DNA from: Ensifer oleiphilus
GTDB taxonomy: Bacteria; Pseudomonadota; Alphaproteobacteria; Rhizobiales; Rhizobiaceae
Assembly (NCBI RefSeq): GCF_013371465.1
Contig: NZ_JABWDU010000001.1
Location: forward strand, 1,169,794 to 1,233,793
Direction of reading: 5' to 3'
DNA: 64,000 bases
The notes under the pieces are model-generated. The model was given only the letters and a program-made list of their open reading frames with translations, was not told the origin of the DNA and did no database searches. This document shows, piece after piece, positions 1 to 64,000 of this stretch. How positions within the stretch are numbered: the stretch's first letter is position 1; each line of letters begins with the position of its first letter. Both the position numbers and the translations under genes were made by a program.

Positions 1-988
1 GGGCAATAGAGATACCACCGGTCTGGTCGATGAACAGCGGCACTTTCTGCATCATCTGCGAGCAGGCGACGAGCTTTTCGAAATCGGCTTCGGAGATGTC
101 GCCGCGGCGGATCTTGGAGGACGAGACTTCGGTCTGCTCGGAAATGATACGGGTGGCCAGCTGTTCGGACGACATTTCGAGCGAGTAGAAGCCGACGACG
201 CCGCCGTTCTTCGCCTTGAACGAGCCGTCCGCCTGGACCTCCGGATCGTAGGCGGCAGCGATGTTGTAGGCGATGTTGGTTGCAAGCGAAGTCTTGCCCA
301 TGCCGGGGCGTCCTGCGAGCACGATCAAGTCCGAGCGCTGCAGACCGCCCATGCGGGCGTCGAGCGACAGGATGCCGGTGGAAATGCCCGACAGGCTGCC
401 GTCACGCTCGAAGGCCTGGCCGGCCATGTCGATCGCGAGCGCCACCGCGTCGTTGAAGGATTGAAAGCCGCCGTCGTAGCGGCCGGTTTCGGCAAGTTCG
501 AACAGCCGCCGTTCCGCATCCTCGATCTGGCCTTGCGGCGGCATGTCGAGCGGCGCGTCGAAGGCGATGTTGACCATGTCCTCGCCGATGGTGATCAGCG
601 ATCGGCGCAGCGCCAAGTCGTAGATGGCGCGACCATAGTCTTCCGCATTGATGATCGAGACGGCGCCGGCGGCAAGGCGCGCTAGATACTGCGCGACCGT
701 CAGGTCGCCGACCTTGTCGTCGGCCTTCAGGAAGGTCTTGATCGTCACCGGGTTGGCGGTCTTGCCCATGCGGATGATGTCGCCGGCAACTTCGTAGATG
801 CGGCGATGCAGCGGTTCGAACAGGTGAACCGGCTTCAGGAAATCCGAGACACGGTAGAACGCATCATTGTTGACGAGGATCGCGCCGAGCAGCGCCTGTT
901 CGGCTTCAAGGTTGTTCGGCGCCTCGCGATAATGCTGGTCCGACTGGTCCTTGCCGATAGGGGCTAGCTTTCGCGCTGCGTCGTTCAT
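1..988 (-). CDS. dnaB: Replicative DNA helicase DnaB, 5' part (C-terminus outside window)
   Basis: Replicative helicase that unwinds DNA ahead of the fork. The reading frame starts at the ATG complementary to 986-988 (MNDAARKLAPIG) and stays open to the window edge, giving 329 residues of a protein normally near 500. The N-terminal primase-interacting domain is recognisable from NNLEAEQALLGAIL to the middle. The RecA-like ATPase domain begins after about residue 200, with Walker A GRPGMGKT near residues 226-233. The start of the DnaB core (SLEMSSEQLATR) follows, and the frame runs off the edge before Walker B. The gene is transcribed away from the divergent marR efflux operon. The truncation is caused only by the window boundary. 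Confidence 0.95.
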   Translation of the reverse strand, partial: MNDAARKLAPIGKDQSDQHYREAPNNLEAEQALLGAILVNNDAFYRVSDFLKPVHLFEPLHRRIYEVAGDIIRMGKTANPVTIKTFLKADDKVGDLTVAQYLARLAAGAVSIINAEDYGRAIYDLALRRSLITIGEDMVNIAFDAPLDMPPQGQIEDAERRLFELAETGRYDGGFQSFNDAVALAIDMAGQAFERDGSLSGISTGILSLDARMGGLQRSDLIVLAGRPGMGKTSLATNIAYNIAAAYDPEVQADGSFKAKNGGVVGFYSLEMSSEQLATRIISEQTEVSSSKIRRGDISEADFEKLVACSQMMQKVPLFIDQTGGISIA

Positions 989-1318
989 GGTGGTTCGTCT
1001 CTGCCTTTTCTGGTGTGCACCCGGTTTGATATCTGCGACTCTGCGGGTCAAGTGCATGAGGGACACAGTCGCTGGCCATGTGTTGCAACCCGTTGCCTAT
1101 GCCCGTTGTTCGACTGATCCACAGGCTGACGTCGCAAAAGCACAAAAAATAAAGTTCGCATGAAAAACGACGTTGACGCTGCGAATCGCTGCGACCCGCG
1201 ATTGCGCCAATTCTATCGCTGTTTGCCGCTGCGCTCAAAACGGCATCTTGAAAAAAGCCGCAGGATGGATTAGATAGCAGCAATATAATTAGCATGCTAC
1301 TAATATGGAAAAGTTACT
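989..1318. other. Divergent intergenic region between dnaB and marR
   Basis: These 330 bases hold no convincing gene. They must contain the dnaB promoter (minus) and the marR-operon promoter (plus). The only distinct structure I see is the palindrome at 1288-1304 described separately. Confidence 0.6.
1288..1304. promoter_or_regulatory. Palindromic site, probable MarR-family operator
   Basis: Outer arms ATTAG and CTAAT enclose a perfect 10-bp palindrome TAGCATGCTA (1290-1299). The site ends 14 bases before the marR start codon, so it probably overlaps the promoter or transcript start. MarR repressors usually bind such short palindromes in their own promoters. Binding is inferred, not shown. 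Confidence 0.5.
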
Positions 1319-1762
1319 ATGTATCAACCGACCGTGAATCGCGAATTGTTCGACGCCCTGGCGATGGTCAATCGCAAGCTGCGGGCGGTATTCGATGCCC
1401 GCGTCAAGGAGCGTGGTCTGACGTTGCCACGGGCGAGGGCGCTGTTTGCGCTGACGAAGAAGGATGGCTTGAACCAGCGGGAGCTCGCCGACGAGCTCGA
1501 CATCGAGACGCCAACGATCGTACGCCTCCTGGATGGCATGGAAAAACAGGGCTTTATCGAGCGCCGGGTCGAGGCGACGGACCGCCGGGCCAAGCAGGTC
1601 CACATGACCGAGCTTGGGCGCACGATCGCCGACGAGATCCTGCGGCTTGCCGATGAAATCCGGGCAGAGGTGCTGCTGGGTGTCGACGCCGACGAGGTCG
1701 CTGCCGCGCTGAAGGTGGTCCGCACCATCGCTGACAACGTTCAATCGCTTGCGAAGGAATGA
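1319..1762 (+). CDS. MarR-family transcriptional regulator of the adjacent efflux genes
   Basis: A 147-residue winged-helix regulator. The recognition segment LNQRELADELDIETPTIV lies at residues 51-68. The wing follows, with the typical D-R-R-A-K motif (TDRRAKQVHMTELG) at residues 87-100. The ATG at 1319 gives the usual MarR length. The stop overlaps the MFS start by four bases (ATGA), so the two are translationally coupled. The order regulator, MFS pump, membrane-fusion protein matches emrRAB-type operons, in which the regulator represses the operon until a phenolic or hydrophobic ligand releases it. The palindrome at 1288-1304 is the likely binding site. The ligand cannot be told from sequence. 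Confidence 0.9.
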   Translation: MYQPTVNRELFDALAMVNRKLRAVFDARVKERGLTLPRARALFALTKKDGLNQRELADELDIETPTIVRLLDGMEKQGFIERRVEATDRRAKQVHMTELGRTIADEILRLADEIRAEVLLGVDADEVAAALKVVRTIADNVQSLAKE

Positions 1763-3474
1763 TGGGGATGAGTGCCGCCGCAAGCGCTGCAGCCAATGAC
1801 AACCGGACCGCCATCGTCGAAGGCGATGCGTCGGCGCCCGCAGGCGCAGACGAAGTCTCGCAGCTCCCGGCGCCGAGCGTCGCGACGCCGCCCGCGCCGC
1901 AGCCGGTGAGCGTTGCCAGGTCAGCGACCTACGTGGTTTGTTCGGCGCTGCTGTTCCTGACCCAGGGCCTGGGCATGAACCTGGCACTGGCCAATCTCAC
2001 CCAGCTTCAGGGATCACTTTCGGCGACCTCGATCGAGGCCGCCTGGCTCTCGGCGGCCTACATGGCGCCGAATGTTTCGCTCTCCATCGCGCTGGTCAAG
2101 ATCCGCGCACAATACGGTCTGCGCCGTTTCGCTGAAATCGGCATCCTCGGTTTCGTGATCGTCTCGTTGATGAACGTTTTCGTTTCCGATCTCCATTCGG
2201 CGATCGTTGTTCGCTTCATCAGCGGCATTGCCGCTGCCCCCATGTCGACGCTCGGCTTCCTCTATATGCTGGAGGCCTTCCCGCCGGCGCGCAAGCTGAC
2301 GGTCGGACTTGCTCTGGCGCTGACATGCACAACGATCTCGGCGCCGATCACCCGGCTGATCTCGCCGACACTGATCGAGTATGGGCAGTGGCATGGGCTG
2401 TATACGCTTGAGATGGCGCTGGCGCTGATGGCCCTGCCGATTATTTATCTCATGCCACTGACTCCGGTGCCGCATGCAAAGGTGATCCAGAGAACGGATA
2501 TCCTCAGCTACCTGCTGGTCGCCATCGGCTTCGGTTGCATTGCCATCGTGCTGACGATGGGCCGGCTCTACTGGTGGTTCGAGGCGCCTTGGCTCGGCGT
2601 GCTTCTGGCCGTCGCCATCGTGGCCCTGACGGCGGTGGTGATGATCGAACTCAATCGCGAGTTGCCGCTGATCGACATTCGATGGCTCGCCTCGAAGGAG
2701 ATCCTGCATTTTACCGCGGTGCTGCTGGTCTTTCGCCTGGTCGCCTCCGAGCAGTCGGCGATTGCGGCAAACTTCTACCAGTTACTTGGATTGCAGTTCG
2801 AACAGGTCGCGACGCTTTATTGGGTCATTCTTGGCGCATCGATCGCTGGCGGCATCCTGTGCGCAGCGCTTATGAACCCTGCTCATGCCGAATTCGTGCA
2901 TATCCTGGCCCTGAGCCTGCTTGCTGCAGGCGCCTATATCGACAGCCAGGCGACAAATCTGACGCGGCCCGAACAGATGTATCTGAGCCAGGCGATGATC
3001 GCCGGGGGAACAGCACTTTTTCTGCCGCCGGCCATGTCCAGCGGCTTCAAGGCGGCGCTGATGAAGGGGCCGAGCTACATCCTCAGCTTCATCGTCATCT
3101 TTCTCTTCACCCAGAGCATCGGCGGCCTGATCGGCACCGCAGCCTTCGGAAGTTTCGTCACCCTGCGCGAGAAGTTTCACTCCAATGTACTGGCCGAGCA
3201 GGTGGTGATGTCGAATCCGCTCATTGCCCAGCGCATCAGCCAATTGGCTGGAGCCTATCGCCGAGTGATCGGCGACAGGACCCTGTTGGACGGCGAGGGC
3301 GTTGCGCTGCTCGGACAGCAGGTCACCCGCGAGGCGAACATTCTTGCCTACAACGACGCCTTCCTGCTGGCGTCGATCATCGCGCTTTGCGCGCTGGCCG
3401 GCCTGCTGGCGCATATTCTTTACAAGCGGATTGCGGCGGACCTGGCGTCTCCCGCAACCGCGCTCACGTCCTGA
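1759..3474 (+). CDS. MFS multidrug efflux transporter, DHA2 (EmrB/QacA)-like
   Basis: A 571-residue inner-membrane transporter. A soluble, Ala/Pro-rich N-terminal tail of about 50 residues precedes many hydrophobic helices, consistent with the 14-helix DHA2 drug:H+ antiporters. Fourteen is inferred from length and not counted exactly. A long hydrophilic loop near residues 475-525 lies before the last helix. The gene overlaps marR by ATGA and is followed by an HlyD-type adaptor, so a tripartite pump with an outer-membrane TolC-like channel is likely. No TolC is encoded nearby. The substrate is unknown. The family call is firm; EmrB orthology is only suggested by context. Confidence 0.85.
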   Translation: MMGMSAAASAAANDNRTAIVEGDASAPAGADEVSQLPAPSVATPPAPQPVSVARSATYVVCSALLFLTQGLGMNLALANLTQLQGSLSATSIEAAWLSAAYMAPNVSLSIALVKIRAQYGLRRFAEIGILGFVIVSLMNVFVSDLHSAIVVRFISGIAAAPMSTLGFLYMLEAFPPARKLTVGLALALTCTTISAPITRLISPTLIEYGQWHGLYTLEMALALMALPIIYLMPLTPVPHAKVIQRTDILSYLLVAIGFGCIAIVLTMGRLYWWFEAPWLGVLLAVAIVALTAVVMIELNRELPLIDIRWLASKEILHFTAVLLVFRLVASEQSAIAANFYQLLGLQFEQVATLYWVILGASIAGGILCAALMNPAHAEFVHILALSLLAAGAYIDSQATNLTRPEQMYLSQAMIAGGTALFLPPAMSSGFKAALMKGPSYILSFIVIFLFTQSIGGLIGTAAFGSFVTLREKFHSNVLAEQVVMSNPLIAQRISQLAGAYRRVIGDRTLLDGEGVALLGQQVTREANILAYNDAFLLASIIALCALAGLLAHILYKRIAADLASPATALTS

Positions 3475-3492
3475 CGAACAGAGTTGATCACC

Positions 3493-4557
3493 ATGCTGAA
3501 ATTTTTGCGCTCATCCACGACGATCATCGTTCTGCTTGCCGGCCTCTCGGGCCTGACCCTGGTTCTCTATGCCTGGCGGCTGCCGCCGTTCCACAGCTCC
3601 GTGGAGATGACCGAGAACGCCTATGTCAGGGGCTATCTCACGATCATGAGCCCGCAACTGTCCGGCTATGTTGCCGAGGTTCCGGTGCACGACTACGAGG
3701 AGGTCAAGGCCGGCCAATTGCTCGTCAAGATCGACGACCGCATCTACGCCCAGAAGCTGGCACAGGCTGAGGCTGCGCTTGCCGCCCAGAAGGCATCGCT
3801 TGCCAATTCACGTCAGCAGGAACTGTCGGCCAAGGCGGGTATCGCGGCAAGTGAAGCGCAATTGGACAGTGCGAAAGCGGCGCTTAACAGAGCGGAGGCA
3901 TCCTGGGGCAGAATCCGGCCGCTGGCGGAAAAGGGCATCTCGACCCGCAGCGATGCAGACCAGTCGAAAGCCGCGTTCGAGCAAGCGATAGCAGCTGTCA
4001 ATCAGGCGGAGGCCGGCCTGGAGGTGTCACGTCAGGCGCTGGCCACCACGCTCGGTGCCCGCGCCGGTCTGCAGGCCGCCGTTGCCGGCGCCGAGGCCGC
4101 CGTCGAACTGGCACGGATCGATCTCGAAAACACCCGGATTGTTGCGCCGCGGGATGGTAAGCTCGGCGAGATCGGCGCACGCCTCGGCCAATACGTCACG
4201 CCCGGCTCGCAATTGCTGTTCGTCGTACCGCACGACGTGTGGGTACTGGCGAATTTCAAGGAGACGCAGCTCGATGGCATGAAGGCCGGTCAGCCGGTGA
4301 CTATTTCCGTCGATGCGCTGCAGAAGAGCATGCTGACCGGGCATATCGAACGCTTCTCGCCGGCCGCCGGCTCCGAGTTCAGCATCATCCGTCCTGACAA
4401 TGCCACCGGCAATTTCACCAAGGTCGCCCAGCGCGTTGGTGTGCGGATCGCGCTCGATCCTGGCCAGCCGCTTGCCGATCTGCTGTCGCCCGGCCTTTCC
4501 GTCGTCGTGCGCGTCGACAAGAACGCCGCCCCCGTGGCCGAGCTTGCCCATAGCTGA
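3493..4557 (+). CDS. HlyD/EmrA-family membrane fusion protein
   Basis: A 354-residue periplasmic adaptor. One N-terminal membrane helix (STTIIVLLAGLSGLTLVLY) is followed by a barrel-sandwich half (NAYVRGYLTIMSPQLSGYV), a long coiled-coil rich in Ala/Glu/Gln, and the second half (RIVAPRDGKLGEIGARLGQY). This is the classic EmrA architecture. I chose the ATG at 3493. An in-frame TTG at 3484 would add three residues, and neither has a strong ribosome-binding site. The gene lies 18 bases after the MFS gene in the same operon, and it bridges the pump to an outer-membrane channel. Confidence 0.88.
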   Translation: MLKFLRSSTTIIVLLAGLSGLTLVLYAWRLPPFHSSVEMTENAYVRGYLTIMSPQLSGYVAEVPVHDYEEVKAGQLLVKIDDRIYAQKLAQAEAALAAQKASLANSRQQELSAKAGIAASEAQLDSAKAALNRAEASWGRIRPLAEKGISTRSDADQSKAAFEQAIAAVNQAEAGLEVSRQALATTLGARAGLQAAVAGAEAAVELARIDLENTRIVAPRDGKLGEIGARLGQYVTPGSQLLFVVPHDVWVLANFKETQLDGMKAGQPVTISVDALQKSMLTGHIERFSPAAGSEFSIIRPDNATGNFTKVAQRVGVRIALDPGQPLADLLSPGLSVVVRVDKNAAPVAELAHS

Positions 4558-4571
4558 AGCCTAGACGGCGC

Positions 4572-4604
4572 AAAAGAAAAAGCGCGGATCCTGGAATCCG
4601 CGCT
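4572..4604 (-). terminator. Intrinsic terminator of the rpsF-rplI operon
   Basis: Arms AGCGCGGAT (4581-4589) and ATCCGCGCT (4596-4604) form a 9-bp stem with a six-base loop. On the minus strand the stem is followed by a T-rich run (complement of 4572-4580). It lies between the convergent HlyD and rplI genes and mainly serves rplI. Confidence 0.85.
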
Positions 4605-4630
4605 CTCTCAATCAGAATTGCCAGTAAGGC

Positions 4631-5206
4631 TTATTCTTCTTCGCCGTCGAAGTCGGCTTCCGGGTTGAAGAAGTCTTCCGGCTTCAGCGCGTCTTCGTCA
4701 ACGCCGTAGATGGCATCGGCCGAGGTCAGGCTTTCGCCCTTTGCCTGGCGCTCAGCTTCTTCAGCCGAACGGGCAACGTTGACTGCAACTGCGATTTCGA
4801 CTTCCGAATGCAGGTGCAGCGTAACGTTGTGCAGGCCGATCGACTTGATCGGGTGGTTCAGATCGACCTGGTTGCGGCCGATGTTGAAGCCTTCTGCAGC
4901 CAGAACGTCGACGATGTCGCGAGCGGCAACCGAACCGTAGAGCTGACCGGTTTCGCCAGCCGAACGCACGATGATGAAGGACTTCCCTTCGAGCTTCTCG
5001 GCAACCTTCTGGGCTTCCGACTTGCGCTCGAGGTTACGGGCTTCGAGCGTCGAGCGCTCGGATTCAAAGCGGGTCTTGTTGGCAGCGTTGGCGCGCAGTG
5101 CCTTGCCGAGCGGCAGCAGGTAGTTGCGTGCGAAGCCGTCGCGAACCTTTACGGTTTCGCCCATCTGGCCGAGCTTGGCGATACGTTCGAGAAGAATGAC
5201 TTCCAT
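4631..5206 (-). CDS. rplI: 50S ribosomal protein L9
   Basis: Large-subunit protein L9, 191 residues. The N-terminal 23S rRNA-binding domain carries the L9 signature ([15 protein letters not shown], residues 24-38), followed by the charged connecting helix and the C-terminal domain. The protein is about 40 residues longer than E. coli L9. The extra tail is acidic, ending in ADFDGEEE, an extension I associate with alphaproteobacterial L9. It is the last gene of the rpsF-rpsR-DUF2232-rplI operon, followed by a clear terminator. Confidence 0.97.
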
Positions 5207-5240
5207 GATCTTGTCCTTTCAGAGTTCAGGTTTGGTGAGG

Positions 5241-6194
5241 TCAGTTTTTTCCCACCGGGGTGACCGCGATGGTGCGTCGCGTATCGGTCAGTCCCGTCAG
5301 GAGGAAGAAGATTGCCGGGATCGTGAACACGAGCACCGACAGGTATGCGATCCACAGCACGGGAAGCCGCCAGGACTTGCCGCGCGTGCGGAAATGGAAA
5401 GACGCGAAACCGGCAAGCAGGAAGCCCGCGCCGAAGGTTCCGCAGACGAGTGCGCCGACTGTCGCAGGCGCTCCGCCCAAAAAGGTCAGGACGAGGCCGC
5501 CGAGAAAGATGAAGATCGCGTTGCGGTGCATCCGCAGCGTCGAGGGAATGTCCTCGCGCGGCCGCAACGACTTGCCCGACATCTGCACGATGCGGGTGGC
5601 AACGTAATAGGCGGTAAACAGCATCACCACCCAGACGGCGCCCTGGATGAGGGGCAGCGCCAGCGTGAAGATCGACTTGATCTGCGCAATCGCCGCTGCG
5701 TCCGGGTTGTAGAGGGGTTCCTGTGCCTTCACCGCCTCGATGACGATGTCGACCATGCGGTCGGACACACCAGAATCGTATCCGACGATGAAGCCGACGA
5801 TGATCATGCCCGCGGTCACCAGGCCGGCGAGGTGGCTGAGAATGTCGGAAAGCGGATACCAGGCAAGCGCGCCATCCGGGCCGCCGAGCTCCGTCGCCGG
5901 GCGCGCAAGATTGGCGAGATGGCTGAGCCAGCCGGCCGGGATCAGCGTTACGACCAGGATCAGCAGCGCGAAATAGGGCGAGATCAGAGCGGCAGCGGTC
6001 GCGCCGGCACTGATGATGGCCGTGATTGCGGCTGCATTGCCCCAGCCGAGGCCGGCAATGAGAATGGGGAGCGCCGACGCGGCATAGAGGACGATCGCAA
6101 GCGACGACTGCGTGTTCGCGCCCATCGACAGGAGGGCAGCGGTAACACCGGCGAGAGCGCCTGTTAGCAGCGATGTCTTGTTCACGGTATTCAC
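5241..6194 (-). CDS. DUF2232 multi-pass membrane protein
   Basis: An integral membrane protein of about 317 residues with roughly eight hydrophobic segments, resembling the YybS/DUF2232 family found between rpsR and rplI in many alphaproteobacteria. Its function is unknown; the fold recalls small-molecule transporter S-components. I chose the GTG at 6194 (VNTVNKTSLL) because AGGA lies about ten bases upstream and because the longer open frame to 6320 encodes an unconserved-looking, Pro/Arg-rich leader. Another GTG at 6185 is possible. The gene is co-transcribed with ribosomal genes, 34 bases before rplI. Confidence 0.75.
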   Translation of the reverse strand: MNTVNKTSLLTGALAGVTAALLSMGANTQSSLAIVLYAASALPILIAGLGWGNAAAITAIISAGATAAALISPYFALLILVVTLIPAGWLSHLANLARPATELGGPDGALAWYPLSDILSHLAGLVTAGMIIVGFIVGYDSGVSDRMVDIVIEAVKAQEPLYNPDAAAIAQIKSIFTLALPLIQGAVWVVMLFTAYYVATRIVQMSGKSLRPREDIPSTLRMHRNAIFIFLGGLVLTFLGGAPATVGALVCGTFGAGFLLAGFASFHFRTRGKSWRLPVLWIAYLSVLVFTIPAIFFLLTGLTDTRRTIAVTPVGKN

Positions 6195-6306
6195 GTTCGC
6201 TGTCCTGCTTCGTGCAGTTAGGGGATGGCCAAGGCTCAGCCCCAACATGGGATTTCTGTGTGTTTCCACACGAGGGTTCCGATCCGCGCCCAACGCGGAA
6301 GGGAGA

Positions 6307-6340
6307 GGGCAAGGCGTCACGTAAAGGGAGCGCCTTGCCC
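6307..6340. repeat. Stable hairpin between rpsR and the DUF2232 gene
   Basis: GGGCAAGGCG (6307-6316) and CGCCTTGCCC (6331-6340) form a perfect 10-bp stem with a 14-base loop inside the 195-base rpsR-DUF2232 spacer. There is no T-run on the minus strand, so it looks more like an attenuating or mRNA-stabilising hairpin than a full terminator. Confidence 0.6.
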
Positions 6341-6389
6341 GAGAGTCAGTTTCCGTTGAGTCAGGCGACCAACGGAAGGTCAGCCGTTG

Positions 6390-6638
6390 TTACGAAACGA
6401 CGTAGGGCAGCAGGCCGAGGAAGCGGGCGCGCTTGATCGCCTGGGCGAGTTCGCGCTGCTTCTTCTGGGAAACGGCCGTGATGCGGGAAGGAACGATCTT
6501 GCCGCGCTCGGAAATGTAGCGCTGCAGAAGACGGATGTCCTTGTAGTCGATCCGCGGAGCGTTTGCACCCGAGAAGGGGCAGGTCTTGCGGCGACGGTGG
6601 AACGGGCGACGAACCGGAGCGGAAGAAACTTCAGCCAT
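6390..6638 (-). CDS. rpsR: 30S ribosomal protein S18
   Basis: Small-subunit protein S18, 82 residues, the usual length. It has the basic N-terminus ([15 protein letters not shown]) and the S18 core ([17 protein letters not shown], then [20 protein letters not shown]). S18 binds with S6 on the 30S platform, and the two are encoded side by side here (rpsF ends 27 bases upstream). A ribosome-binding GGAG lies just before the ATG. Confidence 0.97.
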
Positions 6639-6665
6639 TGTCTTTAATCTCCTAAAGCTTCTTGA

Positions 6666-7112
6666 TTACGCGCGGTCTTCGCGCGGACGACGCGGGCGGT
6701 CTTCGCGGTCGCCACGGTCCGGACGCGGACCACGGTCGCCGAAGCCACGCTCCGGACGGTCGCCATCGCGGCGCGGACGGTCGTCGCGGTCGCGCTTCTG
6801 CATCATGGCAGACGGACCTTCTTCGTGCTTCTCGACGGCGATCGTCATGTAGCGCAGGACGTCTTCGTTGATGCGCATCTGACGTTCGATTTCGTGAACC
6901 GCCGCTGCCGGAGCGTCGATGTCCATAAGAACGTAGTGAGCCTTGCGGTTCTTCTTGATGCGGTAGGTGAGGGACTTGAGGCCCCAGTTCTCTACGCGAC
7001 CGACCTTGCCGCCGTTTGCTTCGAGAACGCCCTTGTACTGCTCGACGAGACCGTCGACCTGCTGGGGCGTGATGTCCTGGCGGGCCAGGAATACGTGTTC
7101 ATAAAGAGCCAT
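6666..7112 (-). CDS. rpsF: 30S ribosomal protein S6
   Basis: Small-subunit protein S6, 148 residues. The conserved S6 fold ([18 protein letters not shown], then [20 protein letters not shown]) occupies about the first 100 residues. The tail is an unusual low-complexity stretch of Arg, Asp, Gly and Pro after [12 protein letters not shown]. coli S6 instead carries a glutamate tail added by RimK. It is the first gene of the ribosomal operon, and the leader may hold the S6:S18 autoregulatory site. Confidence 0.96.
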
Positions 7113-7200
7113 TGTGGCTTGCCTTTCTTGCGTTAATCAGCCCGGACATCGGCGGCTAAGCCTCAACGACTGTTCTTAGTGGCTGCGGACAGCCGGCAAG
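7113..7200 (-). promoter_or_regulatory. rpsF leader, possible S6:S18 autoregulatory hairpin
   Basis: On the minus strand the leader contains AGCC-GCCGATGTCC-GGGCT (complement of roughly 7138-7156). It can fold into a small stem with an inner CCG/CGG pairing and an unpaired element about 25 bases before the start codon. Many bacteria carry an S6:S18-binding motif with a conserved bulged CCG at this place. I could not verify the full consensus. Confidence 0.3.
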
Positions 7201-7395
7201 AAAGTGTTGTATCGAGACGGTCGAGAGCGGAGACACGGGAGGCCGGAAAGACTTGCAATCCTAACGGCTCCCCTCGAGGAAGCCGGCCCTCCGTTCAGCC
7301 ACCAGCCAGAAGACCGGGCATTTCGAACAGCGCGCTTATACGCATATTTCAGCGAAAGGCAAGGCTTGGCCGGTCTTTTCGCCGCGCTTTGCCTT

Positions 7396-7908
7396 TTAGG
7401 CCGCTCCCTTGGCCTTCTTCCACGTGCGCAAACGGCGTCGCGCATTGGCATAGGGGGAGGACGTGTTGAACTGGATCATCCGGCCGAGCGGCCATTTCCC
7501 ATACCACGCCTGACCATAGAGCGCTTGGTCATCGCGCGCCTCGATCAGCGCGACCAATCTATTCTTGCTGGCTGTGAGACGCGACAGGCGTTCGGCGGGC
7601 GGAAGCGCCCGGTAGTCGCCATAGAATTTCTGCGCGAGCCGGCCGAGTTCGTTCCACTTGTATCCGGTCTCCGGAAAATCTGTGGGTAGACCTTGCTCGT
7701 CCCGTTCGATCCATTTGATCACCAGTTCGCCCCAGCCGGTGAGGTAGGCGACGAGGTCGCCCACACTGATCATCGTGCCCTTGGCGTGGCCGTCGAGCGA
7801 AGGCTCGGCGAATCGCTCCGGCGCTATGCCGTCGAGTTCGCGCTTGAGCTTTGCGAACCCCGTCTCGATGGCATCAAGCAGTTCCGCTTTCGTCTGGGGC
7901 ACGGCCAT
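7396..7908 (-). CDS. ClbS/DfsB-family four-helix protein (DUF1706)
   Basis: A 170-residue cytoplasmic protein of the DinB-like four-helix ClbS/DfsB family. The family shows in the N-terminus (MAVPQTKAELLDAIETGFAKL), the middle (DLVAYLTGWGELVIKWI, then YKWNELGRLAQKFY) and the end (LGRMIQFNTSSPYANARRR). ClbS in E. coli protects DNA from colibactin by hydrolysing its cyclopropane; most relatives have no known substrate. The gene starts 14 bases after the aldo-keto reductase stop, so both are probably one detoxification-type transcription unit. No function beyond the family is claimed. Confidence 0.82.
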   Translation of the reverse strand: MAVPQTKAELLDAIETGFAKLKRELDGIAPERFAEPSLDGHAKGTMISVGDLVAYLTGWGELVIKWIERDEQGLPTDFPETGYKWNELGRLAQKFYGDYRALPPAERLSRLTASKNRLVALIEARDDQALYGQAWYGKWPLGRMIQFNTSSPYANARRRLRTWKKAKGAA

Positions 7909-7922
7909 GGGCAGTTTCGCGC

Positions 7923-8966
7923 TCAGATCGGCATGGGATAGAGCCGGTGCAGGCGACGAATGCCGTTCATGACGTCCTGCGACAGCGTCATTCCTGCCGC
8001 ACCGAGATCCGTCTTCAACTGTTCCATCGAGGTTGCGCCGATGATGGCGGATGCCATGAACGGGCGGGAAAGGCAGAAGGCGATCGCCAGCTGCGACGGG
8101 TCGATCCCATGTTCGCGGGCAAGAGCCACGTAGCCGGCGACGGCCGGCTCCTGGTGCGGCGTGAAGCGGCCGCCGAGATCGCCGTTGATCGCAAGGCGCG
8201 ACCCTGTCGGCCTGGCGCCGTCGAGGTACTTGCCAGTCAACAGCCCGGCCGCGAGCGGCGAGTAGGCGAGCAGTCCCACATCCTCGTGATGCGAAAGCTC
8301 GGCAAGGTCGAGATCATAGGCGCGATAGAGAAGATTGTATTCGTTCTGGATCGAGGCGACGCGTGGCAGTCCGTTCCGTTCGGCCATGTCGATCAGCTTC
8401 ATCGTGCCCCAGGCGGTGTCGTTCGACAGGCCGATGGCGCGGACCTTGCCTGCCTTCACCACATCGTCGAGCTTTTCGAGAATCGCCTGGAGATCGGCGG
8501 CCACATGGGCCTTGTTCTGCTTGGCTGGCTCATAGGACCAGGCGTTGCGGAAATGGTAGTGGCCGCGGTTCGGCCAATGAATCTGGTAGAGGTCGATGTA
8601 ATCCGTCTTCAGACGCTTGAGGCTGGCGTCGACCGCCTCGTCGATGCCCTCGGGGGTGATCGGGCCGCCGTTGCGGATATAGGGTCGGCCGGAGCCCGCG
8701 ACCTTGGTGGCGACAACGACGTCGTCGCGGCGGCCACGTTTTTGCAGCCACGTGCCGATAAAGCGCTCCGTGTCGCCGTAGGTTTCGGAGGACAGCGGCG
8801 TCGTCGGGTAGAGTTCGGCTGTGTCGATGAAGTTCACGCCGTTCCCGAAAGCGTAGTCGAGTTGCTCGTGCGCCTCGGCTTCTGAGTTCTGGGAGCCCCA
8901 GGTCATTGTGCCCAGGCAGATTTCGGAAACCTTGATGCCGGTCCGGCCAAGCGTGTTGTAACGCAT
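7923..8966 (-). CDS. Aldo/keto reductase, Tas-like
   Basis: An NADPH-dependent oxidoreductase with a TIM-barrel fold, 347 residues from the ATG at 8966 (MRYNTLGRTGIKVSEICLG). Catalytic residues of the superfamily are visible: Asp and Tyr in FIDTAELYP, Lys in VVATKVAG and His in YQIHWPNRG. The C-terminal cofactor segment is AIIGATSMEQL. The loop PTTPLSSETYGDTE resembles E. coli Tas. An open frame extends upstream to 9140, but its extra residues do not fit the family. The gene is divergent from fabD and probably co-transcribed with the DfsB-like gene. The substrate is unknown. Confidence 0.9.
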   Translation of the reverse strand: MRYNTLGRTGIKVSEICLGTMTWGSQNSEAEAHEQLDYAFGNGVNFIDTAELYPTTPLSSETYGDTERFIGTWLQKRGRRDDVVVATKVAGSGRPYIRNGGPITPEGIDEAVDASLKRLKTDYIDLYQIHWPNRGHYHFRNAWSYEPAKQNKAHVAADLQAILEKLDDVVKAGKVRAIGLSNDTAWGTMKLIDMAERNGLPRVASIQNEYNLLYRAYDLDLAELSHHEDVGLLAYSPLAAGLLTGKYLDGARPTGSRLAINGDLGGRFTPHQEPAVAGYVALAREHGIDPSQLAIAFCLSRPFMASAIIGATSMEQLKTDLGAAGMTLSQDVMNGIRRLHRLYPMPI

Positions 8967-9212
8967 TGCGTGATGGTCCTTGTGGATGGCGGGTCTCGAC
9001 CCGGCAAGAGGGGTGCCCGCGATAGAAATGGCTGAAGGCCGCAAGCCCAGGGGAGGTTGCGCGGGCAGGGCGGCGATGCGCGGCAAACTTACGCCTTGAT
9101 TGGCGAAGATCAAGGGCAAAAGGCCGCCTGAAGCCCGCAAAGCCGGGCCTGCGCGCTTGACTCACCGTTCAGGAATGTGAATGGAGAGGAAAACTAGGGA
9201 AGGGACAATCCC

Positions 9213-10157
9213 ATGAGTATTGCATTCACGTTCCCGGGCCAGGGCAGCCAGGCTGTCGGCATGGGCAAGGATCTGGCTGACGCGTTTCCGGAAGCAGCGG
9301 CAGTCTTTGCCGAGGTCGATGACGCGCTCGGCGAGAAGCTCTCCGAGATCATGTGGAACGGCCCCGAAGAAACACTGACGCTGACGGCCAACGCCCAGCC
9401 GGCGCTGATGGCCGTATCGATGGCGGTGATCCGGGTTCTGGAAGCCAAGGGCCTCGATCTGAAGAGCAAGGTCTCGTTCGTGGCTGGTCATTCGCTCGGC
9501 GAGTATTCGGCGCTCTGTGCCGCCGGAACCTTCTCGATTGCCGACACGGCGCGCCTTCTGCGCATCCGCGGCAACGCCATGCAGGCGGCCGTGCCCGTCG
9601 GCAAGGGCGCGATGGCGGCGATCATCGGGCTTGAGCATGCTGATGTCGATGCGGTCTGCCGCGAAGCTTCCGCACTTGGCTCCTGCCAGATCGCCAACGA
9701 CAATGGCGGCGGTCAGCTGGTGATATCAGGCGAGAAAGCTGCCGTCGAAAAGGCTGCGGCACTTGCGTCGGAAAAAGGTGCAAAGCGCGCCCTGTTGCTG
9801 CCGGTTTCTGCGCCTTTCCATTCGAGCCTGATGGCGCCGGCGGCCGATGCGATGCGCGAGGCGCTTGCCAAGGTCGAAAAGCACAATCCGTCCGTGCCTG
9901 TTATCGCCAACGTCCTGGCCGCTCCGGTCGGTGACGCCGAAGAGATCGCACGCCTCCTCGTCGAGCAGGTGACGGGCCAGGTTCGCTGGCGCGAGACGGT
10001 TGAGTGGTTCGCGGCCAACAACGTCACCACACTTTATGAAGTGGGTTCCGGCAAGGTGCTCACCGGACTTGCCCGCCGGATCGACAAGTCCGTCACCGGC
10101 ATTACCGTCAACACGCCTGCCGATATCGACACCGCGCTCTCGGCGCTTCTGGCCTGA
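9213..10157 (+). CDS. fabD: Malonyl-CoA:ACP transacylase FabD
   Basis: Transfers malonyl groups from CoA to acyl carrier protein for fatty acid elongation, 314 residues. The N-terminal FPGQGSQ motif is present. The nucleophile elbow GHSLGEYSA carries the active serine at residue 94, and the catalytic His lies in APFHSSLM near residue 201. The gene opens the fabD-fabG-acpP-fabF cluster, with fabG starting 27 bases downstream. It is a normal, intact gene. Confidence 0.97.
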   Translation: MSIAFTFPGQGSQAVGMGKDLADAFPEAAAVFAEVDDALGEKLSEIMWNGPEETLTLTANAQPALMAVSMAVIRVLEAKGLDLKSKVSFVAGHSLGEYSALCAAGTFSIADTARLLRIRGNAMQAAVPVGKGAMAAIIGLEHADVDAVCREASALGSCQIANDNGGGQLVISGEKAAVEKAAALASEKGAKRALLLPVSAPFHSSLMAPAADAMREALAKVEKHNPSVPVIANVLAAPVGDAEEIARLLVEQVTGQVRWRETVEWFAANNVTTLYEVGSGKVLTGLARRIDKSVTGITVNTPADIDTALSALLA

Positions 10158-10184
10158 GTGCTCCAGTTATAAGGAATCAATCCG

Positions 10185-10922
10185 ATGTTCGATCTTTCCG
10201 GCCGTAAGGCTCTTGTAACCGGTGCATCCGGTGGTATCGGCGAAGAAATCGCCCGCATGCTGCACGCCCAGGGCGCAATCGTCGGCCTGCACGGCACGCG
10301 CGTCGAAAAACTCGAGGCGCTTGCCAACGAACTCGGCGAGCGCGTCCAGCTGTTCCCGGCCAACCTGTCCGACCGCGCCGAAGTCAAGGCGCTGGGCGAA
10401 AAGGCCGAGGCTGAACTGGGCGGCGTCGACATCCTCGTCAACAATGCCGGCATCACCAAGGACGGCCTTTTCGTTCGCATGAGCGACGAGGACTGGGACA
10501 ATGTGCTGGAGGTCAACCTGACCGCCGTGTTCCGCCTGACACGCGAACTGACCCACCCGATGATGCGCCGCCGCTTCGGCCGCATCGTCAACATCACCTC
10601 GATCGTCGGTGTCACCGGCAACCCGGGCCAGGCAAACTACTGTGCCTCGAAGGCCGGCATGATCGGCTTTTCGAAGTCGCTCGCTCAGGAAATCGCGACC
10701 CGCAACGTCACGGTCAACTGCGTTGCGCCCGGCTTCATCGAGAGCGCCATGACCGGCAAGCTCAATGACAAGCAGAAGGACGCCATCATGGGAGCGATCC
10801 CGATGCGGCGCATGGGAACCGGTGGTGAGATCGCGTCTGCCGTCGTCTACCTCGCTTCGAACGAAGCAGGCTACGTCACCGGCCAGACCATTCACGTCAA
10901 CGGTGGCATGGCAATGATCTGA
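10185..10922 (+). CDS. fabG: 3-oxoacyl-ACP reductase FabG
   Basis: NADPH-dependent ketoreductase of fatty acid synthesis, 245 residues, a short-chain dehydrogenase. It has the cofactor motif TGASGGIG (12-19), NNAG (86-89) and the catalytic triad Ser139, Tyr152 and Lys156 (in YCASK). It ends with GGMAMI, typical of FabG. It is co-directional with fabD and probably co-transcribed with it. A perfect long-range inverted repeat follows at 11001-11044. Confidence 0.97.
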   Translation: MFDLSGRKALVTGASGGIGEEIARMLHAQGAIVGLHGTRVEKLEALANELGERVQLFPANLSDRAEVKALGEKAEAELGGVDILVNNAGITKDGLFVRMSDEDWDNVLEVNLTAVFRLTRELTHPMMRRRFGRIVNITSIVGVTGNPGQANYCASKAGMIGFSKSLAQEIATRNVTVNCVAPGFIESAMTGKLNDKQKDAIMGAIPMRRMGTGGEIASAVVYLASNEAGYVTGQTIHVNGGMAMI

Positions 10923-11257
10923 CGTGGTGTCCGGGGCCCCGCATGCCGTCCACGCCAACCGGCGCGATCCCGGCCCGCAATGCTCCGGTATCTCCCTGCC
11001 AAATGCCTGAAATTCAATGTTGAGCAAGCGATTGTCAGGCATTTTCGCACTTTGCGGCAGAGTTAAACCGTGTTAATCGGGCCATGACTGTTAGCAGTCG
11101 ACCGGCCCCGCCAGGTGTCCGGCAGCCTTGGCTGCCTTGGGTTTGCCGCGGTTCTGGTTGGATGGATTGCCCGTTGGACCGTCTTGGTCTATCAGGCGTA
11201 TTGAGAGTACCGGTGCCAGAAAGGCGCCCAGAGAAACGAAGGTCGAGGAACTCCGAC
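10923..11257 (+). other. fabG-acpP intergenic region (acpP promoter region)
   Basis: These 335 bases contain no credible gene. They hold the inverted repeat at 11001-11044 and presumably a strong promoter for acpP, since acpP is usually among the most abundant transcripts. A good ribosome-binding site (GAGGAA, 11245-11250) precedes acpP. Confidence 0.6.
11001..11044. repeat. Perfect 10-bp inverted repeat after fabG
   Basis: AAATGCCTGA (11001-11010) and TCAGGCATTT (11035-11044) are exact reverse complements with 24 bases between them. It may act as a long-loop terminator for fabG, as the right arm ends in TTTT, or as a regulator site before acpP. Confidence 0.55.
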
Positions 11258-11494
11258 ATGAGCGATATCGCAGAACGCGTAAAGAAAATTGTTATTGATC
11301 ATCTTGGCGTCGACGCCGAAAAGGTCAGCGAAGGCGCAAGCTTTATCGATGACCTCGGCGCGGACTCGCTCGACACCGTCGAACTGGTCATGGCATTCGA
11401 AGAAGAATTCGGCGTCGAAATCCCGGATGATGCCGCGGATTCGATCCTGACTGTCGGCGACGCAGTCAAGTTCATCGAAAAGGCCCAGGCCTAA
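11258..11494 (+). CDS. acpP: Acyl carrier protein
   Basis: Carrier of growing acyl chains in fatty acid synthesis, 78 residues and very acidic. The phosphopantetheine attachment serine is Ser37 in [12 protein letters not shown]. The ATG at 11258 follows GAGGAA; a longer open frame from 11084 adds unconserved residues and is not the start. The product also supplies acyl chains to lipid A and phospholipid synthesis. Spacing on both sides (335 and 221 bases) suggests its own promoter and a terminator hairpin. Confidence 0.98.
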
Positions 11495-11515
11495 TATTTC
11501 ACGGCCAAGCCGTAG

Positions 11516-11538
11516 ACGGGCCGCGTTCAGCGGCCCGT
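11516..11538 (+). terminator. Hairpin after acpP
   Basis: ACGGGCCGC (11516-11524) pairs with GCGGCCCGT (11530-11538) around a five-base loop, 22 bases past the acpP stop. There is no T-run, so it may end or protect the acpP transcript rather than act as a canonical terminator. Confidence 0.6.
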
Positions 11539-11715
11539 ACCAGCCCAGGGAAAGTGGGCGGTCCCGTGCTGAGCGCGGGGTTCTCGATCAGCAATGCGGT
11601 CCGGCATTTCCCTCTGATCGTTGCTACAAGAACTTAAAATGGATGCACGGATCGGGTTCGTCACACGTGGTCCGATCCGGCTCTGAAATTGAACAGTCAG
11701 GGTGGGTCGCGGACT

Positions 11716-12981
11716 ATGAGACGTGTCGTTATCACCGGTACCGGCATGGTATCTCCTTTGGGTTGCGGTACCGAGGCAACTTGGGCGCGCCTGATCGCGG
11801 GCGACAACGCTGCGCGCAGGGTCACGGAATTCGAAGTCGAAGATCTGCCCGCGAAAATTGCGTGCCGCCTTCCATTCGGCGACGGCTCGAACAACACCTT
11901 CAATGCCGATGACTGGATGGAGCCGAAGGAACAGCGCAAGGTTGATTCCTTCATTGTCTACGCGATGGCCGCTGCCGACATGGCGCTGGCCGACGCGGGC
12001 TGGAAACCCGAAAACGACGAAGACCAGATTGCGACCGGCGTCCTGATCGGCTCGGGCATCGGCGGTCTCGAAGGCATTGTCGAAGGTGGCTACACGCTGC
12101 GCGACAAGGGCCCTCGGCGCATCTCGCCCTTCTTCATTCCCGGCCGCCTGATCAATCTTGCCTCGGGCCAGGTTTCGATCCGCCACAAGCTGCGCGGCCC
12201 TAATCATTCTGTCGTGACCGCCTGCTCGACCGGTGCGCATGCCATCGGCGATGCGATGCGCCTGATCGCGCTCGGCGATGCCGACGTCATGGTGGCCGGT
12301 GGTGCCGAATCGCCGATCTGCCGGATTTCGCTGGCCGGTTTTGCCGCCTGCAAGGCGCTGTCGACGCAGCACAATGATGATCCGCAAAGGGCATCGCGTC
12401 CCTACGATGTCGATCGTGACGGTTTCGTCATGGGCGAAGGCGCCGGCATCGTGATCCTGGAAGAGCTGGAACATGCCAAGGCGCGCGGCGCGAAGATCTA
12501 TGCCGAAGTCGTCGGCTACGGCCTCTCCGGCGACGCCTATCACATCACGGCGCCGTCCGAAGATGGCGATGGTGCCTACCGCTGCATGCAGATGGCGCTG
12601 AAGCGCGCCGGACTGACGGCGGCCGACGTCGACTACATCAACGCCCACGGCACCTCGACCATGGCCGACACGATCGAGCTGGGTGCAGTCGAGCGGCTCG
12701 TCGGCGAACATGCCTCGAAGATTTCCATGTCGTCGACCAAGTCGGCAATCGGTCACCTGCTGGGTGCTGCCGGTGCGGTCGAAGCAATCTTTTCGGCGCT
12801 GGCGATCCGCGACAACATCGCGCCGCCGACGCTGAACCTCGACAATCCTTCCGTCGAGACCAAGATCGACCTGGTGCCGCATGTTGCCCGCAAGCGCGAG
12901 ATCAATGTCGCTCTGTCGAACTCCTTCGGCTTCGGTGGTACAAACGCCTCGCTGGTTCTGCGCCGCTACACCGGCGCCTGA
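11716..12981 (+). CDS. fabF: 3-oxoacyl-ACP synthase II FabF
   Basis: Condensing enzyme that extends acyl-ACP with malonyl-ACP, 421 residues from the ATG at 11716 (MRRVVITGTGMVSPLG). The Cys-His-His triad is complete: Cys170 in TACSTGAH, His311 in NAHGTSTMADT and His347 in KSAIGHLLG. An upstream in-frame TTG at 11689 would add nine residues and is less likely. The gene completes the fab cluster and is followed by a terminator hairpin. FabF usually controls the 16:1 to 18:1 step. Confidence 0.97.
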   Translation: MRRVVITGTGMVSPLGCGTEATWARLIAGDNAARRVTEFEVEDLPAKIACRLPFGDGSNNTFNADDWMEPKEQRKVDSFIVYAMAAADMALADAGWKPENDEDQIATGVLIGSGIGGLEGIVEGGYTLRDKGPRRISPFFIPGRLINLASGQVSIRHKLRGPNHSVVTACSTGAHAIGDAMRLIALGDADVMVAGGAESPICRISLAGFAACKALSTQHNDDPQRASRPYDVDRDGFVMGEGAGIVILEELEHAKARGAKIYAEVVGYGLSGDAYHITAPSEDGDGAYRCMQMALKRAGLTAADVDYINAHGTSTMADTIELGAVERLVGEHASKISMSSTKSAIGHLLGAAGAVEAIFSALAIRDNIAPPTLNLDNPSVETKIDLVPHVARKREINVALSNSFGFGGTNASLVLRRYTGA

Positions 12982-13348
12982 TATTGCCGAGGTTATCAAC
13001 GGGGCGATGTTCGTCACAGCCCCGTTGATCCTGCTTTTGCCGCATTGCTCGCTACAAGCATGTAGCAGGAGGACGTGCCGCCTTTCTGAAGGGATTGGCA
13101 CTGCCTGACGGCTATGTTCGCGCAAGGCACATCTGACAGTCTGTTGTATCGCTATTGCCGCGCGCATGCTGGCTGTCGTCGAGCGAAAATGCCGTTGACT
13201 GGCAGGTGCGCCGAAACCATTTATTCCACTGCCGGCCCAAAGGGCGGGCTGCGGCTCAAACGATTTGATTTATACCTGCCACGGTCCAGGCCGAAATTCG
13301 CACCGCGGCAGCTAGAGTGAGGATGCGAATTTCGGGTTCGGGACAATC
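12982..13348 (+). other. fabF-mltG intergenic region
   Basis: These 367 bases hold the fabF terminator hairpin (12995-13029) and the upstream region of mltG. Short open frames here (for example 13114-13320) have no ribosome-binding site or recognisable content, so I do not call a gene. Confidence 0.55.
12995..13029 (+). terminator. Terminator hairpin after fabF
   Basis: ATCAACGGGGC (12995-13005) and GCCCCGTTGAT (13019-13029) form a perfect 11-bp stem with a 13-base loop, 14 bases after the fabF stop. CCTGCTTTTG follows as a weak T-rich tail. Confidence 0.75.
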
Positions 13349-14536
13349 GTGAGCGACTCAAACGAGAACGGCGCGGCGCAATTCGGCCGCAGTGACACCG
13401 GGAACAACGGGCCGATCATTCCGAAATCGGCCAGCGAAGCCTTGCGGCCCGAGAAGGCGCCGCAGCCGCCGAAGCGTTCGCGCAAGGCGCGCAGCCAGGT
13501 TGTGATCTTCCTGAATTTCGTCATGACCGTTATTGTTTTCGCCGCACTCGCAGCGGCCGGTGCGGTCTACTACGCCATGCACCAGTACGAGAAGGCAGGC
13601 CCATTGGAGGCCAACAAGAACTTCATCGTCAGAAGCGGCGCGGGTATCAGCGAGATCGCCAGCGGTCTCGAACGTGGCAACATCATCACCGATGGCCGCG
13701 TCTTCAGGTTCGTCTCGGAGGCTTACCTCGACAACGACACGCTCAAGGCCGGCGAATATGAGATCAAGGCCGGGTCTTCAATGCAGGAGATCATGCAGCT
13801 GCTGAAATCCGGCAAGTCCATTCTCTATTCCGTGTCGCTGCCGGAAGGTCTGACCGTCAAGCAGATGTTCAGCCGGTTGTCCGCTGACGAAGTCCTCGTC
13901 GGCGATCTGCCGAAGGAACTGCCTGTCGAGGGCTCGTTGAAGCCGGACACCTACAAATTTACCCGCGGCACCAAGCGTGTGGAAATCGTCCAGCAGATGG
14001 CGGCCGCCCAGAAGGCATTGGTCGACCAGATCTGGGAGAAGCGCGATCCGAACCTTCCGGTCTCGACCGTCGAAGAGTTCGTTACGCTTGCCTCGATCGT
14101 GGAAAAGGAAACCGGCCGCGCCGACGAACGTCCGCGTGTTGCCTCCGTCTTCATCAACCGGCTGGACAAGGGCATGCGCCTGCAATCCGATCCGACCATC
14201 ATCTACGGAATTTTCGGCGGCGACGGGAAACCGGCGGACCGGCCGATCCTGAAGTCGGATCTCGACAAGGATACGCCTTACAACACCTACATCATCAAGG
14301 GTCTGCCGCCGACGCCGATCGCCAACCCGGGTCGCGCGGCGCTTGAGGCCGTTGCCAATCCGTCGCGCACACCGGAGCTCTACTTCGTTGCCGACGGCAC
14401 GGGCGGCCACGTTTTTGCCGTCACGTTGGACGAACACAACGCCAATGTTCGCCGCTGGCGCAAGGTAGAGGCCGAGAAGGCAGCCGAAGCGGCAAAGGCC
14501 GCGCAGGACGCGGGGACGGCGGCGCAGCCCCAGTAG
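13349..14536 (+). CDS. mltG: Endolytic murein transglycosylase MltG
   Basis: Inner-membrane enzyme that cuts nascent glycan strands and so helps set peptidoglycan chain length. It has 395 residues from a GTG at 13349. A Pro/Lys-rich cytoplasmic tail of about 48 residues is followed by one membrane helix (about 51-72), a LysM-like region, and the YceG catalytic domain. The catalytic glutamate is Glu252 in ASIVEKETGR, and the substrate-groove motifs RLQSDPTIIYG and GLPPTPIANPG are present. The C-terminal end is a low-complexity Ala/Glu tail. A strong hairpin follows. Confidence 0.93.
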   Translation: MSDSNENGAAQFGRSDTGNNGPIIPKSASEALRPEKAPQPPKRSRKARSQVVIFLNFVMTVIVFAALAAAGAVYYAMHQYEKAGPLEANKNFIVRSGAGISEIASGLERGNIITDGRVFRFVSEAYLDNDTLKAGEYEIKAGSSMQEIMQLLKSGKSILYSVSLPEGLTVKQMFSRLSADEVLVGDLPKELPVEGSLKPDTYKFTRGTKRVEIVQQMAAAQKALVDQIWEKRDPNLPVSTVEEFVTLASIVEKETGRADERPRVASVFINRLDKGMRLQSDPTIIYGIFGGDGKPADRPILKSDLDKDTPYNTYIIKGLPPTPIANPGRAALEAVANPSRTPELYFVADGTGGHVFAVTLDEHNANVRRWRKVEAEKAAEAAKAAQDAGTAAQPQ

Positions 14537-14566
14537 CAACAGCCTTGCATTGTGGACGGATTTATC

Positions 14567-14601
14567 ACGGCGCGGATATCCCTTGCGGGATACCGCGCCG
14601 T
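14567..14601 (+). terminator. Terminator hairpin after mltG
   Basis: ACGGCGCGG (14567-14575) plus TATCCC (14577-14582) pairs with GGGATA (14587-14592) plus CCGCGCCGT (14593-14601), with one bulged A and a TTGC loop. This very stable 15-bp stem starts 30 bases after the mltG stop. The tail is only weakly T-rich. Confidence 0.7.
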
Positions 14602-14640
14602 CGCCTTATTGCTTCTCCAGAAAATGCAACGGAGGTGAGG

Positions 14641-15528
14641 ATGCCGCTCCAATCGATGACCGGCTTTGCCCGGAGAGAAGGCAGCAGCGGCCGCCATCGC
14701 TGGGCTTGGGAATTGCGCTCCGTCAACGGTAAGGGCCTTGATGTCAGGCTACGCTTGCCGCAGGGGCTTGAGCGGTTCGAGCCGGGTGTACGCCGGCTTG
14801 CTGCGGAATTCTTTTCCCGAGGCAATCTGCAGGTCAGCCTGTCCGTCAGCGGAGCGGAGAACGTTGTTGAAGCGGTGGTGAACCAGGCGGCGCTGACGGC
14901 TGTCCTAGGTCTGCGTGAGCAACTCGGCGACCTCGTCGACCCCGCGCCGCTCAAGTTCGACACGCTGCTGGCGATCCGGGGCATCGTCGATTTCCGTGAG
15001 CCCGAGGAGAGCGAAGCGCAACGTGCCGCCCTCGACGACGATATCATGACGGGGCTCAAGCTTGCTCTGAGCGATCTGCGCGATATGCGCGAGGAAGAGG
15101 GCGGTGCGCTCTGTCAGATCCTGCTGGGGCAGGTCGATACCATCGAGACGTTGACGGCAACCGTCGAAGCCGATCCTTCGCGCAGTCCGGCGGCAATAGC
15201 CGAAAAGCTGACGCAGCAGGTGGCGCTGGTGGTGGGCAACGGCTCTTCGCTCGATCGCGACCGGCTCTATGCCGAAGTGGCCCTGCTTGCCACCAAGGCC
15301 GATCTGAGAGAGGAGCTGGACAGGCTTGGCTCTCATGTTGTCGCTGCCCGCGACCTGCTTTCGAAAGGCGGGCCGGTCGGCCGCAAGCTTGATTTCCTGG
15401 CACAGGAATTTAACCGGGAATCGAATACGATCTGTTCCAAGTCGAATGCGGCTGCGGTCTCTGCCGCCGGCATCGAGCTGAAAGTCGTGATCGATCAGTT
15501 CCGCGAACAGGTTCAGAATCTGGAGTAA
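14641..15528 (+). CDS. YicC-family endoribonuclease
   Basis: A 295-residue protein of the YicC family, shown in E. coli to be an endoribonuclease that acts on small RNAs. The hallmark N-terminus LQSMTGFARREG is at residues 3-14. The C-terminal DUF1732 region carries KLDFLAQEFNRESNTICSKS followed by DQFREQVQNLE. The ATG at 14641 has a strong ribosome-binding site (GGAGGTGAGG). The gene lies three bases upstream of gmk, a conserved pairing in proteobacteria, and is surely co-transcribed with it. Confidence 0.92.
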   Translation: MPLQSMTGFARREGSSGRHRWAWELRSVNGKGLDVRLRLPQGLERFEPGVRRLAAEFFSRGNLQVSLSVSGAENVVEAVVNQAALTAVLGLREQLGDLVDPAPLKFDTLLAIRGIVDFREPEESEAQRAALDDDIMTGLKLALSDLRDMREEEGGALCQILLGQVDTIETLTATVEADPSRSPAAIAEKLTQQVALVVGNGSSLDRDRLYAEVALLATKADLREELDRLGSHVVAARDLLSKGGPVGRKLDFLAQEFNRESNTICSKSNAAAVSAAGIELKVVIDQFREQVQNLE

Positions 15529-15531
15529 CGT

Positions 15532-16191
15532 ATGAAATCGGCGACACCTTCGCCCATCAAGATCGCCCGCCGCGGGCTGATGCTGGTCATTTCCTCACCT
15601 TCGGGGGCGGGAAAGTCGACGATCGCGCGCAACCTGCTGGAAGCCGATCCCGAAATGAGCATCTCGGTCAGCGTGACCACGCGTCAGCGTCGTCCAAGCG
15701 AAATTGATGGCCGGCACTATCACTTCAAGTCGATCCGCGAGTTCGAAGCAATGCGGGCGACCGACTCGCTGTTGGAATGGGCTGAGGTTCACGGCAATTT
15801 CTACGGCACGCCGCGCGATGCCGTCGAAGCGGCGATGGCCGCCGGCCGCGATATGCTCTTCGATATCGACTGGCAAGGCGCCCAGCAGCTTCAGGAGAAG
15901 ATGGCCGGCGACGTCGTCTCGATCTTCATCCTGCCACCGTCGATGGCGGAGCTGCAGTCGCGGCTGCATCGCCGGGCCGAAGACAGCGAGGAAGTGATCG
16001 CCACGCGCCTGGCCAATTCGCGTGCTGAAATCGAACATTGGCGCGAATACGATTACATCGTTCTCAACGACGATCTCGACCGTGCCTTTTCGTCAGTGCG
16101 CGCGATCGTCGAGGCGGAACGCCTGCGTCGGGACCGGCGCCCTGGCCTGTTCGAATTCGTTAATGGGCTTCTGACGGAAAATCCGTTCTGA
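15532..16191 (+). CDS. gmk: Guanylate kinase
   Basis: Phosphorylates GMP to GDP with ATP in the cytoplasm, 219 residues. The P-loop [10 protein letters not shown] is at residues 21-30. The GMP-binding region follows ([19 protein letters not shown]), then the lid ([12 protein letters not shown]) and DYIVLNDDL. The gene is coupled to yicC upstream. A short GC hairpin follows, and it converges on rsmA. Confidence 0.96.
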
Positions 16192-16201
16192 GATCGCAAT
16201 G

Positions 16202-16223
16202 ACGGCCGGGTAATGCCGGCCGT
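16202..16223 (+). terminator. Hairpin after gmk
   Basis: ACGGCCGG (16202-16209) and CCGGCCGT (16216-16223) form an 8-bp GC-rich stem with a six-base loop, 10 bases after the gmk stop. It lacks a T-run. Confidence 0.55.
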
Positions 16224-16393
16224 TCACCCTGGAGCGGGTGCCCCACAAGCGTGCGCGCAAGGCGATGCGCCTGATCATTCTTCACGAAAAATGCTAATGC
16301 GGCTTTGCGTCAGGAAGCGCGTGGAAACAAAGAGATAGAGCGTCTTGGTGATTCCGTTTCACCGGAAGCGCTCACGTCCTCCATCCAGCCCCC

Positions 16394-16418
16394 AAAAAAA
16401 GACCCGCTTGTGCGCGAG
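16394..16418 (-). terminator. Probable terminator of rsmA
   Basis: On the minus strand a short CUCGC/GCGGG stem (complement of 16403-16418) leads straight into a run of seven T residues (complement of 16394-16400), three bases past the rsmA stop. The stem is weak but the T-run is clear. Confidence 0.55.
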
Positions 16419-16421
16419 AGC

Positions 16422-17249
16422 TTAGAGGCAGTTTGCCAGCCGGCAGAATTCGTCCACGGAAAGGGTTTCCGCGCGCCGCTGCGGGTCTATATCGGCTTTT
16501 GCCAAAAGCGTTTCGCCACCGAGTGGCTTCAAGCTCTGCCGGAGCATCTTGCGACGTTGGCCGAAGGCGGCATGGGTGACCTTTTCGAGCGAGGTCACCG
16601 CGCACGGGATAGGATTGGCAATCGGCTCCAGATGCACCACTGAAGACGTTACCTTTGGCGGTGGCGTGAAAGCCTGGGGCGGCACGTCGAAGGCCATGCG
16701 GGCGTTCGTCCGCCAGCCACACAGGACACCCAGGCGGCCGTAGTGGTCGTCGTCCGCATCAGCGACGATCCGCAAGCCCACCTCGCGCTGAAACATCAGT
16801 GTCAGCGATTGCCAGAAGGGGGGCCACGTCTTTGGCAGGAGCCAGTTGACGAGAAGCTGGGTGCCGACATTGTAAGGCAGGTTGGCAATGATCTTGACGG
16901 GGCCGCCACCGCTGATCGCCTCGAAATCGATCTTCAGCGCATCGCCTTCGATCACCTCAAGCCGGTCCGGATAGTGATCGGAGATTTCGGCAAGTGCTGG
17001 CAGGCAGCGGGAATCCCGCTCGATCGCCACGACTTTCCTAGCACCCAGCGCCAGGATCGCGCGCGTCAGGCCGCCGGGCCCTGGGCCGACTTCGATGACC
17101 GTCACATCCTCGAGCGCACCGGCCGTCCGGGCGATCTTCTGGGTGAGATTGAGGTCGAGCAGGAAGTTCTGCCCAAGCGCCTTCTTGGCGTCGAGGCCAT
17201 GGCGCTGAATTACGTCCCGGAGCGGCGGGAGTCCGTCGAGAGCGGCCAT
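16422..17249 (-). CDS. rsmA: 16S rRNA dimethyladenosine transferase RsmA (KsgA)
   Basis: Dimethylates two adjacent adenines in the 3' terminal helix of 16S rRNA using S-adenosylmethionine; a late 30S assembly checkpoint. It has 275 residues. Visible are the N-terminal [10 protein letters not shown], the SAM motif [11 protein letters not shown] (GPGPGG at 55-60) and the catalytic NLPY motif (123-126). The start overlaps the pdxA stop by one base, giving a pdxA-rsmA coupling found in many proteobacteria. Confidence 0.96.
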
Positions 17250-18277
17250 CAGACGATAACTCCTGCGGTATTCTTGGAAAGCTCTGCCGCGAGCGTCAGG
17301 GCCGCGACCAGGCTGTCGTCACGGGCGACACCCTTGCCGGCGAGACTGAAAGCGGTACCGTGGTCGGGCGACGTGCGGATGAAGGGAAGGCCAAGCGTGA
17401 CGTTGACGCTGTCGTCGAAACCAAGTGCCTTGGCCGGGATCAGCGCCTGATCGTGGTACATGCAGATCGCGACGTCGTAAGTCGCGCGCGCCCGGTCGTG
17501 AAACATCGTATCGGCGGGCAGCGGCCCGGTGATGTTGATGCCTTCCGCGCGCAACCGCTCGACGACAGGTCGGATGATCGCATCGTCCTCGGTGCCCAGA
17601 GCACCGCCTTCACCTGCATGCGGATTGAGCCCGGCGATCGCCAGCTTCGGCTTGTGGATGCCGAAGCGCGTGCGAAGGTCGGTGGCGGTGATTGTGCAGG
17701 TCCGGTAGATCAAGTCAGCTGTGAGCTGGGCCGGAACGTCTTTCAGTGGTATGTGGATCGTGACAGGCACGGCCCGAAGCTTGGGGCCGGCCAGCATCAT
17801 CACCGGCAACAGGGGTTCGCCGGTGGCCCTCTCTGCGAGATCCGCCAGGTACTCGGTATGGCCCGGAAAGCGAAAGCCGGCGACATAGAGCACGGCCTTG
17901 GCAATGGGGTTGGTGACCACGGCCGAAGCTTCGCCATTCATGACCAGCCGCACCGCGGTGTCGATGGCACCCGTTACGGCCGGCGCGTTGGCAGAATCGG
18001 CCTCGCCAGCGATGACGGGAGCCATGCAGCGGACGGGCAGAACGGGCAGGGCACCATCAAAATGGGCGACTGCGTTCGCGCAATCGGTCTCACGGATCGA
18101 GACCTCATGGCCGAGCAAGTCGGCTCTGGCGGCCAGGGCGGCGGGATCGCCGATGAAAACGAACGGCGGGGTTGAGCGTTCGCGGCGACCAAGCCACGCG
18201 GTCAGGCTAAGGTCCAACCCGATCCCGGCAGGATCGCCCATGGTCAGGGCGAGGGGCCCGCCGGTCGTATCGCGCAT
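17249..18277 (-). CDS. pdxA: 4-hydroxythreonine-4-phosphate dehydrogenase PdxA
   Basis: Oxidises 4-phosphohydroxy-L-threonine in pyridoxal-phosphate synthesis (DXP-dependent route), 342 residues. The N-terminal MGDPAGIG motif (13-20) and the metal-binding histidines in [18 protein letters not shown] and [10 protein letters not shown] are present, as are the substrate loop [12 protein letters not shown] and the usual length. The gene sits between the surA-like gene (15 bases upstream) and rsmA (one-base overlap). Confidence 0.95.
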
Positions 18278-18292
18278 GTTTGCCCGCTGATC

Positions 18293-19234
18293 TTACTTGT
18301 TGACGATCTGCGCCTTCGTGCGCAGTTCCTCGAGATATTTTTCGCTGTTCGGATCTTCGCCGCCGGCCTTCTTCTTGCCGAGGTCCTCGGCGCGGAAGAC
18401 GATTTCGGCGGCGGTGTCGTCATTGACCTGGCGCTTCTTGCAGATGGCGAGAAACTCGACGCCCTTTTCGGTCACGCGCGTTCCCGTCGTGTTGCCGTCG
18501 CCGGCCTTCTCGACAAGCGGCTTCCATTCGTCCGGCAATTGCTGGGCCAGCATGCGGCCGAGATCGCGAATGGAAACGTCGCGATAGTTCGCCGCAAAAA
18601 CCTTTGCCGTATCGCATCCCGGGAACTGGGCACGCGCTGCGTTGGCTTCCGCTTGACGCTTGCCGGTGATGGCGCCGCGCTTCTTCTCCGGAATGACGAA
18701 GATGACCTGCTTGAAATAGTATTCCGTCGTGACGGGCTTGTTGCCGCCACCCTCCATCATCCGCTTGACGAGATCGGCACCCTGCAGCCGGCTTCCGCTA
18801 CCGAAGCGGAAATTGACGGCGCGCGGCCAGCTCATCTGCACCGCGATGAACTGCTTGAAGTGGTCTGAGCCAACACCGGCCTGGTCGAGAATCTTGCCGA
18901 GTTGCTCGGGAGAGAGCTTGTTGCCGGCCGCAAAGCGCGCAAAGGCCGCGTCCACGTCCTGCGTGCTGACCGACTGGCCGATCCGTGCGATTTCTGTGCG
19001 CTTCAATACTTCGTCGACGAGTTGCTTCTTGGCTTCTTCTGCACCACCGCCCTGGCGTTGCAGGCGAAGGAAGGCGACGCGCTTGGCAATGTCGCCGGAG
19101 GTGATCACGGTGTTGTTGACCGTTACCTTCACCTGGCTCGCAGCCTGCGCGCTGGCGCAAACGGCGATGCTCAGGCTGCCGGCCAAAGCCATTACCGAAA
19201 GCGTCCTCAAGATCGACATTTTCCCGCCCATCAT
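18293..19234 (-). CDS. SurA-like periplasmic chaperone / peptidyl-prolyl isomerase
   Basis: About 313 residues. An N-terminal signal segment (LRTLSVMALAGSLSIAVCASAQA) is followed by the SurA N-terminal chaperone domain (VTVNNTVITSGDIAKRVAFL, then EVLKRTEIARIG). The C-terminal region holds a single, poorly conserved parvulin-like part. E. coli SurA is longer, with two parvulin domains. It probably escorts outer-membrane proteins such as LptD, whose gene lies upstream. I chose the ATG at 19234 for its AGGAAAAG ribosome-binding site; 19231 and 19219 are alternatives. Two hairpins separate it from lptD. Confidence 0.85.
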   Translation of the reverse strand: MMGGKMSILRTLSVMALAGSLSIAVCASAQAASQVKVTVNNTVITSGDIAKRVAFLRLQRQGGGAEEAKKQLVDEVLKRTEIARIGQSVSTQDVDAAFARFAAGNKLSPEQLGKILDQAGVGSDHFKQFIAVQMSWPRAVNFRFGSGSRLQGADLVKRMMEGGGNKPVTTEYYFKQVIFVIPEKKRGAITGKRQAEANAARAQFPGCDTAKVFAANYRDVSIRDLGRMLAQQLPDEWKPLVEKAGDGNTTGTRVTEKGVEFLAICKKRQVNDDTAAEIVFRAEDLGKKKAGGEDPNSEKYLEELRTKAQIVNK

Positions 19235-19333
19235 CTTTTCCTGTCCTTGGCGCGGTCGAAACGTTGCGCTTCGATCCGCATCCCGGCTCACGCCGTTGTT
19301 CTATCTTGTCGGAGGGAATGCATAATACATGCG

Positions 19334-19405
19334 GCCAAACGATGACAAGACCGTTTGGCTGGCCCGATAGCCGGCAGAGGGGCAATCCTTTGGCGAATGC
19401 CCCTC
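19334..19405. repeat. Two successive hairpins between lptD and the surA-like gene
   Basis: GAGGGGCA/TGCCCCTC (19377-19384 and 19398-19405) and GCCAAACG/CGTTTGGC (19334-19341 and 19352-19359) are two perfect 8-bp stems in the 184-base spacer. The first lies 13 bases after the lptD stop and may be a partial terminator that lowers read-through to surA. Confidence 0.6.
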
Positions 19406-19418
19406 CGGCTAAAGTGTA

Positions 19419-21770
19419 TCAATAGTAGTCCAGCTCTTCGAACTTGGTGTCGCCGACATTGACGTCGCCGAGTGTACGGAAGCTGATGCGGGCACCAATC
19501 GACCAGTCGTTCGCAAGCGTACTGTCGGTATCGCGTTCCTGCTTGTAGACGAGCGAGAACAGCGTGTCCTGATCGTCATAGGTGATGCCGAAACCGTTGC
19601 GCGATATGACATCGTTGTTGATGTCGTAGGTTATCGCGCCGAAGACCGACCAGTAATCATGGAACCTGTAGGCGGCCGCGGTCTGGATTTCGTCCTGATC
19701 GCTCTGCGAGCCATAAAGCGGCTGCGCCTCGATGCGTGTATAGGTCATGGCTGCCTGCCAGGTCAGGCCGAGATAGCCGACGGTGGCATCGGCGCGGCGC
19801 AGCGCCAAATCCTCTTCGTCTAGACGTCCGGCAAGATTTGCCATCAGGCCAGACGGCGCATCGATACCGAACATGGCGACGTAGTCGGACCGTTTGCTTT
19901 CGAGGCCCGAATTCGCTCCCGCCTTGACCAGGTCGTCCGTTGCGAACGAGTTCAGGCCGCCGAGATGGTAGGATTGACCGACGATGCCGCGCAAGCCGTA
20001 GCCGCTGTCGAATGTCCCTGTATAGCGAAGACCGACATTGGCGCGAGTGCCGCCTTCGATGCGGTCGAAGCCCGAGAACTTGTCGCGATCGAACAGGTTG
20101 GTCGCGTCGAAGACGAAGCTCTGCGCATCCTCGTTGGGTAGGCCGCCGGCATATTGCTCGTCGGGACGGGCATAGACCTGGGCGATCGGCTCAAGGACGT
20201 GGCTGCTATTGTCGCCCACGAACAGGATCGGGTAGCGCGCCTCGAGACCTGCCGTCAGCATGCGCCGCGTTGCGGCATCGCTGTTGTTGTAGTCCCCCGT
20301 ATAGCCGGCACCGGGGTCCGTCATGTTCAGGCCGAGCGCGTCACCGCGAGCGGCCAGCAACGGCGTCAGGACGATCCCGCCCGGAGCGATGTAGGTGCGC
20401 TTCCATTCGAGTTCCGCAGTCAGGCGGTGCGATGTTCCTTCGAGACCACGGTACCGATTGACCACGCCCGGAATGGAATCGAGGTCTAGCCGGTTGCGCT
20501 TTATGTTGGTGAGGTTCACCGTTCCCGAAAGTTCGCCGCCCAGTACTGGCTGAGGTGCCTTGTAGGAATAGTCCAGAACCTGTGCTGCCGGCTGCTGGTT
20601 TTCGGCGACGCTGTTTGCGTCCGCGTCCTGAATGTCGAAATAGAAGGCGCGCAGGTCGAAATAGTTCCGCTTGCCAAGGCCGGTCAGGTAGGCTTGGTTG
20701 ACGTAGGTCGTTCCGTCGAACGTCGACAGTTCATAGGTCTTGGCGAAGTTGTTGTCGGACTGAACGAGGACGTTCCAGCCGAAAGTCCAGCGCGGATTGA
20801 TCTCGAAATCGCCCTTGGAGGCGATCATGCCGCGATTGGTTTCGAGCGCATCGACCGTGCCGGGCGTAAACCGGCTCCTGTCGAGCTGGCTGATGCCGGC
20901 AACGCTCAGGGTGTGAAGGCCGTTGTGGAATCTCTGGCGGAACTCGCCTTCCAGCAGGAAGCCCTGCCGACTAAGGCCGGTCAATGTGGCAGTCGCGTCC
21001 ATGTGGGGCGATATCGCCCAATAATAGGGAACGCCGACGCCGGCGCCGAGCTTCTGCGTGTAGCGGAACTTTGGAAACAGGAAGCCGCTCTTGCGCTTCA
21101 CCGTGTGGTCCGGAAGCTCCATCACCGGAATATAGGCGATCGGCTTGCCAAATAGCTCGAACCGGGCATTTTCCAGCCTGATCGTCCGCGTGCGCCCGTT
21201 CTGGACGACGCGTTGCGCCTTGATGTGCCACAGCGAACGATGATCGGGCTTCGTCGTGCACGGTGTGCACGCCGTGTAGACGGCCTCGTTGAGGATGAAT
21301 TCTTCGCCGTTCCGGCGCTCGCCGCTGGTCGCAGCAAGCCGCGTCAGATCTGTCGTCTCGATGCGCATGGCATCGACGAAACCGTTGCCGAAGTCGTCGG
21401 TCACATCCATCTTTTCGGCGTAGACGACATTGCCGCCCGGCTCGATCAGCTGGATTTCACCGGTGGCATGAATGCGGCCCGACTTCTGGTCGTATTCGAC
21501 CTGCCGGGCCACCATCTTGTAACCGCCGTAGTCGATCTGCACGTTGCCGCGCACGATCACTTTCTCGGCGTCCTTGTTGTAGACAAGCTCATTGGCGGAC
21601 AGAAGCAGCTTGGCATCTTCCGGCATGTTCGGGCGCAACGAATCAAGGCGCTCCGAAGTCTGCTGCGCGAGCGCGGGCGCACTCATTCCCATGGCAAGTG
21701 TCTGCAGCGCCACGCCTGCGAACAGGGCAGCGTTGATCAGCTTTGTACGTTTGCGGTTGCCTGCCGCCAC
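19419..21770 (-). CDS. lptD: LPS-assembly outer-membrane protein LptD
   Basis: The outer-membrane barrel that inserts lipopolysaccharide in the outer leaflet, 783 residues. It has a signal peptide (MGMSAPALAQ cleavage region, about residues 27-36), an N-terminal OstA/LptA-like domain (LLLSANELVYNKDAEKVIVRGNV) and a large beta-barrel ending in a terminal Tyr. Paired cysteines in YTACTPCTT may be the disulfide positions. The start is a GTG at 21770 that overlaps the lptG stop by one base. Encoding lptF, lptG and lptD in one operon joins the inner- and outer-membrane ends of the LPS bridge. Confidence 0.94.
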   Translation of the reverse strand: MAAGNRKRTKLINAALFAGVALQTLAMGMSAPALAQQTSERLDSLRPNMPEDAKLLLSANELVYNKDAEKVIVRGNVQIDYGGYKMVARQVEYDQKSGRIHATGEIQLIEPGGNVVYAEKMDVTDDFGNGFVDAMRIETTDLTRLAATSGERRNGEEFILNEAVYTACTPCTTKPDHRSLWHIKAQRVVQNGRTRTIRLENARFELFGKPIAYIPVMELPDHTVKRKSGFLFPKFRYTQKLGAGVGVPYYWAISPHMDATATLTGLSRQGFLLEGEFRQRFHNGLHTLSVAGISQLDRSRFTPGTVDALETNRGMIASKGDFEINPRWTFGWNVLVQSDNNFAKTYELSTFDGTTYVNQAYLTGLGKRNYFDLRAFYFDIQDADANSVAENQQPAAQVLDYSYKAPQPVLGGELSGTVNLTNIKRNRLDLDSIPGVVNRYRGLEGTSHRLTAELEWKRTYIAPGGIVLTPLLAARGDALGLNMTDPGAGYTGDYNNSDAATRRMLTAGLEARYPILFVGDNSSHVLEPIAQVYARPDEQYAGGLPNEDAQSFVFDATNLFDRDKFSGFDRIEGGTRANVGLRYTGTFDSGYGLRGIVGQSYHLGGLNSFATDDLVKAGANSGLESKRSDYVAMFGIDAPSGLMANLAGRLDEEDLALRRADATVGYLGLTWQAAMTYTRIEAQPLYGSQSDQDEIQTAAAYRFHDYWSVFGAITYDINNDVISRNGFGITYDDQDTLFSLVYKQERDTDSTLANDWSIGARISFRTLGDVNVGDTKFEELDYY

Positions 21771-22852
21771 TAGCCGTCCTCCTGGTTTAAAAGAATCGTC
21801 GAGCCCAGCGCCATCGCTACAACAACTGGCAACCAGGCTGCAACGAAAGGAGGCACAATACCGCTGCTCCCGAATGCTTTGACAAGCACGGTGACGACAT
21901 AAAGCACGAAGCCCGATAGGATTCCACCGAGAATTACCGAGCGGGATTGGTTGAACCGGCTAAATTTCAGCGACACGCACGCGGCAATCAGCGTCATGGC
22001 GACAAGCAGCAGCGGCAAGGACAAAAGCGAGTGGAATTGGGTTTCCATGCCGTTGGTCGAAAAGCCGAAGGAGCGAGCCACTTCGATCTTTCGAGGGAGG
22101 TCGAAAAACTGAATGGAATCAGCCTTTGCAAGCCTTTCCTGAACAAACTCGGGCTTCAGATTGGTGCGCAGCTGTGCCGTTTGCAGACGACGAGGCAGCT
22201 GTCCGCTGCGTGTTTCCGCTACATCGTTAAGAAGCCAGTAACCATCTTCGAGTTTCGCCGAGGCGGCATCCTGTCTCAGAATGATCGAACCCTGTGGATC
22301 GAAGTGGATGACGGTGACGTTGATAAGGGTCGTGCCGCCGTCTTGAACCGAGCGGGCGCCAATGATCGTATCGGTGCCCTGGTAGATCTGTCTGAGCCAC
22401 GGGATCGAGCCGGCATCCGAGGTCCGCGACGAACCAAGGGCGGCAAGCATGGCCTCTTCCTTCTTGGCTCCCCAGGCTGCCAGCGGGTTGAGTGCGAGCA
22501 CGGCGAGCACGCCGAACAGGAAGGCGCCAAGGACCAACGGACGCAGGAACTGCCATACCGAAATGCCCGCAGCCCGGGTGACGACGAGTTCGTAACGCCT
22601 GTTGAGCGAGATCAGGGCGGCCATCGCAGAGAAAAGCGCGACGAAGGGAACGGTCTGCTGCAGGATGGTCGGGATCCGGAAGGCGCTGATCAGCAACGCG
22701 GCCGTTATCGAATAATGCGGCAGGTTTGACAGGCGGCTCGCCTGTTCGCTGAAGTCGATGATGAAGACCAGCGAAAAGATGCCAACCAGAAACCAGAAGG
22801 TTGTGACTGCGTAACGGGTGAGGAAGTAGCGACCGAGCGTGGTGAAGATCAC
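21770..22852 (-). CDS. lptG: LPS export permease LptG
   Basis: Half of the LptB2FG ABC transporter that pulls LPS out of the inner membrane, 360 residues. I chose the GTG at 22852 (IFTTLGRYFLTRYAVTTFW), which overlaps the lptF stop by four bases; the open frame upstream to 23185 lies inside lptF. Three N-terminal helices, a periplasmic jellyroll domain and three C-terminal helices (SVILGGILSGFVLYVVTVL) fit the YjgP/YjgQ family. LptB, the ATPase, is not in this window. Confidence 0.93.
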   Translation of the reverse strand: MIFTTLGRYFLTRYAVTTFWFLVGIFSLVFIIDFSEQASRLSNLPHYSITAALLISAFRIPTILQQTVPFVALFSAMAALISLNRRYELVVTRAAGISVWQFLRPLVLGAFLFGVLAVLALNPLAAWGAKKEEAMLAALGSSRTSDAGSIPWLRQIYQGTDTIIGARSVQDGGTTLINVTVIHFDPQGSIILRQDAASAKLEDGYWLLNDVAETRSGQLPRRLQTAQLRTNLKPEFVQERLAKADSIQFFDLPRKIEVARSFGFSTNGMETQFHSLLSLPLLLVAMTLIAACVSLKFSRFNQSRSVILGGILSGFVLYVVTVLVKAFGSSGIVPPFVAAWLPVVVAMALGSTILLNQEDG

Positions 22853-24018
22853 GATGCGTTGCTCCCGTCGGAGGCCGGTCGCACGAGGCGAAGGCGCACC
22901 ATCAGCTCGGACAGCTTTTCCTGCCAGGTCATGGGAATGTCGAGGCGACGGTTGCTGGCGAGCTGATGAATGGCAAGCGCGCCAGTGGCAAGGGGAACGA
23001 CATACATCAGCGGAACGAACCAGACCGAATCTTCGGCACTGTTGCCCGCATAGAAAGTCATCCAGCGAATTACCAGGGCGGAGCCGAGGGCGCTGACCAT
23101 CGGGTGGACGCGCGCCTCGCGGTGCGAGCGGGCATCGCTGCAGAAGACAAGCGCGACCAGGCCGAACAGCAGCGGGAACGTCCATTCCGTCAGGCGGCGG
23201 TGCAGCTCGGCGGTGAAGGCAAGCGGGTTACCCTGATAGACGGGATCGTTGGGGTCCGGGTTGAAAAGATTGGGAAGGTCGCGATCCTTGGCGCGAATCG
23301 TCGCTTCGCGCGTCGTCTTCGTCATGTCGGCGAGATCGAAGGCGTAGGAATCGAACTTGATGATCGACACGCCGCCGTCGGGCAGCTTTCGCTGAACTTC
23401 GCCGTCCTTCATCACGAGCGCCGAGCTCTTCTCGTCCACGGCACCTTCGCGCGCATAATAGACGAGTTCGAAAGCCGGGTTGCGCGAATCGGCGACGAAG
23501 ATCCCTTCGAGAACGCCACCGCCGCGTCGGCCGCCAACTTGCACATAGAGACCGTCGGTAATCTTGCGGAAGGCATTCTCCTGGACGACCGAGGACAGCA
23601 GGTCCGCATTGGCCGTTGCCAGCATCTTGCGCACGGCGACGCGCGAATAGGGCTCGACAAAATTGTCGACCACGAAAGAGAGGACGCTCAGGCCGGCGGC
23701 GAGAAGGATGATCGGACGGATGATCGTCATGCGCGAGCTTCCGGCGGCATTCAGCACCGTCAACTCCGAATCGGTGTTCATCGTCGTCAGCGTCTGAGTA
23801 ACGCCGATGACGAGCGCGAACGGCAGGATGATTGGCACCACCGACGGCAGGATGAGCGTTGCCAGCTTGAGGAAGGCAAAGACGGACTGCCCGCTATCGG
23901 TCACCAGATTGACGTTGGTCAGGGCCTGCGTCGTCCACACGATGCCGAGCAACGGCAAAAGTGTCGCGAGGAACATGGTCAGGGCACGCCGGAAAATGTA
24001 GCGTTCGATCAGCTTCAT
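22849..24018 (-). CDS. lptF: LPS export permease LptF
   Basis: Partner of LptG, 389 residues, with the same layout: N-terminal helices beginning MKLIERYIFRRALTMFLATL, a periplasmic domain (PDGGVSIIKFDSYAFDL), and a C-terminal helix group. The family motif LTVLNAAGSSRMTIIRPI lies after helix 2. It is the first gene of the minus-strand lptF-lptG-lptD operon and is divergent from pepA, as in many proteobacteria. Confidence 0.94.
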   Translation of the reverse strand: MKLIERYIFRRALTMFLATLLPLLGIVWTTQALTNVNLVTDSGQSVFAFLKLATLILPSVVPIILPFALVIGVTQTLTTMNTDSELTVLNAAGSSRMTIIRPIILLAAGLSVLSFVVDNFVEPYSRVAVRKMLATANADLLSSVVQENAFRKITDGLYVQVGGRRGGGVLEGIFVADSRNPAFELVYYAREGAVDEKSSALVMKDGEVQRKLPDGGVSIIKFDSYAFDLADMTKTTREATIRAKDRDLPNLFNPDPNDPVYQGNPLAFTAELHRRLTEWTFPLLFGLVALVFCSDARSHREARVHPMVSALGSALVIRWMTFYAGNSAEDSVWFVPLMYVVPLATGALAIHQLASNRRLDIPMTWQEKLSELMVRLRLVRPASDGSNAS

Positions 24019-24343
24019 GTCCGTTTCCGGTCCAAATTCCTGCTCATGTTTCCGTGCCGCGCCGCCGCATCGAAACGCTTGTTTCTACCGCCGCCATCAG
24101 CGGGAACCGTGTTTCCGTCTCGCGTCCGCCATTGCTCGAATTGTAAAGCAACTGGGATAATTTAAGGCGAAGAACCTCGGTTAACCGCATGTAAACATCT
24201 GCGGGCATCTTGCCAAGCCGTTGAAAAGCGAGAAGGGTGCCGACCACAGCTTTGACGGCGGCAGACGGAGCGAATGTTTGTCACTGTAACCGCCCGGTAA
24301 CAGGTGCGAGCGCCTAAGACCGAGAAATGCCCGGAGTTTTGTA
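24019..24343. other. Divergent lptF-pepA promoter region
   Basis: These 325 bases contain no gene that I can support. They lie between the divergent starts of lptF and pepA and must carry both promoters. I see no convincing operator. Confidence 0.5.
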
Positions 24344-25834
24344 ATGTCTATGAAATTTGAGTTCACCTTCGCCAAGTCTCATCGCCCGGCGGGTGGTGTC
24401 GCAGTCCTTTTGAAAGCGACCGTTGGACTGGCAGCGGGCGCCGATGTCGCCGATCCGGAAGGCGTTCTGGCCAAGGCGGCGAAGATCAAGAAGTTCAGCG
24501 GCAAGGCATTCTCCGCCCTCGATATCCTTGCGCCGCATGGCTCGCCCGCAGACCGGATCCTGGTGCTTGGCCTCGGTAACCCTGATGCATTGACCGATCA
24601 CGATTGGCTGAAGGCAGGCGGCGCCGCAGCGGCGAAATTGCGTGGGGCGGAAAAGGCCACGATCTTCATCGACGTGCCCGATCTCGAAGTCAGCGGCAAG
24701 GCGGCGGCCGACTTCGCACTCGGCATGGAAATGAACGCCTACAGTTTCGATGGGTACAAGACGAAAAAGGCCGACGACGAGGCTAAGCCCGCGGGCAAGC
24801 CGGTAAAGGTCACCATTGTGACCGGCGCGGTGATTGCGGCGAAGAAGGCTTTTGCGACGGCGCAGGCGGTCGGCGAGGGCGTGTTCCTCGCCCGCGACCT
24901 GGTCAACGAGCCGGCAAACGTCCTCGGCCCGCTGGAGTTCGCAGCCAAGGCGAAGGAGCTGGAGAAGCTCGGCGTCGAGGTGGAAATCCTCACCGAAAAG
25001 GAAATGAAAAAGCTGGGAATGGGCGCACTTCTCGGTGTAGCCCAGGGCTCGACGCGTCCGCCGCGACTGGTCGTGATGCAGTGGAAGGGCGGCAAGTCCA
25101 AGGAACGCCCGGTTGCTTTCATCGGCAAGGGCGTCGTGTTCGATAGCGGCGGCATCTCGATCAAGCCCGCGGCCGGCATGGAAGAGATGAAGGGCGACAT
25201 GGGTGGCGCCGCGGCCGTCACCGGCTTGATGCACGTGCTGGCGGCACGGCACGCCAAGGTCAACGTTGTGGGCATCATCGGGCTTGTGGAAAACATGCCT
25301 GACGGTAGCGCGCAGCGCCCGGGCGATATCGTGACTTCGATGTCCGGACAGACGATCGAGGTCATCAACACCGACGCCGAGGGACGTCTCGTGCTGTGCG
25401 ATGCGCTCTGGTATTGCAACGACCGCTTCAAGCCGCAGGCGATGATCGACCTCGCAACGCTGACCGGCGCGATCATGGTCGCGCTTGCGACCCATCACGC
25501 CGGCCTGTTTTCCAATGATGACCGCCTGGCGGGCCAGTTGCTGGCCGCCGGCATTGCCACGCAGGAGCGCCTCTGGCGCATGCCGCTTGGCAAGGAATAC
25601 GACAAGATGATCGACAGCAAGTTTGCCGACATGAAAAACACCGGCGGACGGTATGGCGGCGCGATTACGGCGGCTCAGTTCCTGAAGCGCTTCGTTGGGG
25701 ATACGCCCTGGGCGCACCTCGACGTCGCCGGCACGGCCATGGGTTCGCCGACCGACGAAGTCAACCAGTCGTGGGCGTCGGGTTTTGGCGTTCGCCTGCT
25801 CGATGAACTGGTCCGCGCGAGCTACGAGTCCTGA
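24344..25834 (+). CDS. pepA: Leucyl aminopeptidase PepA (M17)
   Basis: Cytosolic hexameric metallo-aminopeptidase that removes N-terminal residues from peptides, 496 residues. The M17 signature NTDAEGRL is at residues 342-349. Other metal and active-site segments are [15 protein letters not shown] and [10 protein letters not shown]. The N-terminal macro-like domain is more variable. Some bacterial PepA proteins also bind DNA, which cannot be judged here. It is followed after 41 bases by holC, the same pair seen in E. coli. Confidence 0.95.
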
Positions 25835-25875
25835 GCGGCAACGCAAGCCGTGACGAAGGCCGTGGAGAGATCGGT

Positions 25876-26325
25876 ATGACCGAGATCCTTTTCTATCACC
25901 TGACGGAATCGAAGCTCGAGGACGCGCTTCCGCCGCTTCTCGACAAGAGCGTCGAGCGCGGCTGGCGCGTGGTGGTGCAGACGGTCGACACCGAGAGGCG
26001 CGATGCGCTCGACACGCATCTCTGGGTCTACCGGGACGAGAGCTTCCTGCCGCATGGGACCGATGCCGGGGACCTTGCTGCCGAGCAACCGGTTTTACTT
26101 GTCGCCGACGAAGGCAACCACAACGCCGCTACGGTTCGCTTCCTTGTCGATGGAGCCAATCCGCCACCGATCGAGACCTATGAGCGAATCGTCTTCATGT
26201 TCGACGGCTACGACCAGCAACAGCTCGAAGCCGCCCGCGGGCACTGGAAACGGCTGAAGGGTGAGGGCCATAGCCTCACCTATTGGCAGCAGAACCGCGA
26301 TGGCCGATGGGAAAAGAAGGCCTGA
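25876..26325 (+). CDS. holC: DNA polymerase III chi subunit
   Basis: Small clamp-loader accessory subunit that contacts SSB, 149 residues. The N-terminus (TEILFYHLTESKLEDALPPL) and the core (RGWRVVVQTVDTERRDALD, then LWVYRDESFLPHG) match HolC. The pepA-holC order supports the call. A strong terminator follows, shared with the convergent galactose dehydrogenase gene. Confidence 0.93.
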   Translation: MTEILFYHLTESKLEDALPPLLDKSVERGWRVVVQTVDTERRDALDTHLWVYRDESFLPHGTDAGDLAAEQPVLLVADEGNHNAATVRFLVDGANPPPIETYERIVFMFDGYDQQQLEAARGHWKRLKGEGHSLTYWQQNRDGRWEKKA

Positions 26326-26351
26326 CCAGCACACCCGAATTGCTTGACTGT

Positions 26352-26383
26352 GACAAAGCCCACGCCAAACCGTGGGCTTTGTC
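26352..26383. terminator. Bidirectional terminator between holC and gal
   Basis: GACAAAGCCCACG (26352-26364) pairs perfectly with CGTGGGCTTTGTC (26371-26383), a 13-bp stem with a six-base loop. AAAG and CTTT inside the stem base give U-rich ends in both directions, which fits the convergent genes. Confidence 0.85.
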
Positions 26384-26392
26384 TTTCGGCGG

Positions 26393-27319
26393 CTAATCGT
26401 GGAAGGCTTCAACGAACTTGCGACGGCCGAGCATGAACGCATCGGCGACATGCCGCAGTGGCGCGAGGTCGACGTCCGATGTCTTGGCCCTGATGATTTC
26501 GGCGAAACGCTTGTAGAGCATCGGATATTCCTGCTCCGGTTCCTCGTGCACGATCTTGCCGTCGATTGATAGTTTCGCGCCACCTTCCGACAGCACCATT
26601 TCGCCGGCGCTGGTCTGCGCTATGATGTCCCAGCTCTGCTTGCCGGTCTGGCGCCAGTCGAATTCTGCCGAAACCGCCAGCTTGTCCGCATCGGTAAACG
26701 CGATCGTGGCGGCGATGGGGGCGTCGCGGTTTTCCGGGAACTCCAGGGTCGCAGCGGTAATGAACACTGGTCGCGGCAGAATGTGCGTGACGATCGACAG
26801 CGCATTGATACCCGGATCGAAAATGCCAAGGCCGCCCGCTGCCCAGATCCATTCCTGGTTCGGGTGCCACTGCCGAACATCCTCTTTCCAGACGATCTTC
26901 ACGTCGCGGATTGTCGTTGCCGCGAGAAACGACCTTGCCGCCTCAACGGCAGGCGCATAGCGCGAATGCCAGCTCGCAAACAGGGAAAGCCCCTTGGAGG
27001 CCGCGAGCGCTTCGAGGTCTGCGACCTCGCTCAAGGTGGCGCCCGGCGGCTTTTCGAGGAAGACGTGCTTGCCCGCTTCAAGGGCAGTGCGCGCCGCCTC
27101 GTATCGGTATTGTGGCGGCATGCAGAGCGACACCGCATCGATGGCGGGAACGGCCTCCAGCATTGCTTCGATTGACTTGAAATTATCGATGCCGTCGACG
27201 GTGCCGTGGCGGCTCGCCGCGGCAATCAGCCGGTAGTCGCCGTTCTTGGCGATGGCAGGCAAATGTTGGTCACGAACGATCTTGCCGACGCCGACAAGCG
27301 CGATTTGAATTGGAGGCAT
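26393..27319 (-). CDS. gal: Gfo/Idh/MocA oxidoreductase, probable D-galactose 1-dehydrogenase
   Basis: A 308-residue NAD(P)-dependent sugar dehydrogenase. The Rossmann motif GVGKIVRDQH is at the N-terminus and EKPPGATL, the family EKP motif, is near residues 92-100. The C-terminal half is the substrate-binding sheet (GGLGIFDPGINALSI). Size and sequence resemble the D-galactose or L-arabinose 1-dehydrogenase of rhizobia and pseudomonads, which opens the De Ley-Doudoroff route. The family is certain and the sugar is an inference. A palindromic site lies 11 bases before the start, and the gene stands alone between convergent and divergent neighbours. Confidence 0.8.
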   Translation of the reverse strand: MPPIQIALVGVGKIVRDQHLPAIAKNGDYRLIAAASRHGTVDGIDNFKSIEAMLEAVPAIDAVSLCMPPQYRYEAARTALEAGKHVFLEKPPGATLSEVADLEALAASKGLSLFASWHSRYAPAVEAARSFLAATTIRDVKIVWKEDVRQWHPNQEWIWAAGGLGIFDPGINALSIVTHILPRPVFITAATLEFPENRDAPIAATIAFTDADKLAVSAEFDWRQTGKQSWDIIAQTSAGEMVLSEGGAKLSIDGKIVHEEPEQEYPMLYKRFAEIIRAKTSDVDLAPLRHVADAFMLGRRKFVEAFHD

Positions 27320-27329
27320 GGTGTTTCGC

Positions 27330-27343
27330 TCATATTAGTATGA
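27330..27343. promoter_or_regulatory. Palindrome upstream of gal, candidate operator
   Basis: TCATA (27330-27334) and TATGA (27339-27343) are separated by TTAG, 11 bases before the gal start codon on the minus strand. The position suits repression by a sugar-responsive regulator. No such regulator is encoded next to it. Confidence 0.4.
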
Positions 27344-27546
27344 TTTATTGCCGGTTCTTGTAGCAGATTGCGCGGCGCGGGCAAGCGCTGCCTGGAAAAG
27401 CTGGTCCCGTTTGCCGAACGGCAAACAAACGGCAGCGGCCCCATTCTCTCCGGCCCTCCCGTGCCCTAGCTTCTACAATCCATGATGCCAATCAACACGG
27501 TCAGCAAACGCGACACGAGTGGCAACAGGCAGCACGAGGAGAGACC

Positions 27547-28389
27547 ATGCACCAGCACATCCGCCAAGCGAGCCGCGACGAGCTCGATGCCATCATCGAT
27601 TGGGCGGCGCGCGAAGGCTGGAACCCGGGGCTCGACGATGCGGCGGCTTTCTGGGCGGCGGACCCGGAAGGGTACTGGGTCGCAGAGCGCGAGGACAGGC
27701 TGGCAGCCTCCATCTCATTGGTGCGCTATGACGAGGCCTACGCTTTTCTCGGTTTCTACATAACGGCCCCGGAGTTTCGCCGGCAGGGCATCGGCTGGCA
27801 GATGTGGCAGCGAGCCCTGACGGCGGCCGGGCAGCGCGTCGTCGGTCTCGATGGCGTCGTTGCCGAACAGGAGAATTATTGCCGCTCCGGCTTCGTTCTC
27901 GCCCACGCAAACATCCGATATGGCGGCATCGTCGACGTGGTCGAGCCTCCAGGCACGGAGCTGATCGAGGTCGCGCCGGTCCACACGCCGATGCTGATCG
28001 ACTACGACCGCCGCTTCATGCCGGCCCGGCGCGACGCCTTTCTCACCGAATGGCTGAGACCTGGCCGGACGCGTCGAAGCATCGTGCTGTTTCGGGACGG
28101 TGCGGTTTCCGGCTATGGCACGCTACGATCCTGCCGTCAGGGCTACAAGATCGGTCCGCTCTTTTCCGAAAGCGAGACGGTGGCCGACCTGGTGTTTCGA
28201 AAGCTGGCCGCGACGGTGAAAGGCGAGGAGGTCTATCTCGACATTCCCGAGCCGAACGCCTCGGCACGGGCGCTTTGTGAGCGCTACAACATGAAACCGG
28301 TTTTCGAAACGGCGCGGATGTATCGAGGTACCGCACCGGATCTGCCACTTGCCCGGATCTACGGCATCACCACCTTCGAACTCGGCTGA
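27547..28389 (+). CDS. GNAT-family N-acetyltransferase, two-domain
   Basis: A 280-residue protein with a GNAT domain in the first half. The acetyl-CoA pyrophosphate-binding motif RRQGIGWQMWQRAL is near residues 78-91, preceded by FLGFYITAPEF. A second C-terminal domain (RFMPARRDAFLTEWL, then GPLFSESETVADLVFRKL) matches the acetyltransferase pairs often found in YitH-like proteins. The acceptor is unknown. A ribosome-binding GAGGAGAG lies just before the ATG. It converges on the ABC-F gene. Confidence 0.85.
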   Translation: MHQHIRQASRDELDAIIDWAAREGWNPGLDDAAAFWAADPEGYWVAEREDRLAASISLVRYDEAYAFLGFYITAPEFRRQGIGWQMWQRALTAAGQRVVGLDGVVAEQENYCRSGFVLAHANIRYGGIVDVVEPPGTELIEVAPVHTPMLIDYDRRFMPARRDAFLTEWLRPGRTRRSIVLFRDGAVSGYGTLRSCRQGYKIGPLFSESETVADLVFRKLAATVKGEEVYLDIPEPNASARALCERYNMKPVFETARMYRGTAPDLPLARIYGITTFELG

Positions 28390-28431
28390 CCGGCGATCAC
28401 ATGCCGCAAGAGCCAGTCCTAACGCGCTGGA

Positions 28432-30321
28432 TCAACTGGCCATCGCCTCTTCGTATTCGGAAGAGAGCTCGAGCCATTGTTCCTCGGCATGCGCAAGTTT
28501 CTCAACCGCGTCCGAGCGTTCCTTGGCCTTCTGCGCGGCTTTTGCCGGCGTCTTTTCATAGAGCGCAGGATTGGCGAGTTCGGCGTCGAGCGCTTGAATC
28601 ACTTTCTCCAGCTTTGCCGTCAGCGATTCGATTTCGTTGATCTTTTTCCTCAACGGGGCGAGCGAGGCGCGTTTGTCCGCATTGGCCTTGCGCTGGTCCG
28701 CCTTCGACAGCGAATCGTCCGCGCCGACTGACTTGGACTTGTCTTCCTTCGCCTTCGGACCACCCACGATCAGGCTTCGATAGTCTTCGAGGTCGCCATC
28801 GTAGCTTGTCACCGTTCCGTCCCGCACCAGCCACAGCCGGTCGGCGGTCGCCTCGATCAGGTGGCGGTCGTGCGAGATCAGGATCACCGCACCGGAATAG
28901 TCGTTGAGCGCCGTGATCAGCGCATTTCGGCTGTCGATATCTAGATGGTTGGTCGGCTCGTCGAGGATCAGGAGGTTGGGTGCGTCGAAGGCGGCAAGCC
29001 CCATCAGCAGGCGTGCCTTTTCGCCGCCCGACAGGTCCTTGGCGGGCGTTTCCATCTTCTCGGTCGCCAGGCCCATCTGCGCCACACGGGCGCGCACCTT
29101 TGCTTCCGGCGCTTCCGGCATGCGGCGGCGTACGTGCTCCACCGCGCTCTGGGTCGGGATCAGGTCGTCCAGCTGGTGCTGCGCGAAGAAGCCGACCTTG
29201 AGGTTCGGGGCGATCTTCAGTTCGCCGGATTCAGGTGCAAGCCGGCCGGAAATGAACTTGGCGAAGGTCGACTTGCCGTTGCCGTTCGAGCCGAGCAGGG
29301 CGATGCGATCGTCGGTGTCGATCCTGAGGTTCAGGCGCTTGAGGATCGGCTTGCCCGGCTCGTATCCGACGGTGCCGCCGGTGACGGCGATGATCGGCGA
29401 AGCGGCTTCCTTTTCCGGGTCGGGGAAGGAGAAGCCCTGGACGTGATCCTCGATCACGGCGGCAATCGTGCCCATGCGCTCCAGCGCCTTGACGCGGCTC
29501 TGTGCCTGACGGGCCTTGGTGGCTTTCGCCTTGAAGCGGTCGATAAAGCTTTGAAGGTGCTTTCGCGCCGCGTCGTTCTTGGCCTTCGCCTTCATCTGCA
29601 GCTCGTCGGCTTCCGCCTTCTGCCGCTCGAACTGGTCGTAGGGACCACGATAGTAGGTGAGTTTCTTCTGGTCGAGATGCACGATGGCGTTGACAGCCGT
29701 ATTCAACAGGTCGCGGTCGTGGCTGATGATGATGACCGTGTGCGGATAGCGGCGAATGTAATCCTCGAGCCAGAGCGTGCCTTCAAGGTCGAGATAGTTG
29801 GTCGGCTCGTCGAGCAGCAAGAGGTCCGGCTCGGAGAAGAGCACGCCGGCCAGCGCCACGCGCATCCGCCAGCCGCCTGAGAAGGAGGAGGCGGGGCGCT
29901 GCTGCGCCTCATGGTCGAAGCCGAGGCCGGAGAGAATGCTCGCGGCACGCGCTTCCGCCGAGTGTGCGCCGATGTCGGCCAGCCGTGTCTGGATTTCGGC
30001 GATGCGATGTGGATCCGTCGCGGTCTCCGCTTCGGCGACGAGCGCCGTGCGTTCCTTGTCCGCCTTGAGCACGATCTCGATCAGCGGCTCCTCGGTGCCC
30101 GGCGCTTCCTGGGCCACCTGGCCGATGCGCGCGTTCTTCGGCAGCGCTATCGTGCCGGCCTCTGACGCGAACTCACCGTTGATAATGCGGAAGAGTGTCG
30201 ATTTGCCGGCGCCGTTTCGCCCCACAAGCCCGGCCTTCGTGCCTGCAGGCAGCGTCACGGATGCGTTTTCGATGAGGAGACGGCCCGCGATGCGGGCGGA
30301 AAGGCCGGAAATCTGGATCAT
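28432..30321 (-). CDS. ABC-F ATPase, YheS subfamily
   Basis: A soluble tandem ATP-binding protein, 629 residues, without membrane segments. The first cassette has Walker A GRNGAGKST (34-42) and signature FSGGWRMR; the second has GSNGNGKST and LSGGEKARLLMGL. The linker FIDRFKAKATKARQAQSR and the segment KVGFFAQHQLDDL are close to E. coli YheS, an ABC-F factor acting on ribosomes. The C-terminus carries a charged coiled-coil of about 90 residues (KADQRKANADKRASL). A translation role is inferred from the family. Confidence 0.9.
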   Translation of the reverse strand: MIQISGLSARIAGRLLIENASVTLPAGTKAGLVGRNGAGKSTLFRIINGEFASEAGTIALPKNARIGQVAQEAPGTEEPLIEIVLKADKERTALVAEAETATDPHRIAEIQTRLADIGAHSAEARAASILSGLGFDHEAQQRPASSFSGGWRMRVALAGVLFSEPDLLLLDEPTNYLDLEGTLWLEDYIRRYPHTVIIISHDRDLLNTAVNAIVHLDQKKLTYYRGPYDQFERQKAEADELQMKAKAKNDAARKHLQSFIDRFKAKATKARQAQSRVKALERMGTIAAVIEDHVQGFSFPDPEKEAASPIIAVTGGTVGYEPGKPILKRLNLRIDTDDRIALLGSNGNGKSTFAKFISGRLAPESGELKIAPNLKVGFFAQHQLDDLIPTQSAVEHVRRRMPEAPEAKVRARVAQMGLATEKMETPAKDLSGGEKARLLMGLAAFDAPNLLILDEPTNHLDIDSRNALITALNDYSGAVILISHDRHLIEATADRLWLVRDGTVTSYDGDLEDYRSLIVGGPKAKEDKSKSVGADDSLSKADQRKANADKRASLAPLRKKINEIESLTAKLEKVIQALDAELANPALYEKTPAKAAQKAKERSDAVEKLAHAEEQWLELSSEYEEAMAS

Positions 30322-30646
30322 TGCGGCCTTTTGCCCGGAGTCAGGGCGGAAGGCAAGAGCTGTCCGGCGGCTGCCGTTTCGAGCCTGCGTCTTGAGGTGG
30401 GGTTCGCAGTTTTCAAGGGGCCATTGTTATCAATTCATGAACAACGCGTTCCGACAATCGATACTACACATCCTCATCGTGAGGGACCATCTGTTTAATC
30501 GAAGGGCAGCGAAAGGCTCTTCCGACCGCCTCGATCGACTGAACGCCATCGGCAAGGCCACCGCGTTCCAGGAAAGACCGATCCGGCCAAACGTAGTTTT
30601 GACAAAACCCTCGTTCAATCGAACGAGCCTCCCAGGAGTAAAGACG
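30322..30646 (+). other. ABC-F to small-protein intergenic region
   Basis: These 325 bases contain the promoters of the divergent ABC-F gene and the first small exported protein. The notable element is the perfect inverted repeat at 30610-30627. No gene is supported. Confidence 0.5.
30610..30627. promoter_or_regulatory. Perfect inverted repeat before the first YYxG protein gene
   Basis: CTCGTTC (30610-30616) and GAACGAG (30621-30627) surround AATC. The element ends 19 bases before the start codon and just upstream of the ribosome-binding AGGAG, so it could be an operator or a 5' mRNA hairpin. Confidence 0.5.
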
Positions 30647-30934
30647 ATGAAAACCACTGTTCACACCGCACTCGCCGCAGCCCTCGTTGCAACTGCCGTC
30701 ATCGGTGGCGCCTCCGCTGCCTTTGCCGGTGGCAGTTACTACGAAGGCATCAGCCCGACCCGGCTGTTTACCGAACGCGCGCCCCAGGCCGTCGGTAGCT
30801 CCACCTTGAACATCCGCGGTTCGGAAGCCGGCTATATCGACCGTACGGCCACCGGCTCGGTCTACAACTACGACGCCAAGCCGCGGGTCGCTCAGGGCGG
30901 CGAAGGCGAATACTACCAGGGCATCTCCCGCTAA
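30647..30934 (+). CDS. Small exported protein with YYxG motifs (unknown function)
   Basis: A 95-residue protein of no family I recognise. An N-terminal signal peptide (about residues 1-25, ending AAFA) precedes GGSYYEGISPTRLFTERAP. A second motif EYYQGISR forms the C-terminus. The mature part is about 70 residues, with Thr, Ser and Gly and no cysteine. The ATG at 30647 follows AGGAG. The next gene encodes a paralogue with the same signal-peptide end and the same SYYEG start, so the two arose by duplication. A MarR gene follows them. Confidence 0.75.
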   Translation: MKTTVHTALAAALVATAVIGGASAAFAGGSYYEGISPTRLFTERAPQAVGSSTLNIRGSEAGYIDRTATGSVYNYDAKPRVAQGGEGEYYQGISR

Positions 30935-31003
30935 GGCGCACTCTGCCGCCGGTCATGGGGCCTCCGGCCCTATGACGCTCAATCCCCATCAAGGAACAGA
31001 CCC

Positions 31004-31282
31004 ATGACCAAGTCCATCGCAACGCTTCTCGTTGCAGCAGCGACGCTCGCCGGCGCATCCGCGGCCTTTGCCGGCGGCAGCTACTATGAAGGTGTCAGCC
31101 CGGCGCCGCTGTTTACCGGTCGCGCTGCCGCTTCTGCCGGTACCGGCGTGTCCGCAAGCACGGCAGAAAGCGGTGATTACTACGCCGGCATCGAGAACAA
31201 GTCGGTTGATGCCGCCGCGACCGGTGCGATTGCCAACGGCCACGCGAAGGCCTTCGGTAAAGCCAGCCAGGACAGCCAATAA
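31004..31282 (+). CDS. Small exported protein, paralogue of the preceding gene
   Basis: A 92-residue secreted protein of unknown function. The signal peptide ends AAFA, then GGSYYEGVSPAPLFTGRAA matches its neighbour almost residue for residue. The second motif is DYYAGIENKSVD, after which the sequence becomes Ala/Gly-rich. It lies 69 bases after the first gene and is followed by a strong terminator, so the pair probably forms one transcript. Either protein could be periplasmic or released; I see no lipobox or membrane anchor. Confidence 0.75.
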   Translation: MTKSIATLLVAAATLAGASAAFAGGSYYEGVSPAPLFTGRAAASAGTGVSASTAESGDYYAGIENKSVDAAATGAIANGHAKAFGKASQDSQ

Positions 31283-31302
31283 CAAACGCCCAACGGACGA
31301 CC

Positions 31303-31339
31303 AGATAACCCGGTCCCGCCAAGCGGGGCCGGGTTATCT
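31303..31339 (+). terminator. Strong terminator after the small exported protein pair
   Basis: AGATAACCCGG (31303-31313) pairs with CCGGGTTATCT (31329-31339), extended inward by TCCCGC/GCGGGG around a CAA loop. CGTTTTGG follows. This separates the small-protein genes from the MarR gene downstream. Confidence 0.85.
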
Positions 31340-31370
31340 CGTTTTGGCGTTGCCAATGAGGTGATTTGCC

Positions 31371-31841
31371 ATGACAGAAAAAATTCAGGTCGCGGAACGG
31401 CTCTTCGAACTCTATCACCGCGTCCATCGCCTGGTGAACGCGTCGATGAGTGAAGAAGGCGTGTCGCTCGCGCGCAGCAAGTTCCTGTTCTACCTCAGTG
31501 AACTCGGCCCTTGCCGCTGTGCCGACATCGCTTCGGCGCTCAGCTTTGCCCCGCGAACGGTGACCGAGGCGATCGACGGACTGGAGCGGGACGGCATGGT
31601 TGTGCGCGAGCCGGACCCCGAGGATCGACGGGCGAAGATCATTTCGATTACCGATCTCGGCCGGACCGGTCTGGAGGCGGCGCTCCAGCCCCGCCGCCAG
31701 ATGATCGAAGAGCTTTTCTCGGCGCTTGATGATGCGGAGCGCACTGATCTCTATCGCCTTCTCGGTCTGCTCGGTGACAAGGCTTGCGAAATCGGTGCGA
31801 GCCGGATGATCGGCCATGAGCGGCAAGCAGAGGCCGCATAG
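31371..31841 (+). CDS. MarR-family transcriptional regulator
   Basis: A 156-residue winged-helix regulator. The helix-turn-helix reads CRCADIASALSFAPRTVTEA and the wing carries DPEDRRAKIISITDLG, the conserved D-x-R motif. It is unrelated in detail to the MarR at 1319. It stands after a terminator, so it likely has its own promoter. The target is unknown; the small exported protein pair just upstream is a reasonable guess only. It converges on the GGDEF gene. Confidence 0.87.
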   Translation: MTEKIQVAERLFELYHRVHRLVNASMSEEGVSLARSKFLFYLSELGPCRCADIASALSFAPRTVTEAIDGLERDGMVVREPDPEDRRAKIISITDLGRTGLEAALQPRRQMIEELFSALDDAERTDLYRLLGLLGDKACEIGASRMIGHERQAEAA

Positions 31842-31925
31842 GCAAAGACGCACGCGGCCAAGGCATGTTACGCAAAACCGACCGCTTGAAGCACAACAAG
31901 CGAGGTCTCGAGATTGTGACGTGCC

Positions 31926-33011
31926 TCAGGCAGCGTGCGGCGAATAGGTCCTGGGCCGCCTGCCGCCAAGCTCCGCCGAATAGACGAGAACACCCGATCG
32001 CGAGCCAGAGCGCGCCGCTGAAAGTGCCAGTTCCGCCTGTTGCATGAAATCAGTCGGCGTTGCCAGCGGCTGGGCCACTGCGATCCCGGCCGCGAGCGAA
32101 AGCGTTTCGGCGGTGAAGGCACGGCCGGGCAGGGCGATGCGCAACGCTCCCACCGATTGCCGAATGCGTTGCGCAATCGCTTGGGCATTCTCCTCTGTGA
32201 CATCGCTGCAGAGGAACGCAAACTCCTGGCCGCCGACGCGCGCAACGAAGTCGCTCTTCTTGATCGACTTGCGAAACAGCGTCGAAAGCTTGCCGAGCGC
32301 CTTTTCCGCGGTGGCGGCGCCGTGCTGCTCGGCGAGACCGCGGAGCCCTTCGACAGAGGCCACGATCAGGGCAACCGGCTCTTTTTCGTCTTCGGATTCA
32401 AGCAGTGTTTTCAAGCGTGCGTTCAGCGCCTGGCGATTGGGCAGGCCGGTGACGGGGTCTCGGGTCAGCGGCTTGCGGCTTTCTGCGAACGCGCCTTCCA
32501 GCACCGCAAACCGCTCGGCACTTGATTGCAAGGCCGTCAGAAACGCCTGTTCCTCATTCATCAGCAAGCCGGCCGCATCCCGCAGCCGCGCGGCGTCATC
32601 GGCAAATTCCGTAAGGCCCGCAACCGGATCGCAGGCGAGGCGGTCCTTGAAGCGGTCAAGCTGACTTCTGAAGGCATGTCGTTGCGCAAGGCTGTGCCTC
32701 AGCTGCAGAGCAAGGTCGCTGAGCTCTTCCTGCGCCGTTGCCCTTGCTCTGTCGGCAGCAAGCGCTCCATGGGCTATGAGGTGATGCTTGAGCCCGAGTT
32801 CGTCAAGGGCGTCCTGCTTCGGTGTGGCGCCGAGCGCTGCAAGGTCGCGCGAAAGCTGCGGCAACCGGCCGGACAAGGCTTCATAGACAAGCTCATAATT
32901 GCGCGGCAGCGCCGCGATGCCAAGCTGAGACATGGACTGCGCCACCTTCAGAATGATGGCGGTGCTTTTCGTCTGAGTTCGGCTGGTGTTCGCGGCGGCT
33001 TGCCTGGTCAT
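31926..33011 (-). CDS. GGDEF-domain protein with degenerate active site
   Basis: A 361-residue soluble protein. An N-terminal helical region of about 175 residues is followed by a GGDEF domain that starts at DPVTGLPNR (185-193). The signature loop is GGQEF (260-264): the catalytic Asp/Glu at the third position is Gln. The first metal site, usually a conserved Asp, also appears changed (VASVEGLRGL). It is therefore probably not an active diguanylate cyclase but may bind a nucleotide or another protein. I placed the start at the ATG at 33011 (MTRQAAANTS); an open frame extends to 33068. The gene is divergent from the adenylation-acyltransferase gene. Confidence 0.83.
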   Translation of the reverse strand: MTRQAAANTSRTQTKSTAIILKVAQSMSQLGIAALPRNYELVYEALSGRLPQLSRDLAALGATPKQDALDELGLKHHLIAHGALAADRARATAQEELSDLALQLRHSLAQRHAFRSQLDRFKDRLACDPVAGLTEFADDAARLRDAAGLLMNEEQAFLTALQSSAERFAVLEGAFAESRKPLTRDPVTGLPNRQALNARLKTLLESEDEKEPVALIVASVEGLRGLAEQHGAATAEKALGKLSTLFRKSIKKSDFVARVGGQEFAFLCSDVTEENAQAIAQRIRQSVGALRIALPGRAFTAETLSLAAGIAVAQPLATPTDFMQQAELALSAARSGSRSGVLVYSAELGGRRPRTYSPHAA

Positions 33012-33260
33012 TCCGTGGTCGTCCTCGATGCCTCTATCGGATCTGCAGGCACTATGGGCTGGGCGCATTTAAGGGAGTCTGAAGACAGCGCAGCATTGGC
33101 CGAATCCGCGCGGTATGGTTGCCGAAATCCCACCGAAGGCAGGGCTGACGCAACCGATCGGAGCAGGGGTGCTGAAACTTGCTATTTTCGTTCATGTTTA
33201 TAGTTGACGGAGACAGTCAGCAATTATATGCCGCCTTGCTAAATCGGGCGGGAGGCTCGA

Positions 33261-35915
33261 ATGCAGAGTGGCGGTTCGACAATGCCCCCTTCGTTCATGG
33301 CGGATCTGGCGAGATGGGGCGAGCGTGCCGCTCTGGTCCTTCCCGGCCAGCGGCTCGTGAGCTACCGCGAACTGCATGAGAGGGTTGAGCGTCAGGCTGC
33401 GTTGTTTCCGCGCATCCGCTCGCTGGTAACGCTTGAATCTGAGCTTTCCGAACACCCGATCATTGCCTATCTGGCGGCGCTCAGGGCCGGACATGTGGTT
33501 GCCATGCAGGCACCGCGCGGTGCCGGTGCTGCAGCCTGGGCCGACATGTTCGAGCCGGACTGCGCCTATCGCCGCATCGACGGCCGCTGGCGAACGGAAC
33601 ATCTTTGCGGCAGCGATGAGCCCCTTCATCCGGATCTCAGCGTCCTGCTGTCGACCTCGGGCAGTACAGGTTGCTGCAAGGCGGTGCGGCTCTCCACCGC
33701 CAATATTGCGGCCAATGCCCGCTCGATCGCCGAATATCTCGACCTTGCTGCAGATGATCGAGGCTGCCTGATCCTGCCGCTGCACTACTCCTACGGCCTC
33801 TCCGTGCTGAATGCCCATCTGAGCGTCGGCGCCAGCCTCTACATTCCCAACGGCTCGATCCTTGACCGGGGGTTCCTCGACGGTCTTGCCGCCAGCGGCT
33901 GTACCAATCTTTCCGGCGTGCCTTATTCCTATGAACTTCTGGAAAAGGTCGGGTTTCGTGATCGTGCGTTCCCGCGATTGCGCTTCATGACGGTTGCCGG
34001 CGGACGTATGGCGCCCGAGCGCGTCCGTGCCTACGACGAGCATCTTCGCGCCCAGGGCGCCAGCCTGTTCGTCATGTACGGGCAGACGGAAGCGACGGCC
34101 CGCATCGCCTATGTGCCTCCGTCTCGACTTGCGGGCAACGAAGACCGGATCGGCATCGCCATTCCCGCAGGCGCCCTGTCGATCGAGGATGAAGAGGGGC
34201 GACCGATTACCGGTGCAGGTGTCTCAGGCGAACTCGTCTATCGCGGCCCCAATGTGATGATGGGTTATGCCTCGTCGCGCCAGGACCTGACCCGCGGCGC
34301 TGACGTCACGGAACTGCATACGGGCGACCTGGCGGTTCGCGAGGCAGATGGTCTTTTCCGTATCGTTGGGCGCATGAAACGCATGTCGAAGATTGCCGGC
34401 CTGCGCATCGGCCACGATGCCCTCGAGCAGGCTCTGGAGCGGCGCGGCATCGTGGCGGCGATCGTCGGCGATGACGAAGGGCTGCATGCATTTTTCCAGA
34501 GCGAGGGCAAACCCGAGGATGTGCGACGCCTTCTCGTCGCGGCGAGCGGCCTGACACTAGCCCATATCAGGGCCACGCATGTGCCGGATATCCCGAGATT
34601 GCCGTCTGGCAAGGTCGACTACACCGCATTGAACCTGGCCGCAAAGCAGGCGGTCGCGGCAGGCGACGGTGATCGCCAAGGCATCGAGAGCCTGTTCCGG
34701 CAGGTGTTCTATCCCGCGAGAGTGAAGTCTGAGGACAGTTTCCTCTCGCTTGGCGGGGATTCGCTACGTTTCGTGCAGCTCTCGATCGGTCTCGAAAAAG
34801 CGCTCGGCCAAGCGCCGGAAATGTGGGAGGCCATGCCGATCGCAACGCTCGCCGCGCTGGAAAGGCGAGAGACGGCCACCACGCGGATTGGAATGGATCT
34901 TATCATCCGCGCCTTGGCGATTTTGCTCGTCGTTGTTCATCACGAGACCCTGTGGCCGTTGCCCGGCGGGTCGGCTGCCATGGTCATCCTTGCCGGCTTC
35001 AGCCTTGCCCGGTTTCAGATGGGACCGCTTCTGGCCGGTGACGGCCTTGCCATTCTGCGGCCGCTCGTACAGATTCTTGTGCCCTATTATCTCATCGTCG
35101 GCGTCTATGCTGCCGTTTGGGGTGAGGTTCCCTGGGCGTCCGTTTTTCTCGTCGGGAATTTCGGATTTGCCGATCCAGAGACCCGAGGGATGGTGCCCTA
35201 CCTTTACTGGTTCATCGAAGCCTATTGCCAGATGATGCTGGTCTTCGTGGCGCTGTTTGCAATCCCGCGCTTGCGGCGGATTGCAGCTTTGCAACCCTTT
35301 GCGGCGGGCATGCTTTTGCTCGGTGTGGCGCTGGCCGCCCGGCTGGCATTGCCGCTCTTGTGGCCAATCGGCAACCGCCAGATCTTTACCCTGCCATGGA
35401 TCTTCTATCTCGCGGTAATCGGGTGGTGCGCGGCGATCGCCGAAACGCATCTGCAGCGACTGCTGCTGGTGTCGGCGGGGACGGGTGCGTTCCTGTTCTT
35501 TGGTCTCTACGAAGGTGTGTGGATTGGTACGAAGATCAAATACCTGCTGTTGATCGCCGTGCTCGTCGCGTTGGTCTATGCGCCCCGCGTCAACGTGCCG
35601 CGCTGGGCCGCACAGCTTGTGCTGCCGCTATCGGCTGCCGGTTTCCATATCTACATCCTGCATCGTTTCGTGCCGGAACTGTTGCTGGCGCCGCTGCAGG
35701 GACAGCTTCCGACAGTCCTGTTCTCCACGATGTCGATCGCAGGCGGCATCGCGCTTGGCCTTGCCGCATGGCTGCTGCAAGGCCGGCTGCTCAAGACGGC
35801 TGCGAGCGGGAGCCTGCCGCTCGAACGTCTGCGGCCGCTCGCGCTGGGAGCCGCGTTATCCCGCCCACTTCTCGCCTTCGGCCCGCAGAAAGAACGCGAG
35901 ATCCAGCACAACTGA
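33261..35915 (+). CDS. Adenylation - carrier - membrane acyltransferase fusion protein
   Basis: One 884-residue protein with three modules. (1) An AMP-forming adenylation domain: ATP loop LSTSGSTGCCKA (130-141), YGQTEAT (273-279), TGD (354-356), GRMKRMSKIAGLRI (370-383) and the catalytic Lys451 in LPSGKVDY. (2) A carrier domain with the phosphopantetheine serine Ser501 in LGGDSLRF. (3) From about residue 544, a multi-helix region starting GMDLIIRALAILLVVVHHE, with HH at 560-561 and ILAGFSLARFQ, as in acyltransferase-3 proteins. It likely activates a carboxylic or amino acid, loads it on its own carrier and passes it to a membrane acceptor. Substrate and acceptor are unknown. GGGAGG precedes the ATG. 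The 3' end overlaps the convergent DinB gene by 60 bases. Confidence 0.85.
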   Translation: MQSGGSTMPPSFMADLARWGERAALVLPGQRLVSYRELHERVERQAALFPRIRSLVTLESELSEHPIIAYLAALRAGHVVAMQAPRGAGAAAWADMFEPDCAYRRIDGRWRTEHLCGSDEPLHPDLSVLLSTSGSTGCCKAVRLSTANIAANARSIAEYLDLAADDRGCLILPLHYSYGLSVLNAHLSVGASLYIPNGSILDRGFLDGLAASGCTNLSGVPYSYELLEKVGFRDRAFPRLRFMTVAGGRMAPERVRAYDEHLRAQGASLFVMYGQTEATARIAYVPPSRLAGNEDRIGIAIPAGALSIEDEEGRPITGAGVSGELVYRGPNVMMGYASSRQDLTRGADVTELHTGDLAVREADGLFRIVGRMKRMSKIAGLRIGHDALEQALERRGIVAAIVGDDEGLHAFFQSEGKPEDVRRLLVAASGLTLAHIRATHVPDIPRLPSGKVDYTALNLAAKQAVAAGDGDRQGIESLFRQVFYPARVKSEDSFLSLGGDSLRFVQLSIGLEKALGQAPEMWEAMPIATLAALERRETATTRIGMDLIIRALAILLVVVHHETLWPLPGGSAAMVILAGFSLARFQMGPLLAGDGLAILRPLVQILVPYYLIVGVYAAVWGEVPWASVFLVGNFGFADPETRGMVPYLYWFIEAYCQMMLVFVALFAIPRLRRIAALQPFAAGMLLLGVALAARLALPLLWPIGNRQIFTLPWIFYLAVIGWCAAIAETHLQRLLLVSAGTGAFLFFGLYEGVWIGTKIKYLLLIAVLVALVYAPRVNVPRWAAQLVLPLSAAGFHIYILHRFVPELLLAPLQGQLPTVLFSTMSIAGGIALGLAAWLLQGRLLKTAASGSLPLERLRPLALGAALSRPLLAFGPQKEREIQHN

Positions 35916-36368
35916 CGGGCGGCCGAGTGCCGTCAGCGTCGCATGCACCTGGCCGCGATGGTGAGCCTGGTGGTTGAAGACATGGGCAAGCGTCGGTCCG
36001 AGCGTTTGCGTGATGCTGACGGGATTGCTCAGGGGCGTGTAGGTGAACTTGGCCACGAGCCGCGCCTCATCCAGCCCGTCGATCCAGGCGATCATGCGTG
36101 CATCCTCCCGCTCGCGCGCACTGGCAAGCTCGGCGAAGTCGTCATGGAGTGTTGCGTCCAGCACGGTCGGGGCGTCGCCTTCGCCGGTGAAACGCTTCAT
36201 CCAGATCCGGTCGGCGGCGAGGATATGATTGAGCGTCGCAATTACCGAACCGAAGAAGGCGCCTGTGCTCTGCCGCAGCTCGCTGTCGGACAGTTCTGCC
36301 GCCGCCGCGTAGAGCCGACCGTTGGCCCAGTTGTTGTAGTCGGCGAACATGCGAAAATGATCGAGCAT
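35856..36368 (-). CDS. DinB-family protein
   Basis: A 170-residue four-helix metal-binding protein from the ATG at 36368 (MLDHFRMFADYNNWANGRL), preceded by AAGGAGAAAC. The family histidines are visible in TLNHILAADRIW and FNHQAHHRGQVH. DinB relatives include thiol-dependent S-transferases, but this one has no assignable substrate. Its last 60 bases overlap the convergent acyltransferase gene. An upstream in-frame ATG at 36428 would add 20 unlikely residues. Confidence 0.88.
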   Translation of the reverse strand: MLDHFRMFADYNNWANGRLYAAAAELSDSELRQSTGAFFGSVIATLNHILAADRIWMKRFTGEGDAPTVLDATLHDDFAELASAREREDARMIAWIDGLDEARLVAKFTYTPLSNPVSITQTLGPTLAHVFNHQAHHRGQVHATLTALGRPSVVLDLAFFLRAEGEKWAG

Positions 36369-36508
36369 CTGTTTCTCCTTTTCAGTGGCAAGGCTAACGC
36401 AGATCCGCATTCCTGTGGCGAATGCCACCCATGAAATTTAATGATTTGATCGTGCGGCCTGACTGGCATCCAATGGAACGAGCCAATTCATTCTCGCCGG
36501 GAGATCAC

Positions 36509-37198
36509 GTGAGCAGGAAGCTTTATTCTCTTTGCGGTACCGACAGGGCACGTCCCTTCTCGCCACACGTGTGGAAGACCAAGCTTTCGCTTGCGCACAA
36601 GGGGCTCGAGTTCGATGTCGTCCCGGTCGGATTCACCGAGATCCCGAAGGTGGAGGAGGGGGCCACCAGGCTCGTACCGCTCCTGCGCGACGGCGATCGG
36701 CTGGTGCAGGACAGTTTTTCGATTGCCGTCTATCTCGAGGAGAATTACCCGGATCGGCCATCGCTGTTTGGCGGGTCGGGTGGCGTCGCCATGGCTCGCT
36801 TCGTCGAGGGCTGGTCGCAGACCACGCTGCATCCGGCGATCGCCCGCATCATCATCACGGATATTCACGACAGCCTCGACCCCGTCGACCGGGTCTATTT
36901 CCGTGAAAGCCGCGAGGTGCGGTTCGGCACATCGCTTGAAGCCGTGGCTGAGACCGGGAGGGCTGCCCTTGCAACCTTCGCCGAAAAGCTTGAGCCGCTG
37001 CGCCATATGCTGAAGTTTCAGCCCTATTTCGGTGGCGAGCTCCCGCTGTTTGCCGACTACATCGTCTTTGGTGCCCTGCAGTGGGCGCGCATCGTTTCGC
37101 CGCAACGGCTGCTTTCGCCGGGCGATCCGGTCACCGACTGGTTCGAGCGATGCCTCGACCTGCATGACGGCATCGGACGCTCTGTGACAGCGGCGTGA
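36509..37198 (+). CDS. Glutathione S-transferase family protein
   Basis: A 229-residue cytoplasmic protein from the GTG at 36509 (SRKLYSLCGTDRARPFSPH) with GGGAG six bases upstream. The N-terminal thioredoxin-like domain contains VPLLRDGDRLVQDSFSIAVY, with the cis-Pro and the QDS glutathione-binding motif. The C-terminal helical domain includes YFGGELPLFADYIVFGALQW. The substrate is unknown. A longer frame from 36422 exists, but its 29 extra residues do not fit the family. Confidence 0.87.
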   Translation: MSRKLYSLCGTDRARPFSPHVWKTKLSLAHKGLEFDVVPVGFTEIPKVEEGATRLVPLLRDGDRLVQDSFSIAVYLEENYPDRPSLFGGSGGVAMARFVEGWSQTTLHPAIARIIITDIHDSLDPVDRVYFRESREVRFGTSLEAVAETGRAALATFAEKLEPLRHMLKFQPYFGGELPLFADYIVFGALQWARIVSPQRLLSPGDPVTDWFERCLDLHDGIGRSVTAA

Positions 37199-37301
37199 AA
37201 CCCTGAGCGCTGCCTGCGAATCGTGAGCGAACCCCCTTGTTTTGCGCGGGATTGGCGGCTAATGAACCGCCACTTCTCAAGAAAACAAGGGAATTGAGCC
37301 A

Positions 37302-37724
37302 ATGGCGATTGAACGTACCTTTTCGATGATCAAGCCGGACGCAACGAAGCGTAACCTGACCGGCGCCATCACCAAGATGCTCGAAGACGCCGGCCTGCGC
37401 GTCGTTGCTTCCAAGCGCGTCTGGATGAGCCGCCGCGAAGCCGAAGGCTTCTACGCCGTTCACAAGGAACGTCCGTTCTTCGGCGAACTCGTCGAGTCCA
37501 TGTCCTCGGGCCCGACCATCGTTCAGGTTCTCGAAGGCGAAAACGCCATCGCCAAGAACCGCGAAATCATGGGCGCCACCAACCCGGCAAACGCTGACGA
37601 AGGCACGATCCGTAAGGTTCACGCTCTTTCGATCGGCGAAAACTCGGTTCACGGTTCGGACGCTCCGGCAACGGCTGCTGAAGAAATCGCATACTGGTTC
37701 TCCGGCACCGAAATCGTCGGCTGA
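37302..37724 (+). CDS. ndk: Nucleoside diphosphate kinase
   Basis: Balances nucleoside triphosphate pools by phosphate transfer through a histidine, 140 residues. His117 in ENSVHGSDA is the phosphorylated residue. The N-terminal [13 protein letters not shown] and the [12 protein letters not shown] region match Ndk. The gene is monocistronic, with a strong terminator 47 bases downstream. Confidence 0.97.
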
Positions 37725-37771
37725 ATCAGGATCTGCATTTCCGGCCGTAACGGCTTGAATTGATTTGATGG

Positions 37772-37799
37772 AACCGGAGCGGAAACGCTCCGGTTTTTT
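37772..37799 (+). terminator. Terminator after ndk
   Basis: AACCGGAGCG (37772-37781) and CGCTCCGGTT (37786-37795) form a perfect 10-bp stem with a GAAA tetraloop, followed by TTTT. It is a textbook intrinsic terminator. Its T-run touches the stop codon of the convergent lipoprotein gene. Confidence 0.92.
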
Positions 37800-38308
37800 C
37801 ATGTCGGACACTTCGCGGTTTCAAAATGCGCCGGCGCCTTGCCGTCCCTGAATACGGCGGGGTTCTTGTCATAGGCCGGTCCGTCGACCAGCGCTTTCGC
37901 CGGCAGCATGTCCTGATCGATGTCGGAGGTGACGGTGGTCTCCAGTGTCTGCAGCGCCTGGCCGGCCGGCCCCTTGACCTCGATCGTAACCGCATAGGGC
38001 TTTTCCTTCTTCACGCAGGTGATATCGGGGCTTTCGAGCACCACTTTTTCCAGCTTCGGAAACAACTTGCGTGTCAGGGTCAATGGCTCGCCACCTGCCG
38101 GGTTCTCGAAGGTTGCCACGACGATGCTACCCTCTGGCACGGGTTCGAGTTTGCTCAGCGTGATCATATAGGTCGCATAGGCAAGTCGGTAGTTGAAGAC
38201 GAACATCTTGCCCGTCAGCTTCAACGGATCCGGGCCGGTCTCCCGTTGGCAGCCCGCCATCAGTAGCAGCGCCATCATCGCGGCAAGTATTGCGATCGTC
38301 CTCGTCAT
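37799..38308 (-). CDS. Putative lipoprotein of unknown function
   Basis: A 169-residue protein from the ATG at 38308. The signal peptide TRTIAILAAMMALLLMAGC ends in a lipobox (LMAGC), so the mature protein should start at a lipidated cysteine. Asp is not at position +2, which in E. coli rules would favour the outer membrane. The rest has no motif I recognise. The start overlaps the CGNR regulator stop by four bases (ATGA), so it is translated with that regulator. Confidence 0.8.
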   Translation of the reverse strand: MTRTIAILAAMMALLLMAGCQRETGPDPLKLTGKMFVFNYRLAYATYMITLSKLEPVPEGSIVVATFENPAGGEPLTLTRKLFPKLEKVVLESPDITCVKKEKPYAVTIEVKGPAGQALQTLETTVTSDIDQDMLPAKALVDGPAYDKNPAVFRDGKAPAHFETAKCPT

Positions 38309-38865
38309 TCCTGTGCCTCCTCCTTGCTGCGGTGATAGTGGCGCCTCGCCTTGCTGCGATTGCCGCAGACCGCCATGTCGCACCAGGTCCTGCTACGGTT
38401 GCGGCTTCTGTCCAGAAACAGCCAACCGCAATTGGGGCAGATCTTCAGGCGGTCGGGCTCGGGATTGGCGGCGAGGCTGAGGGCCGAGTGGGCCGTTGCC
38501 GTGTCAAGCGCAATTGCCGTTTCGCCGTTGCCGCTACCACGCAGTATCGAGGCGATTGCCTCTAGCAGGTCGGCCATCAAATCAGGCCGCTGCTTGGCTC
38601 CCACCTGCGCGCGAAAATGCCGGTCCGTCGCCTCGCGCAACGTCAGCAGTCTTGCACGGTTGCGTTCGGCCACAGGCAGAAGCGCGCCAAAGCGCGTGCT
38701 TTCGGCGCAGAATCGATTGGCCGCGGCAGGGAAGGCGTCGAGCGCCGGGGCGTCGGCAAAACGATCGATGCGCCTCGCCGGATCAAAGCGCAGGATGACG
38801 GAATTGGCGACATCCAGCGCCAGCGCGCCGCCGGCAAATCGGTGTGCTGTCCAGGTGAAGGTCAT
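38305..38865 (-). CDS. CGNR zinc-finger (ABATE-domain) transcriptional regulator
   Basis: A 186-residue putative regulator of the ABATE/CGNR family. The N-terminal ABATE domain (GGALALDVANSVILRF) is followed by the C-terminal zinc-finger-like motif: CPNC, then 15 residues, C, four residues, C, within AVCGNRSKARRHYHR. This family is annotated as stress-induced regulators, with few studied members. The gene is divergent from a LivH-like permease. A near-perfect 26-base palindrome lies 12 bases before its start, a likely operator for both. It is co-translated with the lipoprotein gene downstream. Confidence 0.87.
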   Translation of the reverse strand: MTFTWTAHRFAGGALALDVANSVILRFDPARRIDRFADAPALDAFPAAANRFCAESTRFGALLPVAERNRARLLTLREATDRHFRAQVGAKQRPDLMADLLEAIASILRGSGNGETAIALDTATAHSALSLAANPEPDRLKICPNCGWLFLDRSRNRSRTWCDMAVCGNRSKARRHYHRSKEEAQE

Positions 38866-38876
38866 CGGTGATTCCT

Positions 38877-38902
38877 AACTAGTAAAAGTCATTTTACCAG
38901 TT
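38877..38902. promoter_or_regulatory. Palindromic operator between CGNR regulator and permease
   Basis: AACTAGTAAAA (38877-38887) and TTTTACCAGTT (38892-38902) are inverted repeats with one mismatch in 11 positions and four bases between. The AT-rich element fills the short divergent promoter gap, so the CGNR protein may control itself and the permease from here. Confidence 0.65.
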
Positions 38903-38932
38903 ATATTGATGTTGTCACGTTCCGGATGCGCC

Positions 38933-39829
38933 ATGCTCTATTTCCTGCAGCAGATCGCCAATGCCGTTCCGATCGCCGCGCTCTATGCCGCGCTGGCCTT
39001 CGGCTATGCCATTGCCTTTGCCGTGACCCGAAGGGCCGATCTCACCTATGGGGCTCTCTTTGCTTTTTCCGGCCAGATGTTCGTGCTGTTTGCCGATTTC
39101 GGTTGGAATCAGCTGTGGCTGGTGCTGCCGGCGGCGCTTGGCATCGGTGCTGCCGCCGGTCTGACGCTTGGCGTCGGGGCAGGGCTCGTCGCAGGTCGCT
39201 ATGTGATGCGGCCGCTGGCGTTCTCCTCCGCCAACACGGTCGTCGTTGCCTCGCTCGGCTGTCTGCTGGTGCTGATGGAGATCGCGCGGCTGGCGTCGGA
39301 CACCAAGAGCCTTTGGCTGCCGCCATTTCTGAACGGCAACATCGACTTCTGGTCGGATCCGAAATTTCCGGTGACGCTGACGCTGATCCAGTTGCTCAAC
39401 ACGCTGCTGATGGTGGCGCTGGTCGGTGCCGGCCACTGGTTTCTGGCGCATAGCCGCGCCGGCCGCTCCTGGCGGGCGGTGTCGGAGGATCGTGATGCCG
39501 CCGCCCTTTGTGGCATCGATGCCGCCCGCGTCTACATCGCCGCCTATGGCGCCGCATCATTGATTGCGGCATGCTGTGGTATCCTGGCCGCGTCCTATTA
39601 CGGCAACATGGATTTCGGCACCGGTCTCACCTTCGGCGTCAAGGTGCTTTTCATCGCGGCAATCGGCGGCCAGACCTCGCCGCTTTATGCAGCCCTCGGT
39701 GCCGCGGCGATTGGCCTGCTCGAAACGATGTGGGGCGCCTACGGCCCGATTCTCTGGCGGGATTTTGCGATCTTCGGCTTCCTCGTCGTCGTGCTGGCCG
39801 TGACACGGCAGGAGAAAGCCATCCCGTGA
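38933..39829 (+). CDS. LivH-like branched-chain amino-acid-type ABC permease (orphan)
   Basis: A 298-residue inner-membrane permease with about eight hydrophobic helices, starting MLYFLQQIANAVPIAALYA at 38933; an ATG at 38909 and a TTG at 38906 are alternatives. The cytoplasmic loop SRAGRSWRAVSEDRDAAALCGID matches the LivH coupling loop that contacts the ATPase. No LivM, LivG, LivF or binding-protein gene lies nearby, so the rest of the transporter must be elsewhere. The conserved small-residue segment FGVKVLFIAAIGG is present. The substrate is unknown. Confidence 0.85.
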   Translation: MLYFLQQIANAVPIAALYAALAFGYAIAFAVTRRADLTYGALFAFSGQMFVLFADFGWNQLWLVLPAALGIGAAAGLTLGVGAGLVAGRYVMRPLAFSSANTVVVASLGCLLVLMEIARLASDTKSLWLPPFLNGNIDFWSDPKFPVTLTLIQLLNTLLMVALVGAGHWFLAHSRAGRSWRAVSEDRDAAALCGIDAARVYIAAYGAASLIAACCGILAASYYGNMDFGTGLTFGVKVLFIAAIGGQTSPLYAALGAAAIGLLETMWGAYGPILWRDFAIFGFLVVVLAVTRQEKAIP

Positions 39830-39848
39830 TCTCCTGAGGTGCTGAGCC

Positions 39849-40325
39849 TCAGCGCTTCCAGCGGTCGCGGGCTGTGTCGTCCGCATCCTTGGCGCTGACC
39901 CAACCGCCGCTCGTGCCATCGGCCAGATGTTCCTTCTTCCAGAAGGGGGCCGAGGTCTTGAGGAAGTCCATGATGAAATTGGCGCCGTCGAAGGCGGCCT
40001 GGCGGTGTGGCGAGGCGGTGACCACGAGTACGATGTTTTCACCGGGATTGATCCGGCCGTAGCGATGGATCGCCGTTGCCGCCTGCAGCCCGAAGCGTTC
40101 GATCGCCAGTTCACAGATGCGGGTGATTTCCGCCTCCGCCATCCCTGGATAGTGTTCGAGCTCGAGAGCGGCAAGCGTGCCGGCTTCGTCGCGGCAGAGG
40201 CCCGAAAACGTCACGACCGCCCCGATCTCAGGGCGGTCGAAAGAAAGACGGGAAACCTCGGCCGACAGGTCGAAGTCCTCGCGCTGAACGCGCACGGTGA
40301 TGGGCGCGCCCATGGTGTCAGCCAC
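39849..40325 (-). CDS. moaE: Molybdopterin synthase catalytic subunit MoaE
   Basis: Joins with MoaD to insert dithiolene sulfur into precursor Z, making molybdopterin, 158 residues. Typical segments are GAVVTFSGLCRDEAG, LELEHYPGMAE, IHRYGRINPGE and the catalytic Lys region FWKKEHLADG. It overlaps moaD by eight bases. A second ATG at 40313 is a possible start. A molybdopterin-dependent oxidoreductase that would need the cofactor is encoded at 47992. Confidence 0.95.
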   Translation of the reverse strand: MADTMGAPITVRVQREDFDLSAEVSRLSFDRPEIGAVVTFSGLCRDEAGTLAALELEHYPGMAEAEITRICELAIERFGLQAATAIHRYGRINPGENIVLVVTASPHRQAAFDGANFIMDFLKTSAPFWKKEHLADGTSGGWVSAKDADDTARDRWKR

Positions 40326-40578
40326 CGGTCATCGGCGGGAAGAGGGCGATCTCGCGTGCGCCGGCGATCGGTTCGCCATGCTCGACATGTTCCTGGTTGA
40401 TCGCGGCACGGATGACATTCTGGTGCTCGAGCGCCGTCTCGTATTCTTCCCCCAGCGTCTTCAGATGCGCAAGCAGGTCAGCGATGGTGACGACGCCAGC
40501 CGGAACCTCCAGCGTTTCCTCACCCTTGCCGATGCGTTCGCGCACCCAGGAGAAATAGACGAGATTGACGGTGCTCAT
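40318..40578 (-). CDS. moaD: Molybdopterin synthase sulfur carrier subunit MoaD
   Basis: Ubiquitin-like sulfur carrier, 86 residues, ending in the required Gly-Gly (FPPMTGG). The N-terminus VNLVYFSWVRERIGKGEE is characteristic. Its start overlaps the pgsA stop by four bases and its end overlaps moaE, so pgsA-moaD-moaE are tightly coupled. Confidence 0.95.
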   Translation of the reverse strand: MSTVNLVYFSWVRERIGKGEETLEVPAGVVTIADLLAHLKTLGEEYETALEHQNVIRAAINQEHVEHGEPIAGAREIALFPPMTGG

Positions 40579-41162
40579 TCGTTGACCACATGCTTCAGGC
40601 CGGCGCGGAAATAGTCGTAACCGCTATAGAGCGTGATCGCCGCAGCAATCCACAGCAGGCCGATACCGATCTCCGTCGTATAGGGCAGGATCTTGTCGCC
40701 GGCGGGGCCGGCCAGCAGGAAGACGATCGCCACCATCTGGATCGTCGTCTTCCACTTGGCAATGCGTGTCACCGGGACGCTAACCTTGAGCGCCGCCAGA
40801 TATTCGCGCAGGCCCGAAACGAGGATCTCGCGGCACAGGATGATGATCGCGGCCCAGATCGACCAGCCGGCAATTGTGCCGTCAGCGGCCACGAGCAAGA
40901 GGATGGACGCGACCAGCAGCTTGTCGGCGATCGGGTCGAGCATCTTGCCAATGTTGGACGTCTGCTTCCAGATGCGGGCGAGATAGCCGTCGAAGAAGTC
41001 GGTGATCGAGGCGATGGCAAAGAGAGTGACCGCCGTCCATCGCGCGAAATCCGAACTGTGCAGCCGGCCCTCGATGAAGAAGCAGAGCACGATCAGCGGC
41101 ACGATCAGGATTCGGAAATAGGTGAGCAGATTGGGGATGCTGTAGGCGACGGGCGTGGGCAT
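40575..41162 (-). CDS. pgsA: CDP-diacylglycerol-glycerol-3-phosphate 3-phosphatidyltransferase
   Basis: Makes phosphatidylglycerol phosphate, the first committed step to phosphatidylglycerol, 195 residues. The CDP-alcohol phosphotransferase motif is complete in TDFFDGYLARIWKQ and IGKMLDPIADKLL. About five membrane helices are seen. The product feeds the lysyl-phosphatidylglycerol synthase encoded at 51766. It lies downstream of uvrC, 126 bases away, in the same direction; uvrC-pgsA is a widely conserved pair. Confidence 0.95.
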   Translation of the reverse strand: MPTPVAYSIPNLLTYFRILIVPLIVLCFFIEGRLHSSDFARWTAVTLFAIASITDFFDGYLARIWKQTSNIGKMLDPIADKLLVASILLLVAADGTIAGWSIWAAIIILCREILVSGLREYLAALKVSVPVTRIAKWKTTIQMVAIVFLLAGPAGDKILPYTTEIGIGLLWIAAAITLYSGYDYFRAGLKHVVNE

Positions 41163-41288
41163 GGATTCGGGTTCTCTGTCTTCCTCGGAGGTACAGAATG
41201 ACTTTGCGGCCCTCAGGTCAACAAATCATTGTGCGAAGGGTGTCATAATTGGCGCATCCCACCTGAACGCCGGGTGAATTCTCGCTGG

Positions 41289-43313
41289 TCATTTTGCCGC
41301 GTCCTCGTGGAAATGCTCGTAGACCAGCCGCGCGACTGCCTCAGAAATCCCGTTGACCGCCATCAGGTCGTTCATGCCGGCGCGTGAAACGGCCTTGGCG
41401 GTGCCGAAATGCGTAAGCAGGGCGCGCTTGCGCGTCGGCCCGATGCCGGCGATCTCGTCGAGCGGGTTTTTCACCATCTCCTTCTTGCGTCGGGCACGAT
41501 GCGAGCCGATGGCAAAGCGGTGCGCTTCGTCGCGCAGGCGCTGGATGAAATAGAGCACCGGATCGCGCGGCGGCAGCGTGAAGCTGTCGCGCCCGAGCGC
41601 GAAGAAACGCTCGCGCCCGGCATCGCGGTCGACGCCCTTGGCAACACCGATCGCCGTCACGCAGTCCTCGACATCGAGTTCTTTCAGGATCGCGCGAACG
41701 GCCGTCATCTGTCCCTGGCCACCGTCGATCAGGATGACATCAGGCCAGGCGGGGAAGGCGGCATCCTCGGCAATCTCGATTGTGCGGTCCGGTTTGCCTT
41801 CTTCCTTGAGCAAACGCGAGAAGCGACGGGTCATCACCTCGCGCATCATGCCGAAGTCGTCACCGGGCGTGATGTCGGTCGATTTGATGTTGAACTTGCG
41901 GTACTGGCCTTTAACGAAGCCTTCGGGGCCGGCGACCACCATGCCGCCGACGGCATTCGTGCCCATGATGTGCGAGTTGTCGTAGATCTCGATCCGGCGC
42001 GGCGTGCGTTCGAGCTTGAACGTCTCGGCAAAGCCGTCGAGCAATCGCGATTGAGACGCGGTTTCCGCCAGCTTGCGGCCATGGGCCTCGCGGGCGTTGG
42101 CGAGCGCATGATCGACAAGATCCTTCTTCTCGCCGCGTTGCGGCACCTGGATTGCCACCTTGTAACCGGACTTTTCGCTCAGCGCCTGACCGAGCAGTTC
42201 CTGTTCCTCGACCGCCTCGCAGAGCAAGATCTGCCGCGGACAGGGCTTGTCGTCGTAGAACTGGGCGAGAAAGGCCGAAAGCACTTCTGCCGTCGACAGC
42301 GACGGGTCCGCCTTTGGAAAATAGGCGCGGTTGCCCCAGTTCTGCCCGGTGCGGAAGAAGAACACCTGGATGCAGGAGGTGCCGCCTTCGTGGTGGATCG
42401 CGAAGACGTCAGCCTCTTCGACGCCGGCCGGGTTGATTCCCTGGTGGCTCTGCACGTGGCTGAGGGCGGCGAGCCGGTCGCGATAGAGGGCGGCACGCTC
42501 GAAGTCGAGGTTTTCCGAGGCCTCGCCCATTGCCGCCGCAATCGTTGCCTTGACCGCCTGGCTCTTGCCGGACAGGAAGTCCTTGGCCTCCGATACCAGC
42601 TCGGCATAGCCCTCGTTGCTGATCTCGCCCGTACAGGGCGCCGCACAGCGCTTGATCTGGTGCAGAAGACAGGGACGCGTCCGCGTCTCGAAGACACTGT
42701 CGGTGCAGGTTCGCAAGAGGAAGGCGCGCTGCAGCGAGTTGATCGTGCGCCCGACGGCGCCGGCCGAGGCGAAGGGGCCGAAATAGTCACCCTTCCGGCT
42801 GCGCGCGCCGCGGTGTTTGTAAAGGGCCGGTGCGCGGCTGTCGCCTGTGACAAGGATATAAGGAAAGGACTTGTCGTCGCGCAGAAGCACGTTGAAGCGC
42901 GGCCGAAGCCGCTTGATCAGGTTGGCTTCGAGCAGAAGCGCCTCGATCTCCGTGCGCGTGGTGACGAACTCCATGTTCGCCGTCTCGCGAATCATCCGCG
43001 AAATCCGATTGGAGTGGCCACGCCCTTGCGCGTAGTTGCCGACGCGCTTTTTCAGGCTGCGTGCCTTGCCCACATAAAGGACGTCGCCGTCCTCGTTGAA
43101 CATGCGATAGACACCGGGGCCGTTCGGGAGCCGCTTGACGAAGGCCTGGATCAGTTCGGCGCCCTTGAGGCCCTCGACCTCGTTGCGGTTCTCTGCCCAC
43201 TCGATGGCCGGAACTGCGGATGCGCCTTCGGCGACCTCGATCAGGTCGTCGTCGTCTTCGGCGTCATTGCCGTCATAGAGGATGCCGCCGTCGGTCGGCA
43301 CGCGTCCGTTCAT
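41289..43313 (-). CDS. uvrC: Excinuclease ABC subunit UvrC
   Basis: Nuclease that makes both incisions in nucleotide excision repair, 674 residues. An acidic extension of about 50 residues precedes the GIY-YIG domain ([20 protein letters not shown]). A cysteine-bearing region ([15 protein letters not shown]), a UVR segment, the RNase H-like C-terminal nuclease ([12 protein letters not shown], then [11 protein letters not shown]) and a helix-hairpin-helix pair ([18 protein letters not shown]) follow. The start overlaps the SDR stop by four bases. Confidence 0.96.
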
Positions 43314-44074
43314 TCTACTATCTCCCTGATATCAGGCGTTTCCCAGGCGAGGTGCTGGCCGCCGTCCAGCGCGATCATCTGCCCGGTAATCGACGGCGTG
43401 TCGAACAGGAAGCGGATCGTCCGCCCGAATTCGCCGAGCGCCGGGCCGCGCCTGAGAATCAGCGCGTCGACCTGTGCCTGGAAATCGCGCGGATCCTGTC
43501 GTTCATTGGGCAAGGTCGGGCCGGGGCCGATGCCGTTGACGCGGATATCCGGCGCGAGCGCCTGAGCCATCGTTTGTGTTGCCGTCCACAGAGCGGACTT
43601 TGATAACATATAGGAAAAAAAGCGCGGGTTTGGAGACCAGACGCGCTGATCGATCACATTGACGACGAGGCCGGAGACGCCGCGCGGCAGCTGACGGGCA
43701 AAGTCTCGCGTGAGCAGGGACGGGGCTTTCACATGCAAGGCGAAGTGCCGATCCCATACCGTTTCGTCGAAAGCGTCGAGGCTGTCTTTCTTGAACAGCG
43801 AGGCATTGTTGACGATCAGGTCGATCGGTCCGAGCGCGCCGTTGACCTGCGCCATCAGCGCCGACGTTTCCTGAGTCTCTGTAAGATCTGCCTTCACCGC
43901 AGCGGCGACGACGCCTTTTTTCGACAGTAAGGCCACAAGTGCCTCTGCCTCATCGAGCGAACCGTTCGCGTGGATGGCGACCGCGAAGCCGTGCGCCGCG
44001 AGGTCTTCAACTATAGCCTTGCCGATCCGTTTGGCGCCACCGGTTACGAGTGCCACCTTCAGTGCTTTCTTCAA
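43310..44074 (-). CDS. Short-chain dehydrogenase, pteridine-reductase-like
   Basis: A 254-residue NADPH-type SDR from a TTG at 44074, with GGGATG upstream. A longer frame starts at an ATG at 44161 but lacks a ribosome-binding site. The cofactor motif is TGGAKRIG (11-18), with the Arg typical of NADPH-binding pteridine reductases. The catalytic residues look like Asp142, Tyr155 and Lys159, the spacing of the Asp-Tyr-Lys triad of PTR1 and FolM rather than Ser-Tyr-Lys. NNASLF (89-94) and RVNGIGPGP support this. It is translationally coupled to uvrC. Folate or pterin reduction is an inference. Confidence 0.78.
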
Positions 44075-44439
44075 CGTTTCATCCCGCTTTTCGAATCTTC
44101 GTGCCAGCGGACGAAGATATAGGCAAGAAACGCCGCCCTGAAACTCTCCCTGATGATTCATTTCGCAAAAATTAATGGAATTCGCGTAAATTGTATTATT
44201 TTGAGTTTATATAGTATAGCTTTCGTTAATCTTGAAAGATGGTTAATAAAATCCCTGTGGCGTGAAAGCAACATCAAATTTTGGACGTGATTGTGCCACC
44301 AAAATTTCACATTTTGGCTCTTGTGAATCCTCATTTGCTGGCCAATTTCAGCTCAACCGGGCGGGTTAATTGAAAGTTGTCCGATGTTTCATTGAGGGAT
44401 CCCAACCCTTAGGGCATCGGTTCGTAAAGGAGAATATTT
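44075..44439 (+). other. AT-rich upstream region of the outer-membrane protein gene
   Basis: These 365 bases between the SDR and the barrel gene are the most AT-rich stretch in the window, with runs such as TTTATATAGTATAGC at 44206-44220. They hold a perfect 9-bp inverted repeat at 44276-44307 and no supportable gene. A strong, regulated promoter is likely. Confidence 0.55.
44276..44307. promoter_or_regulatory. Inverted repeat upstream of the outer-membrane protein gene
   Basis: AAATTTTGG (44276-44284) and CCAAAATTT (44299-44307) are exact reverse complements with 14 bases between, centred about 150 bases before the start codon. A third related copy, ACATTTTGG, begins at 44309. It could be a dimer-binding site. 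Confidence 0.5.
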
Positions 44440-45078
44440 ATGCGTACGCTCATCACCACCCTCATGGCTTCGGCCGTATCCCTCATCGCCTTCCAGGCCG
44501 CCCAGGCTGCAGACGCGATCGACGAAGTTCCGGCAGCTCCGGCAGCCGAGTACACCGAGCCGGCAGCCAAGAACTGGTCGGGCGCCTATGTCGGCGGTAC
44601 GGCTGATTGGCACCATGGCCAGGCCGATGCAACCGGCAACAACACCGCAGCTGGTTTCGGTGGCGGTCTCTACGGCGGTTACAACATGCAGAGCGGCCAG
44701 ATCGTATACGGCGGTGAAGCCGACGTCGGTTACTCCGGCCAGGACTCCACCAGCGGCAACCTGCGCATGAAGCAGGGCGTAAACGGCTCGCTGCGCGCTC
44801 GCGTTGGTGTCGATCTGAACCCGGTACTGCTCTACGGTACGGCAGGTCTCGCTGTTGGCCAGGCCAAGGCATCGACCTCGGCTGGTTCGGACAAGAACAC
44901 CATGGTCGGCTGGACGGCCGGTGCCGGTGCTGAAACCTTCGTCACCGACAACATCACCGCGCGCGTCGAATACCGTTACACCGACTACGGCTCGAAGGAC
45001 TTCAACGTTGGCGGTACCAACGTATCGTCCGGCTACGACGAGCACAGCGTGCGCGTCGGTATGGGCGTCAAGTTCTGA
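44440..45078 (+). CDS. Outer-membrane beta-barrel protein, RopB/Omp25-like
   Basis: A 212-residue outer-membrane protein. The signal peptide ends AFQAAQA (about residue 23). An Ala/Pro/Glu-rich linker (DEVPAAPAAEYTEPAAKNW) leads to an eight-strand-type barrel that begins SGAYVGGTADWHHG and ends in the sorting signal VRVGMGVKF with a terminal Phe. This is the OmpA-like small barrel family of rhizobial RopB and Brucella Omp25. A good ribosome-binding site (GGAG) and a textbook terminator flank it, so it is a strong single-gene unit. Confidence 0.9.
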   Translation: MRTLITTLMASAVSLIAFQAAQAADAIDEVPAAPAAEYTEPAAKNWSGAYVGGTADWHHGQADATGNNTAAGFGGGLYGGYNMQSGQIVYGGEADVGYSGQDSTSGNLRMKQGVNGSLRARVGVDLNPVLLYGTAGLAVGQAKASTSAGSDKNTMVGWTAGAGAETFVTDNITARVEYRYTDYGSKDFNVGGTNVSSGYDEHSVRVGMGVKF

Positions 45079-45100
45079 TCGGCTTCTGCCGGATCAAGGA

Positions 45101-45127
45101 AAAGGCCGGGGAGACCCGGCCTTTTTT
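45101..45127 (+). terminator. Terminator after the outer-membrane protein gene
   Basis: AAAGGCCGGG (45101-45110) pairs with CCCGGCCTTT (45115-45124) around a GAGA loop, followed by TTT. It is a canonical intrinsic terminator, 22 bases past the stop and adjacent to the convergent GST gene. Confidence 0.92.
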
Positions 45128-45717
45128 CATGCTTTGAATTTGGAATATTCGGGAAAGTGCTTCTCGAATTTGCTCGGCCAGTTCTTCAGCTTGGCGCGGC
45201 CGCGTTGCCATTCTCCACTGAAGCGCAGCTCGACGTAACGAAGCAATGCCGCGAGCGCGAAATGCCCGGCATGCAGCTTGGCTCCGGTCTTGGGCAGGTT
45301 TTCGTTCAGGTGGTCGAGGCCGCGTTCGACCTTGGTCCACTGCATATCGATCCAGGGCTGATGCACCTTTTCCGGTGGGTGAATGCGCTTCTCGTAAACG
45401 ATGGCCAGAAGGCAGTCGCAGATGCCGTCACACAGCGCCTCGAGAATGTCGACGTCCGTGCGTTTCCCGCCATTCTTCGGGTAGAGCTTACCCTTCGTTT
45501 CCCGGTCGATGAAGTTCATGATCGCACGGCTGTCGTAGATCGATTTTCCCTCGCCGGTGATCAGCGTCGGAATCTTGCCGAGCGGATTGCTGCCGATAAG
45601 CTCAGGCGAGTTGGCATTGGTGTCGGTCAGGGCGCTCTCCACCGCAAAGCCGGCGTAATGCGCAGCCATGCGGACCTTGTTGGAGTAGGGTGACGTTGGT
45701 GAGTAGAGTATTTTCAT
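45127..45717 (-). CDS. Glutathione S-transferase family protein (YibF-like)
   Basis: A 196-residue protein from the ATG at 45717 (MKILYSPTSPYSNKVRMAAH). The thioredoxin-like domain has NPLGKIPTLITGEGKSIYDS, with the cis-Pro and the acid-Ser glutathione site. The C-terminal helices begin DILEALCDGICDCLLAIVYE. It resembles the E. coli YibF group. The substrate is unknown. An in-frame ATG at 45741 would add eight charged residues. Confidence 0.88.
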   Translation of the reverse strand: MKILYSPTSPYSNKVRMAAHYAGFAVESALTDTNANSPELIGSNPLGKIPTLITGEGKSIYDSRAIMNFIDRETKGKLYPKNGGKRTDVDILEALCDGICDCLLAIVYEKRIHPPEKVHQPWIDMQWTKVERGLDHLNENLPKTGAKLHAGHFALAALLRYVELRFSGEWQRGRAKLKNWPSKFEKHFPEYSKFKA

Positions 45718-45818
45718 CGAGCATCTTTCCCTTTCGCGCATGGCTGCCGAACAGAAGAACGGAAGGCCAGGCGCTGTTTCAAAATAGCAGGCCCCGTACG
45801 GTGCCCCCCGGCATCGAC

Positions 45819-46535
45819 CTAGGACACCGGCGGCAGGATGACGGTGTCCCTTCGGCAGGCCTGGCGATCGACTTCCGGGCAGGGGCGGAAATTCAGCCCC
45901 TTGTCAAAGCAGATCCTGATCTCCTCCAGCCGCTTGCCCTCGCAGGTAACAGCGACCGCGTTGGACGTCATGCCGGGATTTCTGGCCACGAAGTCCGCCT
46001 CTATCGCGCTCACGGAAAGCGAAATTTCCCGACGTGGTGCCCTGAGTTCCTCCGGTAGGACGACGCGCTCACGCGCCGCCCGGGTGACGGCGAAATAGTC
46101 CTGCTGGCTGAGACCAGAGCACGTGCCGTGCTTGCGCCATTGGTGCCCGATCAGCCCCATGGACGGAATAAGGTCGAGATACTGGCGGCCAAGTGTCTCC
46201 GGTACGCGATCCGATTGCCGCGTCGGGCAGAAATCGGGGTAGCCTCGGTCGTTCTGCGGCCACAGCCCATGCACGATCAGCCCGCGATTGCTGCCTATCT
46301 TGCATTGACCGGTTTTGCCGGACGGGTCGTTGTCGTCGCACCATGTTGGCGACCAGGAGAGTGAGAGAACATAGAAGTCAAAGCCCTGGCCAACAGGGAT
46401 GACAGCATCGGCTTTTACTTGGTCCGGAGCTTGTGTCGGTGGCTTCTTCTGCGCGCTGTCGTCGCTGCAGCTGGCAAGTGTCAACACAAAGAAAAGCGCC
46501 GGCAGCAGCCGGCGCTGTCGGCAATCTGCGGGCAT
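45819..46535 (-). CDS. Ribonuclease T2-family lipoprotein
   Basis: A 238-residue exported ribonuclease of the T2 family, which cuts single-stranded RNA through a 2',3'-cyclic phosphate. A signal peptide with a lipobox (LTLASC, near residue 22) suggests a membrane-anchored periplasmic enzyme. Both catalytic segments are intact: IVHGLWPQN and GHQWRKHGTCSG, supplying the active histidines. E. coli RNase I is the soluble counterpart. The start at 46535 lies two bases after the stop of the gene for a small secreted protein, which implies joint expression. Confidence 0.88.
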   Translation of the reverse strand: MPADCRQRRLLPALFFVLTLASCSDDSAQKKPPTQAPDQVKADAVIPVGQGFDFYVLSLSWSPTWCDDNDPSGKTGQCKIGSNRGLIVHGLWPQNDRGYPDFCPTRQSDRVPETLGRQYLDLIPSMGLIGHQWRKHGTCSGLSQQDYFAVTRAARERVVLPEELRAPRREISLSVSAIEADFVARNPGMTSNAVAVTCEGKRLEEIRICFDKGLNFRPCPEVDRQACRRDTVILPPVS

Positions 46536-46537
46536 GG

Positions 46538-46984
46538 TCAGCGAAGCGAAGCGCAATGGGCGCCGTAGACGTACCACGGGTCAAGCCCGCCGACGCAGAA
46601 TTCGATGCTGCGGCCGATGCCGGCAAAGCCCCAGTTGCGCTCGATAAGGTAATAGAGCGACCGCTGCTCTCCGTCGGTCATGACGGCCGTCGCCCGGCAA
46701 TATTCGCGCTCGACACGGTGTGTGTAATCCCGCAGCTCAAGCCGGTTCTGGCCCATGTTGCGGATCTCGGCAATCGAGAGATTGGCGTGCAGATAATTCG
46801 CGGCCTTGTACTCGAACCGGGAGGTGATGAAGCCCAGAACCGAGGCGTCGCCACAGACGCCAGCACTATAGGACGCCGGCTGGTCGCGGTAAGTCCCGAG
46901 ATAGTCGGCCGCCGTGGCGGCGGGCGCCGTGGCAGCGGCGAAGGAAAGCGAGGCCAGAAGGGTTGCGGCGAACTTGCGAGTCAT
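46538..46984 (-). CDS. Small secreted protein of unknown function upstream of RNase T2
   Basis: A 148-residue protein of no family I can name. A signal peptide (about 1-25, ending TAA) is followed by about 120 residues containing four cysteines (in GVCGDA, EYCRAT, EFCVGG and AHCASL), enough for two disulfides in the periplasm. The C-terminal WYVYGAHC is aromatic. The gene is almost joined to the RNase T2 gene (2-base gap), so the products may act together. No function can be assigned. Confidence 0.75.
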   Translation of the reverse strand: MTRKFAATLLASLSFAAATAPAATAADYLGTYRDQPASYSAGVCGDASVLGFITSRFEYKAANYLHANLSIAEIRNMGQNRLELRDYTHRVEREYCRATAVMTDGEQRSLYYLIERNWGFAGIGRSIEFCVGGLDPWYVYGAHCASLR

Positions 46985-47031
46985 GGGCGTCTCCCTGGAT
47001 CGTCTCGCAAGATTGCGGCTTTCTGCGCCTT

Positions 47032-47904
47032 TCAGTCAAGAGCCCGGGTTGCTGCTTCTTCGCCACGCAGCCAGAAGCAGCGTGAAGAAGCGAAACGGTC
47101 CTGTCCCAACCGGGTTTTCAGAAATGGCAACAGCACGTCGAGTTCGCCCTTGAGCGTGAAGGGCGGGTTGACGATGATCAGACCCGAACCGGACAATCCA
47201 GTGGTGTCACGGTCGCTGCGCACCGAGAGTTCGGCGCAGAGCATCTTCGGGATATCGAGTGCCTTCAGCGCCTCATGAAACGCCTTGATCGGGGCGTTCT
47301 TCTTCAGCGGATACCACAGGCAGAAGGTGCCGCCGGCAAAACGGCGATAGCCCTTGGCGAGACCGTCGGCCAACCGCTCGTATTCGCCCTCGATCTCGAA
47401 CGGCGGGTCGACGAGGATCAGGCCGCGCTTTTCTTTTGGTGGCAAGTGGGCGCCGAGCGCCAGCCAGCCGTCAAGCTCGGTGACGCGGCTCTGGAAGTCG
47501 CCGTCGAAGAGCCGATGCAGCGTCTCATAGTCGTCCGGGTGCAATTCCATCGCCGACAAGCGGTCCTGCGGGCGGAAAAGCATGCGGACCAGCTTCGGCG
47601 AACCGGGATAACGCGTCAGTTCCGAATCGGGGTTCAGCTCGCGAACGGTGGCGAGATAAGGTTCGAGGATGGCGGCGACCGGCGCCGGAAGGTCACCCTC
47701 GAGCAGCCGGCCGATGCCGTCGCGCCATTCGCCGGTTTTTTGCGCCTCTTCGCTCGACAGATCATAAAGGCCGATGCCCGCGTGGGTATCGAGAACTCGG
47801 AACGCCTTCTCCTTCTGCTGGAGATAGGTGACGAGCCGGGCCAGCACCGCATGCTTGAGAACATCGGCGAAATTGCCCGCGTGGTAGATATGCCGATAGT
47901 TCAT
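47032..47904 (-). CDS. rlmJ: 23S rRNA (adenine-2030-N6)-methyltransferase RlmJ
   Basis: Methylates A2030 of 23S rRNA with S-adenosylmethionine, 290 residues. The N-terminal MNYRHIYHAGNFADVLKHAV is diagnostic. The SAM site is VLDTHAGIGLYDL and the catalytic N6-methyltransferase motif is VDPPFE (a DPPF/Y motif). The gene is divergent from the molybdopterin oxidoreductase gene across an 87-base gap. Confidence 0.94.
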   Translation of the reverse strand: MNYRHIYHAGNFADVLKHAVLARLVTYLQQKEKAFRVLDTHAGIGLYDLSSEEAQKTGEWRDGIGRLLEGDLPAPVAAILEPYLATVRELNPDSELTRYPGSPKLVRMLFRPQDRLSAMELHPDDYETLHRLFDGDFQSRVTELDGWLALGAHLPPKEKRGLILVDPPFEIEGEYERLADGLAKGYRRFAGGTFCLWYPLKKNAPIKAFHEALKALDIPKMLCAELSVRSDRDTTGLSGSGLIIVNPPFTLKGELDVLLPFLKTRLGQDRFASSRCFWLRGEEAATRALD

Positions 47905-47991
47905 GAGGGCCGCCGATGGCTGTTATCAATTGTTTCGATGGATGGGCGTTTGGCTCTTTGAGCCCGATTGTCGATGCCATATAGAAAAGCC

Positions 47992-50109
47992 ATGAACGTT
48001 GCGACCCCCATCAAAGCAGAAAAGTCGATCGGCCATTCCGTCTGTCCGCACGACTGTCCCTCGGCTTGCGCACTGGAAGTGGATCTGACCGCCGAAGGCC
48101 GGATCGGACGCGTGCGCGGCGCCGCCACCAACACATACACCGCGGGCGTCATCTGCGCCAAGGTCGCGCGCTATTCCGAGCGCATCTATCATCCCGACCG
48201 GCTGATGGTGCCGCAGCGCCGCATTGGCGCCAAGGGCGGCGGCAACTGGCAGGAGATTTCCTGGGAGGCGGCCCTCGACGAGATCGCCGACCAGTTCGTC
48301 AAGGCCGAGCAGAAGTACGGCGCCGAAGCGATATGGCCCTATTTCTACGCCGGCACCATGGGCCAGGTGCAGCGCGATTCCATTGACCGCCTACGCCACG
48401 CCAAGCGCTATTCCGGCTTCTTCGGTTCGATCTGCACCAACATGGCCTGGACCGGGTTCTCGATGGCAACGGGTTCGCTGCGTGGTCCCGATCCGCGCGA
48501 GATGGCGAAATCCGACTGCGTGGTAATCTGGGGCACGAATGCGGTTGCCACCCAGGTCAACGTCATGACCCACGCGGTCAAGGCCCGTAAGGAACGCGGC
48601 GCCAAGATCGTCGTCATCGACATTTATGACAACCCCACGGTCAAGCAGGCCGATATGGGCCTGGTGCTGAAACCGGGAACGGACGCGGCGCTCGCCTGCG
48701 CGGTCATGCATGTCGCCTTCCGCGACGGTTATGCCGACCGCGCCTACATGGCGCAATTCGCCGACGATCCGGCAGGACTCGAAACGCATCTGAAGTCGCG
48801 CACGCCCGAATGGGCATCAGTGATAACGGGGCTCTCCGCCGAGGAGATCGAGGCGTTCGCCAAACTTGTCGGCACGACGCCGAAAACGTACTTCCGTCTC
48901 GGCTACGGCTTCACGCGCCAGCGCAACGGCTCGGTGGCGATCCATGCCGCCGCCTCGATCGCGACGGTGCTCGGCTCGTGGAAGCACGAAGGCGGCGGTG
49001 CTTTTCATTCCAACAACGACATCTTCAAGCTCGACAAGCGCGAACTCGTCGGAACTGCATTCCATGACCCGGATGTGCGCATGCTCGACCAGTCCCAGAT
49101 CGGGCGGGTGCTGACCGGTAATGCCGAGGCGCTGCGCCATGGCGGCCCGGTGACGGCGATGCTGATCCAGAACACCAACCCGGTGAACGTCGCGCCCGAA
49201 CAGCGGCTGGTGAAGCGCGGCTTCCTGCGCGACGACCTGTTCGTCGCGGTGCACGAACAGTTCATGACCGACACCGCGCAACTCGCCGATATCGTTCTGC
49301 CGGCAACGATGTTCCTGGAGCATGACGACCTTTACCGCGGCGGCGGTCACCAGCACATTCTGATCGGGCCGAAGGTGGTGGAGCCGCCATCGACCGTGCG
49401 CACCAATCTTTTCGTCATCGAGGAACTGGCCAAGCGCCTCGGCGTCGCCAATCATTCCGGCTTCGGGCTAACGGAGCGCCAGCATATCGACCTGCTGCTC
49501 GCCAATTACGGCATCGGCTATGACGAGATGAAGCGCGAGAAATGGCTCGACTGTCAGCCGGCATTCGAGGACGCGCACTATCTGAACGGGTTCGGCCATC
49601 CCGACGGCAAGTTCCGCTTCAAGGCGGACTGGACCGGCACGCCGGCGCCGAACCGTCCGCCGAAGTCGATGGGTCTGCAGGGGCCGCATGCGGCGCTGCC
49701 GGAATTCCCCGACCATGTCGATCTGATCGAAGTTGCGGATGCGGACCATCCCTTCCGTCTCGCCACATCGCCGGCCCGTTCCTTCCTCAATTCCACCTTC
49801 GCCGAGACCCCGTCCTCGATCCAGAAGGAAGTGCGCCCGCTGGTGATGATGCATGCGGATGATGCTGCGTCGCTCGGTGTCGGCGACGGTGACATCGTCA
49901 AGCTTGGCAATCAACGGGGCGAGGTGCGCCTGCACGTCACAGTTGGTGGCGGCGCGCGGCGCGGCGTGGTGATCGCCGAGGGCCTGTGGCCGAACAGCGC
50001 CCATCTCGACGGCGAGGGCATCAACGTGCTGACCGGCGCCGACGCTGTTGCGCCCTATGGCGGCGCGGCCTTCCACGACAACAGGGTCTGGGTCCGTCCA
50101 GCCTCCTAG
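47992..50109 (+). CDS. Molybdopterin-dependent oxidoreductase, DMSO-reductase superfamily
   Basis: A 705-residue enzyme from the ATG at 47992; an ATG at 47974 is an alternative. An iron-sulfur motif is present at Cys18, Cys22, Cys26 and Cys55 (HSVCPHDCPSAC). The molybdopterin domain follows (WGTNAVATQVNVMTHAVKA) and a C-terminal molybdopterin dinucleotide-binding domain covers about residues 590-700. There is no Tat signal or membrane partner nearby, so it is probably cytoplasmic. The substrate is unknown; formate-dehydrogenase-like and nitrate-type enzymes share this layout. The moaD-moaE genes at 40 kb make its cofactor. Confidence 0.85.
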   Translation: MNVATPIKAEKSIGHSVCPHDCPSACALEVDLTAEGRIGRVRGAATNTYTAGVICAKVARYSERIYHPDRLMVPQRRIGAKGGGNWQEISWEAALDEIADQFVKAEQKYGAEAIWPYFYAGTMGQVQRDSIDRLRHAKRYSGFFGSICTNMAWTGFSMATGSLRGPDPREMAKSDCVVIWGTNAVATQVNVMTHAVKARKERGAKIVVIDIYDNPTVKQADMGLVLKPGTDAALACAVMHVAFRDGYADRAYMAQFADDPAGLETHLKSRTPEWASVITGLSAEEIEAFAKLVGTTPKTYFRLGYGFTRQRNGSVAIHAAASIATVLGSWKHEGGGAFHSNNDIFKLDKRELVGTAFHDPDVRMLDQSQIGRVLTGNAEALRHGGPVTAMLIQNTNPVNVAPEQRLVKRGFLRDDLFVAVHEQFMTDTAQLADIVLPATMFLEHDDLYRGGGHQHILIGPKVVEPPSTVRTNLFVIEELAKRLGVANHSGFGLTERQHIDLLLANYGIGYDEMKREKWLDCQPAFEDAHYLNGFGHPDGKFRFKADWTGTPAPNRPPKSMGLQGPHAALPEFPDHVDLIEVADADHPFRLATSPARSFLNSTFAETPSSIQKEVRPLVMMHADDAASLGVGDGDIVKLGNQRGEVRLHVTVGGGARRGVVIAEGLWPNSAHLDGEGINVLTGADAVAPYGGAAFHDNRVWVRPAS

Positions 50110-50124
50110 CCACGGGATGCATCG

Positions 50125-51018
50125 ATGAGCGGCGACCATCAACATGCGGATGTCAGCAACACGCCGGTCTCGCGCCTCTGGGGTGCGCTTGGGCTTACGG
50201 GCGGTTTCATGCTGGCCGAGGTCGTCGGTGGCATTCTGACCGGCAGCCTGGCGCTGATTTCGGATGCGATGCACATGCTGACCGACGCGGCAGCGCTGGC
50301 GATCGCGCTGGTTGCCATCCATGTCGGCCGCCGGCCTTCCGATCTGCTGCGCACCTACGGTTATGCCCGCTTCGAGATCCTGGCAGCGGCCTTCAACGCG
50401 CTGCTGTTGCTCGCCGTCGCCTTCTACATTCTCTACGAGGCCTGGCAGCGCCTGTCGCTGCCGCAGGAAATCCAGTCCGGTGGCATGTTGCTGATTGCCG
50501 TCATCGGCCTCATCGTCAATCTGATTTCGATGCGGCTTCTGACCAGCCACAAGGATGAAAGTCTCAACGTCAGGGGTGCTTATCTCGAGGTCTGGTCGGA
50601 CATGCTCGGTTCGGTAGCGGTAATCGCGGGTGCGGCGATCATCTGGTTTACCGGTTGGCAGTGGGTCGATTCGCTGCTCGCCGTCGGCATCGGCTTCATG
50701 GTTTTCCCACGCACCTGGGTGCTCTTGAAGGCGTGCGTCAACATTCTCCTGGAAGGCGTGCCGCCGGGCATGCGGTTGGCGGATGTCCATGCGGCGATCA
50801 CCACCGTACCGGGCGCCGCCTCGGTCCATGATCTGCACCTTTGGGCGATTACCCAGAGCCAGCCGTCGCTGACGGCACATGTCGTTCTGGCCGAGGATGC
50901 CGACGGCGAGACGGTACGGCGTGCGATCGAGCAGCGCCTGCGCGACGAGTTCGATCTACACCACACGACGTTGCAGATGGAGCGCGAAAGCTGCGCGCCA
51001 TCGGAACATATCCATTGA
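50125..51018 (+). CDS. Cation diffusion facilitator metal exporter (CzcD-like)
   Basis: A 297-residue inner-membrane metal-ion/proton antiporter. A short His-rich N-terminus (SGDHQHADVS) precedes six helices. The metal site is in LISDAMHMLTDA and its equivalent later helix (LEVWSDMLGSVAV). The C-terminal cytoplasmic domain includes VHDLHLWAITQSQPSLTAHV and ends in a histidine-bearing tail. Zinc, cobalt or cadmium are usual for CzcD-like members; the ion here is not resolved. The gene lies 15 bases after the oxidoreductase gene, but they need not be functionally related. Confidence 0.9.
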   Translation: MSGDHQHADVSNTPVSRLWGALGLTGGFMLAEVVGGILTGSLALISDAMHMLTDAAALAIALVAIHVGRRPSDLLRTYGYARFEILAAAFNALLLLAVAFYILYEAWQRLSLPQEIQSGGMLLIAVIGLIVNLISMRLLTSHKDESLNVRGAYLEVWSDMLGSVAVIAGAAIIWFTGWQWVDSLLAVGIGFMVFPRTWVLLKACVNILLEGVPPGMRLADVHAAITTVPGAASVHDLHLWAITQSQPSLTAHVVLAEDADGETVRRAIEQRLRDEFDLHHTTLQMERESCAPSEHIH

Positions 51019-51065
51019 CGGTCGAGCGCGACCGCATATTTCCTCTCCCGATCAAGGACACTGCC

Positions 51066-51662
51066 ATGACGAAACATCACGATCCGCGTGTGAGGATCAT
51101 CGACCGACGCACGCTGTCGGACGGCTTTGTTCATCTTGAGGAAATAACCCTTGAACAGGATATGTCCGACGGCGGCACCGTGACGGTGAAGCGTGAAGTG
51201 CATGATCACGGCCGCGCCGCGACCATCCTGCTGTTCGACCCCAAGCGTCGGAGCGTCGTGTTCGTTCGTCAGTTGCGCGTGCCGGTGTTGCTGCAGGGCG
51301 ATCCCGCCTATCTGATCGAAGCGCCGGCGGGCCTGCTCGACGACGATACGCCGGAGGTCGCCATTTGCCGCGAAGCGTTGGAGGAAACGGGATATCACGT
51401 CGATGCGGCCAGGCATCTCTTCGATGCCTATATGAGCCCTGGTTCATTGACGGAGCGCACCAGCTTCTTCGTCGGGTTGATCGACGTGGAGGAAAAGGCC
51501 GGTGTTGGCGGCGGCCTGGCGCATGAGGGCGAGGATATCGAGGTTCTCGAAATTCCCTTCGATGAAGCGGTCGCGATGATTGCCACCGGCGAGATCTGCG
51601 ATGCCAAAACCATCATGCTGCTGCAATGGGCGCAGCTGAACCGTGGCGTGCTTACGGCATAA
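51066..51662 (+). CDS. nudK: NUDIX hydrolase, NudK-like GDP-mannose pyrophosphatase
   Basis: A 198-residue NUDIX enzyme from the ATG at 51066. The Nudix box runs from AGLLDDDTPEVAI into CREALEETGY, with the catalytic REALEE. Segments KREVHDHGRAATILLFD, FDAYMSPGSLTE, EDIEVLEIPFDEA and GEICDAKTIMLLQW align closely with E. coli NudK, which hydrolyses GDP-mannose to GMP and mannose-1-phosphate. NudK is therefore more likely than ADP-ribose pyrophosphatase. It may form an operon with the CDF gene, 47 bases upstream. Confidence 0.88.
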   Translation: MTKHHDPRVRIIDRRTLSDGFVHLEEITLEQDMSDGGTVTVKREVHDHGRAATILLFDPKRRSVVFVRQLRVPVLLQGDPAYLIEAPAGLLDDDTPEVAICREALEETGYHVDAARHLFDAYMSPGSLTERTSFFVGLIDVEEKAGVGGGLAHEGEDIEVLEIPFDEAVAMIATGEICDAKTIMLLQWAQLNRGVLTA

Positions 51663-51666
51663 GATC

Positions 51667-51685
51667 TTGTTTTGTAAGCAAACAA
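51667..51685. promoter_or_regulatory. Inverted repeat upstream of lpiA
   Basis: TTGTTT (51667-51672) and AAACAA (51680-51685) flank TGTAAGC, in the 103-base gap between nudK and lpiA. It lies about 80 bases before the lpiA start and may be an operator. Assignment to a known regulator is not possible from sequence. Confidence 0.35.
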
Positions 51686-51765
51686 TACATTACGGATATT
51701 TCACTTTTTGATCGTTCTCCGGTAGGCTACAGCGCTGATGTCTTCATCAATGACATGGGCAACCC

Positions 51766-54375
51766 ATGACGTCCTCCCTCACGGAACGTGCAGCCAACGA
51801 CGATCAGCAGGTCGAGGCAGGATGGAGGCCCTTCCTGCGTCGTAACCGGCGCTACCTTCAGGCGCTCGCAACCTTGCTGGTCATCGGCCTTTTCGGCCTT
51901 GCGATCTTCCATCTGACCTCCGAGGTCCAATATGACGACGTGGTCCAGGCGCTTGCCGATACCAGCTGGACCTCCGTCGTTGCGGCCATTCTCTTCACCG
52001 CCCTGAGCTTTTTCGCTCTTACCTTCTACGATGTCGGTGCGCTGGAATATGTCCGGCGAAAGCTTCCCTATGCCGATGTCGCGTTGACGGCGGCCTGCGC
52101 CTATGCGGTTGGCAACACGGCCGGCTTCGGCGCCTTGAGCGGCGGCGCCATCCGCTACCGCGCCTATTCGCGCCTGGGCATCGAACCGGAAAACATCGCC
52201 CGGATCATCGCCTTCGTCACGCTTGCCTTCGGCCTCGGGCTTCTCACGGTCACATGCCTGAGCCTGCTCGCCGTCGGCGAATATGTGGCGCCGTTGACAG
52301 GGCTGGACCCGTTCTGGCTGCGCATGATTGCCGTTGCCATCCTCGGCACCGTGCTTGCCGTCTTCGTCAAAGGGCGAGACGGGCATGAAGTGACCATCGG
52401 GCGCTTTGCGCTGCGGATGCCTGATTCGCGCACGTCCTCACGCCAGTTCCTTGTCACGGCACTGGACCTGGCCGCATCGGCCACGGTGCTCTACGTGCTG
52501 CTTCCCGCAGGCACGATCGGCTGGCCCGCCTTTCTGGCGATCTATTCGCTGGCCGTCGGCATCGGCGTGCTCAGCCATGTGCCGGCCGGGCTCGGCGTTT
52601 TCGAAACGATCATCATCGCCACGCTCGGCCACAGCGCCGATGTCGACACGATCCTCGGTGCGCTGGTTCTCTACCGTGTCATCTACCATGTCCTGCCGCT
52701 GCTAATCGCGATCGCCGTCGTCGTCGGCATCGAACTGCGCCAACTGTCCGGCCATCCTGTTGCGTCCAGCGTGCGCCGTATCGGAGGGCGCATCACGCCG
52801 CTTTTGTTGGCGACGCTCGGCATCGTGCTGGCGATCATGCTGGTGCTGTCGAGCGTCACACCGACGCCGGATGAAAACCTTGCGTTCCTCGAGGGCTTGC
52901 TGCCGCTGCCGATCGTCGAAGGCGCGCATTTTCTGGCGAGCCTGCTCGGCCTGGCGCTCGTCATTGTCTCGCGCGGCCTCGCGCAGCGGCTTGATGGCGC
53001 CTGGTGGGCGTCGGTCGCAATCGCCGTTGCCGCGCTGCTGCTTTCGCTGATCAAGGCGATCGCGCTGGTCGAGGCCGGCATGCTGGCCTTCTTCCTCGTC
53101 GGTCTCATTGCCAGCCGCCGCCTGTTCGTGCGGCCAGCTTCGCTCTTCGGCCAGGCGCTGACGCTGCCGTGGCTGACGGCGCTCGGCGTCATCTGCCTCG
53201 GCGGATTTGTCGTTCTCATGTTCGTCTATCGCGACGTCGACTACAGCCATGAACTCTGGTGGCAGTTCGAATTCTCCGCCGAAGCCCCCCGCGGCCTGCG
53301 GGCGCTGCTCGGCGTCACGATCGGCGCCAGCGCCATTGCCATCTGGAGCCTGATGCGTCCGGCGGCCTCTGGCGCCGAGCCGGCAAGCGATGATGCCATG
53401 GAGCGGGCATTGGCGATCGTCGAGGCGCAGGACATGTCCGATGCCAATCTGGTGCGCATGGGCGACAAGAGCCTGATGTTTTCCGCCGATGGCCGCGCCT
53501 TCATCATGTATGGCCAGCGCGCCCGCTCGTGGATCGCGCTGTTCGATCCGGTGGGTCCTGTCGATGCGTGGCCGGAGCTGATCTGGCAATTCATCGAGAC
53601 GGCCCGCGCCAGCGGCTGCCGCGCGGTGTTCTATCAGGTTTCGCCGCTCGGGCTTGCCTACTACGCCGATGCGGGGCTACGTGCCTTCAGGCTCGGGGAA
53701 CTCGCCCATGTCGATCTCGCTCGGTTCGAGATGAAGGGCGGCAAATGGGCCAATCTTCGCCAACAGGTCAGCCGCGCCCAGCGGGACGGGCTTGAGTTCA
53801 AGATGGTTGCGCCGGCGGACGTTCCGGCGATCATGGGCGAATTGACCGCGATTTCCGATGCCTGGCTCGCCCATCACAACGCCAAGGAGAAGGGTTTTTC
53901 CCTCGGTGCCTTCGACCCTGATTACCTGGCCGAACAGCCGGTGGCGGTCCTGACCTATGAGGGGCGGATCGTCGCCTTTGCCAACATCCTGGTGACGGCG
54001 ACGAAACAGGAAGGCACGGTCGATCTCATGCGCTTTGCACCGGATGCACCCAAGGGATCGATGGACTTCCTCTTTGCCCAGGTGATGGAACACCTGAAGG
54101 CGGAAGGATACCGCACCTTCAATCTCGGCATGGCGCCGCTGTCGGGCATGTCTTCGCGCCAGATCGCTCCGGTCTGGGACCGGGCAGGGCGGACCTTCTT
54201 CGAACACGGCGAGCGCTTTTACAACTTCAAGGGGCTACGCGCCTTCAAGTCGAAGTTCCACCCGCACTGGCAGCCGCGCTACCTCGTGGCAAGTGGCGGT
54301 ATCAACCCGATCCTGGCCTTGATGGATGCGACATTCCTGATCGGCGGTGGCTTCAAGGGAGTGATGAAGAAATGA
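51766..54375 (+). CDS. lpiA: Lysyl-phosphatidylglycerol synthase/flippase MprF (LpiA)
   Basis: An 869-residue bifunctional membrane protein. The N-terminal half is a multi-helix flippase with a conserved early segment (NTAGFGALSGGAIRYRAYSR). From about residue 540 the C-terminal synthase domain transfers lysine from Lys-tRNA to phosphatidylglycerol (GDKSLMFSADGRAFIMYG, then FNLGMAPLSGMSSRQ). In rhizobia lpiA is low-pH inducible and raises resistance to cationic peptides. The stop overlaps the acvB start by four bases, so lipid synthesis and hydrolysis are translationally coupled. Substrate phosphatidylglycerol depends on pgsA in this window. Confidence 0.94.
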   Translation: MTSSLTERAANDDQQVEAGWRPFLRRNRRYLQALATLLVIGLFGLAIFHLTSEVQYDDVVQALADTSWTSVVAAILFTALSFFALTFYDVGALEYVRRKLPYADVALTAACAYAVGNTAGFGALSGGAIRYRAYSRLGIEPENIARIIAFVTLAFGLGLLTVTCLSLLAVGEYVAPLTGLDPFWLRMIAVAILGTVLAVFVKGRDGHEVTIGRFALRMPDSRTSSRQFLVTALDLAASATVLYVLLPAGTIGWPAFLAIYSLAVGIGVLSHVPAGLGVFETIIIATLGHSADVDTILGALVLYRVIYHVLPLLIAIAVVVGIELRQLSGHPVASSVRRIGGRITPLLLATLGIVLAIMLVLSSVTPTPDENLAFLEGLLPLPIVEGAHFLASLLGLALVIVSRGLAQRLDGAWWASVAIAVAALLLSLIKAIALVEAGMLAFFLVGLIASRRLFVRPASLFGQALTLPWLTALGVICLGGFVVLMFVYRDVDYSHELWWQFEFSAEAPRGLRALLGVTIGASAIAIWSLMRPAASGAEPASDDAMERALAIVEAQDMSDANLVRMGDKSLMFSADGRAFIMYGQRARSWIALFDPVGPVDAWPELIWQFIETARASGCRAVFYQVSPLGLAYYADAGLRAFRLGELAHVDLARFEMKGGKWANLRQQVSRAQRDGLEFKMVAPADVPAIMGELTAISDAWLAHHNAKEKGFSLGAFDPDYLAEQPVAVLTYEGRIVAFANILVTATKQEGTVDLMRFAPDAPKGSMDFLFAQVMEHLKAEGYRTFNLGMAPLSGMSSRQIAPVWDRAGRTFFEHGERFYNFKGLRAFKSKFHPHWQPRYLVASGGINPILALMDATFLIGGGFKGVMKK

Positions 54376-55757
54376 TGCGGATCCAGAACTTCTGTAAGCC
54401 TCTGGCAGGAGCCATGCTGTTGGCGACGGTTGGACTTGCGCCGGCCGTGGCGCAGGATAAGCCGGCGACCTACGACACAGGCATGATCCCGGCACCGCAT
54501 ATCCTCATGCCGAAGGACGCGGTATCCGCCCTCGTTGTCCTCCTGTCTGGTGCGGACGGCTGGAGCGACAAGGAAGACGCGGTCGCGCGGGACCTTGTCG
54601 ACGACAAGGCTGCCGTCATAGGCATCGATCTCAAGGCCTATCTCGCCGCTCTCGGCAAGGATGACGGCGACTGCATCTACACGGTGTCGGATATCGAGGC
54701 GCTGAGCCAGCAGGTTCAGCGGTCTCTGAAGAGCGATGCCTATCTGCCGCCGATCGTTGCCGGCGTCGGCGCAGGCGGGGCCATGGCGCTGGCGATTGCG
54801 GCCCAGACGCCCGCCGCGACCATCGGCCAGACGCTCGCCGTCGATCCTGAGGAAGGCATAGCGTTGACGAAGCAGCTCTGCACACCGGCAGAGAAAATTC
54901 GGAAAGGCGACCGCATGGTGTACGGCCTGACGGACGGCGCGCTTCCGGATCCGATCTCCGTCGTCTTTACGCCGACGGCATCCGATGACGGCCGAAACCA
55001 CGTGGCAGCGCTGATCGAAAAACACGCCGATATCACACAGGAAGAGAGTGACGACGAAGCCTACGCGACCCTTTCCGGCCACCTGACGGATCTGATCGAC
55101 AACGAGGCTAAGTCCGACAATCCGTTCGGCTTGCCGCTGACCGTGCTCGACACCAAGCCCACCCGCGACACCATGGCGGTGATCTATTCCGGCGACGGTG
55201 GCTGGCGCGACATCGACAAGCAGGTTGGCGATGTCCTGCAGCAGCAGGGCGTCCCTGTCGTCGGCATCGATTCTCTGCGCTATTTCTGGTCCGAGCGCGA
55301 TCCTCAGGCGACCGCCGACGATCTCGCCAAGGTGATGGACTACTATCGCAAGCGCTGGAACGTGCGAAACGTCTTGCTGATCGGTTACTCCTTCGGCGCC
55401 GATATCCTGCCACGCACATTCAACCTGCTGCCGCCGGCCGAGCGCGCCCGCGTGCGGCAGGTCACGCTGATGGCGTTGTCGCATCGGGTCGACTACAAGA
55501 TCTCGGTGCTTGGCTGGCTCGGCGCATCCGGGCAGGGCGATGCCGGCGATCCTATCGACGATATCAAGCGCATCGACCCATCGCTGGTGCAATGCATCCA
55601 TGGCACGGAGGAAGAGGACGATGCCTGCCCAGACCTGAAGGGCACGGGTGTCGATGTCGTCGCCATCGAAGGCGGGCACCATTTCGACGAGGACTATCCG
55701 GCGCTGACCCGTCGCGTGCTCGACGCGCTCGACCGGAGGCTGGCTTCCGCGAAGTAG
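54372..55757 (+). CDS. acvB: AcvB, lysyl-phosphatidylglycerol hydrolase (VirJ family)
   Basis: A 461-residue exported serine hydrolase. The signal peptide ends APAVAQ (about residue 28). There are two VirJ-like alpha/beta hydrolase halves. The second is active in appearance: nucleophile Ser340 in GYSFGADIL and a late His in EGGHHFDEDYP. The first half retains only a degenerate elbow (VGAGGAM). In Agrobacterium AcvB is reported to hydrolyse lysyl-phosphatidylglycerol and to be needed for virulence. The gene overlaps lpiA by ATGA, and it converges on purN with a seven-base gap. Confidence 0.93.
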   Translation: MMRIQNFCKPLAGAMLLATVGLAPAVAQDKPATYDTGMIPAPHILMPKDAVSALVVLLSGADGWSDKEDAVARDLVDDKAAVIGIDLKAYLAALGKDDGDCIYTVSDIEALSQQVQRSLKSDAYLPPIVAGVGAGGAMALAIAAQTPAATIGQTLAVDPEEGIALTKQLCTPAEKIRKGDRMVYGLTDGALPDPISVVFTPTASDDGRNHVAALIEKHADITQEESDDEAYATLSGHLTDLIDNEAKSDNPFGLPLTVLDTKPTRDTMAVIYSGDGGWRDIDKQVGDVLQQQGVPVVGIDSLRYFWSERDPQATADDLAKVMDYYRKRWNVRNVLLIGYSFGADILPRTFNLLPPAERARVRQVTLMALSHRVDYKISVLGWLGASGQGDAGDPIDDIKRIDPSLVQCIHGTEEEDDACPDLKGTGVDVVAIEGGHHFDEDYPALTRRVLDALDRRLASAK

Positions 55758-55764
55758 TCCGGTC

Positions 55765-56439
55765 TCAGGCGGCCGGCGAGATCAGGATGGAGGATGCGGG
55801 CGAGGGCTCGACATCCCTGGTGACGACGCGCCCGCCTTCCATACGGACCTTGCCTTCGGCCAGCAGCCGGAGCGCCATCGGGTACGTCCTGTGCTCGACC
55901 GTCAGCACACGGGCGGCCAGCGCGTCGGCAGTATCGCCGTCGACGACGGGCACCACCGCCTGCGCGACGATCGGGCCTTCGTCCATGCCTTCGGTCACGA
56001 AATGCACGGTGCATCCCGCCACTTTCATGCCGGCATCAATGGCGCGCTGATGGGTGTGGAGACCCGGGAAAAGCGGTAGAAGCGACGGATGGATGTTGAT
56101 GATCCGGCCTTCGTGGCGCTGGATAAAGGTCGCCGACAGCAGCCGCATGTAGCCTGCAAGGCAGATGATGTCAGGAGACAGCCGATCGAGTTCGGCAAGG
56201 ATCGCCGCTTCGTGCGCGTCCTTGCTATCGAAATTCTTGCGCAGGAACGCATGGGTCGGGATGCCGAGCGCTGCCGCCTTGGCAAGCCCTCCGGCGTCTG
56301 CCTTGTCGGCGATCACTGCAACGATCTCGGCTGGAAAACCAGGCTCACCCGCGGCCTTGGCCAGCGCGAGCATGTTGGAGCCGCCGCCCGAGATGAAGAC
56401 GACGACTTTTTTCCGGCCTGCCGTCACGTCGTTCGTCAT
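55765..56439 (-). CDS. purN: Phosphoribosylglycinamide formyltransferase PurN
   Basis: Third step of purine synthesis: transfers a formyl group from 10-formyl-tetrahydrofolate to GAR, 224 residues. Visible are the phosphate loop [10 protein letters not shown] and the catalytic Asn-His pair in [13 protein letters not shown], plus the Asp in [12 protein letters not shown]. It overlaps purM by four bases, the same purM-purN order as in E. coli. Confidence 0.97.
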
Positions 56440-57506
56440 AGGGCGAGGCTGCCCTTGTAGATCGTGCCATGTGCGCCCTCAGTGCGGGCGACCATGCGAC
56501 CGAGCGTGAAGACGGTTTCGCCCTCTGCCTCAAGCACGGCTGTCACTTCATGCGCCTTTGCTGCCGGAACGACGGCAATCATGCCGACGCCACAGTTGAA
56601 GGTCCGCAGCATTTCGTTGGCCGCGACGCCGCCGGTCTGGGCAAGCCAGGAGAACACCTTCGGTGCCTTGATGGCGTCGAGGTCGATCTCGGCTGCCAGA
56701 TGCTTCGGCAGCACGCGCGGAATGTTCTCGGGGAAGCCGCCGCCGGTGATGTGCGCCAGCGCCTTGATCGAGCCGGTCTCGCGGATCGCCTTCAGAAGCG
56801 GCTTCACATAGATGCGGGTCGGCGTCATCAGGAGGTCGGCGAGCGTACCTTCGCCGAAGGGCGCGGGCGCGTCCCAGGCAAGGCCCGAAAGAGCAACGAT
56901 CTTGCGCACGAGCGAATAACCGTTGGAATGAACGCCCGACGAGGCAAGGCCGAGAATGACGTCGCCTTCGCCGATGTCGCCGACCGGGAGCAACTGCCCG
57001 CGTTCGGCGGCGCCGACGGCAAAGCCGGCAAGGTCATAATCGCCACCCGAGTACATGCCCGGCATTTCTGCCGTCTCGCCACCGATCAGCGCGCAGCCGG
57101 ATTGGCGGCAACCGTCGGCAATGCCGGCAACGATTGCGGCACCCTGATCCGGATCGAGCTTTCCCGTCGCGAAATAGTCGAGGAAGAACAGCGGCTCGGC
57201 GCCCTGGACCACCAGGTCGTTGACGCACATGGCAACGAGGTCGATGCCGACGGTGTCGTGCTTGTTGGCGTCGATGGCGATCTTGAGCTTGGTGCCGACG
57301 CCGTCATTGGCGGCAACGAGCACCGGGTCTGTGAAGCCGGCCGCCTTGAGATCGAAGAGGCCGCCGAAGCCGCCGATCTCGCCGTCGGCGCCGGGGCGCC
57401 GGGTCGAGCGCACATGCGGCTTGATCTTCTCCACCATCAGATTGCCGGCATCGATATCCACGCCTGCATCACTATAGGTGAGGCCGTTCTTTCCCGACTG
57501 GCTCAT
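56436..57506 (-). CDS. purM: Phosphoribosylformylglycinamidine cyclo-ligase (AIR synthetase)
   Basis: Fifth step of purine synthesis: closes the imidazole ring of FGAM with ATP, 356 residues from the ATG at 57506 ([20 protein letters not shown]). Motifs include [23 protein letters not shown] and [16 protein letters not shown] longer open frame to 57656 adds 50 unconserved residues. It is first in the purM-purN operon, divergent from the perM gene. Confidence 0.97.
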
Positions 57507-57766
57507 GCTGGTTCTCCAAGGCTGGTCGCGCGACAGGTATTTTGCGGATGCGAATTGCACGGCGGGCAAGGGAGTGCAAGCCGACAGCCAGTCTTCTCGG
57601 CCTTTTTTCAACATTTTGCCCATATCCCACCGGCAAGACAGCGGTCGAGAGTTCAATTTGGGGGCCTCTGAGGCGCGTAGACTTGACCGCTGCGCGCTGA
57701 GCCCCCTATCTCCTCAAACAGAATAGGATGCGGCAAAGGCATGCGTGGCGTGTTACGGGGAACACC

Positions 57767-58888
57767 ATGGACATAAAAGTCAGCGGTTCGGGACTACAAC
57801 GCCAGGTGATCTTCTGGCTGCTGGTGCTTGCTGCCTTCATCGCCTTCCTGATGGTTTTCAGCTCGATCCTGCTGCCGTTCCTGGCGGGCATGGCGCTTGC
57901 CTATTTCCTCGACCCGGTCGCCGACCGCCTCGAGCGCCTCGGTCTTAGCCGGCTGATGGCGACGGTTGTGATCCTCATCGGTTTCGTGGTGATCTTTGCC
58001 CTGTCGCTGATGATCATCATTCCCGTGATCTTCACGCAAGCCGCCGATTTCATCCAGAAGATGCCGGGCTATATCACCAAGCTGCAGGAACTCTTGACCG
58101 ACAGCCAGTCGACGCTGCTGCCGCAATGGCTGGCGGACCAGATGACAGCGATCAAGCAGAATTCGGCCAAACTGCTGGAGCAGGGCGCCAGCTTCCTCGG
58201 CACACTCTTCCAGCAGCTCTGGAATTCCGGCATGGCGCTGCTCGACATCCTGTCACTGTTCGTCATCACGCCTGTCGTTGCCTTCTATCTGCTGCTCGAC
58301 TGGGACCGGATGGTCGACAGGGTCGACAGTTGGGTACCGCGCGATTACGTCGGCGTCGTCCGCCAGATCGCCCGCGACATGAACACGACGATTGCCGGCT
58401 TCGTTCGCGGTCAGGGTTCGCTCTGCATCATCCTTGGCCTTTACTATGGCATCGGCCTGTCGCTCGTCGGTCTCAATTTCGGCCTGCTGATTGGCCTGTT
58501 TGCCGGCATGATCAGCTTCGTCCCCTATGTCGGCTCGATGGTGGGGCTGGTGCTGGCGGTCGGCGTGGCGCTGGTGCAATTCTGGCCCGACTATCTCTGG
58601 ATCGGGCTTGTCGCCGCCATCTTCTTCAGCGGCCAGTTCCTCGAAGGCAACATCCTGCAGCCCAAGCTGGTGGGAAAAAGCGTCGGCCTGCATCCGGTCT
58701 GGCTGATGTTCGCCCTTCTTGCCTTCGGCGCCCTCTTCGGTTTCGTCGGGCTGCTGGTTGCCGTTCCCGCGGCCGCTGCCATCGGCGTGCTTGTTCGCTT
58801 CGGCATCCAGCGATACCTTGATAGCGACCTCTACCATGGGCATGGGAAGGTCGCGGTGAAGAAGACAAAGGGCAATCAGCCCGGCTGA
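57767..58888 (+). CDS. AI-2E family transporter (PerM-like)
   Basis: A 373-residue inner-membrane protein from the ATG at 57767, with GGGGAA upstream. Helices appear in the usual pattern: an N-terminal group (QVIFWLLVLAAFIAFLMVF), a helical soluble segment of about 100 residues, and a C-terminal group (GLFAGMISFVPYVGSMVGL). The family motif PYVG is present. Members include PerM and putative quorum-signal exporters; substrate here is unknown. It lies next to hdaA, a conserved neighbour in alphaproteobacteria. Confidence 0.88.
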   Translation: MDIKVSGSGLQRQVIFWLLVLAAFIAFLMVFSSILLPFLAGMALAYFLDPVADRLERLGLSRLMATVVILIGFVVIFALSLMIIIPVIFTQAADFIQKMPGYITKLQELLTDSQSTLLPQWLADQMTAIKQNSAKLLEQGASFLGTLFQQLWNSGMALLDILSLFVITPVVAFYLLLDWDRMVDRVDSWVPRDYVGVVRQIARDMNTTIAGFVRGQGSLCIILGLYYGIGLSLVGLNFGLLIGLFAGMISFVPYVGSMVGLVLAVGVALVQFWPDYLWIGLVAAIFFSGQFLEGNILQPKLVGKSVGLHPVWLMFALLAFGALFGFVGLLVAVPAAAAIGVLVRFGIQRYLDSDLYHGHGKVAVKKTKGNQPG

Positions 58889-58934
58889 TGGCAATCGGCC
58901 CGGCTGATCGTCCCCTCCTTGTCCCGAGTACAGC

Positions 58935-59624
58935 ATGACAAAACGTCCCTTCGAACAACTGCCCTTGGCATTCGACCACGACCCGGCAACGGGTCGTGAG
59001 GATCTGCTCGTTTCCGATCGGTTGAGCGCGGCGATTGCGATCGTCGATCACTGGCCCGACTGGCCGTCGCCGGTTGTCATCATCGCCGGGCCGGTCGGCT
59101 CCGGCAAATCGCATCTTGCCAGCATCTGGAAGGAGAGGGCCGGCGCGCGAACGATCCACCCGGTCGCAGGATCAGACGCGGCGCTGATGGCTGCCCAAGG
59201 TCCTGTTCTGTTCGAGGACGCCGACCGCCAGGGTTTTGACGACACCACGCTGTTTCATGTCATCAACAGCGTGCGTGAGCATGGCACCGGTCTGTTGATG
59301 ACCTCGCGGCTCTGGCCGATGTCCTGGCCGGTCGTTCTTCCCGATCTGCGCTCGCGCCTCAAGGCGGCGACTGTCGTCGAGATCGGCGAGCCTGACGACG
59401 AACTGTTGACGCAGGTGCTGATCAAGCTCTTTGCCGATCGCCAGCTTTTGATCGATGAAAGGCTCGTCGGCTATATCGTCCAGCGCATGGAGCGCTCGCT
59501 CGAGGCGGCCCAGACGATCGTCGAGCGCATCGACCGACTGGCGCTTGCCCGAGGCGTCAGGCTGACCCGGTCGCTTGCCGCCGAAGTCCTGGAAGAGCTC
59601 GGGAATCAACGCCATTCCGATTAG
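58935..59624 (+). CDS. hdaA: HdaA, regulatory inactivator of DnaA
   Basis: A 229-residue AAA+ protein without DnaA's C-terminal DNA-binding domain. The N-terminal QLPLAF motif (8-13) is a sliding-clamp-binding site. The Walker A-like motif GPVGSGKSH is at 52-60. A later segment (RMERSLEAAQTIVERIDRLA) matches the lid and Arg-finger region of Hda. It binds the replicating clamp and triggers ATP hydrolysis by DnaA, blocking re-initiation. It also lies near dnaB and holC in this window. It starts 46 bases after perM. Confidence 0.93.
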   Translation: MTKRPFEQLPLAFDHDPATGREDLLVSDRLSAAIAIVDHWPDWPSPVVIIAGPVGSGKSHLASIWKERAGARTIHPVAGSDAALMAAQGPVLFEDADRQGFDDTTLFHVINSVREHGTGLLMTSRLWPMSWPVVLPDLRSRLKAATVVEIGEPDDELLTQVLIKLFADRQLLIDERLVGYIVQRMERSLEAAQTIVERIDRLALARGVRLTRSLAAEVLEELGNQRHSD

Positions 59625-59707
59625 TACCAGGCCTCGATGATAGAAACCTATAGGATGGTCCATGGCCGACCTCTTGCGGCGTCGACGTCCTTGACCGATG
59701 CATCGAA

Positions 59708-59736
59708 CTGTCACAGTTCTGTCGTCAAACTGTTAT
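59708..59736 (+). promoter_or_regulatory. PHO box array upstream of ppk
   Basis: Three direct repeats of a CTGT-starting heptamer occur at exact 11-base intervals: CTGTCAC (59708-59714), CTGTCGT (59719-59725) and CTGTTAT (59730-59736), each separated by four bases. This matches the PhoB-binding PHO box (CTGTCAT repeats). It ends 36 bases before the ppk start codon, so phosphate limitation should induce ppk. Confidence 0.8.
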
Positions 59737-59772
59737 AGTTCCTGCCTGCGGAGAAATGGGGTCTGATCGGCA

Positions 59773-61959
59773 ATGGATAATGCGACGTCTGCGGTGAACG
59801 AGAACAAACAGACGGCGGAGGAAATCGATCTGCTCTCCAGCCCGGAGCGCTTCATCAATCGCGAATTTTCCTGGCTGCAGTTCAATCGTCGCGTGCTTGA
59901 AGAGACGCTCAACACGGCGCATCCGCTGTTGGAGCGGGTTCGCTTCCTGTCGATCTCGGCCGCCAACCTCGACGAATTCTTCATGGTGCGCGTCGCCGGC
60001 CTCGAGGGCCAGGTGCGCCAGGGGCTGGCCATGCGGTCGCCCGATGGCAAGACGCCGGCCGAGCAGCTCGAAGACATCCTGAAGGAAATCGACAACCTGC
60101 AGATGGAGCAGCAGGCCTCGCTTGCTGTGTTGCAGCAATATCTCGCCAAGGAAGATATTCTGATCGTCCGGCCGGCGTCGCTGTCGGCGCAGGACAAGAG
60201 CTGGCTTGCCAACGAGTTCGACCAACTGATCTTTCCGGTGCTGACGCCGCTGTCGATCGATCCGGCGCATCCGTTCCCGTTCATCCCGAACCTCGGCTTC
60301 TCGATGGGCCTGCAGCTCGTCAGCAAGACCGGCCGCGAGCCGATGACGGCGCTGTTGCGCCTGCCGGTGGCGCTCGACCGCTTCATCCGTTTGCCCGATT
60401 TCAAGAACGTCATCCGCTACATCACGCTCGAAGACATGGTCAGTCAGTTCATCGACAGGCTGTTCCCGGGCTATGAGGTCAATGGTTCCGGCACGTTCCG
60501 CATCATTCGAGACAGCGACATCGAAGTCGAGGAAGAGGCGGAAGATCTGGTGCGCTTCTTTGAAACCGCGCTGAAGCGCCGGCGCCGCGGCTCGGTGATC
60601 CGCATCGAACTCGATTCGGAAATGCCTGCTTCGCTGCGCCAGTTCGTCGTTCAGGAATTGAGCGTTCCGGAAAACCGCGTCGCCGTGCTGCCCGGTCTTC
60701 TGGCATTGAACACGCTGTCGGAGATCACCAAGGCGCCGCGCGACGATCTGCGCTTCGAGCCCTATAATCCGCGCTTCCCGGAGCGCGTGCGCGAGCACGC
60801 CGGCGATTGTTTTGCCGCGATCCGCGAAAAGGACATGGTGGTCCACCACCCCTACGAATCCTTCGACGTCGTCGTGCAGTTCCTACTGCAGGCGGCTCGC
60901 GATCCGGAAGTGGTGGCGATCAAGCAGACGCTCTACCGCACCTCGAACGACAGCCCGATCGTGCGCGCGCTTGTCGACGCGGCCGAAGCGGGAAAGTCGG
61001 TGACGGCGCTGGTCGAGCTGAAGGCGCGCTTCGACGAGGAAGCCAACATCCGCTGGGCGCGTGACCTGGAGCGCGCCGGTGTGCAGGTCGTCTTCGGCTT
61101 CATCGAGCTCAAGACCCATGCCAAGATGTCGATGGTCGTGCGCCGCGAGGAGGGCCGGTTGCGCACCTATTGCCACCTCGGCACCGGCAACTATCACCCG
61201 GTCACGGCGAAGATCTACACCGACCTGTCATTCTTCACGTGCAATCCCGTCATGGCCCACGACATGGCGAACATCTTCAATTTCATCACCGGCTACGGCG
61301 AGCCGGAAGCCGGGATGAAGCTGGCGGTTTCGCCGCACACGCTGCGCCCCCGCATCCTCCAGCATGTGGAGGAGGAGATCGAGCACGCCAAGGCAGGGCG
61401 GCCGGCGGCGATCTGGATGAAGATGAACTCGCTCGTCGACCCCGAGATCATCGATGCTCTCTACAAGGCCAGCCGGGCAGGCGTCGAAATCGACCTCGTC
61501 GTGCGCGGCATCTGCTGCTTGCGGCCGCAGGTTCCGGGCCTTTCCGACAATATTCGTGTCAAGTCCATCGTCGGCAGATTCCTCGAACATTCCCGCATAT
61601 TCTGCTTCGGCAACGGTCATGGTCTTCCATCGGAGAATGCGCTTGTCTATATCGGCTCGGCGGATATGATGCCGCGCAATCTGGACCGGCGGGTTGAGAC
61701 GCTTGTGCCTCTCATCAACCGGACTGTGCACGAACAGGTTCTTTCGCAGATCATGCTGGGCAATCTCATCGACAACCAGCAGAGCTACGAAATTCTTCCG
61801 GACGGCACGTCTCGCCGGATGGAAGTCGGCAAGGACGCCGAGCCGTTCAACGCGCAGCATTATTTCATGACCAACCCCAGCCTCTCCGGCCGGGGTGAAG
61901 CCCTGAAGTCCAGCGCACCGAAGCTGATTGCCGGCTGGAAGAGCAGCTGGCGCAAGTAA
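59773..61959 (+). CDS. ppk: Polyphosphate kinase 1
   Basis: Makes inorganic polyphosphate from ATP, 728 residues. The phospholipase-D-like core holds the autophosphorylated histidine, His449, in [14 protein letters not shown], and the second His motif in [14 protein letters not shown]. The N-terminal [19 protein letters not shown]-type segment (here [15 protein letters not shown]) is diagnostic. The gene follows a three-copy PHO box, so it is likely part of the Pho regulon. It is followed by ppx after 11 bases. Confidence 0.97.
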
Positions 61960-61970
61960 ACTGGTTTTGC

Positions 61971-63494
61971 ATGGTCGAATCTGAAGCGCAGGGGCGTCTG
62001 CCCGGTATCCGCCCGGTTTCCGTTGTGGATATCGGCTCGAACTCCATTCGCCTTGTCGTCTACGAAGGCCTGAGCCGCGCTCCGGCCATGCTGTTCAACG
62101 AAAAGGTCATGTGCGGTCTGGGTAAGGGCATCGATGCCACCGGACGCATGGACGAAGAAAGCGTCGAGCGTGCTCTCAGGGCGCTGCATCGCTTTAACGC
62201 GCTGTCGCAGCAGGCGCGCGCGACCTCCATGTATGTCTTGGCGACAGCGGCCGCCCGCGAGGCGAGCAACGGTCCGGCCTTCATCGCCAAGGCCGAGGCC
62301 ATCCTCGGTCACAAGGTGCGCATCCTCACTGGCGAAGAAGAAGCCTACTTCTCCGCCATGGGCATCGTCAGCGGCTATCATGATCCCGATGGCGTGGTCG
62401 GCGACCTCGGAGGCGGCTCGCTGGAACTCGATGAGGTCAGCGGAAAGACGATCGGCAAGGGCATCACGCTCCCACTCGGCGGTATCCGCCTCTTCGAGCA
62501 CAGCGGCGGCTCGCTGCCGAGGGCCCGCACCTGGGTGCGCAAATTCATGAAAAGCACACCGGTGCTGAAAGCCGGCGCCGGCCGCACTTTCTATGCCGTC
62601 GGTGGTACGTGGCGCTCGATCGCCAAGCTGCACATGGAAATCCGGAACTATCCACTGCATATGATGCAGGGCTATGAGATTTCCTACGACGAGGCGATGG
62701 CGCTGCTACCGGAAGTGATCGAGCCGAAGAACATCAAGCCGTCGGCCTATGCGACGATCTCCAAGAGCCGTCGCAGCCTGCTTCCTTTCGGCGCGATCGT
62801 GATGCAGGAGGCGCTGTCGATCATGAAGCCGGAGCGGATTTCGTTCTCGGCGCTCGGCGTGCGCGAAGGCTATCTCTTCTCGCTCCTGAACGAGAACGAA
62901 CGGGCGCAGGATCCGCTGCTGACCGCTGCCGGCGAAATCGCCATCCTGCGGGCGCGTTCGCCCGAGCATGCCCGTGAGCTTGCCGACTGGACCGGCCGCA
63001 TGGTGCCGTTCTTCGGCGTCGAGGAAACCGAAGAGGAAAGCCGCTATCGCCAGGCGGCCTGCCTCCTTGCCGATATCAGCTGGCGTGCACACCCGGATTA
63101 TCGCGGCCTGCAGGCGCTGAACATCATCGCCCACTCGACCTTCTCCGGCATCACCCATGCCGGGCGGGCCTATATCGCGCTTGCCAATTATTATCGCTTC
63201 GAAGGCCTGAACGATGATGGTGCGACCGGCGCCTTGACCGGGATTACCACGCCGCGGCTGCTGGAACTGGCAAAGCTGCTTGGCGGCCTTTTGCGCGTCG
63301 CCTACCTCTTCTCTGCTTCGATGCCGGGTGTGGCGAAGAACCTGACGTTCCGCAAATCGTCATTGCCGGATATCGATCTGGAGATCGTCGTGCCTGCGGC
63401 CTATTCGGAGTTTGCCGGCGAGCGCCTCGACGGGCGGCTGCAACAGCTCGGCAAGCTGACCGGCAGAAGATTGGCATTCCATTTCGAGAGCTGA
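61971..63494 (+). CDS. ppx: Exopolyphosphatase
   Basis: Hydrolyses the ends of polyphosphate chains, and possibly guanosine pentaphosphate, 507 residues. The ASKHA ATPase-like fold shows in VVDIGSNSIRLVVYE, AREASNGPAF and VVGDLGGGSLEL. The C-terminal HD-type region contains ADISWRAHPDYRG and FSGITHAGRAY. It shares the ppk transcript, so synthesis and breakdown of polyphosphate are co-regulated. A strong terminator follows. Confidence 0.95.
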   Translation: MVESEAQGRLPGIRPVSVVDIGSNSIRLVVYEGLSRAPAMLFNEKVMCGLGKGIDATGRMDEESVERALRALHRFNALSQQARATSMYVLATAAAREASNGPAFIAKAEAILGHKVRILTGEEEAYFSAMGIVSGYHDPDGVVGDLGGGSLELDEVSGKTIGKGITLPLGGIRLFEHSGGSLPRARTWVRKFMKSTPVLKAGAGRTFYAVGGTWRSIAKLHMEIRNYPLHMMQGYEISYDEAMALLPEVIEPKNIKPSAYATISKSRRSLLPFGAIVMQEALSIMKPERISFSALGVREGYLFSLLNENERAQDPLLTAAGEIAILRARSPEHARELADWTGRMVPFFGVEETEEESRYRQAACLLADISWRAHPDYRGLQALNIIAHSTFSGITHAGRAYIALANYYRFEGLNDDGATGALTGITTPRLLELAKLLGGLLRVAYLFSASMPGVAKNLTFRKSSLPDIDLEIVVPAAYSEFAGERLDGRLQQLGKLTGRRLAFHFES

Positions 63495-63514
63495 ACGCTT
63501 CTCGATCTCAGTTG

Positions 63515-63549
63515 AAGGGCGCGCGGACGGAGATCCGCGCGCCCTTTTT
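63515..63549 (+). terminator. Terminator after ppx
   Basis: AAGGGCGCGCGGA (63515-63527) pairs with TCCGCGCGCCCTT (63534-63546), a perfect 13-bp stem with a six-base loop, followed by TTT. It lies 20 bases after the ppx stop. Confidence 0.92.
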
Positions 63550-63551
63550 GT

Positions 63552-64000
63552 CTATTCGGCCTTCAGGAAGTCGCCGACCTCGAGCAGAACGAACTCGTTG
63601 TCGTCTGCCTTGTCGAGCGCACGGCCGGCCGAGAACGGCAGGTTGTTGTCGTTGCCGACGATGATGTGCGTGTCGTCGACGCGATCGACGTTTTCTATCG
63701 TCACGAACGGCATGTCGTAGTAGCCGTCGCCACCGCCCTGGCGCTTCTTGTTATCAGGGTCGGCGATCTTCAGAAGGTCGATGTAGCCGATCTTACGAAC
63801 GGCCTTGCCGACATTGCTGTCGTCGAAGGCGATCTTGTAGACGCGCTTCACCTTCGAGCCGACGGCAAAGCAATCGGGCTTCGGGTCCTTGGGGTCGGCG
63901 CAGGCCTTGTCGAGCGTGCCGGCGCCATTGTCGCGTTCGATCACCAGAGCTGTTCTGTCGTCGAGCATGTTGAAGTCGCCGATCGCTTCCCCACCTTCGG
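63552..64000 (-). CDS. Esterase-like activity of phytase family protein, C-terminal part
   Basis: The C-terminal 149 residues of a protein whose 5' end lies beyond the window. The visible frame continues past the internal Met at 63968 to the edge (EGGEAIGDFN then MLDDRTALVIERDN). The content (GDFNMLDDRTALVIERDNG, then GNDNNLPFSAGRALDKAD) matches the beta-propeller phytase-like esterase family common in rhizobia, usually exported. Two cysteines (in KACADP and PDCFAV) could form a disulfide. It converges on ppx across the terminator. No catalytic role can be judged from this part. Confidence 0.82.
   Translation of the reverse strand, partial: EGGEAIGDFNMLDDRTALVIERDNGAGTLDKACADPKDPKPDCFAVGSKVKRVYKIAFDDSNVGKAVRKIGYIDLLKIADPDNKKRQGGGDGYYDMPFVTIENVDRVDDTHIIVGNDNNLPFSAGRALDKADDNEFVLLEVGDFLKAE

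Follow-up and report, generated by a model that had tools for sequence, protein, structure and literature searches.

What does a bacterium do with a protein that carries an acid-activating domain, a carrier domain and a membrane acyltransferase on one chain? The question is raised by a gene in the window, that is, the whole 64,000-nucleotide stretch of Ensifer oleiphilus DNA analysed here. From sequence comparisons we lean towards an acylation induced by iron starvation, which would take place outside the inner membrane, be fed by the protein's own carrier and serve the acquisition of ferric iron.

Architecture and spread of the fusion

The open reading frame at 33261-35915 (+ strand) is confirmed as 884 codons, or 884 amino acids. 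Translation probably starts at its second ATG (33282), where the alignments of relatives begin; in the S. meliloti Ak57 annotation the start lies 24 bases upstream of this ATG. Numbered from the second Met, the catalytic Lys451 and the carrier serine Ser501 of the first-pass annotation are K444 and S494. The features are as follows.

33205..33219, + strand: predicted RirA operator (IRO box), TGA-N9-TCA by consensus, overlapping a TTGAC -35-like hexamer
33282..35915, + strand: fusion gene A-PCP-AT3 (reading frame from 33261, conserved start probably 33282)
33282..34661, + strand: adenylation (ANL) domain, PF00501, residues 1-460 from the second Met, with invariant motifs
34101..34103, + strand: R274, pocket position 331 in GrsA numbering, from a pocket alignment made by eye
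34611-34613, + strand: catalytic K444 of the adenylation domain
34677..34877, + strand: carrier (PCP) domain, PF00550
34761-34763, + strand: phosphopantetheine serine S494, within G492-D493-S494-L495, invariant in alignment A1
34893..35771, + strand: AT3 domain, with 10 hydrophobic segments, a weak Pfam score and an R-X10-H pair
34908-34910 and 34941-34943, + strand: candidate catalytic pair R543 and H554, from the R-X10-H alignment

The adenylation domain matches Pfam AMP-binding (PF00501) at E 4.1e-41 and 141.5 bits (cut-off 29.9) and belongs to the ANL family, its P-loop, YGxTE, TGD and catalytic Lys motifs being invariant in the aligned fusions. The carrier, with the motif LGGDSL, belongs to PP-binding (PF00550) on a score of 21.6 bits (E 2.7e-4; cut-off 20.8) and on its GxDS serine. 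K444 and S494 are both invariant in the 15 rows of alignment A1, and the first-pass annotation was right about these residues. Five relatives of the same architecture were scanned with Pfam, a sixth (L098) ending at a contig edge; in three of them (L063, L092, L094) no PP-binding match is found at E 0.01.

The first-pass annotation would have fallen had the membrane part matched no acyltransferase family, and this check did not refute it; the score against Acyl_transf_3 (PF01757; E 6e-4, 19.4 bits) is nevertheless below the cut-off of 31. That cut-off is passed by three of the five scanned relatives (L094, 114 bits; L092, 75.4; L063, 51.8), while L076 scores 24.1 bits, below it, and L068 has no AT3 match at E 0.01. 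What supports the assignment in the window protein is the scores of these similarly built relatives, the R-X10-H pair and the 10 hydrophobic segments seen in alignment-averaged hydropathy; with the Pfam matches, these bear out the adenylation-carrier-AT3 fusion originally described. The pair, in AT3 helix 1, is present in 35 of 35 fusions and in all six stand-alone AT3 proteins aligned. Because it is retained in all 35, the AT3 part looks catalytic. The RXXR motif of helix 3, essential in OafA according to part of PMC7448272, is missing from the window protein; it is matched in 7 of 35 fusions and in four of the six stand-alone proteins. With this motif gone, the reaction may be changed or no longer take place. 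We rejected it as proof of a carrier donor, of which it is only suggestive.

Which acid is activated? The annotation had left the choice between an amino and a carboxylic acid. In GrsA the alpha-amino group is bound by Asp235; at the equivalent position (GrsA register, aligned by eye) all 64 fusions scored, of 73, have Ser (38) or Cys (26); none of the 64 has the Asp of an alpha-amino-acid adenylation domain. Since Ser or Cys replaces Asp here, a non-alpha-amino carboxylic acid is favoured and the amino alternative is weakened. At R274, Arg is found in 64 of 64 fusions and in 37 of 37 scored rows lacking AT3. The closest solved relatives (NRPS, oxalate-CoA ligase, o-succinylbenzoate-CoA ligase and malonyl-CoA synthetase) are so diverse that we name no specific acid, and prediction narrower than "not an alpha-amino acid" was abandoned. 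A malic-acid flagellin lead was dropped as no paper was found.

The fusion is full length in 16 of 16 genomes of the genus (Sinorhizobium/Ensifer, own genome counted) and in 12 more from an order sample of 397. It also occurs in other Alphaproteobacteria and in many Actinobacteria, the rhizobial and actinobacterial branches lying far apart in the tree; a search of viral contigs gave no match. Whole-protein dN/dS of 0.11-0.14 indicates purifying selection. Stop codons reported in relatives were considered as split genes, a reading rejected since the displayed stops sit in the C-terminal extension; in L018 one stop is close to the gene's very start.

Operators and neighbours at fusion loci

The IRO-box consensus TGA-N9-TCA was taken from passages of PMC6386902 and PMC8822346. 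At loci of the Rhizobiaceae/Phyllobacteriaceae type it is found in 26 of 30 fusion promoters as against 14 of 193 other genes, and the stricter TTGAC-N8-TCA in 24 of 30 as against 2 of 193; this set of 30 excludes L022, L028 and L030-L034. Among Sinorhizobium/Ensifer promoters 18 of 19 carry the box (17 by scoring, L021 in the alignment), the exception being L012. Outside the genus it precedes 9 of 11 fusions of the same type of locus, as well as five of six later Rhizobiales records and the doubtful "Roseateles" record L174. It is absent before the seven Hyphomicrobiales fusions of other families, which are those excluded above, and before sphingomonad, Caulobacter, Rhodobacterales and gammaproteobacterial fusions. 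A Fur-box scan of 18 fusions outside the RirA and DtxR lineages gave no convincing site. In the window's own genome the box lies at four of nine TonB-receptor genes, with about two predicted in that much sequence by the background rate (46 in 97,198 bases). When the genome was scanned for a tighter version of the IRO pattern, 14 matches came up, against 6 for the reversed pattern; 12 of the 14 fall within a candidate reading frame and two in promoters, those of the fusion and of a TonB receptor.

The S. meliloti orthologue of the fusion is presumably SMc00592, a probable match made by gene counting with partly provisional locus tags. In a published microarray this gene follows iron-uptake genes and groups with iron genes, which also supply the five profiles nearest to its own (PMC2848241, Table 2). 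Its profile bears indirectly on a possible RirA- and iron-dependent expression of the fusion.

In Actinobacteria the operator is a different one. A 19-bp DtxR/IdeR box, scored against the published consensus with no more than 4 mismatches allowed, stands before the fusion or the operon containing it at 21 of 28 loci, and before 0 of 299 genes of other kinds. As a control, five palindromes with scrambled sequence gave 0 and 0 at the same threshold. L062 has no good box and that of L096 is weak. Of nine actinobacterial loci that lack AT3, two (L098, L127) also show the box at 4-5 mismatches.

Homologues of ferric ABC importers adjoin the fusion at 18 of the 28 actinobacterial loci. The importer binding protein of L076 matches ferric SfuA/YfuA at about 1e-128, and iron importers adjoin the fusion in Rhodococcus opacus B4 and Mycolicibacterium chubuense NBB4. 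On a rhizobial plasmid, that of Pararhizobium A13, the neighbour is a ferric importer of another class, whose binding protein matches 1y9u at 1e-141. An iron gene adjoins the fusion in one of eight proteobacterial plasmid records, and none does at most rhizobial loci seen. Candidate iron importers in Phyllobacterium L173 and Rhizobium L175 were rejected, their binding proteins resembling sugar and polyamine binders. Over the 39 of 45 fusion loci covered by neighbour clustering, the only clusters spanning more than one genus are ABC-transporter parts and a GGDEF protein.

In the window itself, the upstream neighbour is a divergent GGDEF gene and the downstream one an antisense DinB gene. With such neighbours and few shared clusters, the suggestion that the protein is self-sufficient appears probable.

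Could iron limitation be only a signal that turns on a coat modification like those of Dlt and Alm, with LPS, exopolysaccharide or a lipid-linked sugar as the acylated target and no role in iron handling? AT3 proteins of known function acylate extracytoplasmic glycans, as far as the relevant part of PMC9558356 goes. Behind the fusion stand a second AT3 and a GT2-GtrA glycosyltransferase in Rhizorhapis L063, and another AT3 in Sphingobium L094; relatives consisting of the A domain only sit in nonulosonate-type clusters, a hint at glycan acylation rather than iron chemistry. However, the commonest shared actinobacterial neighbour is the ferric importer, and the rhizobial case involves another importer class; because general coat modification does not predict importers, their adjacency counts against this explanation, which we regard as doubtful. 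Iron control and importer linkage, both missed by the first-pass annotation, make iron acquisition a better reading than tailoring of the envelope in general, so that its interpretation stands in part.

An adenylation-carrier module under iron control is typical of siderophore assembly, as textbooks have it, and the loaded carrier might supply an intracellular siderophore pathway, with the membrane part serving only as anchor or in product release. Streptomyces L080 indeed has an NRPS gene nearby, on the opposite strand and some 2.8 kb past the fusion, with KR, condensation, adenylation, carrier and thioesterase domains. This is the sole case noticed among partly annotated neighbours; at nine DtxR-box loci (L070, L074, L083, L085, L087-L090, L097), likewise partly annotated, we found no importer and did not notice a synthetase. 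Given also a membrane part that looks catalytic, siderophore feeding is improbable.

Acylation of a membrane lipid, which would lower the need for iron enzymes or help to resist oxidative or cationic stress, would accord with the operators and with the work of AT3 proteins at membrane surfaces. Against it stand the operons that the fusion shares with ferric importers in Actinobacteria, a group with envelopes very unlike the rhizobial ones, and we consider it very unlikely.

A possible route to ferric iron

Iron-switch promoters in two distant bacterial groups, together with some adjoining importers, suggest that the fusion probably helps to obtain iron, by a way that is probably not yet described; full-text literature searches with narrow terms found no description of the fusion or of its iron link. 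The favoured scheme, carrier-fed acylation in the service of iron acquisition, draws from sequence its domains, catalytic residues, operators and neighbours. Under iron shortage the fusion promoter would be freed of its regulator, RirA in rhizobia and DtxR/IdeR in Actinobacteria. The cytosolic adenylation domain would then activate a small non-alpha-amino carboxylic acid, which probably bears another polar or acidic group, as R274 suggests, and load it onto the phosphopantetheine arm of the protein's own carrier. The arm would enter the AT3 pore from the cytosol as donor, and the R543/H554 pair would transfer its acyl load to an outer-face acceptor. What results may be a ligand for iron, or else a group on the surface that aids delivery of Fe3+ to ferric ABC importers.

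A narrower proposal, tentative and on balance unlikely, is that the protein is a complete factory for an exported metallophore: an acid borne through the AT3 pore by the carrier arm rather than by CoA, which R274 would hold and which may be of the hydroxy- or dicarboxylic kind, would go into an outer-face iron ligand that hands Fe3+ to Fbp/Sfu-type importers. If true, rhizobia and Actinobacteria would have in common a way of acquiring iron that forms a class of its own, a new one. Operators of two unrelated iron regulators and pairing with two classes of ferric importer already give an uncharacterised gene a physiological context. A fused, self-loading carrier would also define the donor, and a single purified protein would then suffice to test acyl transfer across the membrane.

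Comparison with known systems

AT3 proteins, among them OafA/OafB, OatA and ExoH, are expected to have a cytosolic N-terminus. The fusion shares with OafA/OafB and OatA the 10 segments and the R-X10-H pair, which in OafB is R14 and H25 (PMC9833829, in part). The portions of the AT3 literature drawn upon name acyl-CoA as donor and SGNH, racemase or NRF domains as fused partners, whereas the donor of the fusion is probably its own carrier; the window protein also differs in lacking the helix-3 RXXR.

In Dlt (DltA, DltC, DltB) and Alm (AlmE, AlmF, AlmG), a substrate is activated, loaded on a carrier and transferred beyond the cytoplasm, a logic that the fusion would share. The contrast drawn at the outset holds: the fusion is one chain, with AT3 and no Pfam match to MBOAT (DltB) or lipid A acyltransferase (AlmG) domains. 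Unlike Dlt and Alm, it also has a pocket without the amino-binding Asp, and iron-regulator operators.

Aas, the acyl-ACP synthetase/acyltransferase, likewise joins an AMP-forming ligase to an acyltransferase in one chain, and the ligase part of the fusion matches it (NCBIfam PRK08633, PRK06814), far below cut-off; the fusion has another acyltransferase type, its own carrier domain and other regulation. Its best NCBIfam match, also far below cut-off, is the exosortase-A-associated ligase TIGR03098. Aligned ligases from NeuB/LuxC/LuxE clusters show 35-40% identity with the domain in the window and have the same pocket, R274 included. In contrast to the fusion, these and TIGR03098 ligases lack an attached AT3, and no iron context was noticed among those examined.

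The Sfu/Fbp importers bring in ferric iron, and our literature search found no paper describing such an enzyme partner for them. SfuABC/FbpABC are transporters that adjoin the fusion, whereas the fusion itself is an enzyme, and a candidate maker of the ligand that would bring ferric iron to these importers in soil Actinobacteria.

The fusion gene and its spread

The gene for the single-chain adenylation, carrier and acyltransferase-3 (AT3) protein looks monocistronic, since its upstream neighbour is a GGDEF gene in divergent orientation and a DinB gene runs antisense across its 3' end. The annotation of S. meliloti Ak57 shows this DinB overlap as well.

33261-35915, + strand: fusion ORF, 884 amino acids
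35859-36371, - strand: DinB-family gene, antisense, overlapping the 3' end of the fusion

Alignments with relatives start at the second methionine (33282), taken here as residue 1. The window protein matches the Pfam families AMP-binding and PP-binding, its Acyl_transf_3 match being sub-threshold. In a 15-row alignment of the fusion with its relatives (loci or records designated by L-numbers), AMP-binding is matched by 15/15 members, PP-binding by 13/15 and Acyl_transf_3 by 9/15 (E up to 0.01). Of five further relatives, L063, L092 and L094 lie above the AT3 cut-off without a PP-binding match, the AT3 match of L076 falls below it, and L068 gave no AT3 match in the Pfam scan of relatives. The 15-row alignment shows no variation in the motifs of a working adenylation domain, in K444, in the carrier serine S494 or in the AT3 pair R543/H554; the C-terminal part carries 10 hydrophobic segments. 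Against four same-genus orthologues, dN/dS is 0.11-0.14 for the whole gene and 0.04-0.15 per domain.

The fusion is present in 16/16 genomes of the genus. Full-length matches were found in 13/397 genomes of the order sample and, above the stricter threshold used there, in 4/385 of the class sample (own genome included in all three counts). Among the best 80 of the 570 confirmed loci of a named-genome scan, fusions occur in Rhizobiales, Rhodobacterales, Sphingomonadales, Caulobacterales, an Oceanospirillaceae MAG and many Actinobacteria. A tree of adenylation domains from 60 chosen rows places the rhizobial-type group in one clade (support 100/98) and the 24 actinobacterial rows in a group of their own that is weakly supported (60/68), the position of L091 being unsure.

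Three records deserve comment. In Mesorhizobium LSJC280B00 (L060:7914-10560) the fusion is divided, possibly by a frameshift or an assembly error, between two ORFs (663 and 237 amino acids) that overlap. L169 (CP090106.1; 3.7 Mb), labelled pSymB, may be a mislabelled chromosome, since it holds the chromosomal-looking genes ndk, uvrC and pgsA. The 'Roseateles' record L174 (NZ_CP084753.1, UNVERIFIED_ORG) bears a rhizobial-type fusion and an IRO box (see below), and is probably rhizobial.

Putative iron-responsive operators, and expression

RirA represses iron genes via TGA-N9-TCA, the IRO box (PMC6386902), which is reported in 5/10 ChIP peaks (PMC8822346). A candidate operator of this type precedes the window gene.

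33205-33219: TGA-N9-TCA (IRO box), candidate operator, over a TTGAC hexamer

In lineages that we take to carry RirA, the box is found in 26/30 fusion promoters (19 of the 30 from one genus) versus 14/193 other genes, and the form TTGAC-N8-TCA in 24/30 versus 2/193. Outside the genus the IRO box precedes 9/11 fusions. L021, scored among the four misses, does show it in the promoter alignment. Further records with the box are L169-L172, L175 and L174; it was not found before the fusion in L173 or Leisingera L176, nor in seven loci from other families of the order, outside the 30 (L022, L028, L030-L034). About 5 kb away from the Leisingera caerulea fusion are zinc importer genes and a transcriptional repressor (L176:14288-16346). 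An IRO-type box stands upstream of 4/9 TonB-receptor genes of the own genome, a weak control because, at the background rate of 46 per 97,198 bases, about two hits would be expected in sequence of that length.

Gene counting from the S. meliloti Ak57 region, with presumed tags for ndk, pgsA and uvrC, leads to SMc00592 as the probable orthologue in strain 1021. This gene is entered as 'Hypothetical, transmembrane protein' in the 36-gene Table 2 of PMC2848241, which contains up to 17 iron genes by its authors' count. Among the 35 other profiles of that table, compared by their four values alone and regardless of significance, the five nearest are SMb21431, exbD, hmuT, hmuV and exbB. Two further hypothetical genes of the table, SMc00402 and SMc01514, track the iron genes much like SMc00592. 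Three further papers, reporting a predation transcriptome, an Hfq proteome and work on biofilm, do not mention SMc00592 in their text.

The actinobacterial counterpart of the IRO box is the 19-bp DtxR/IdeR box. With a permissive consensus and up to 3 mismatches, it is found in 24/28 fusion or operon promoters (the 28 include L093, whose contig ends within the gene) versus 0/299 other genes of the same loci. Gene calling relied on a GC3 heuristic, so some of the 299 are wrong. The published consensus, TTAGGTTAG(G/C)CTAACCTAA (PMC1382209, PMC8464063), gives 21/28 versus 0/299 at 4 mismatches and 25/28 versus 2/299 at 5, while five scrambled palindromes used as control gave 0 and 0 at 4 mismatches. 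Among the 28 loci, L062 has no good box and L096 a weak one. Nine actinobacterial loci without AT3 were scored over a wider search window: seven have at least 8 mismatches, L127 has 5 and L098 has 4. L098, truncated by a contig end, is perhaps itself a fusion.

Ferric importers beside the fusion

At 18/28 actinobacterial loci the fusion adjoins a homologue of the L076 ferric ABC importer binding protein, accompanied by permease and ATPase except at contig ends; in ten loci the importer genes lie upstream on the same strand. The L076 binding protein, the one actinobacterial member compared with solved structures, matches the ferric-binding SfuA/YfuA proteins at about 1e-128. NCBIfam names for the three L076 importer proteins (2-aminoethylphosphonate, polyamine, molybdate and other transporters) are all below cut-offs. 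Among three annotated actinobacterial plasmid records, 'iron ABC transporter' genes adjoin the fusion in R. opacus B4 and M. chubuense NBB4, and none is adjacent in the Pseudarthrobacter record. Plasmids typed as mobilizable bear fusion and ferric importer together (L177, R. opacus B4 pROB01; L178, M. chubuense pMYCCH.01).

On a Pararhizobium A13 plasmid the fusion carries an IRO box and stands in divergent orientation to an Fe3+ ABC importer. The binding protein of this importer is of another ferric class (1y9u, 1e-141), 27% identical to the actinobacterial one. This plasmid is the one such case among eight proteobacterial plasmid records examined, in a collection with incomplete gene tables.

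A link to a conventional siderophore pathway is improbable in our estimation; in its favour, Streptomyces ISL-100 (L080) has an NRPS gene about 2.8 kb beyond the fusion.

L080:13377-18368, - strand: hybrid NRPS (KR, condensation, adenylation, carrier, thioesterase), near the fusion and a ferric importer

The simplest reading of the ferric importers beside the fusion, in Actinobacteria and in Pararhizobium A13, is that an iron ligand would be made for them at the outer face under iron starvation.

Substrate pocket, acceptor and acyl donor

The adenylation pocket was scored in 64 of 73 fusions, eight of the nine left out being from the same genus. At the position responsible for alpha-amino binding in amino-acid-activating domains, 64/64 have Ser or Cys. 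Arg274 is invariant in the same 64 and in 37/37 rows without AT3, which suggests that the activated acid bears a second polar or acidic group. Adenylation-domain relatives without AT3 lie near LuxC, LuxE, SDR or NeuB genes in L095, L101, L107 and L108 (neighbours Pfam-scanned).

In two sphingomonads without an iron box, a second, stand-alone AT3 gene directly follows the fusion, and in L063 a GT2-GtrA sugar transferase comes after it (L063:10568-12811; L094:10587-11702). These neighbours hint at a glycan or lipid-linked sugar as the acceptor in those organisms.

Plasmid records with an annotated fusion gene mostly name it 'AMP-binding protein', and a full-text literature search (narrow terms; most subscription journals outside its coverage) returned no description of the fusion or its iron link. 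The AT3 fusion partners described in the AT3 literature consulted are SGNH, racemase or NRF domains, not adenylation domains. In the OafB model, acetyl-CoA enters a pore and its acetyl group is brought, at the outer face, close to the residues that are probably catalytic; OafB R14 and H25 are essential (PMC9833829). The R-X10-H of AT3 is kept in 35/35 fusions aligned, whereas the RXXR of AT3 helix 3, essential in OafA, is matched in 7/35 and is absent from the window protein. This helix-3 motif would serve CoA binding; in the fusions, the fused carrier rather than CoA would be the acyl donor.
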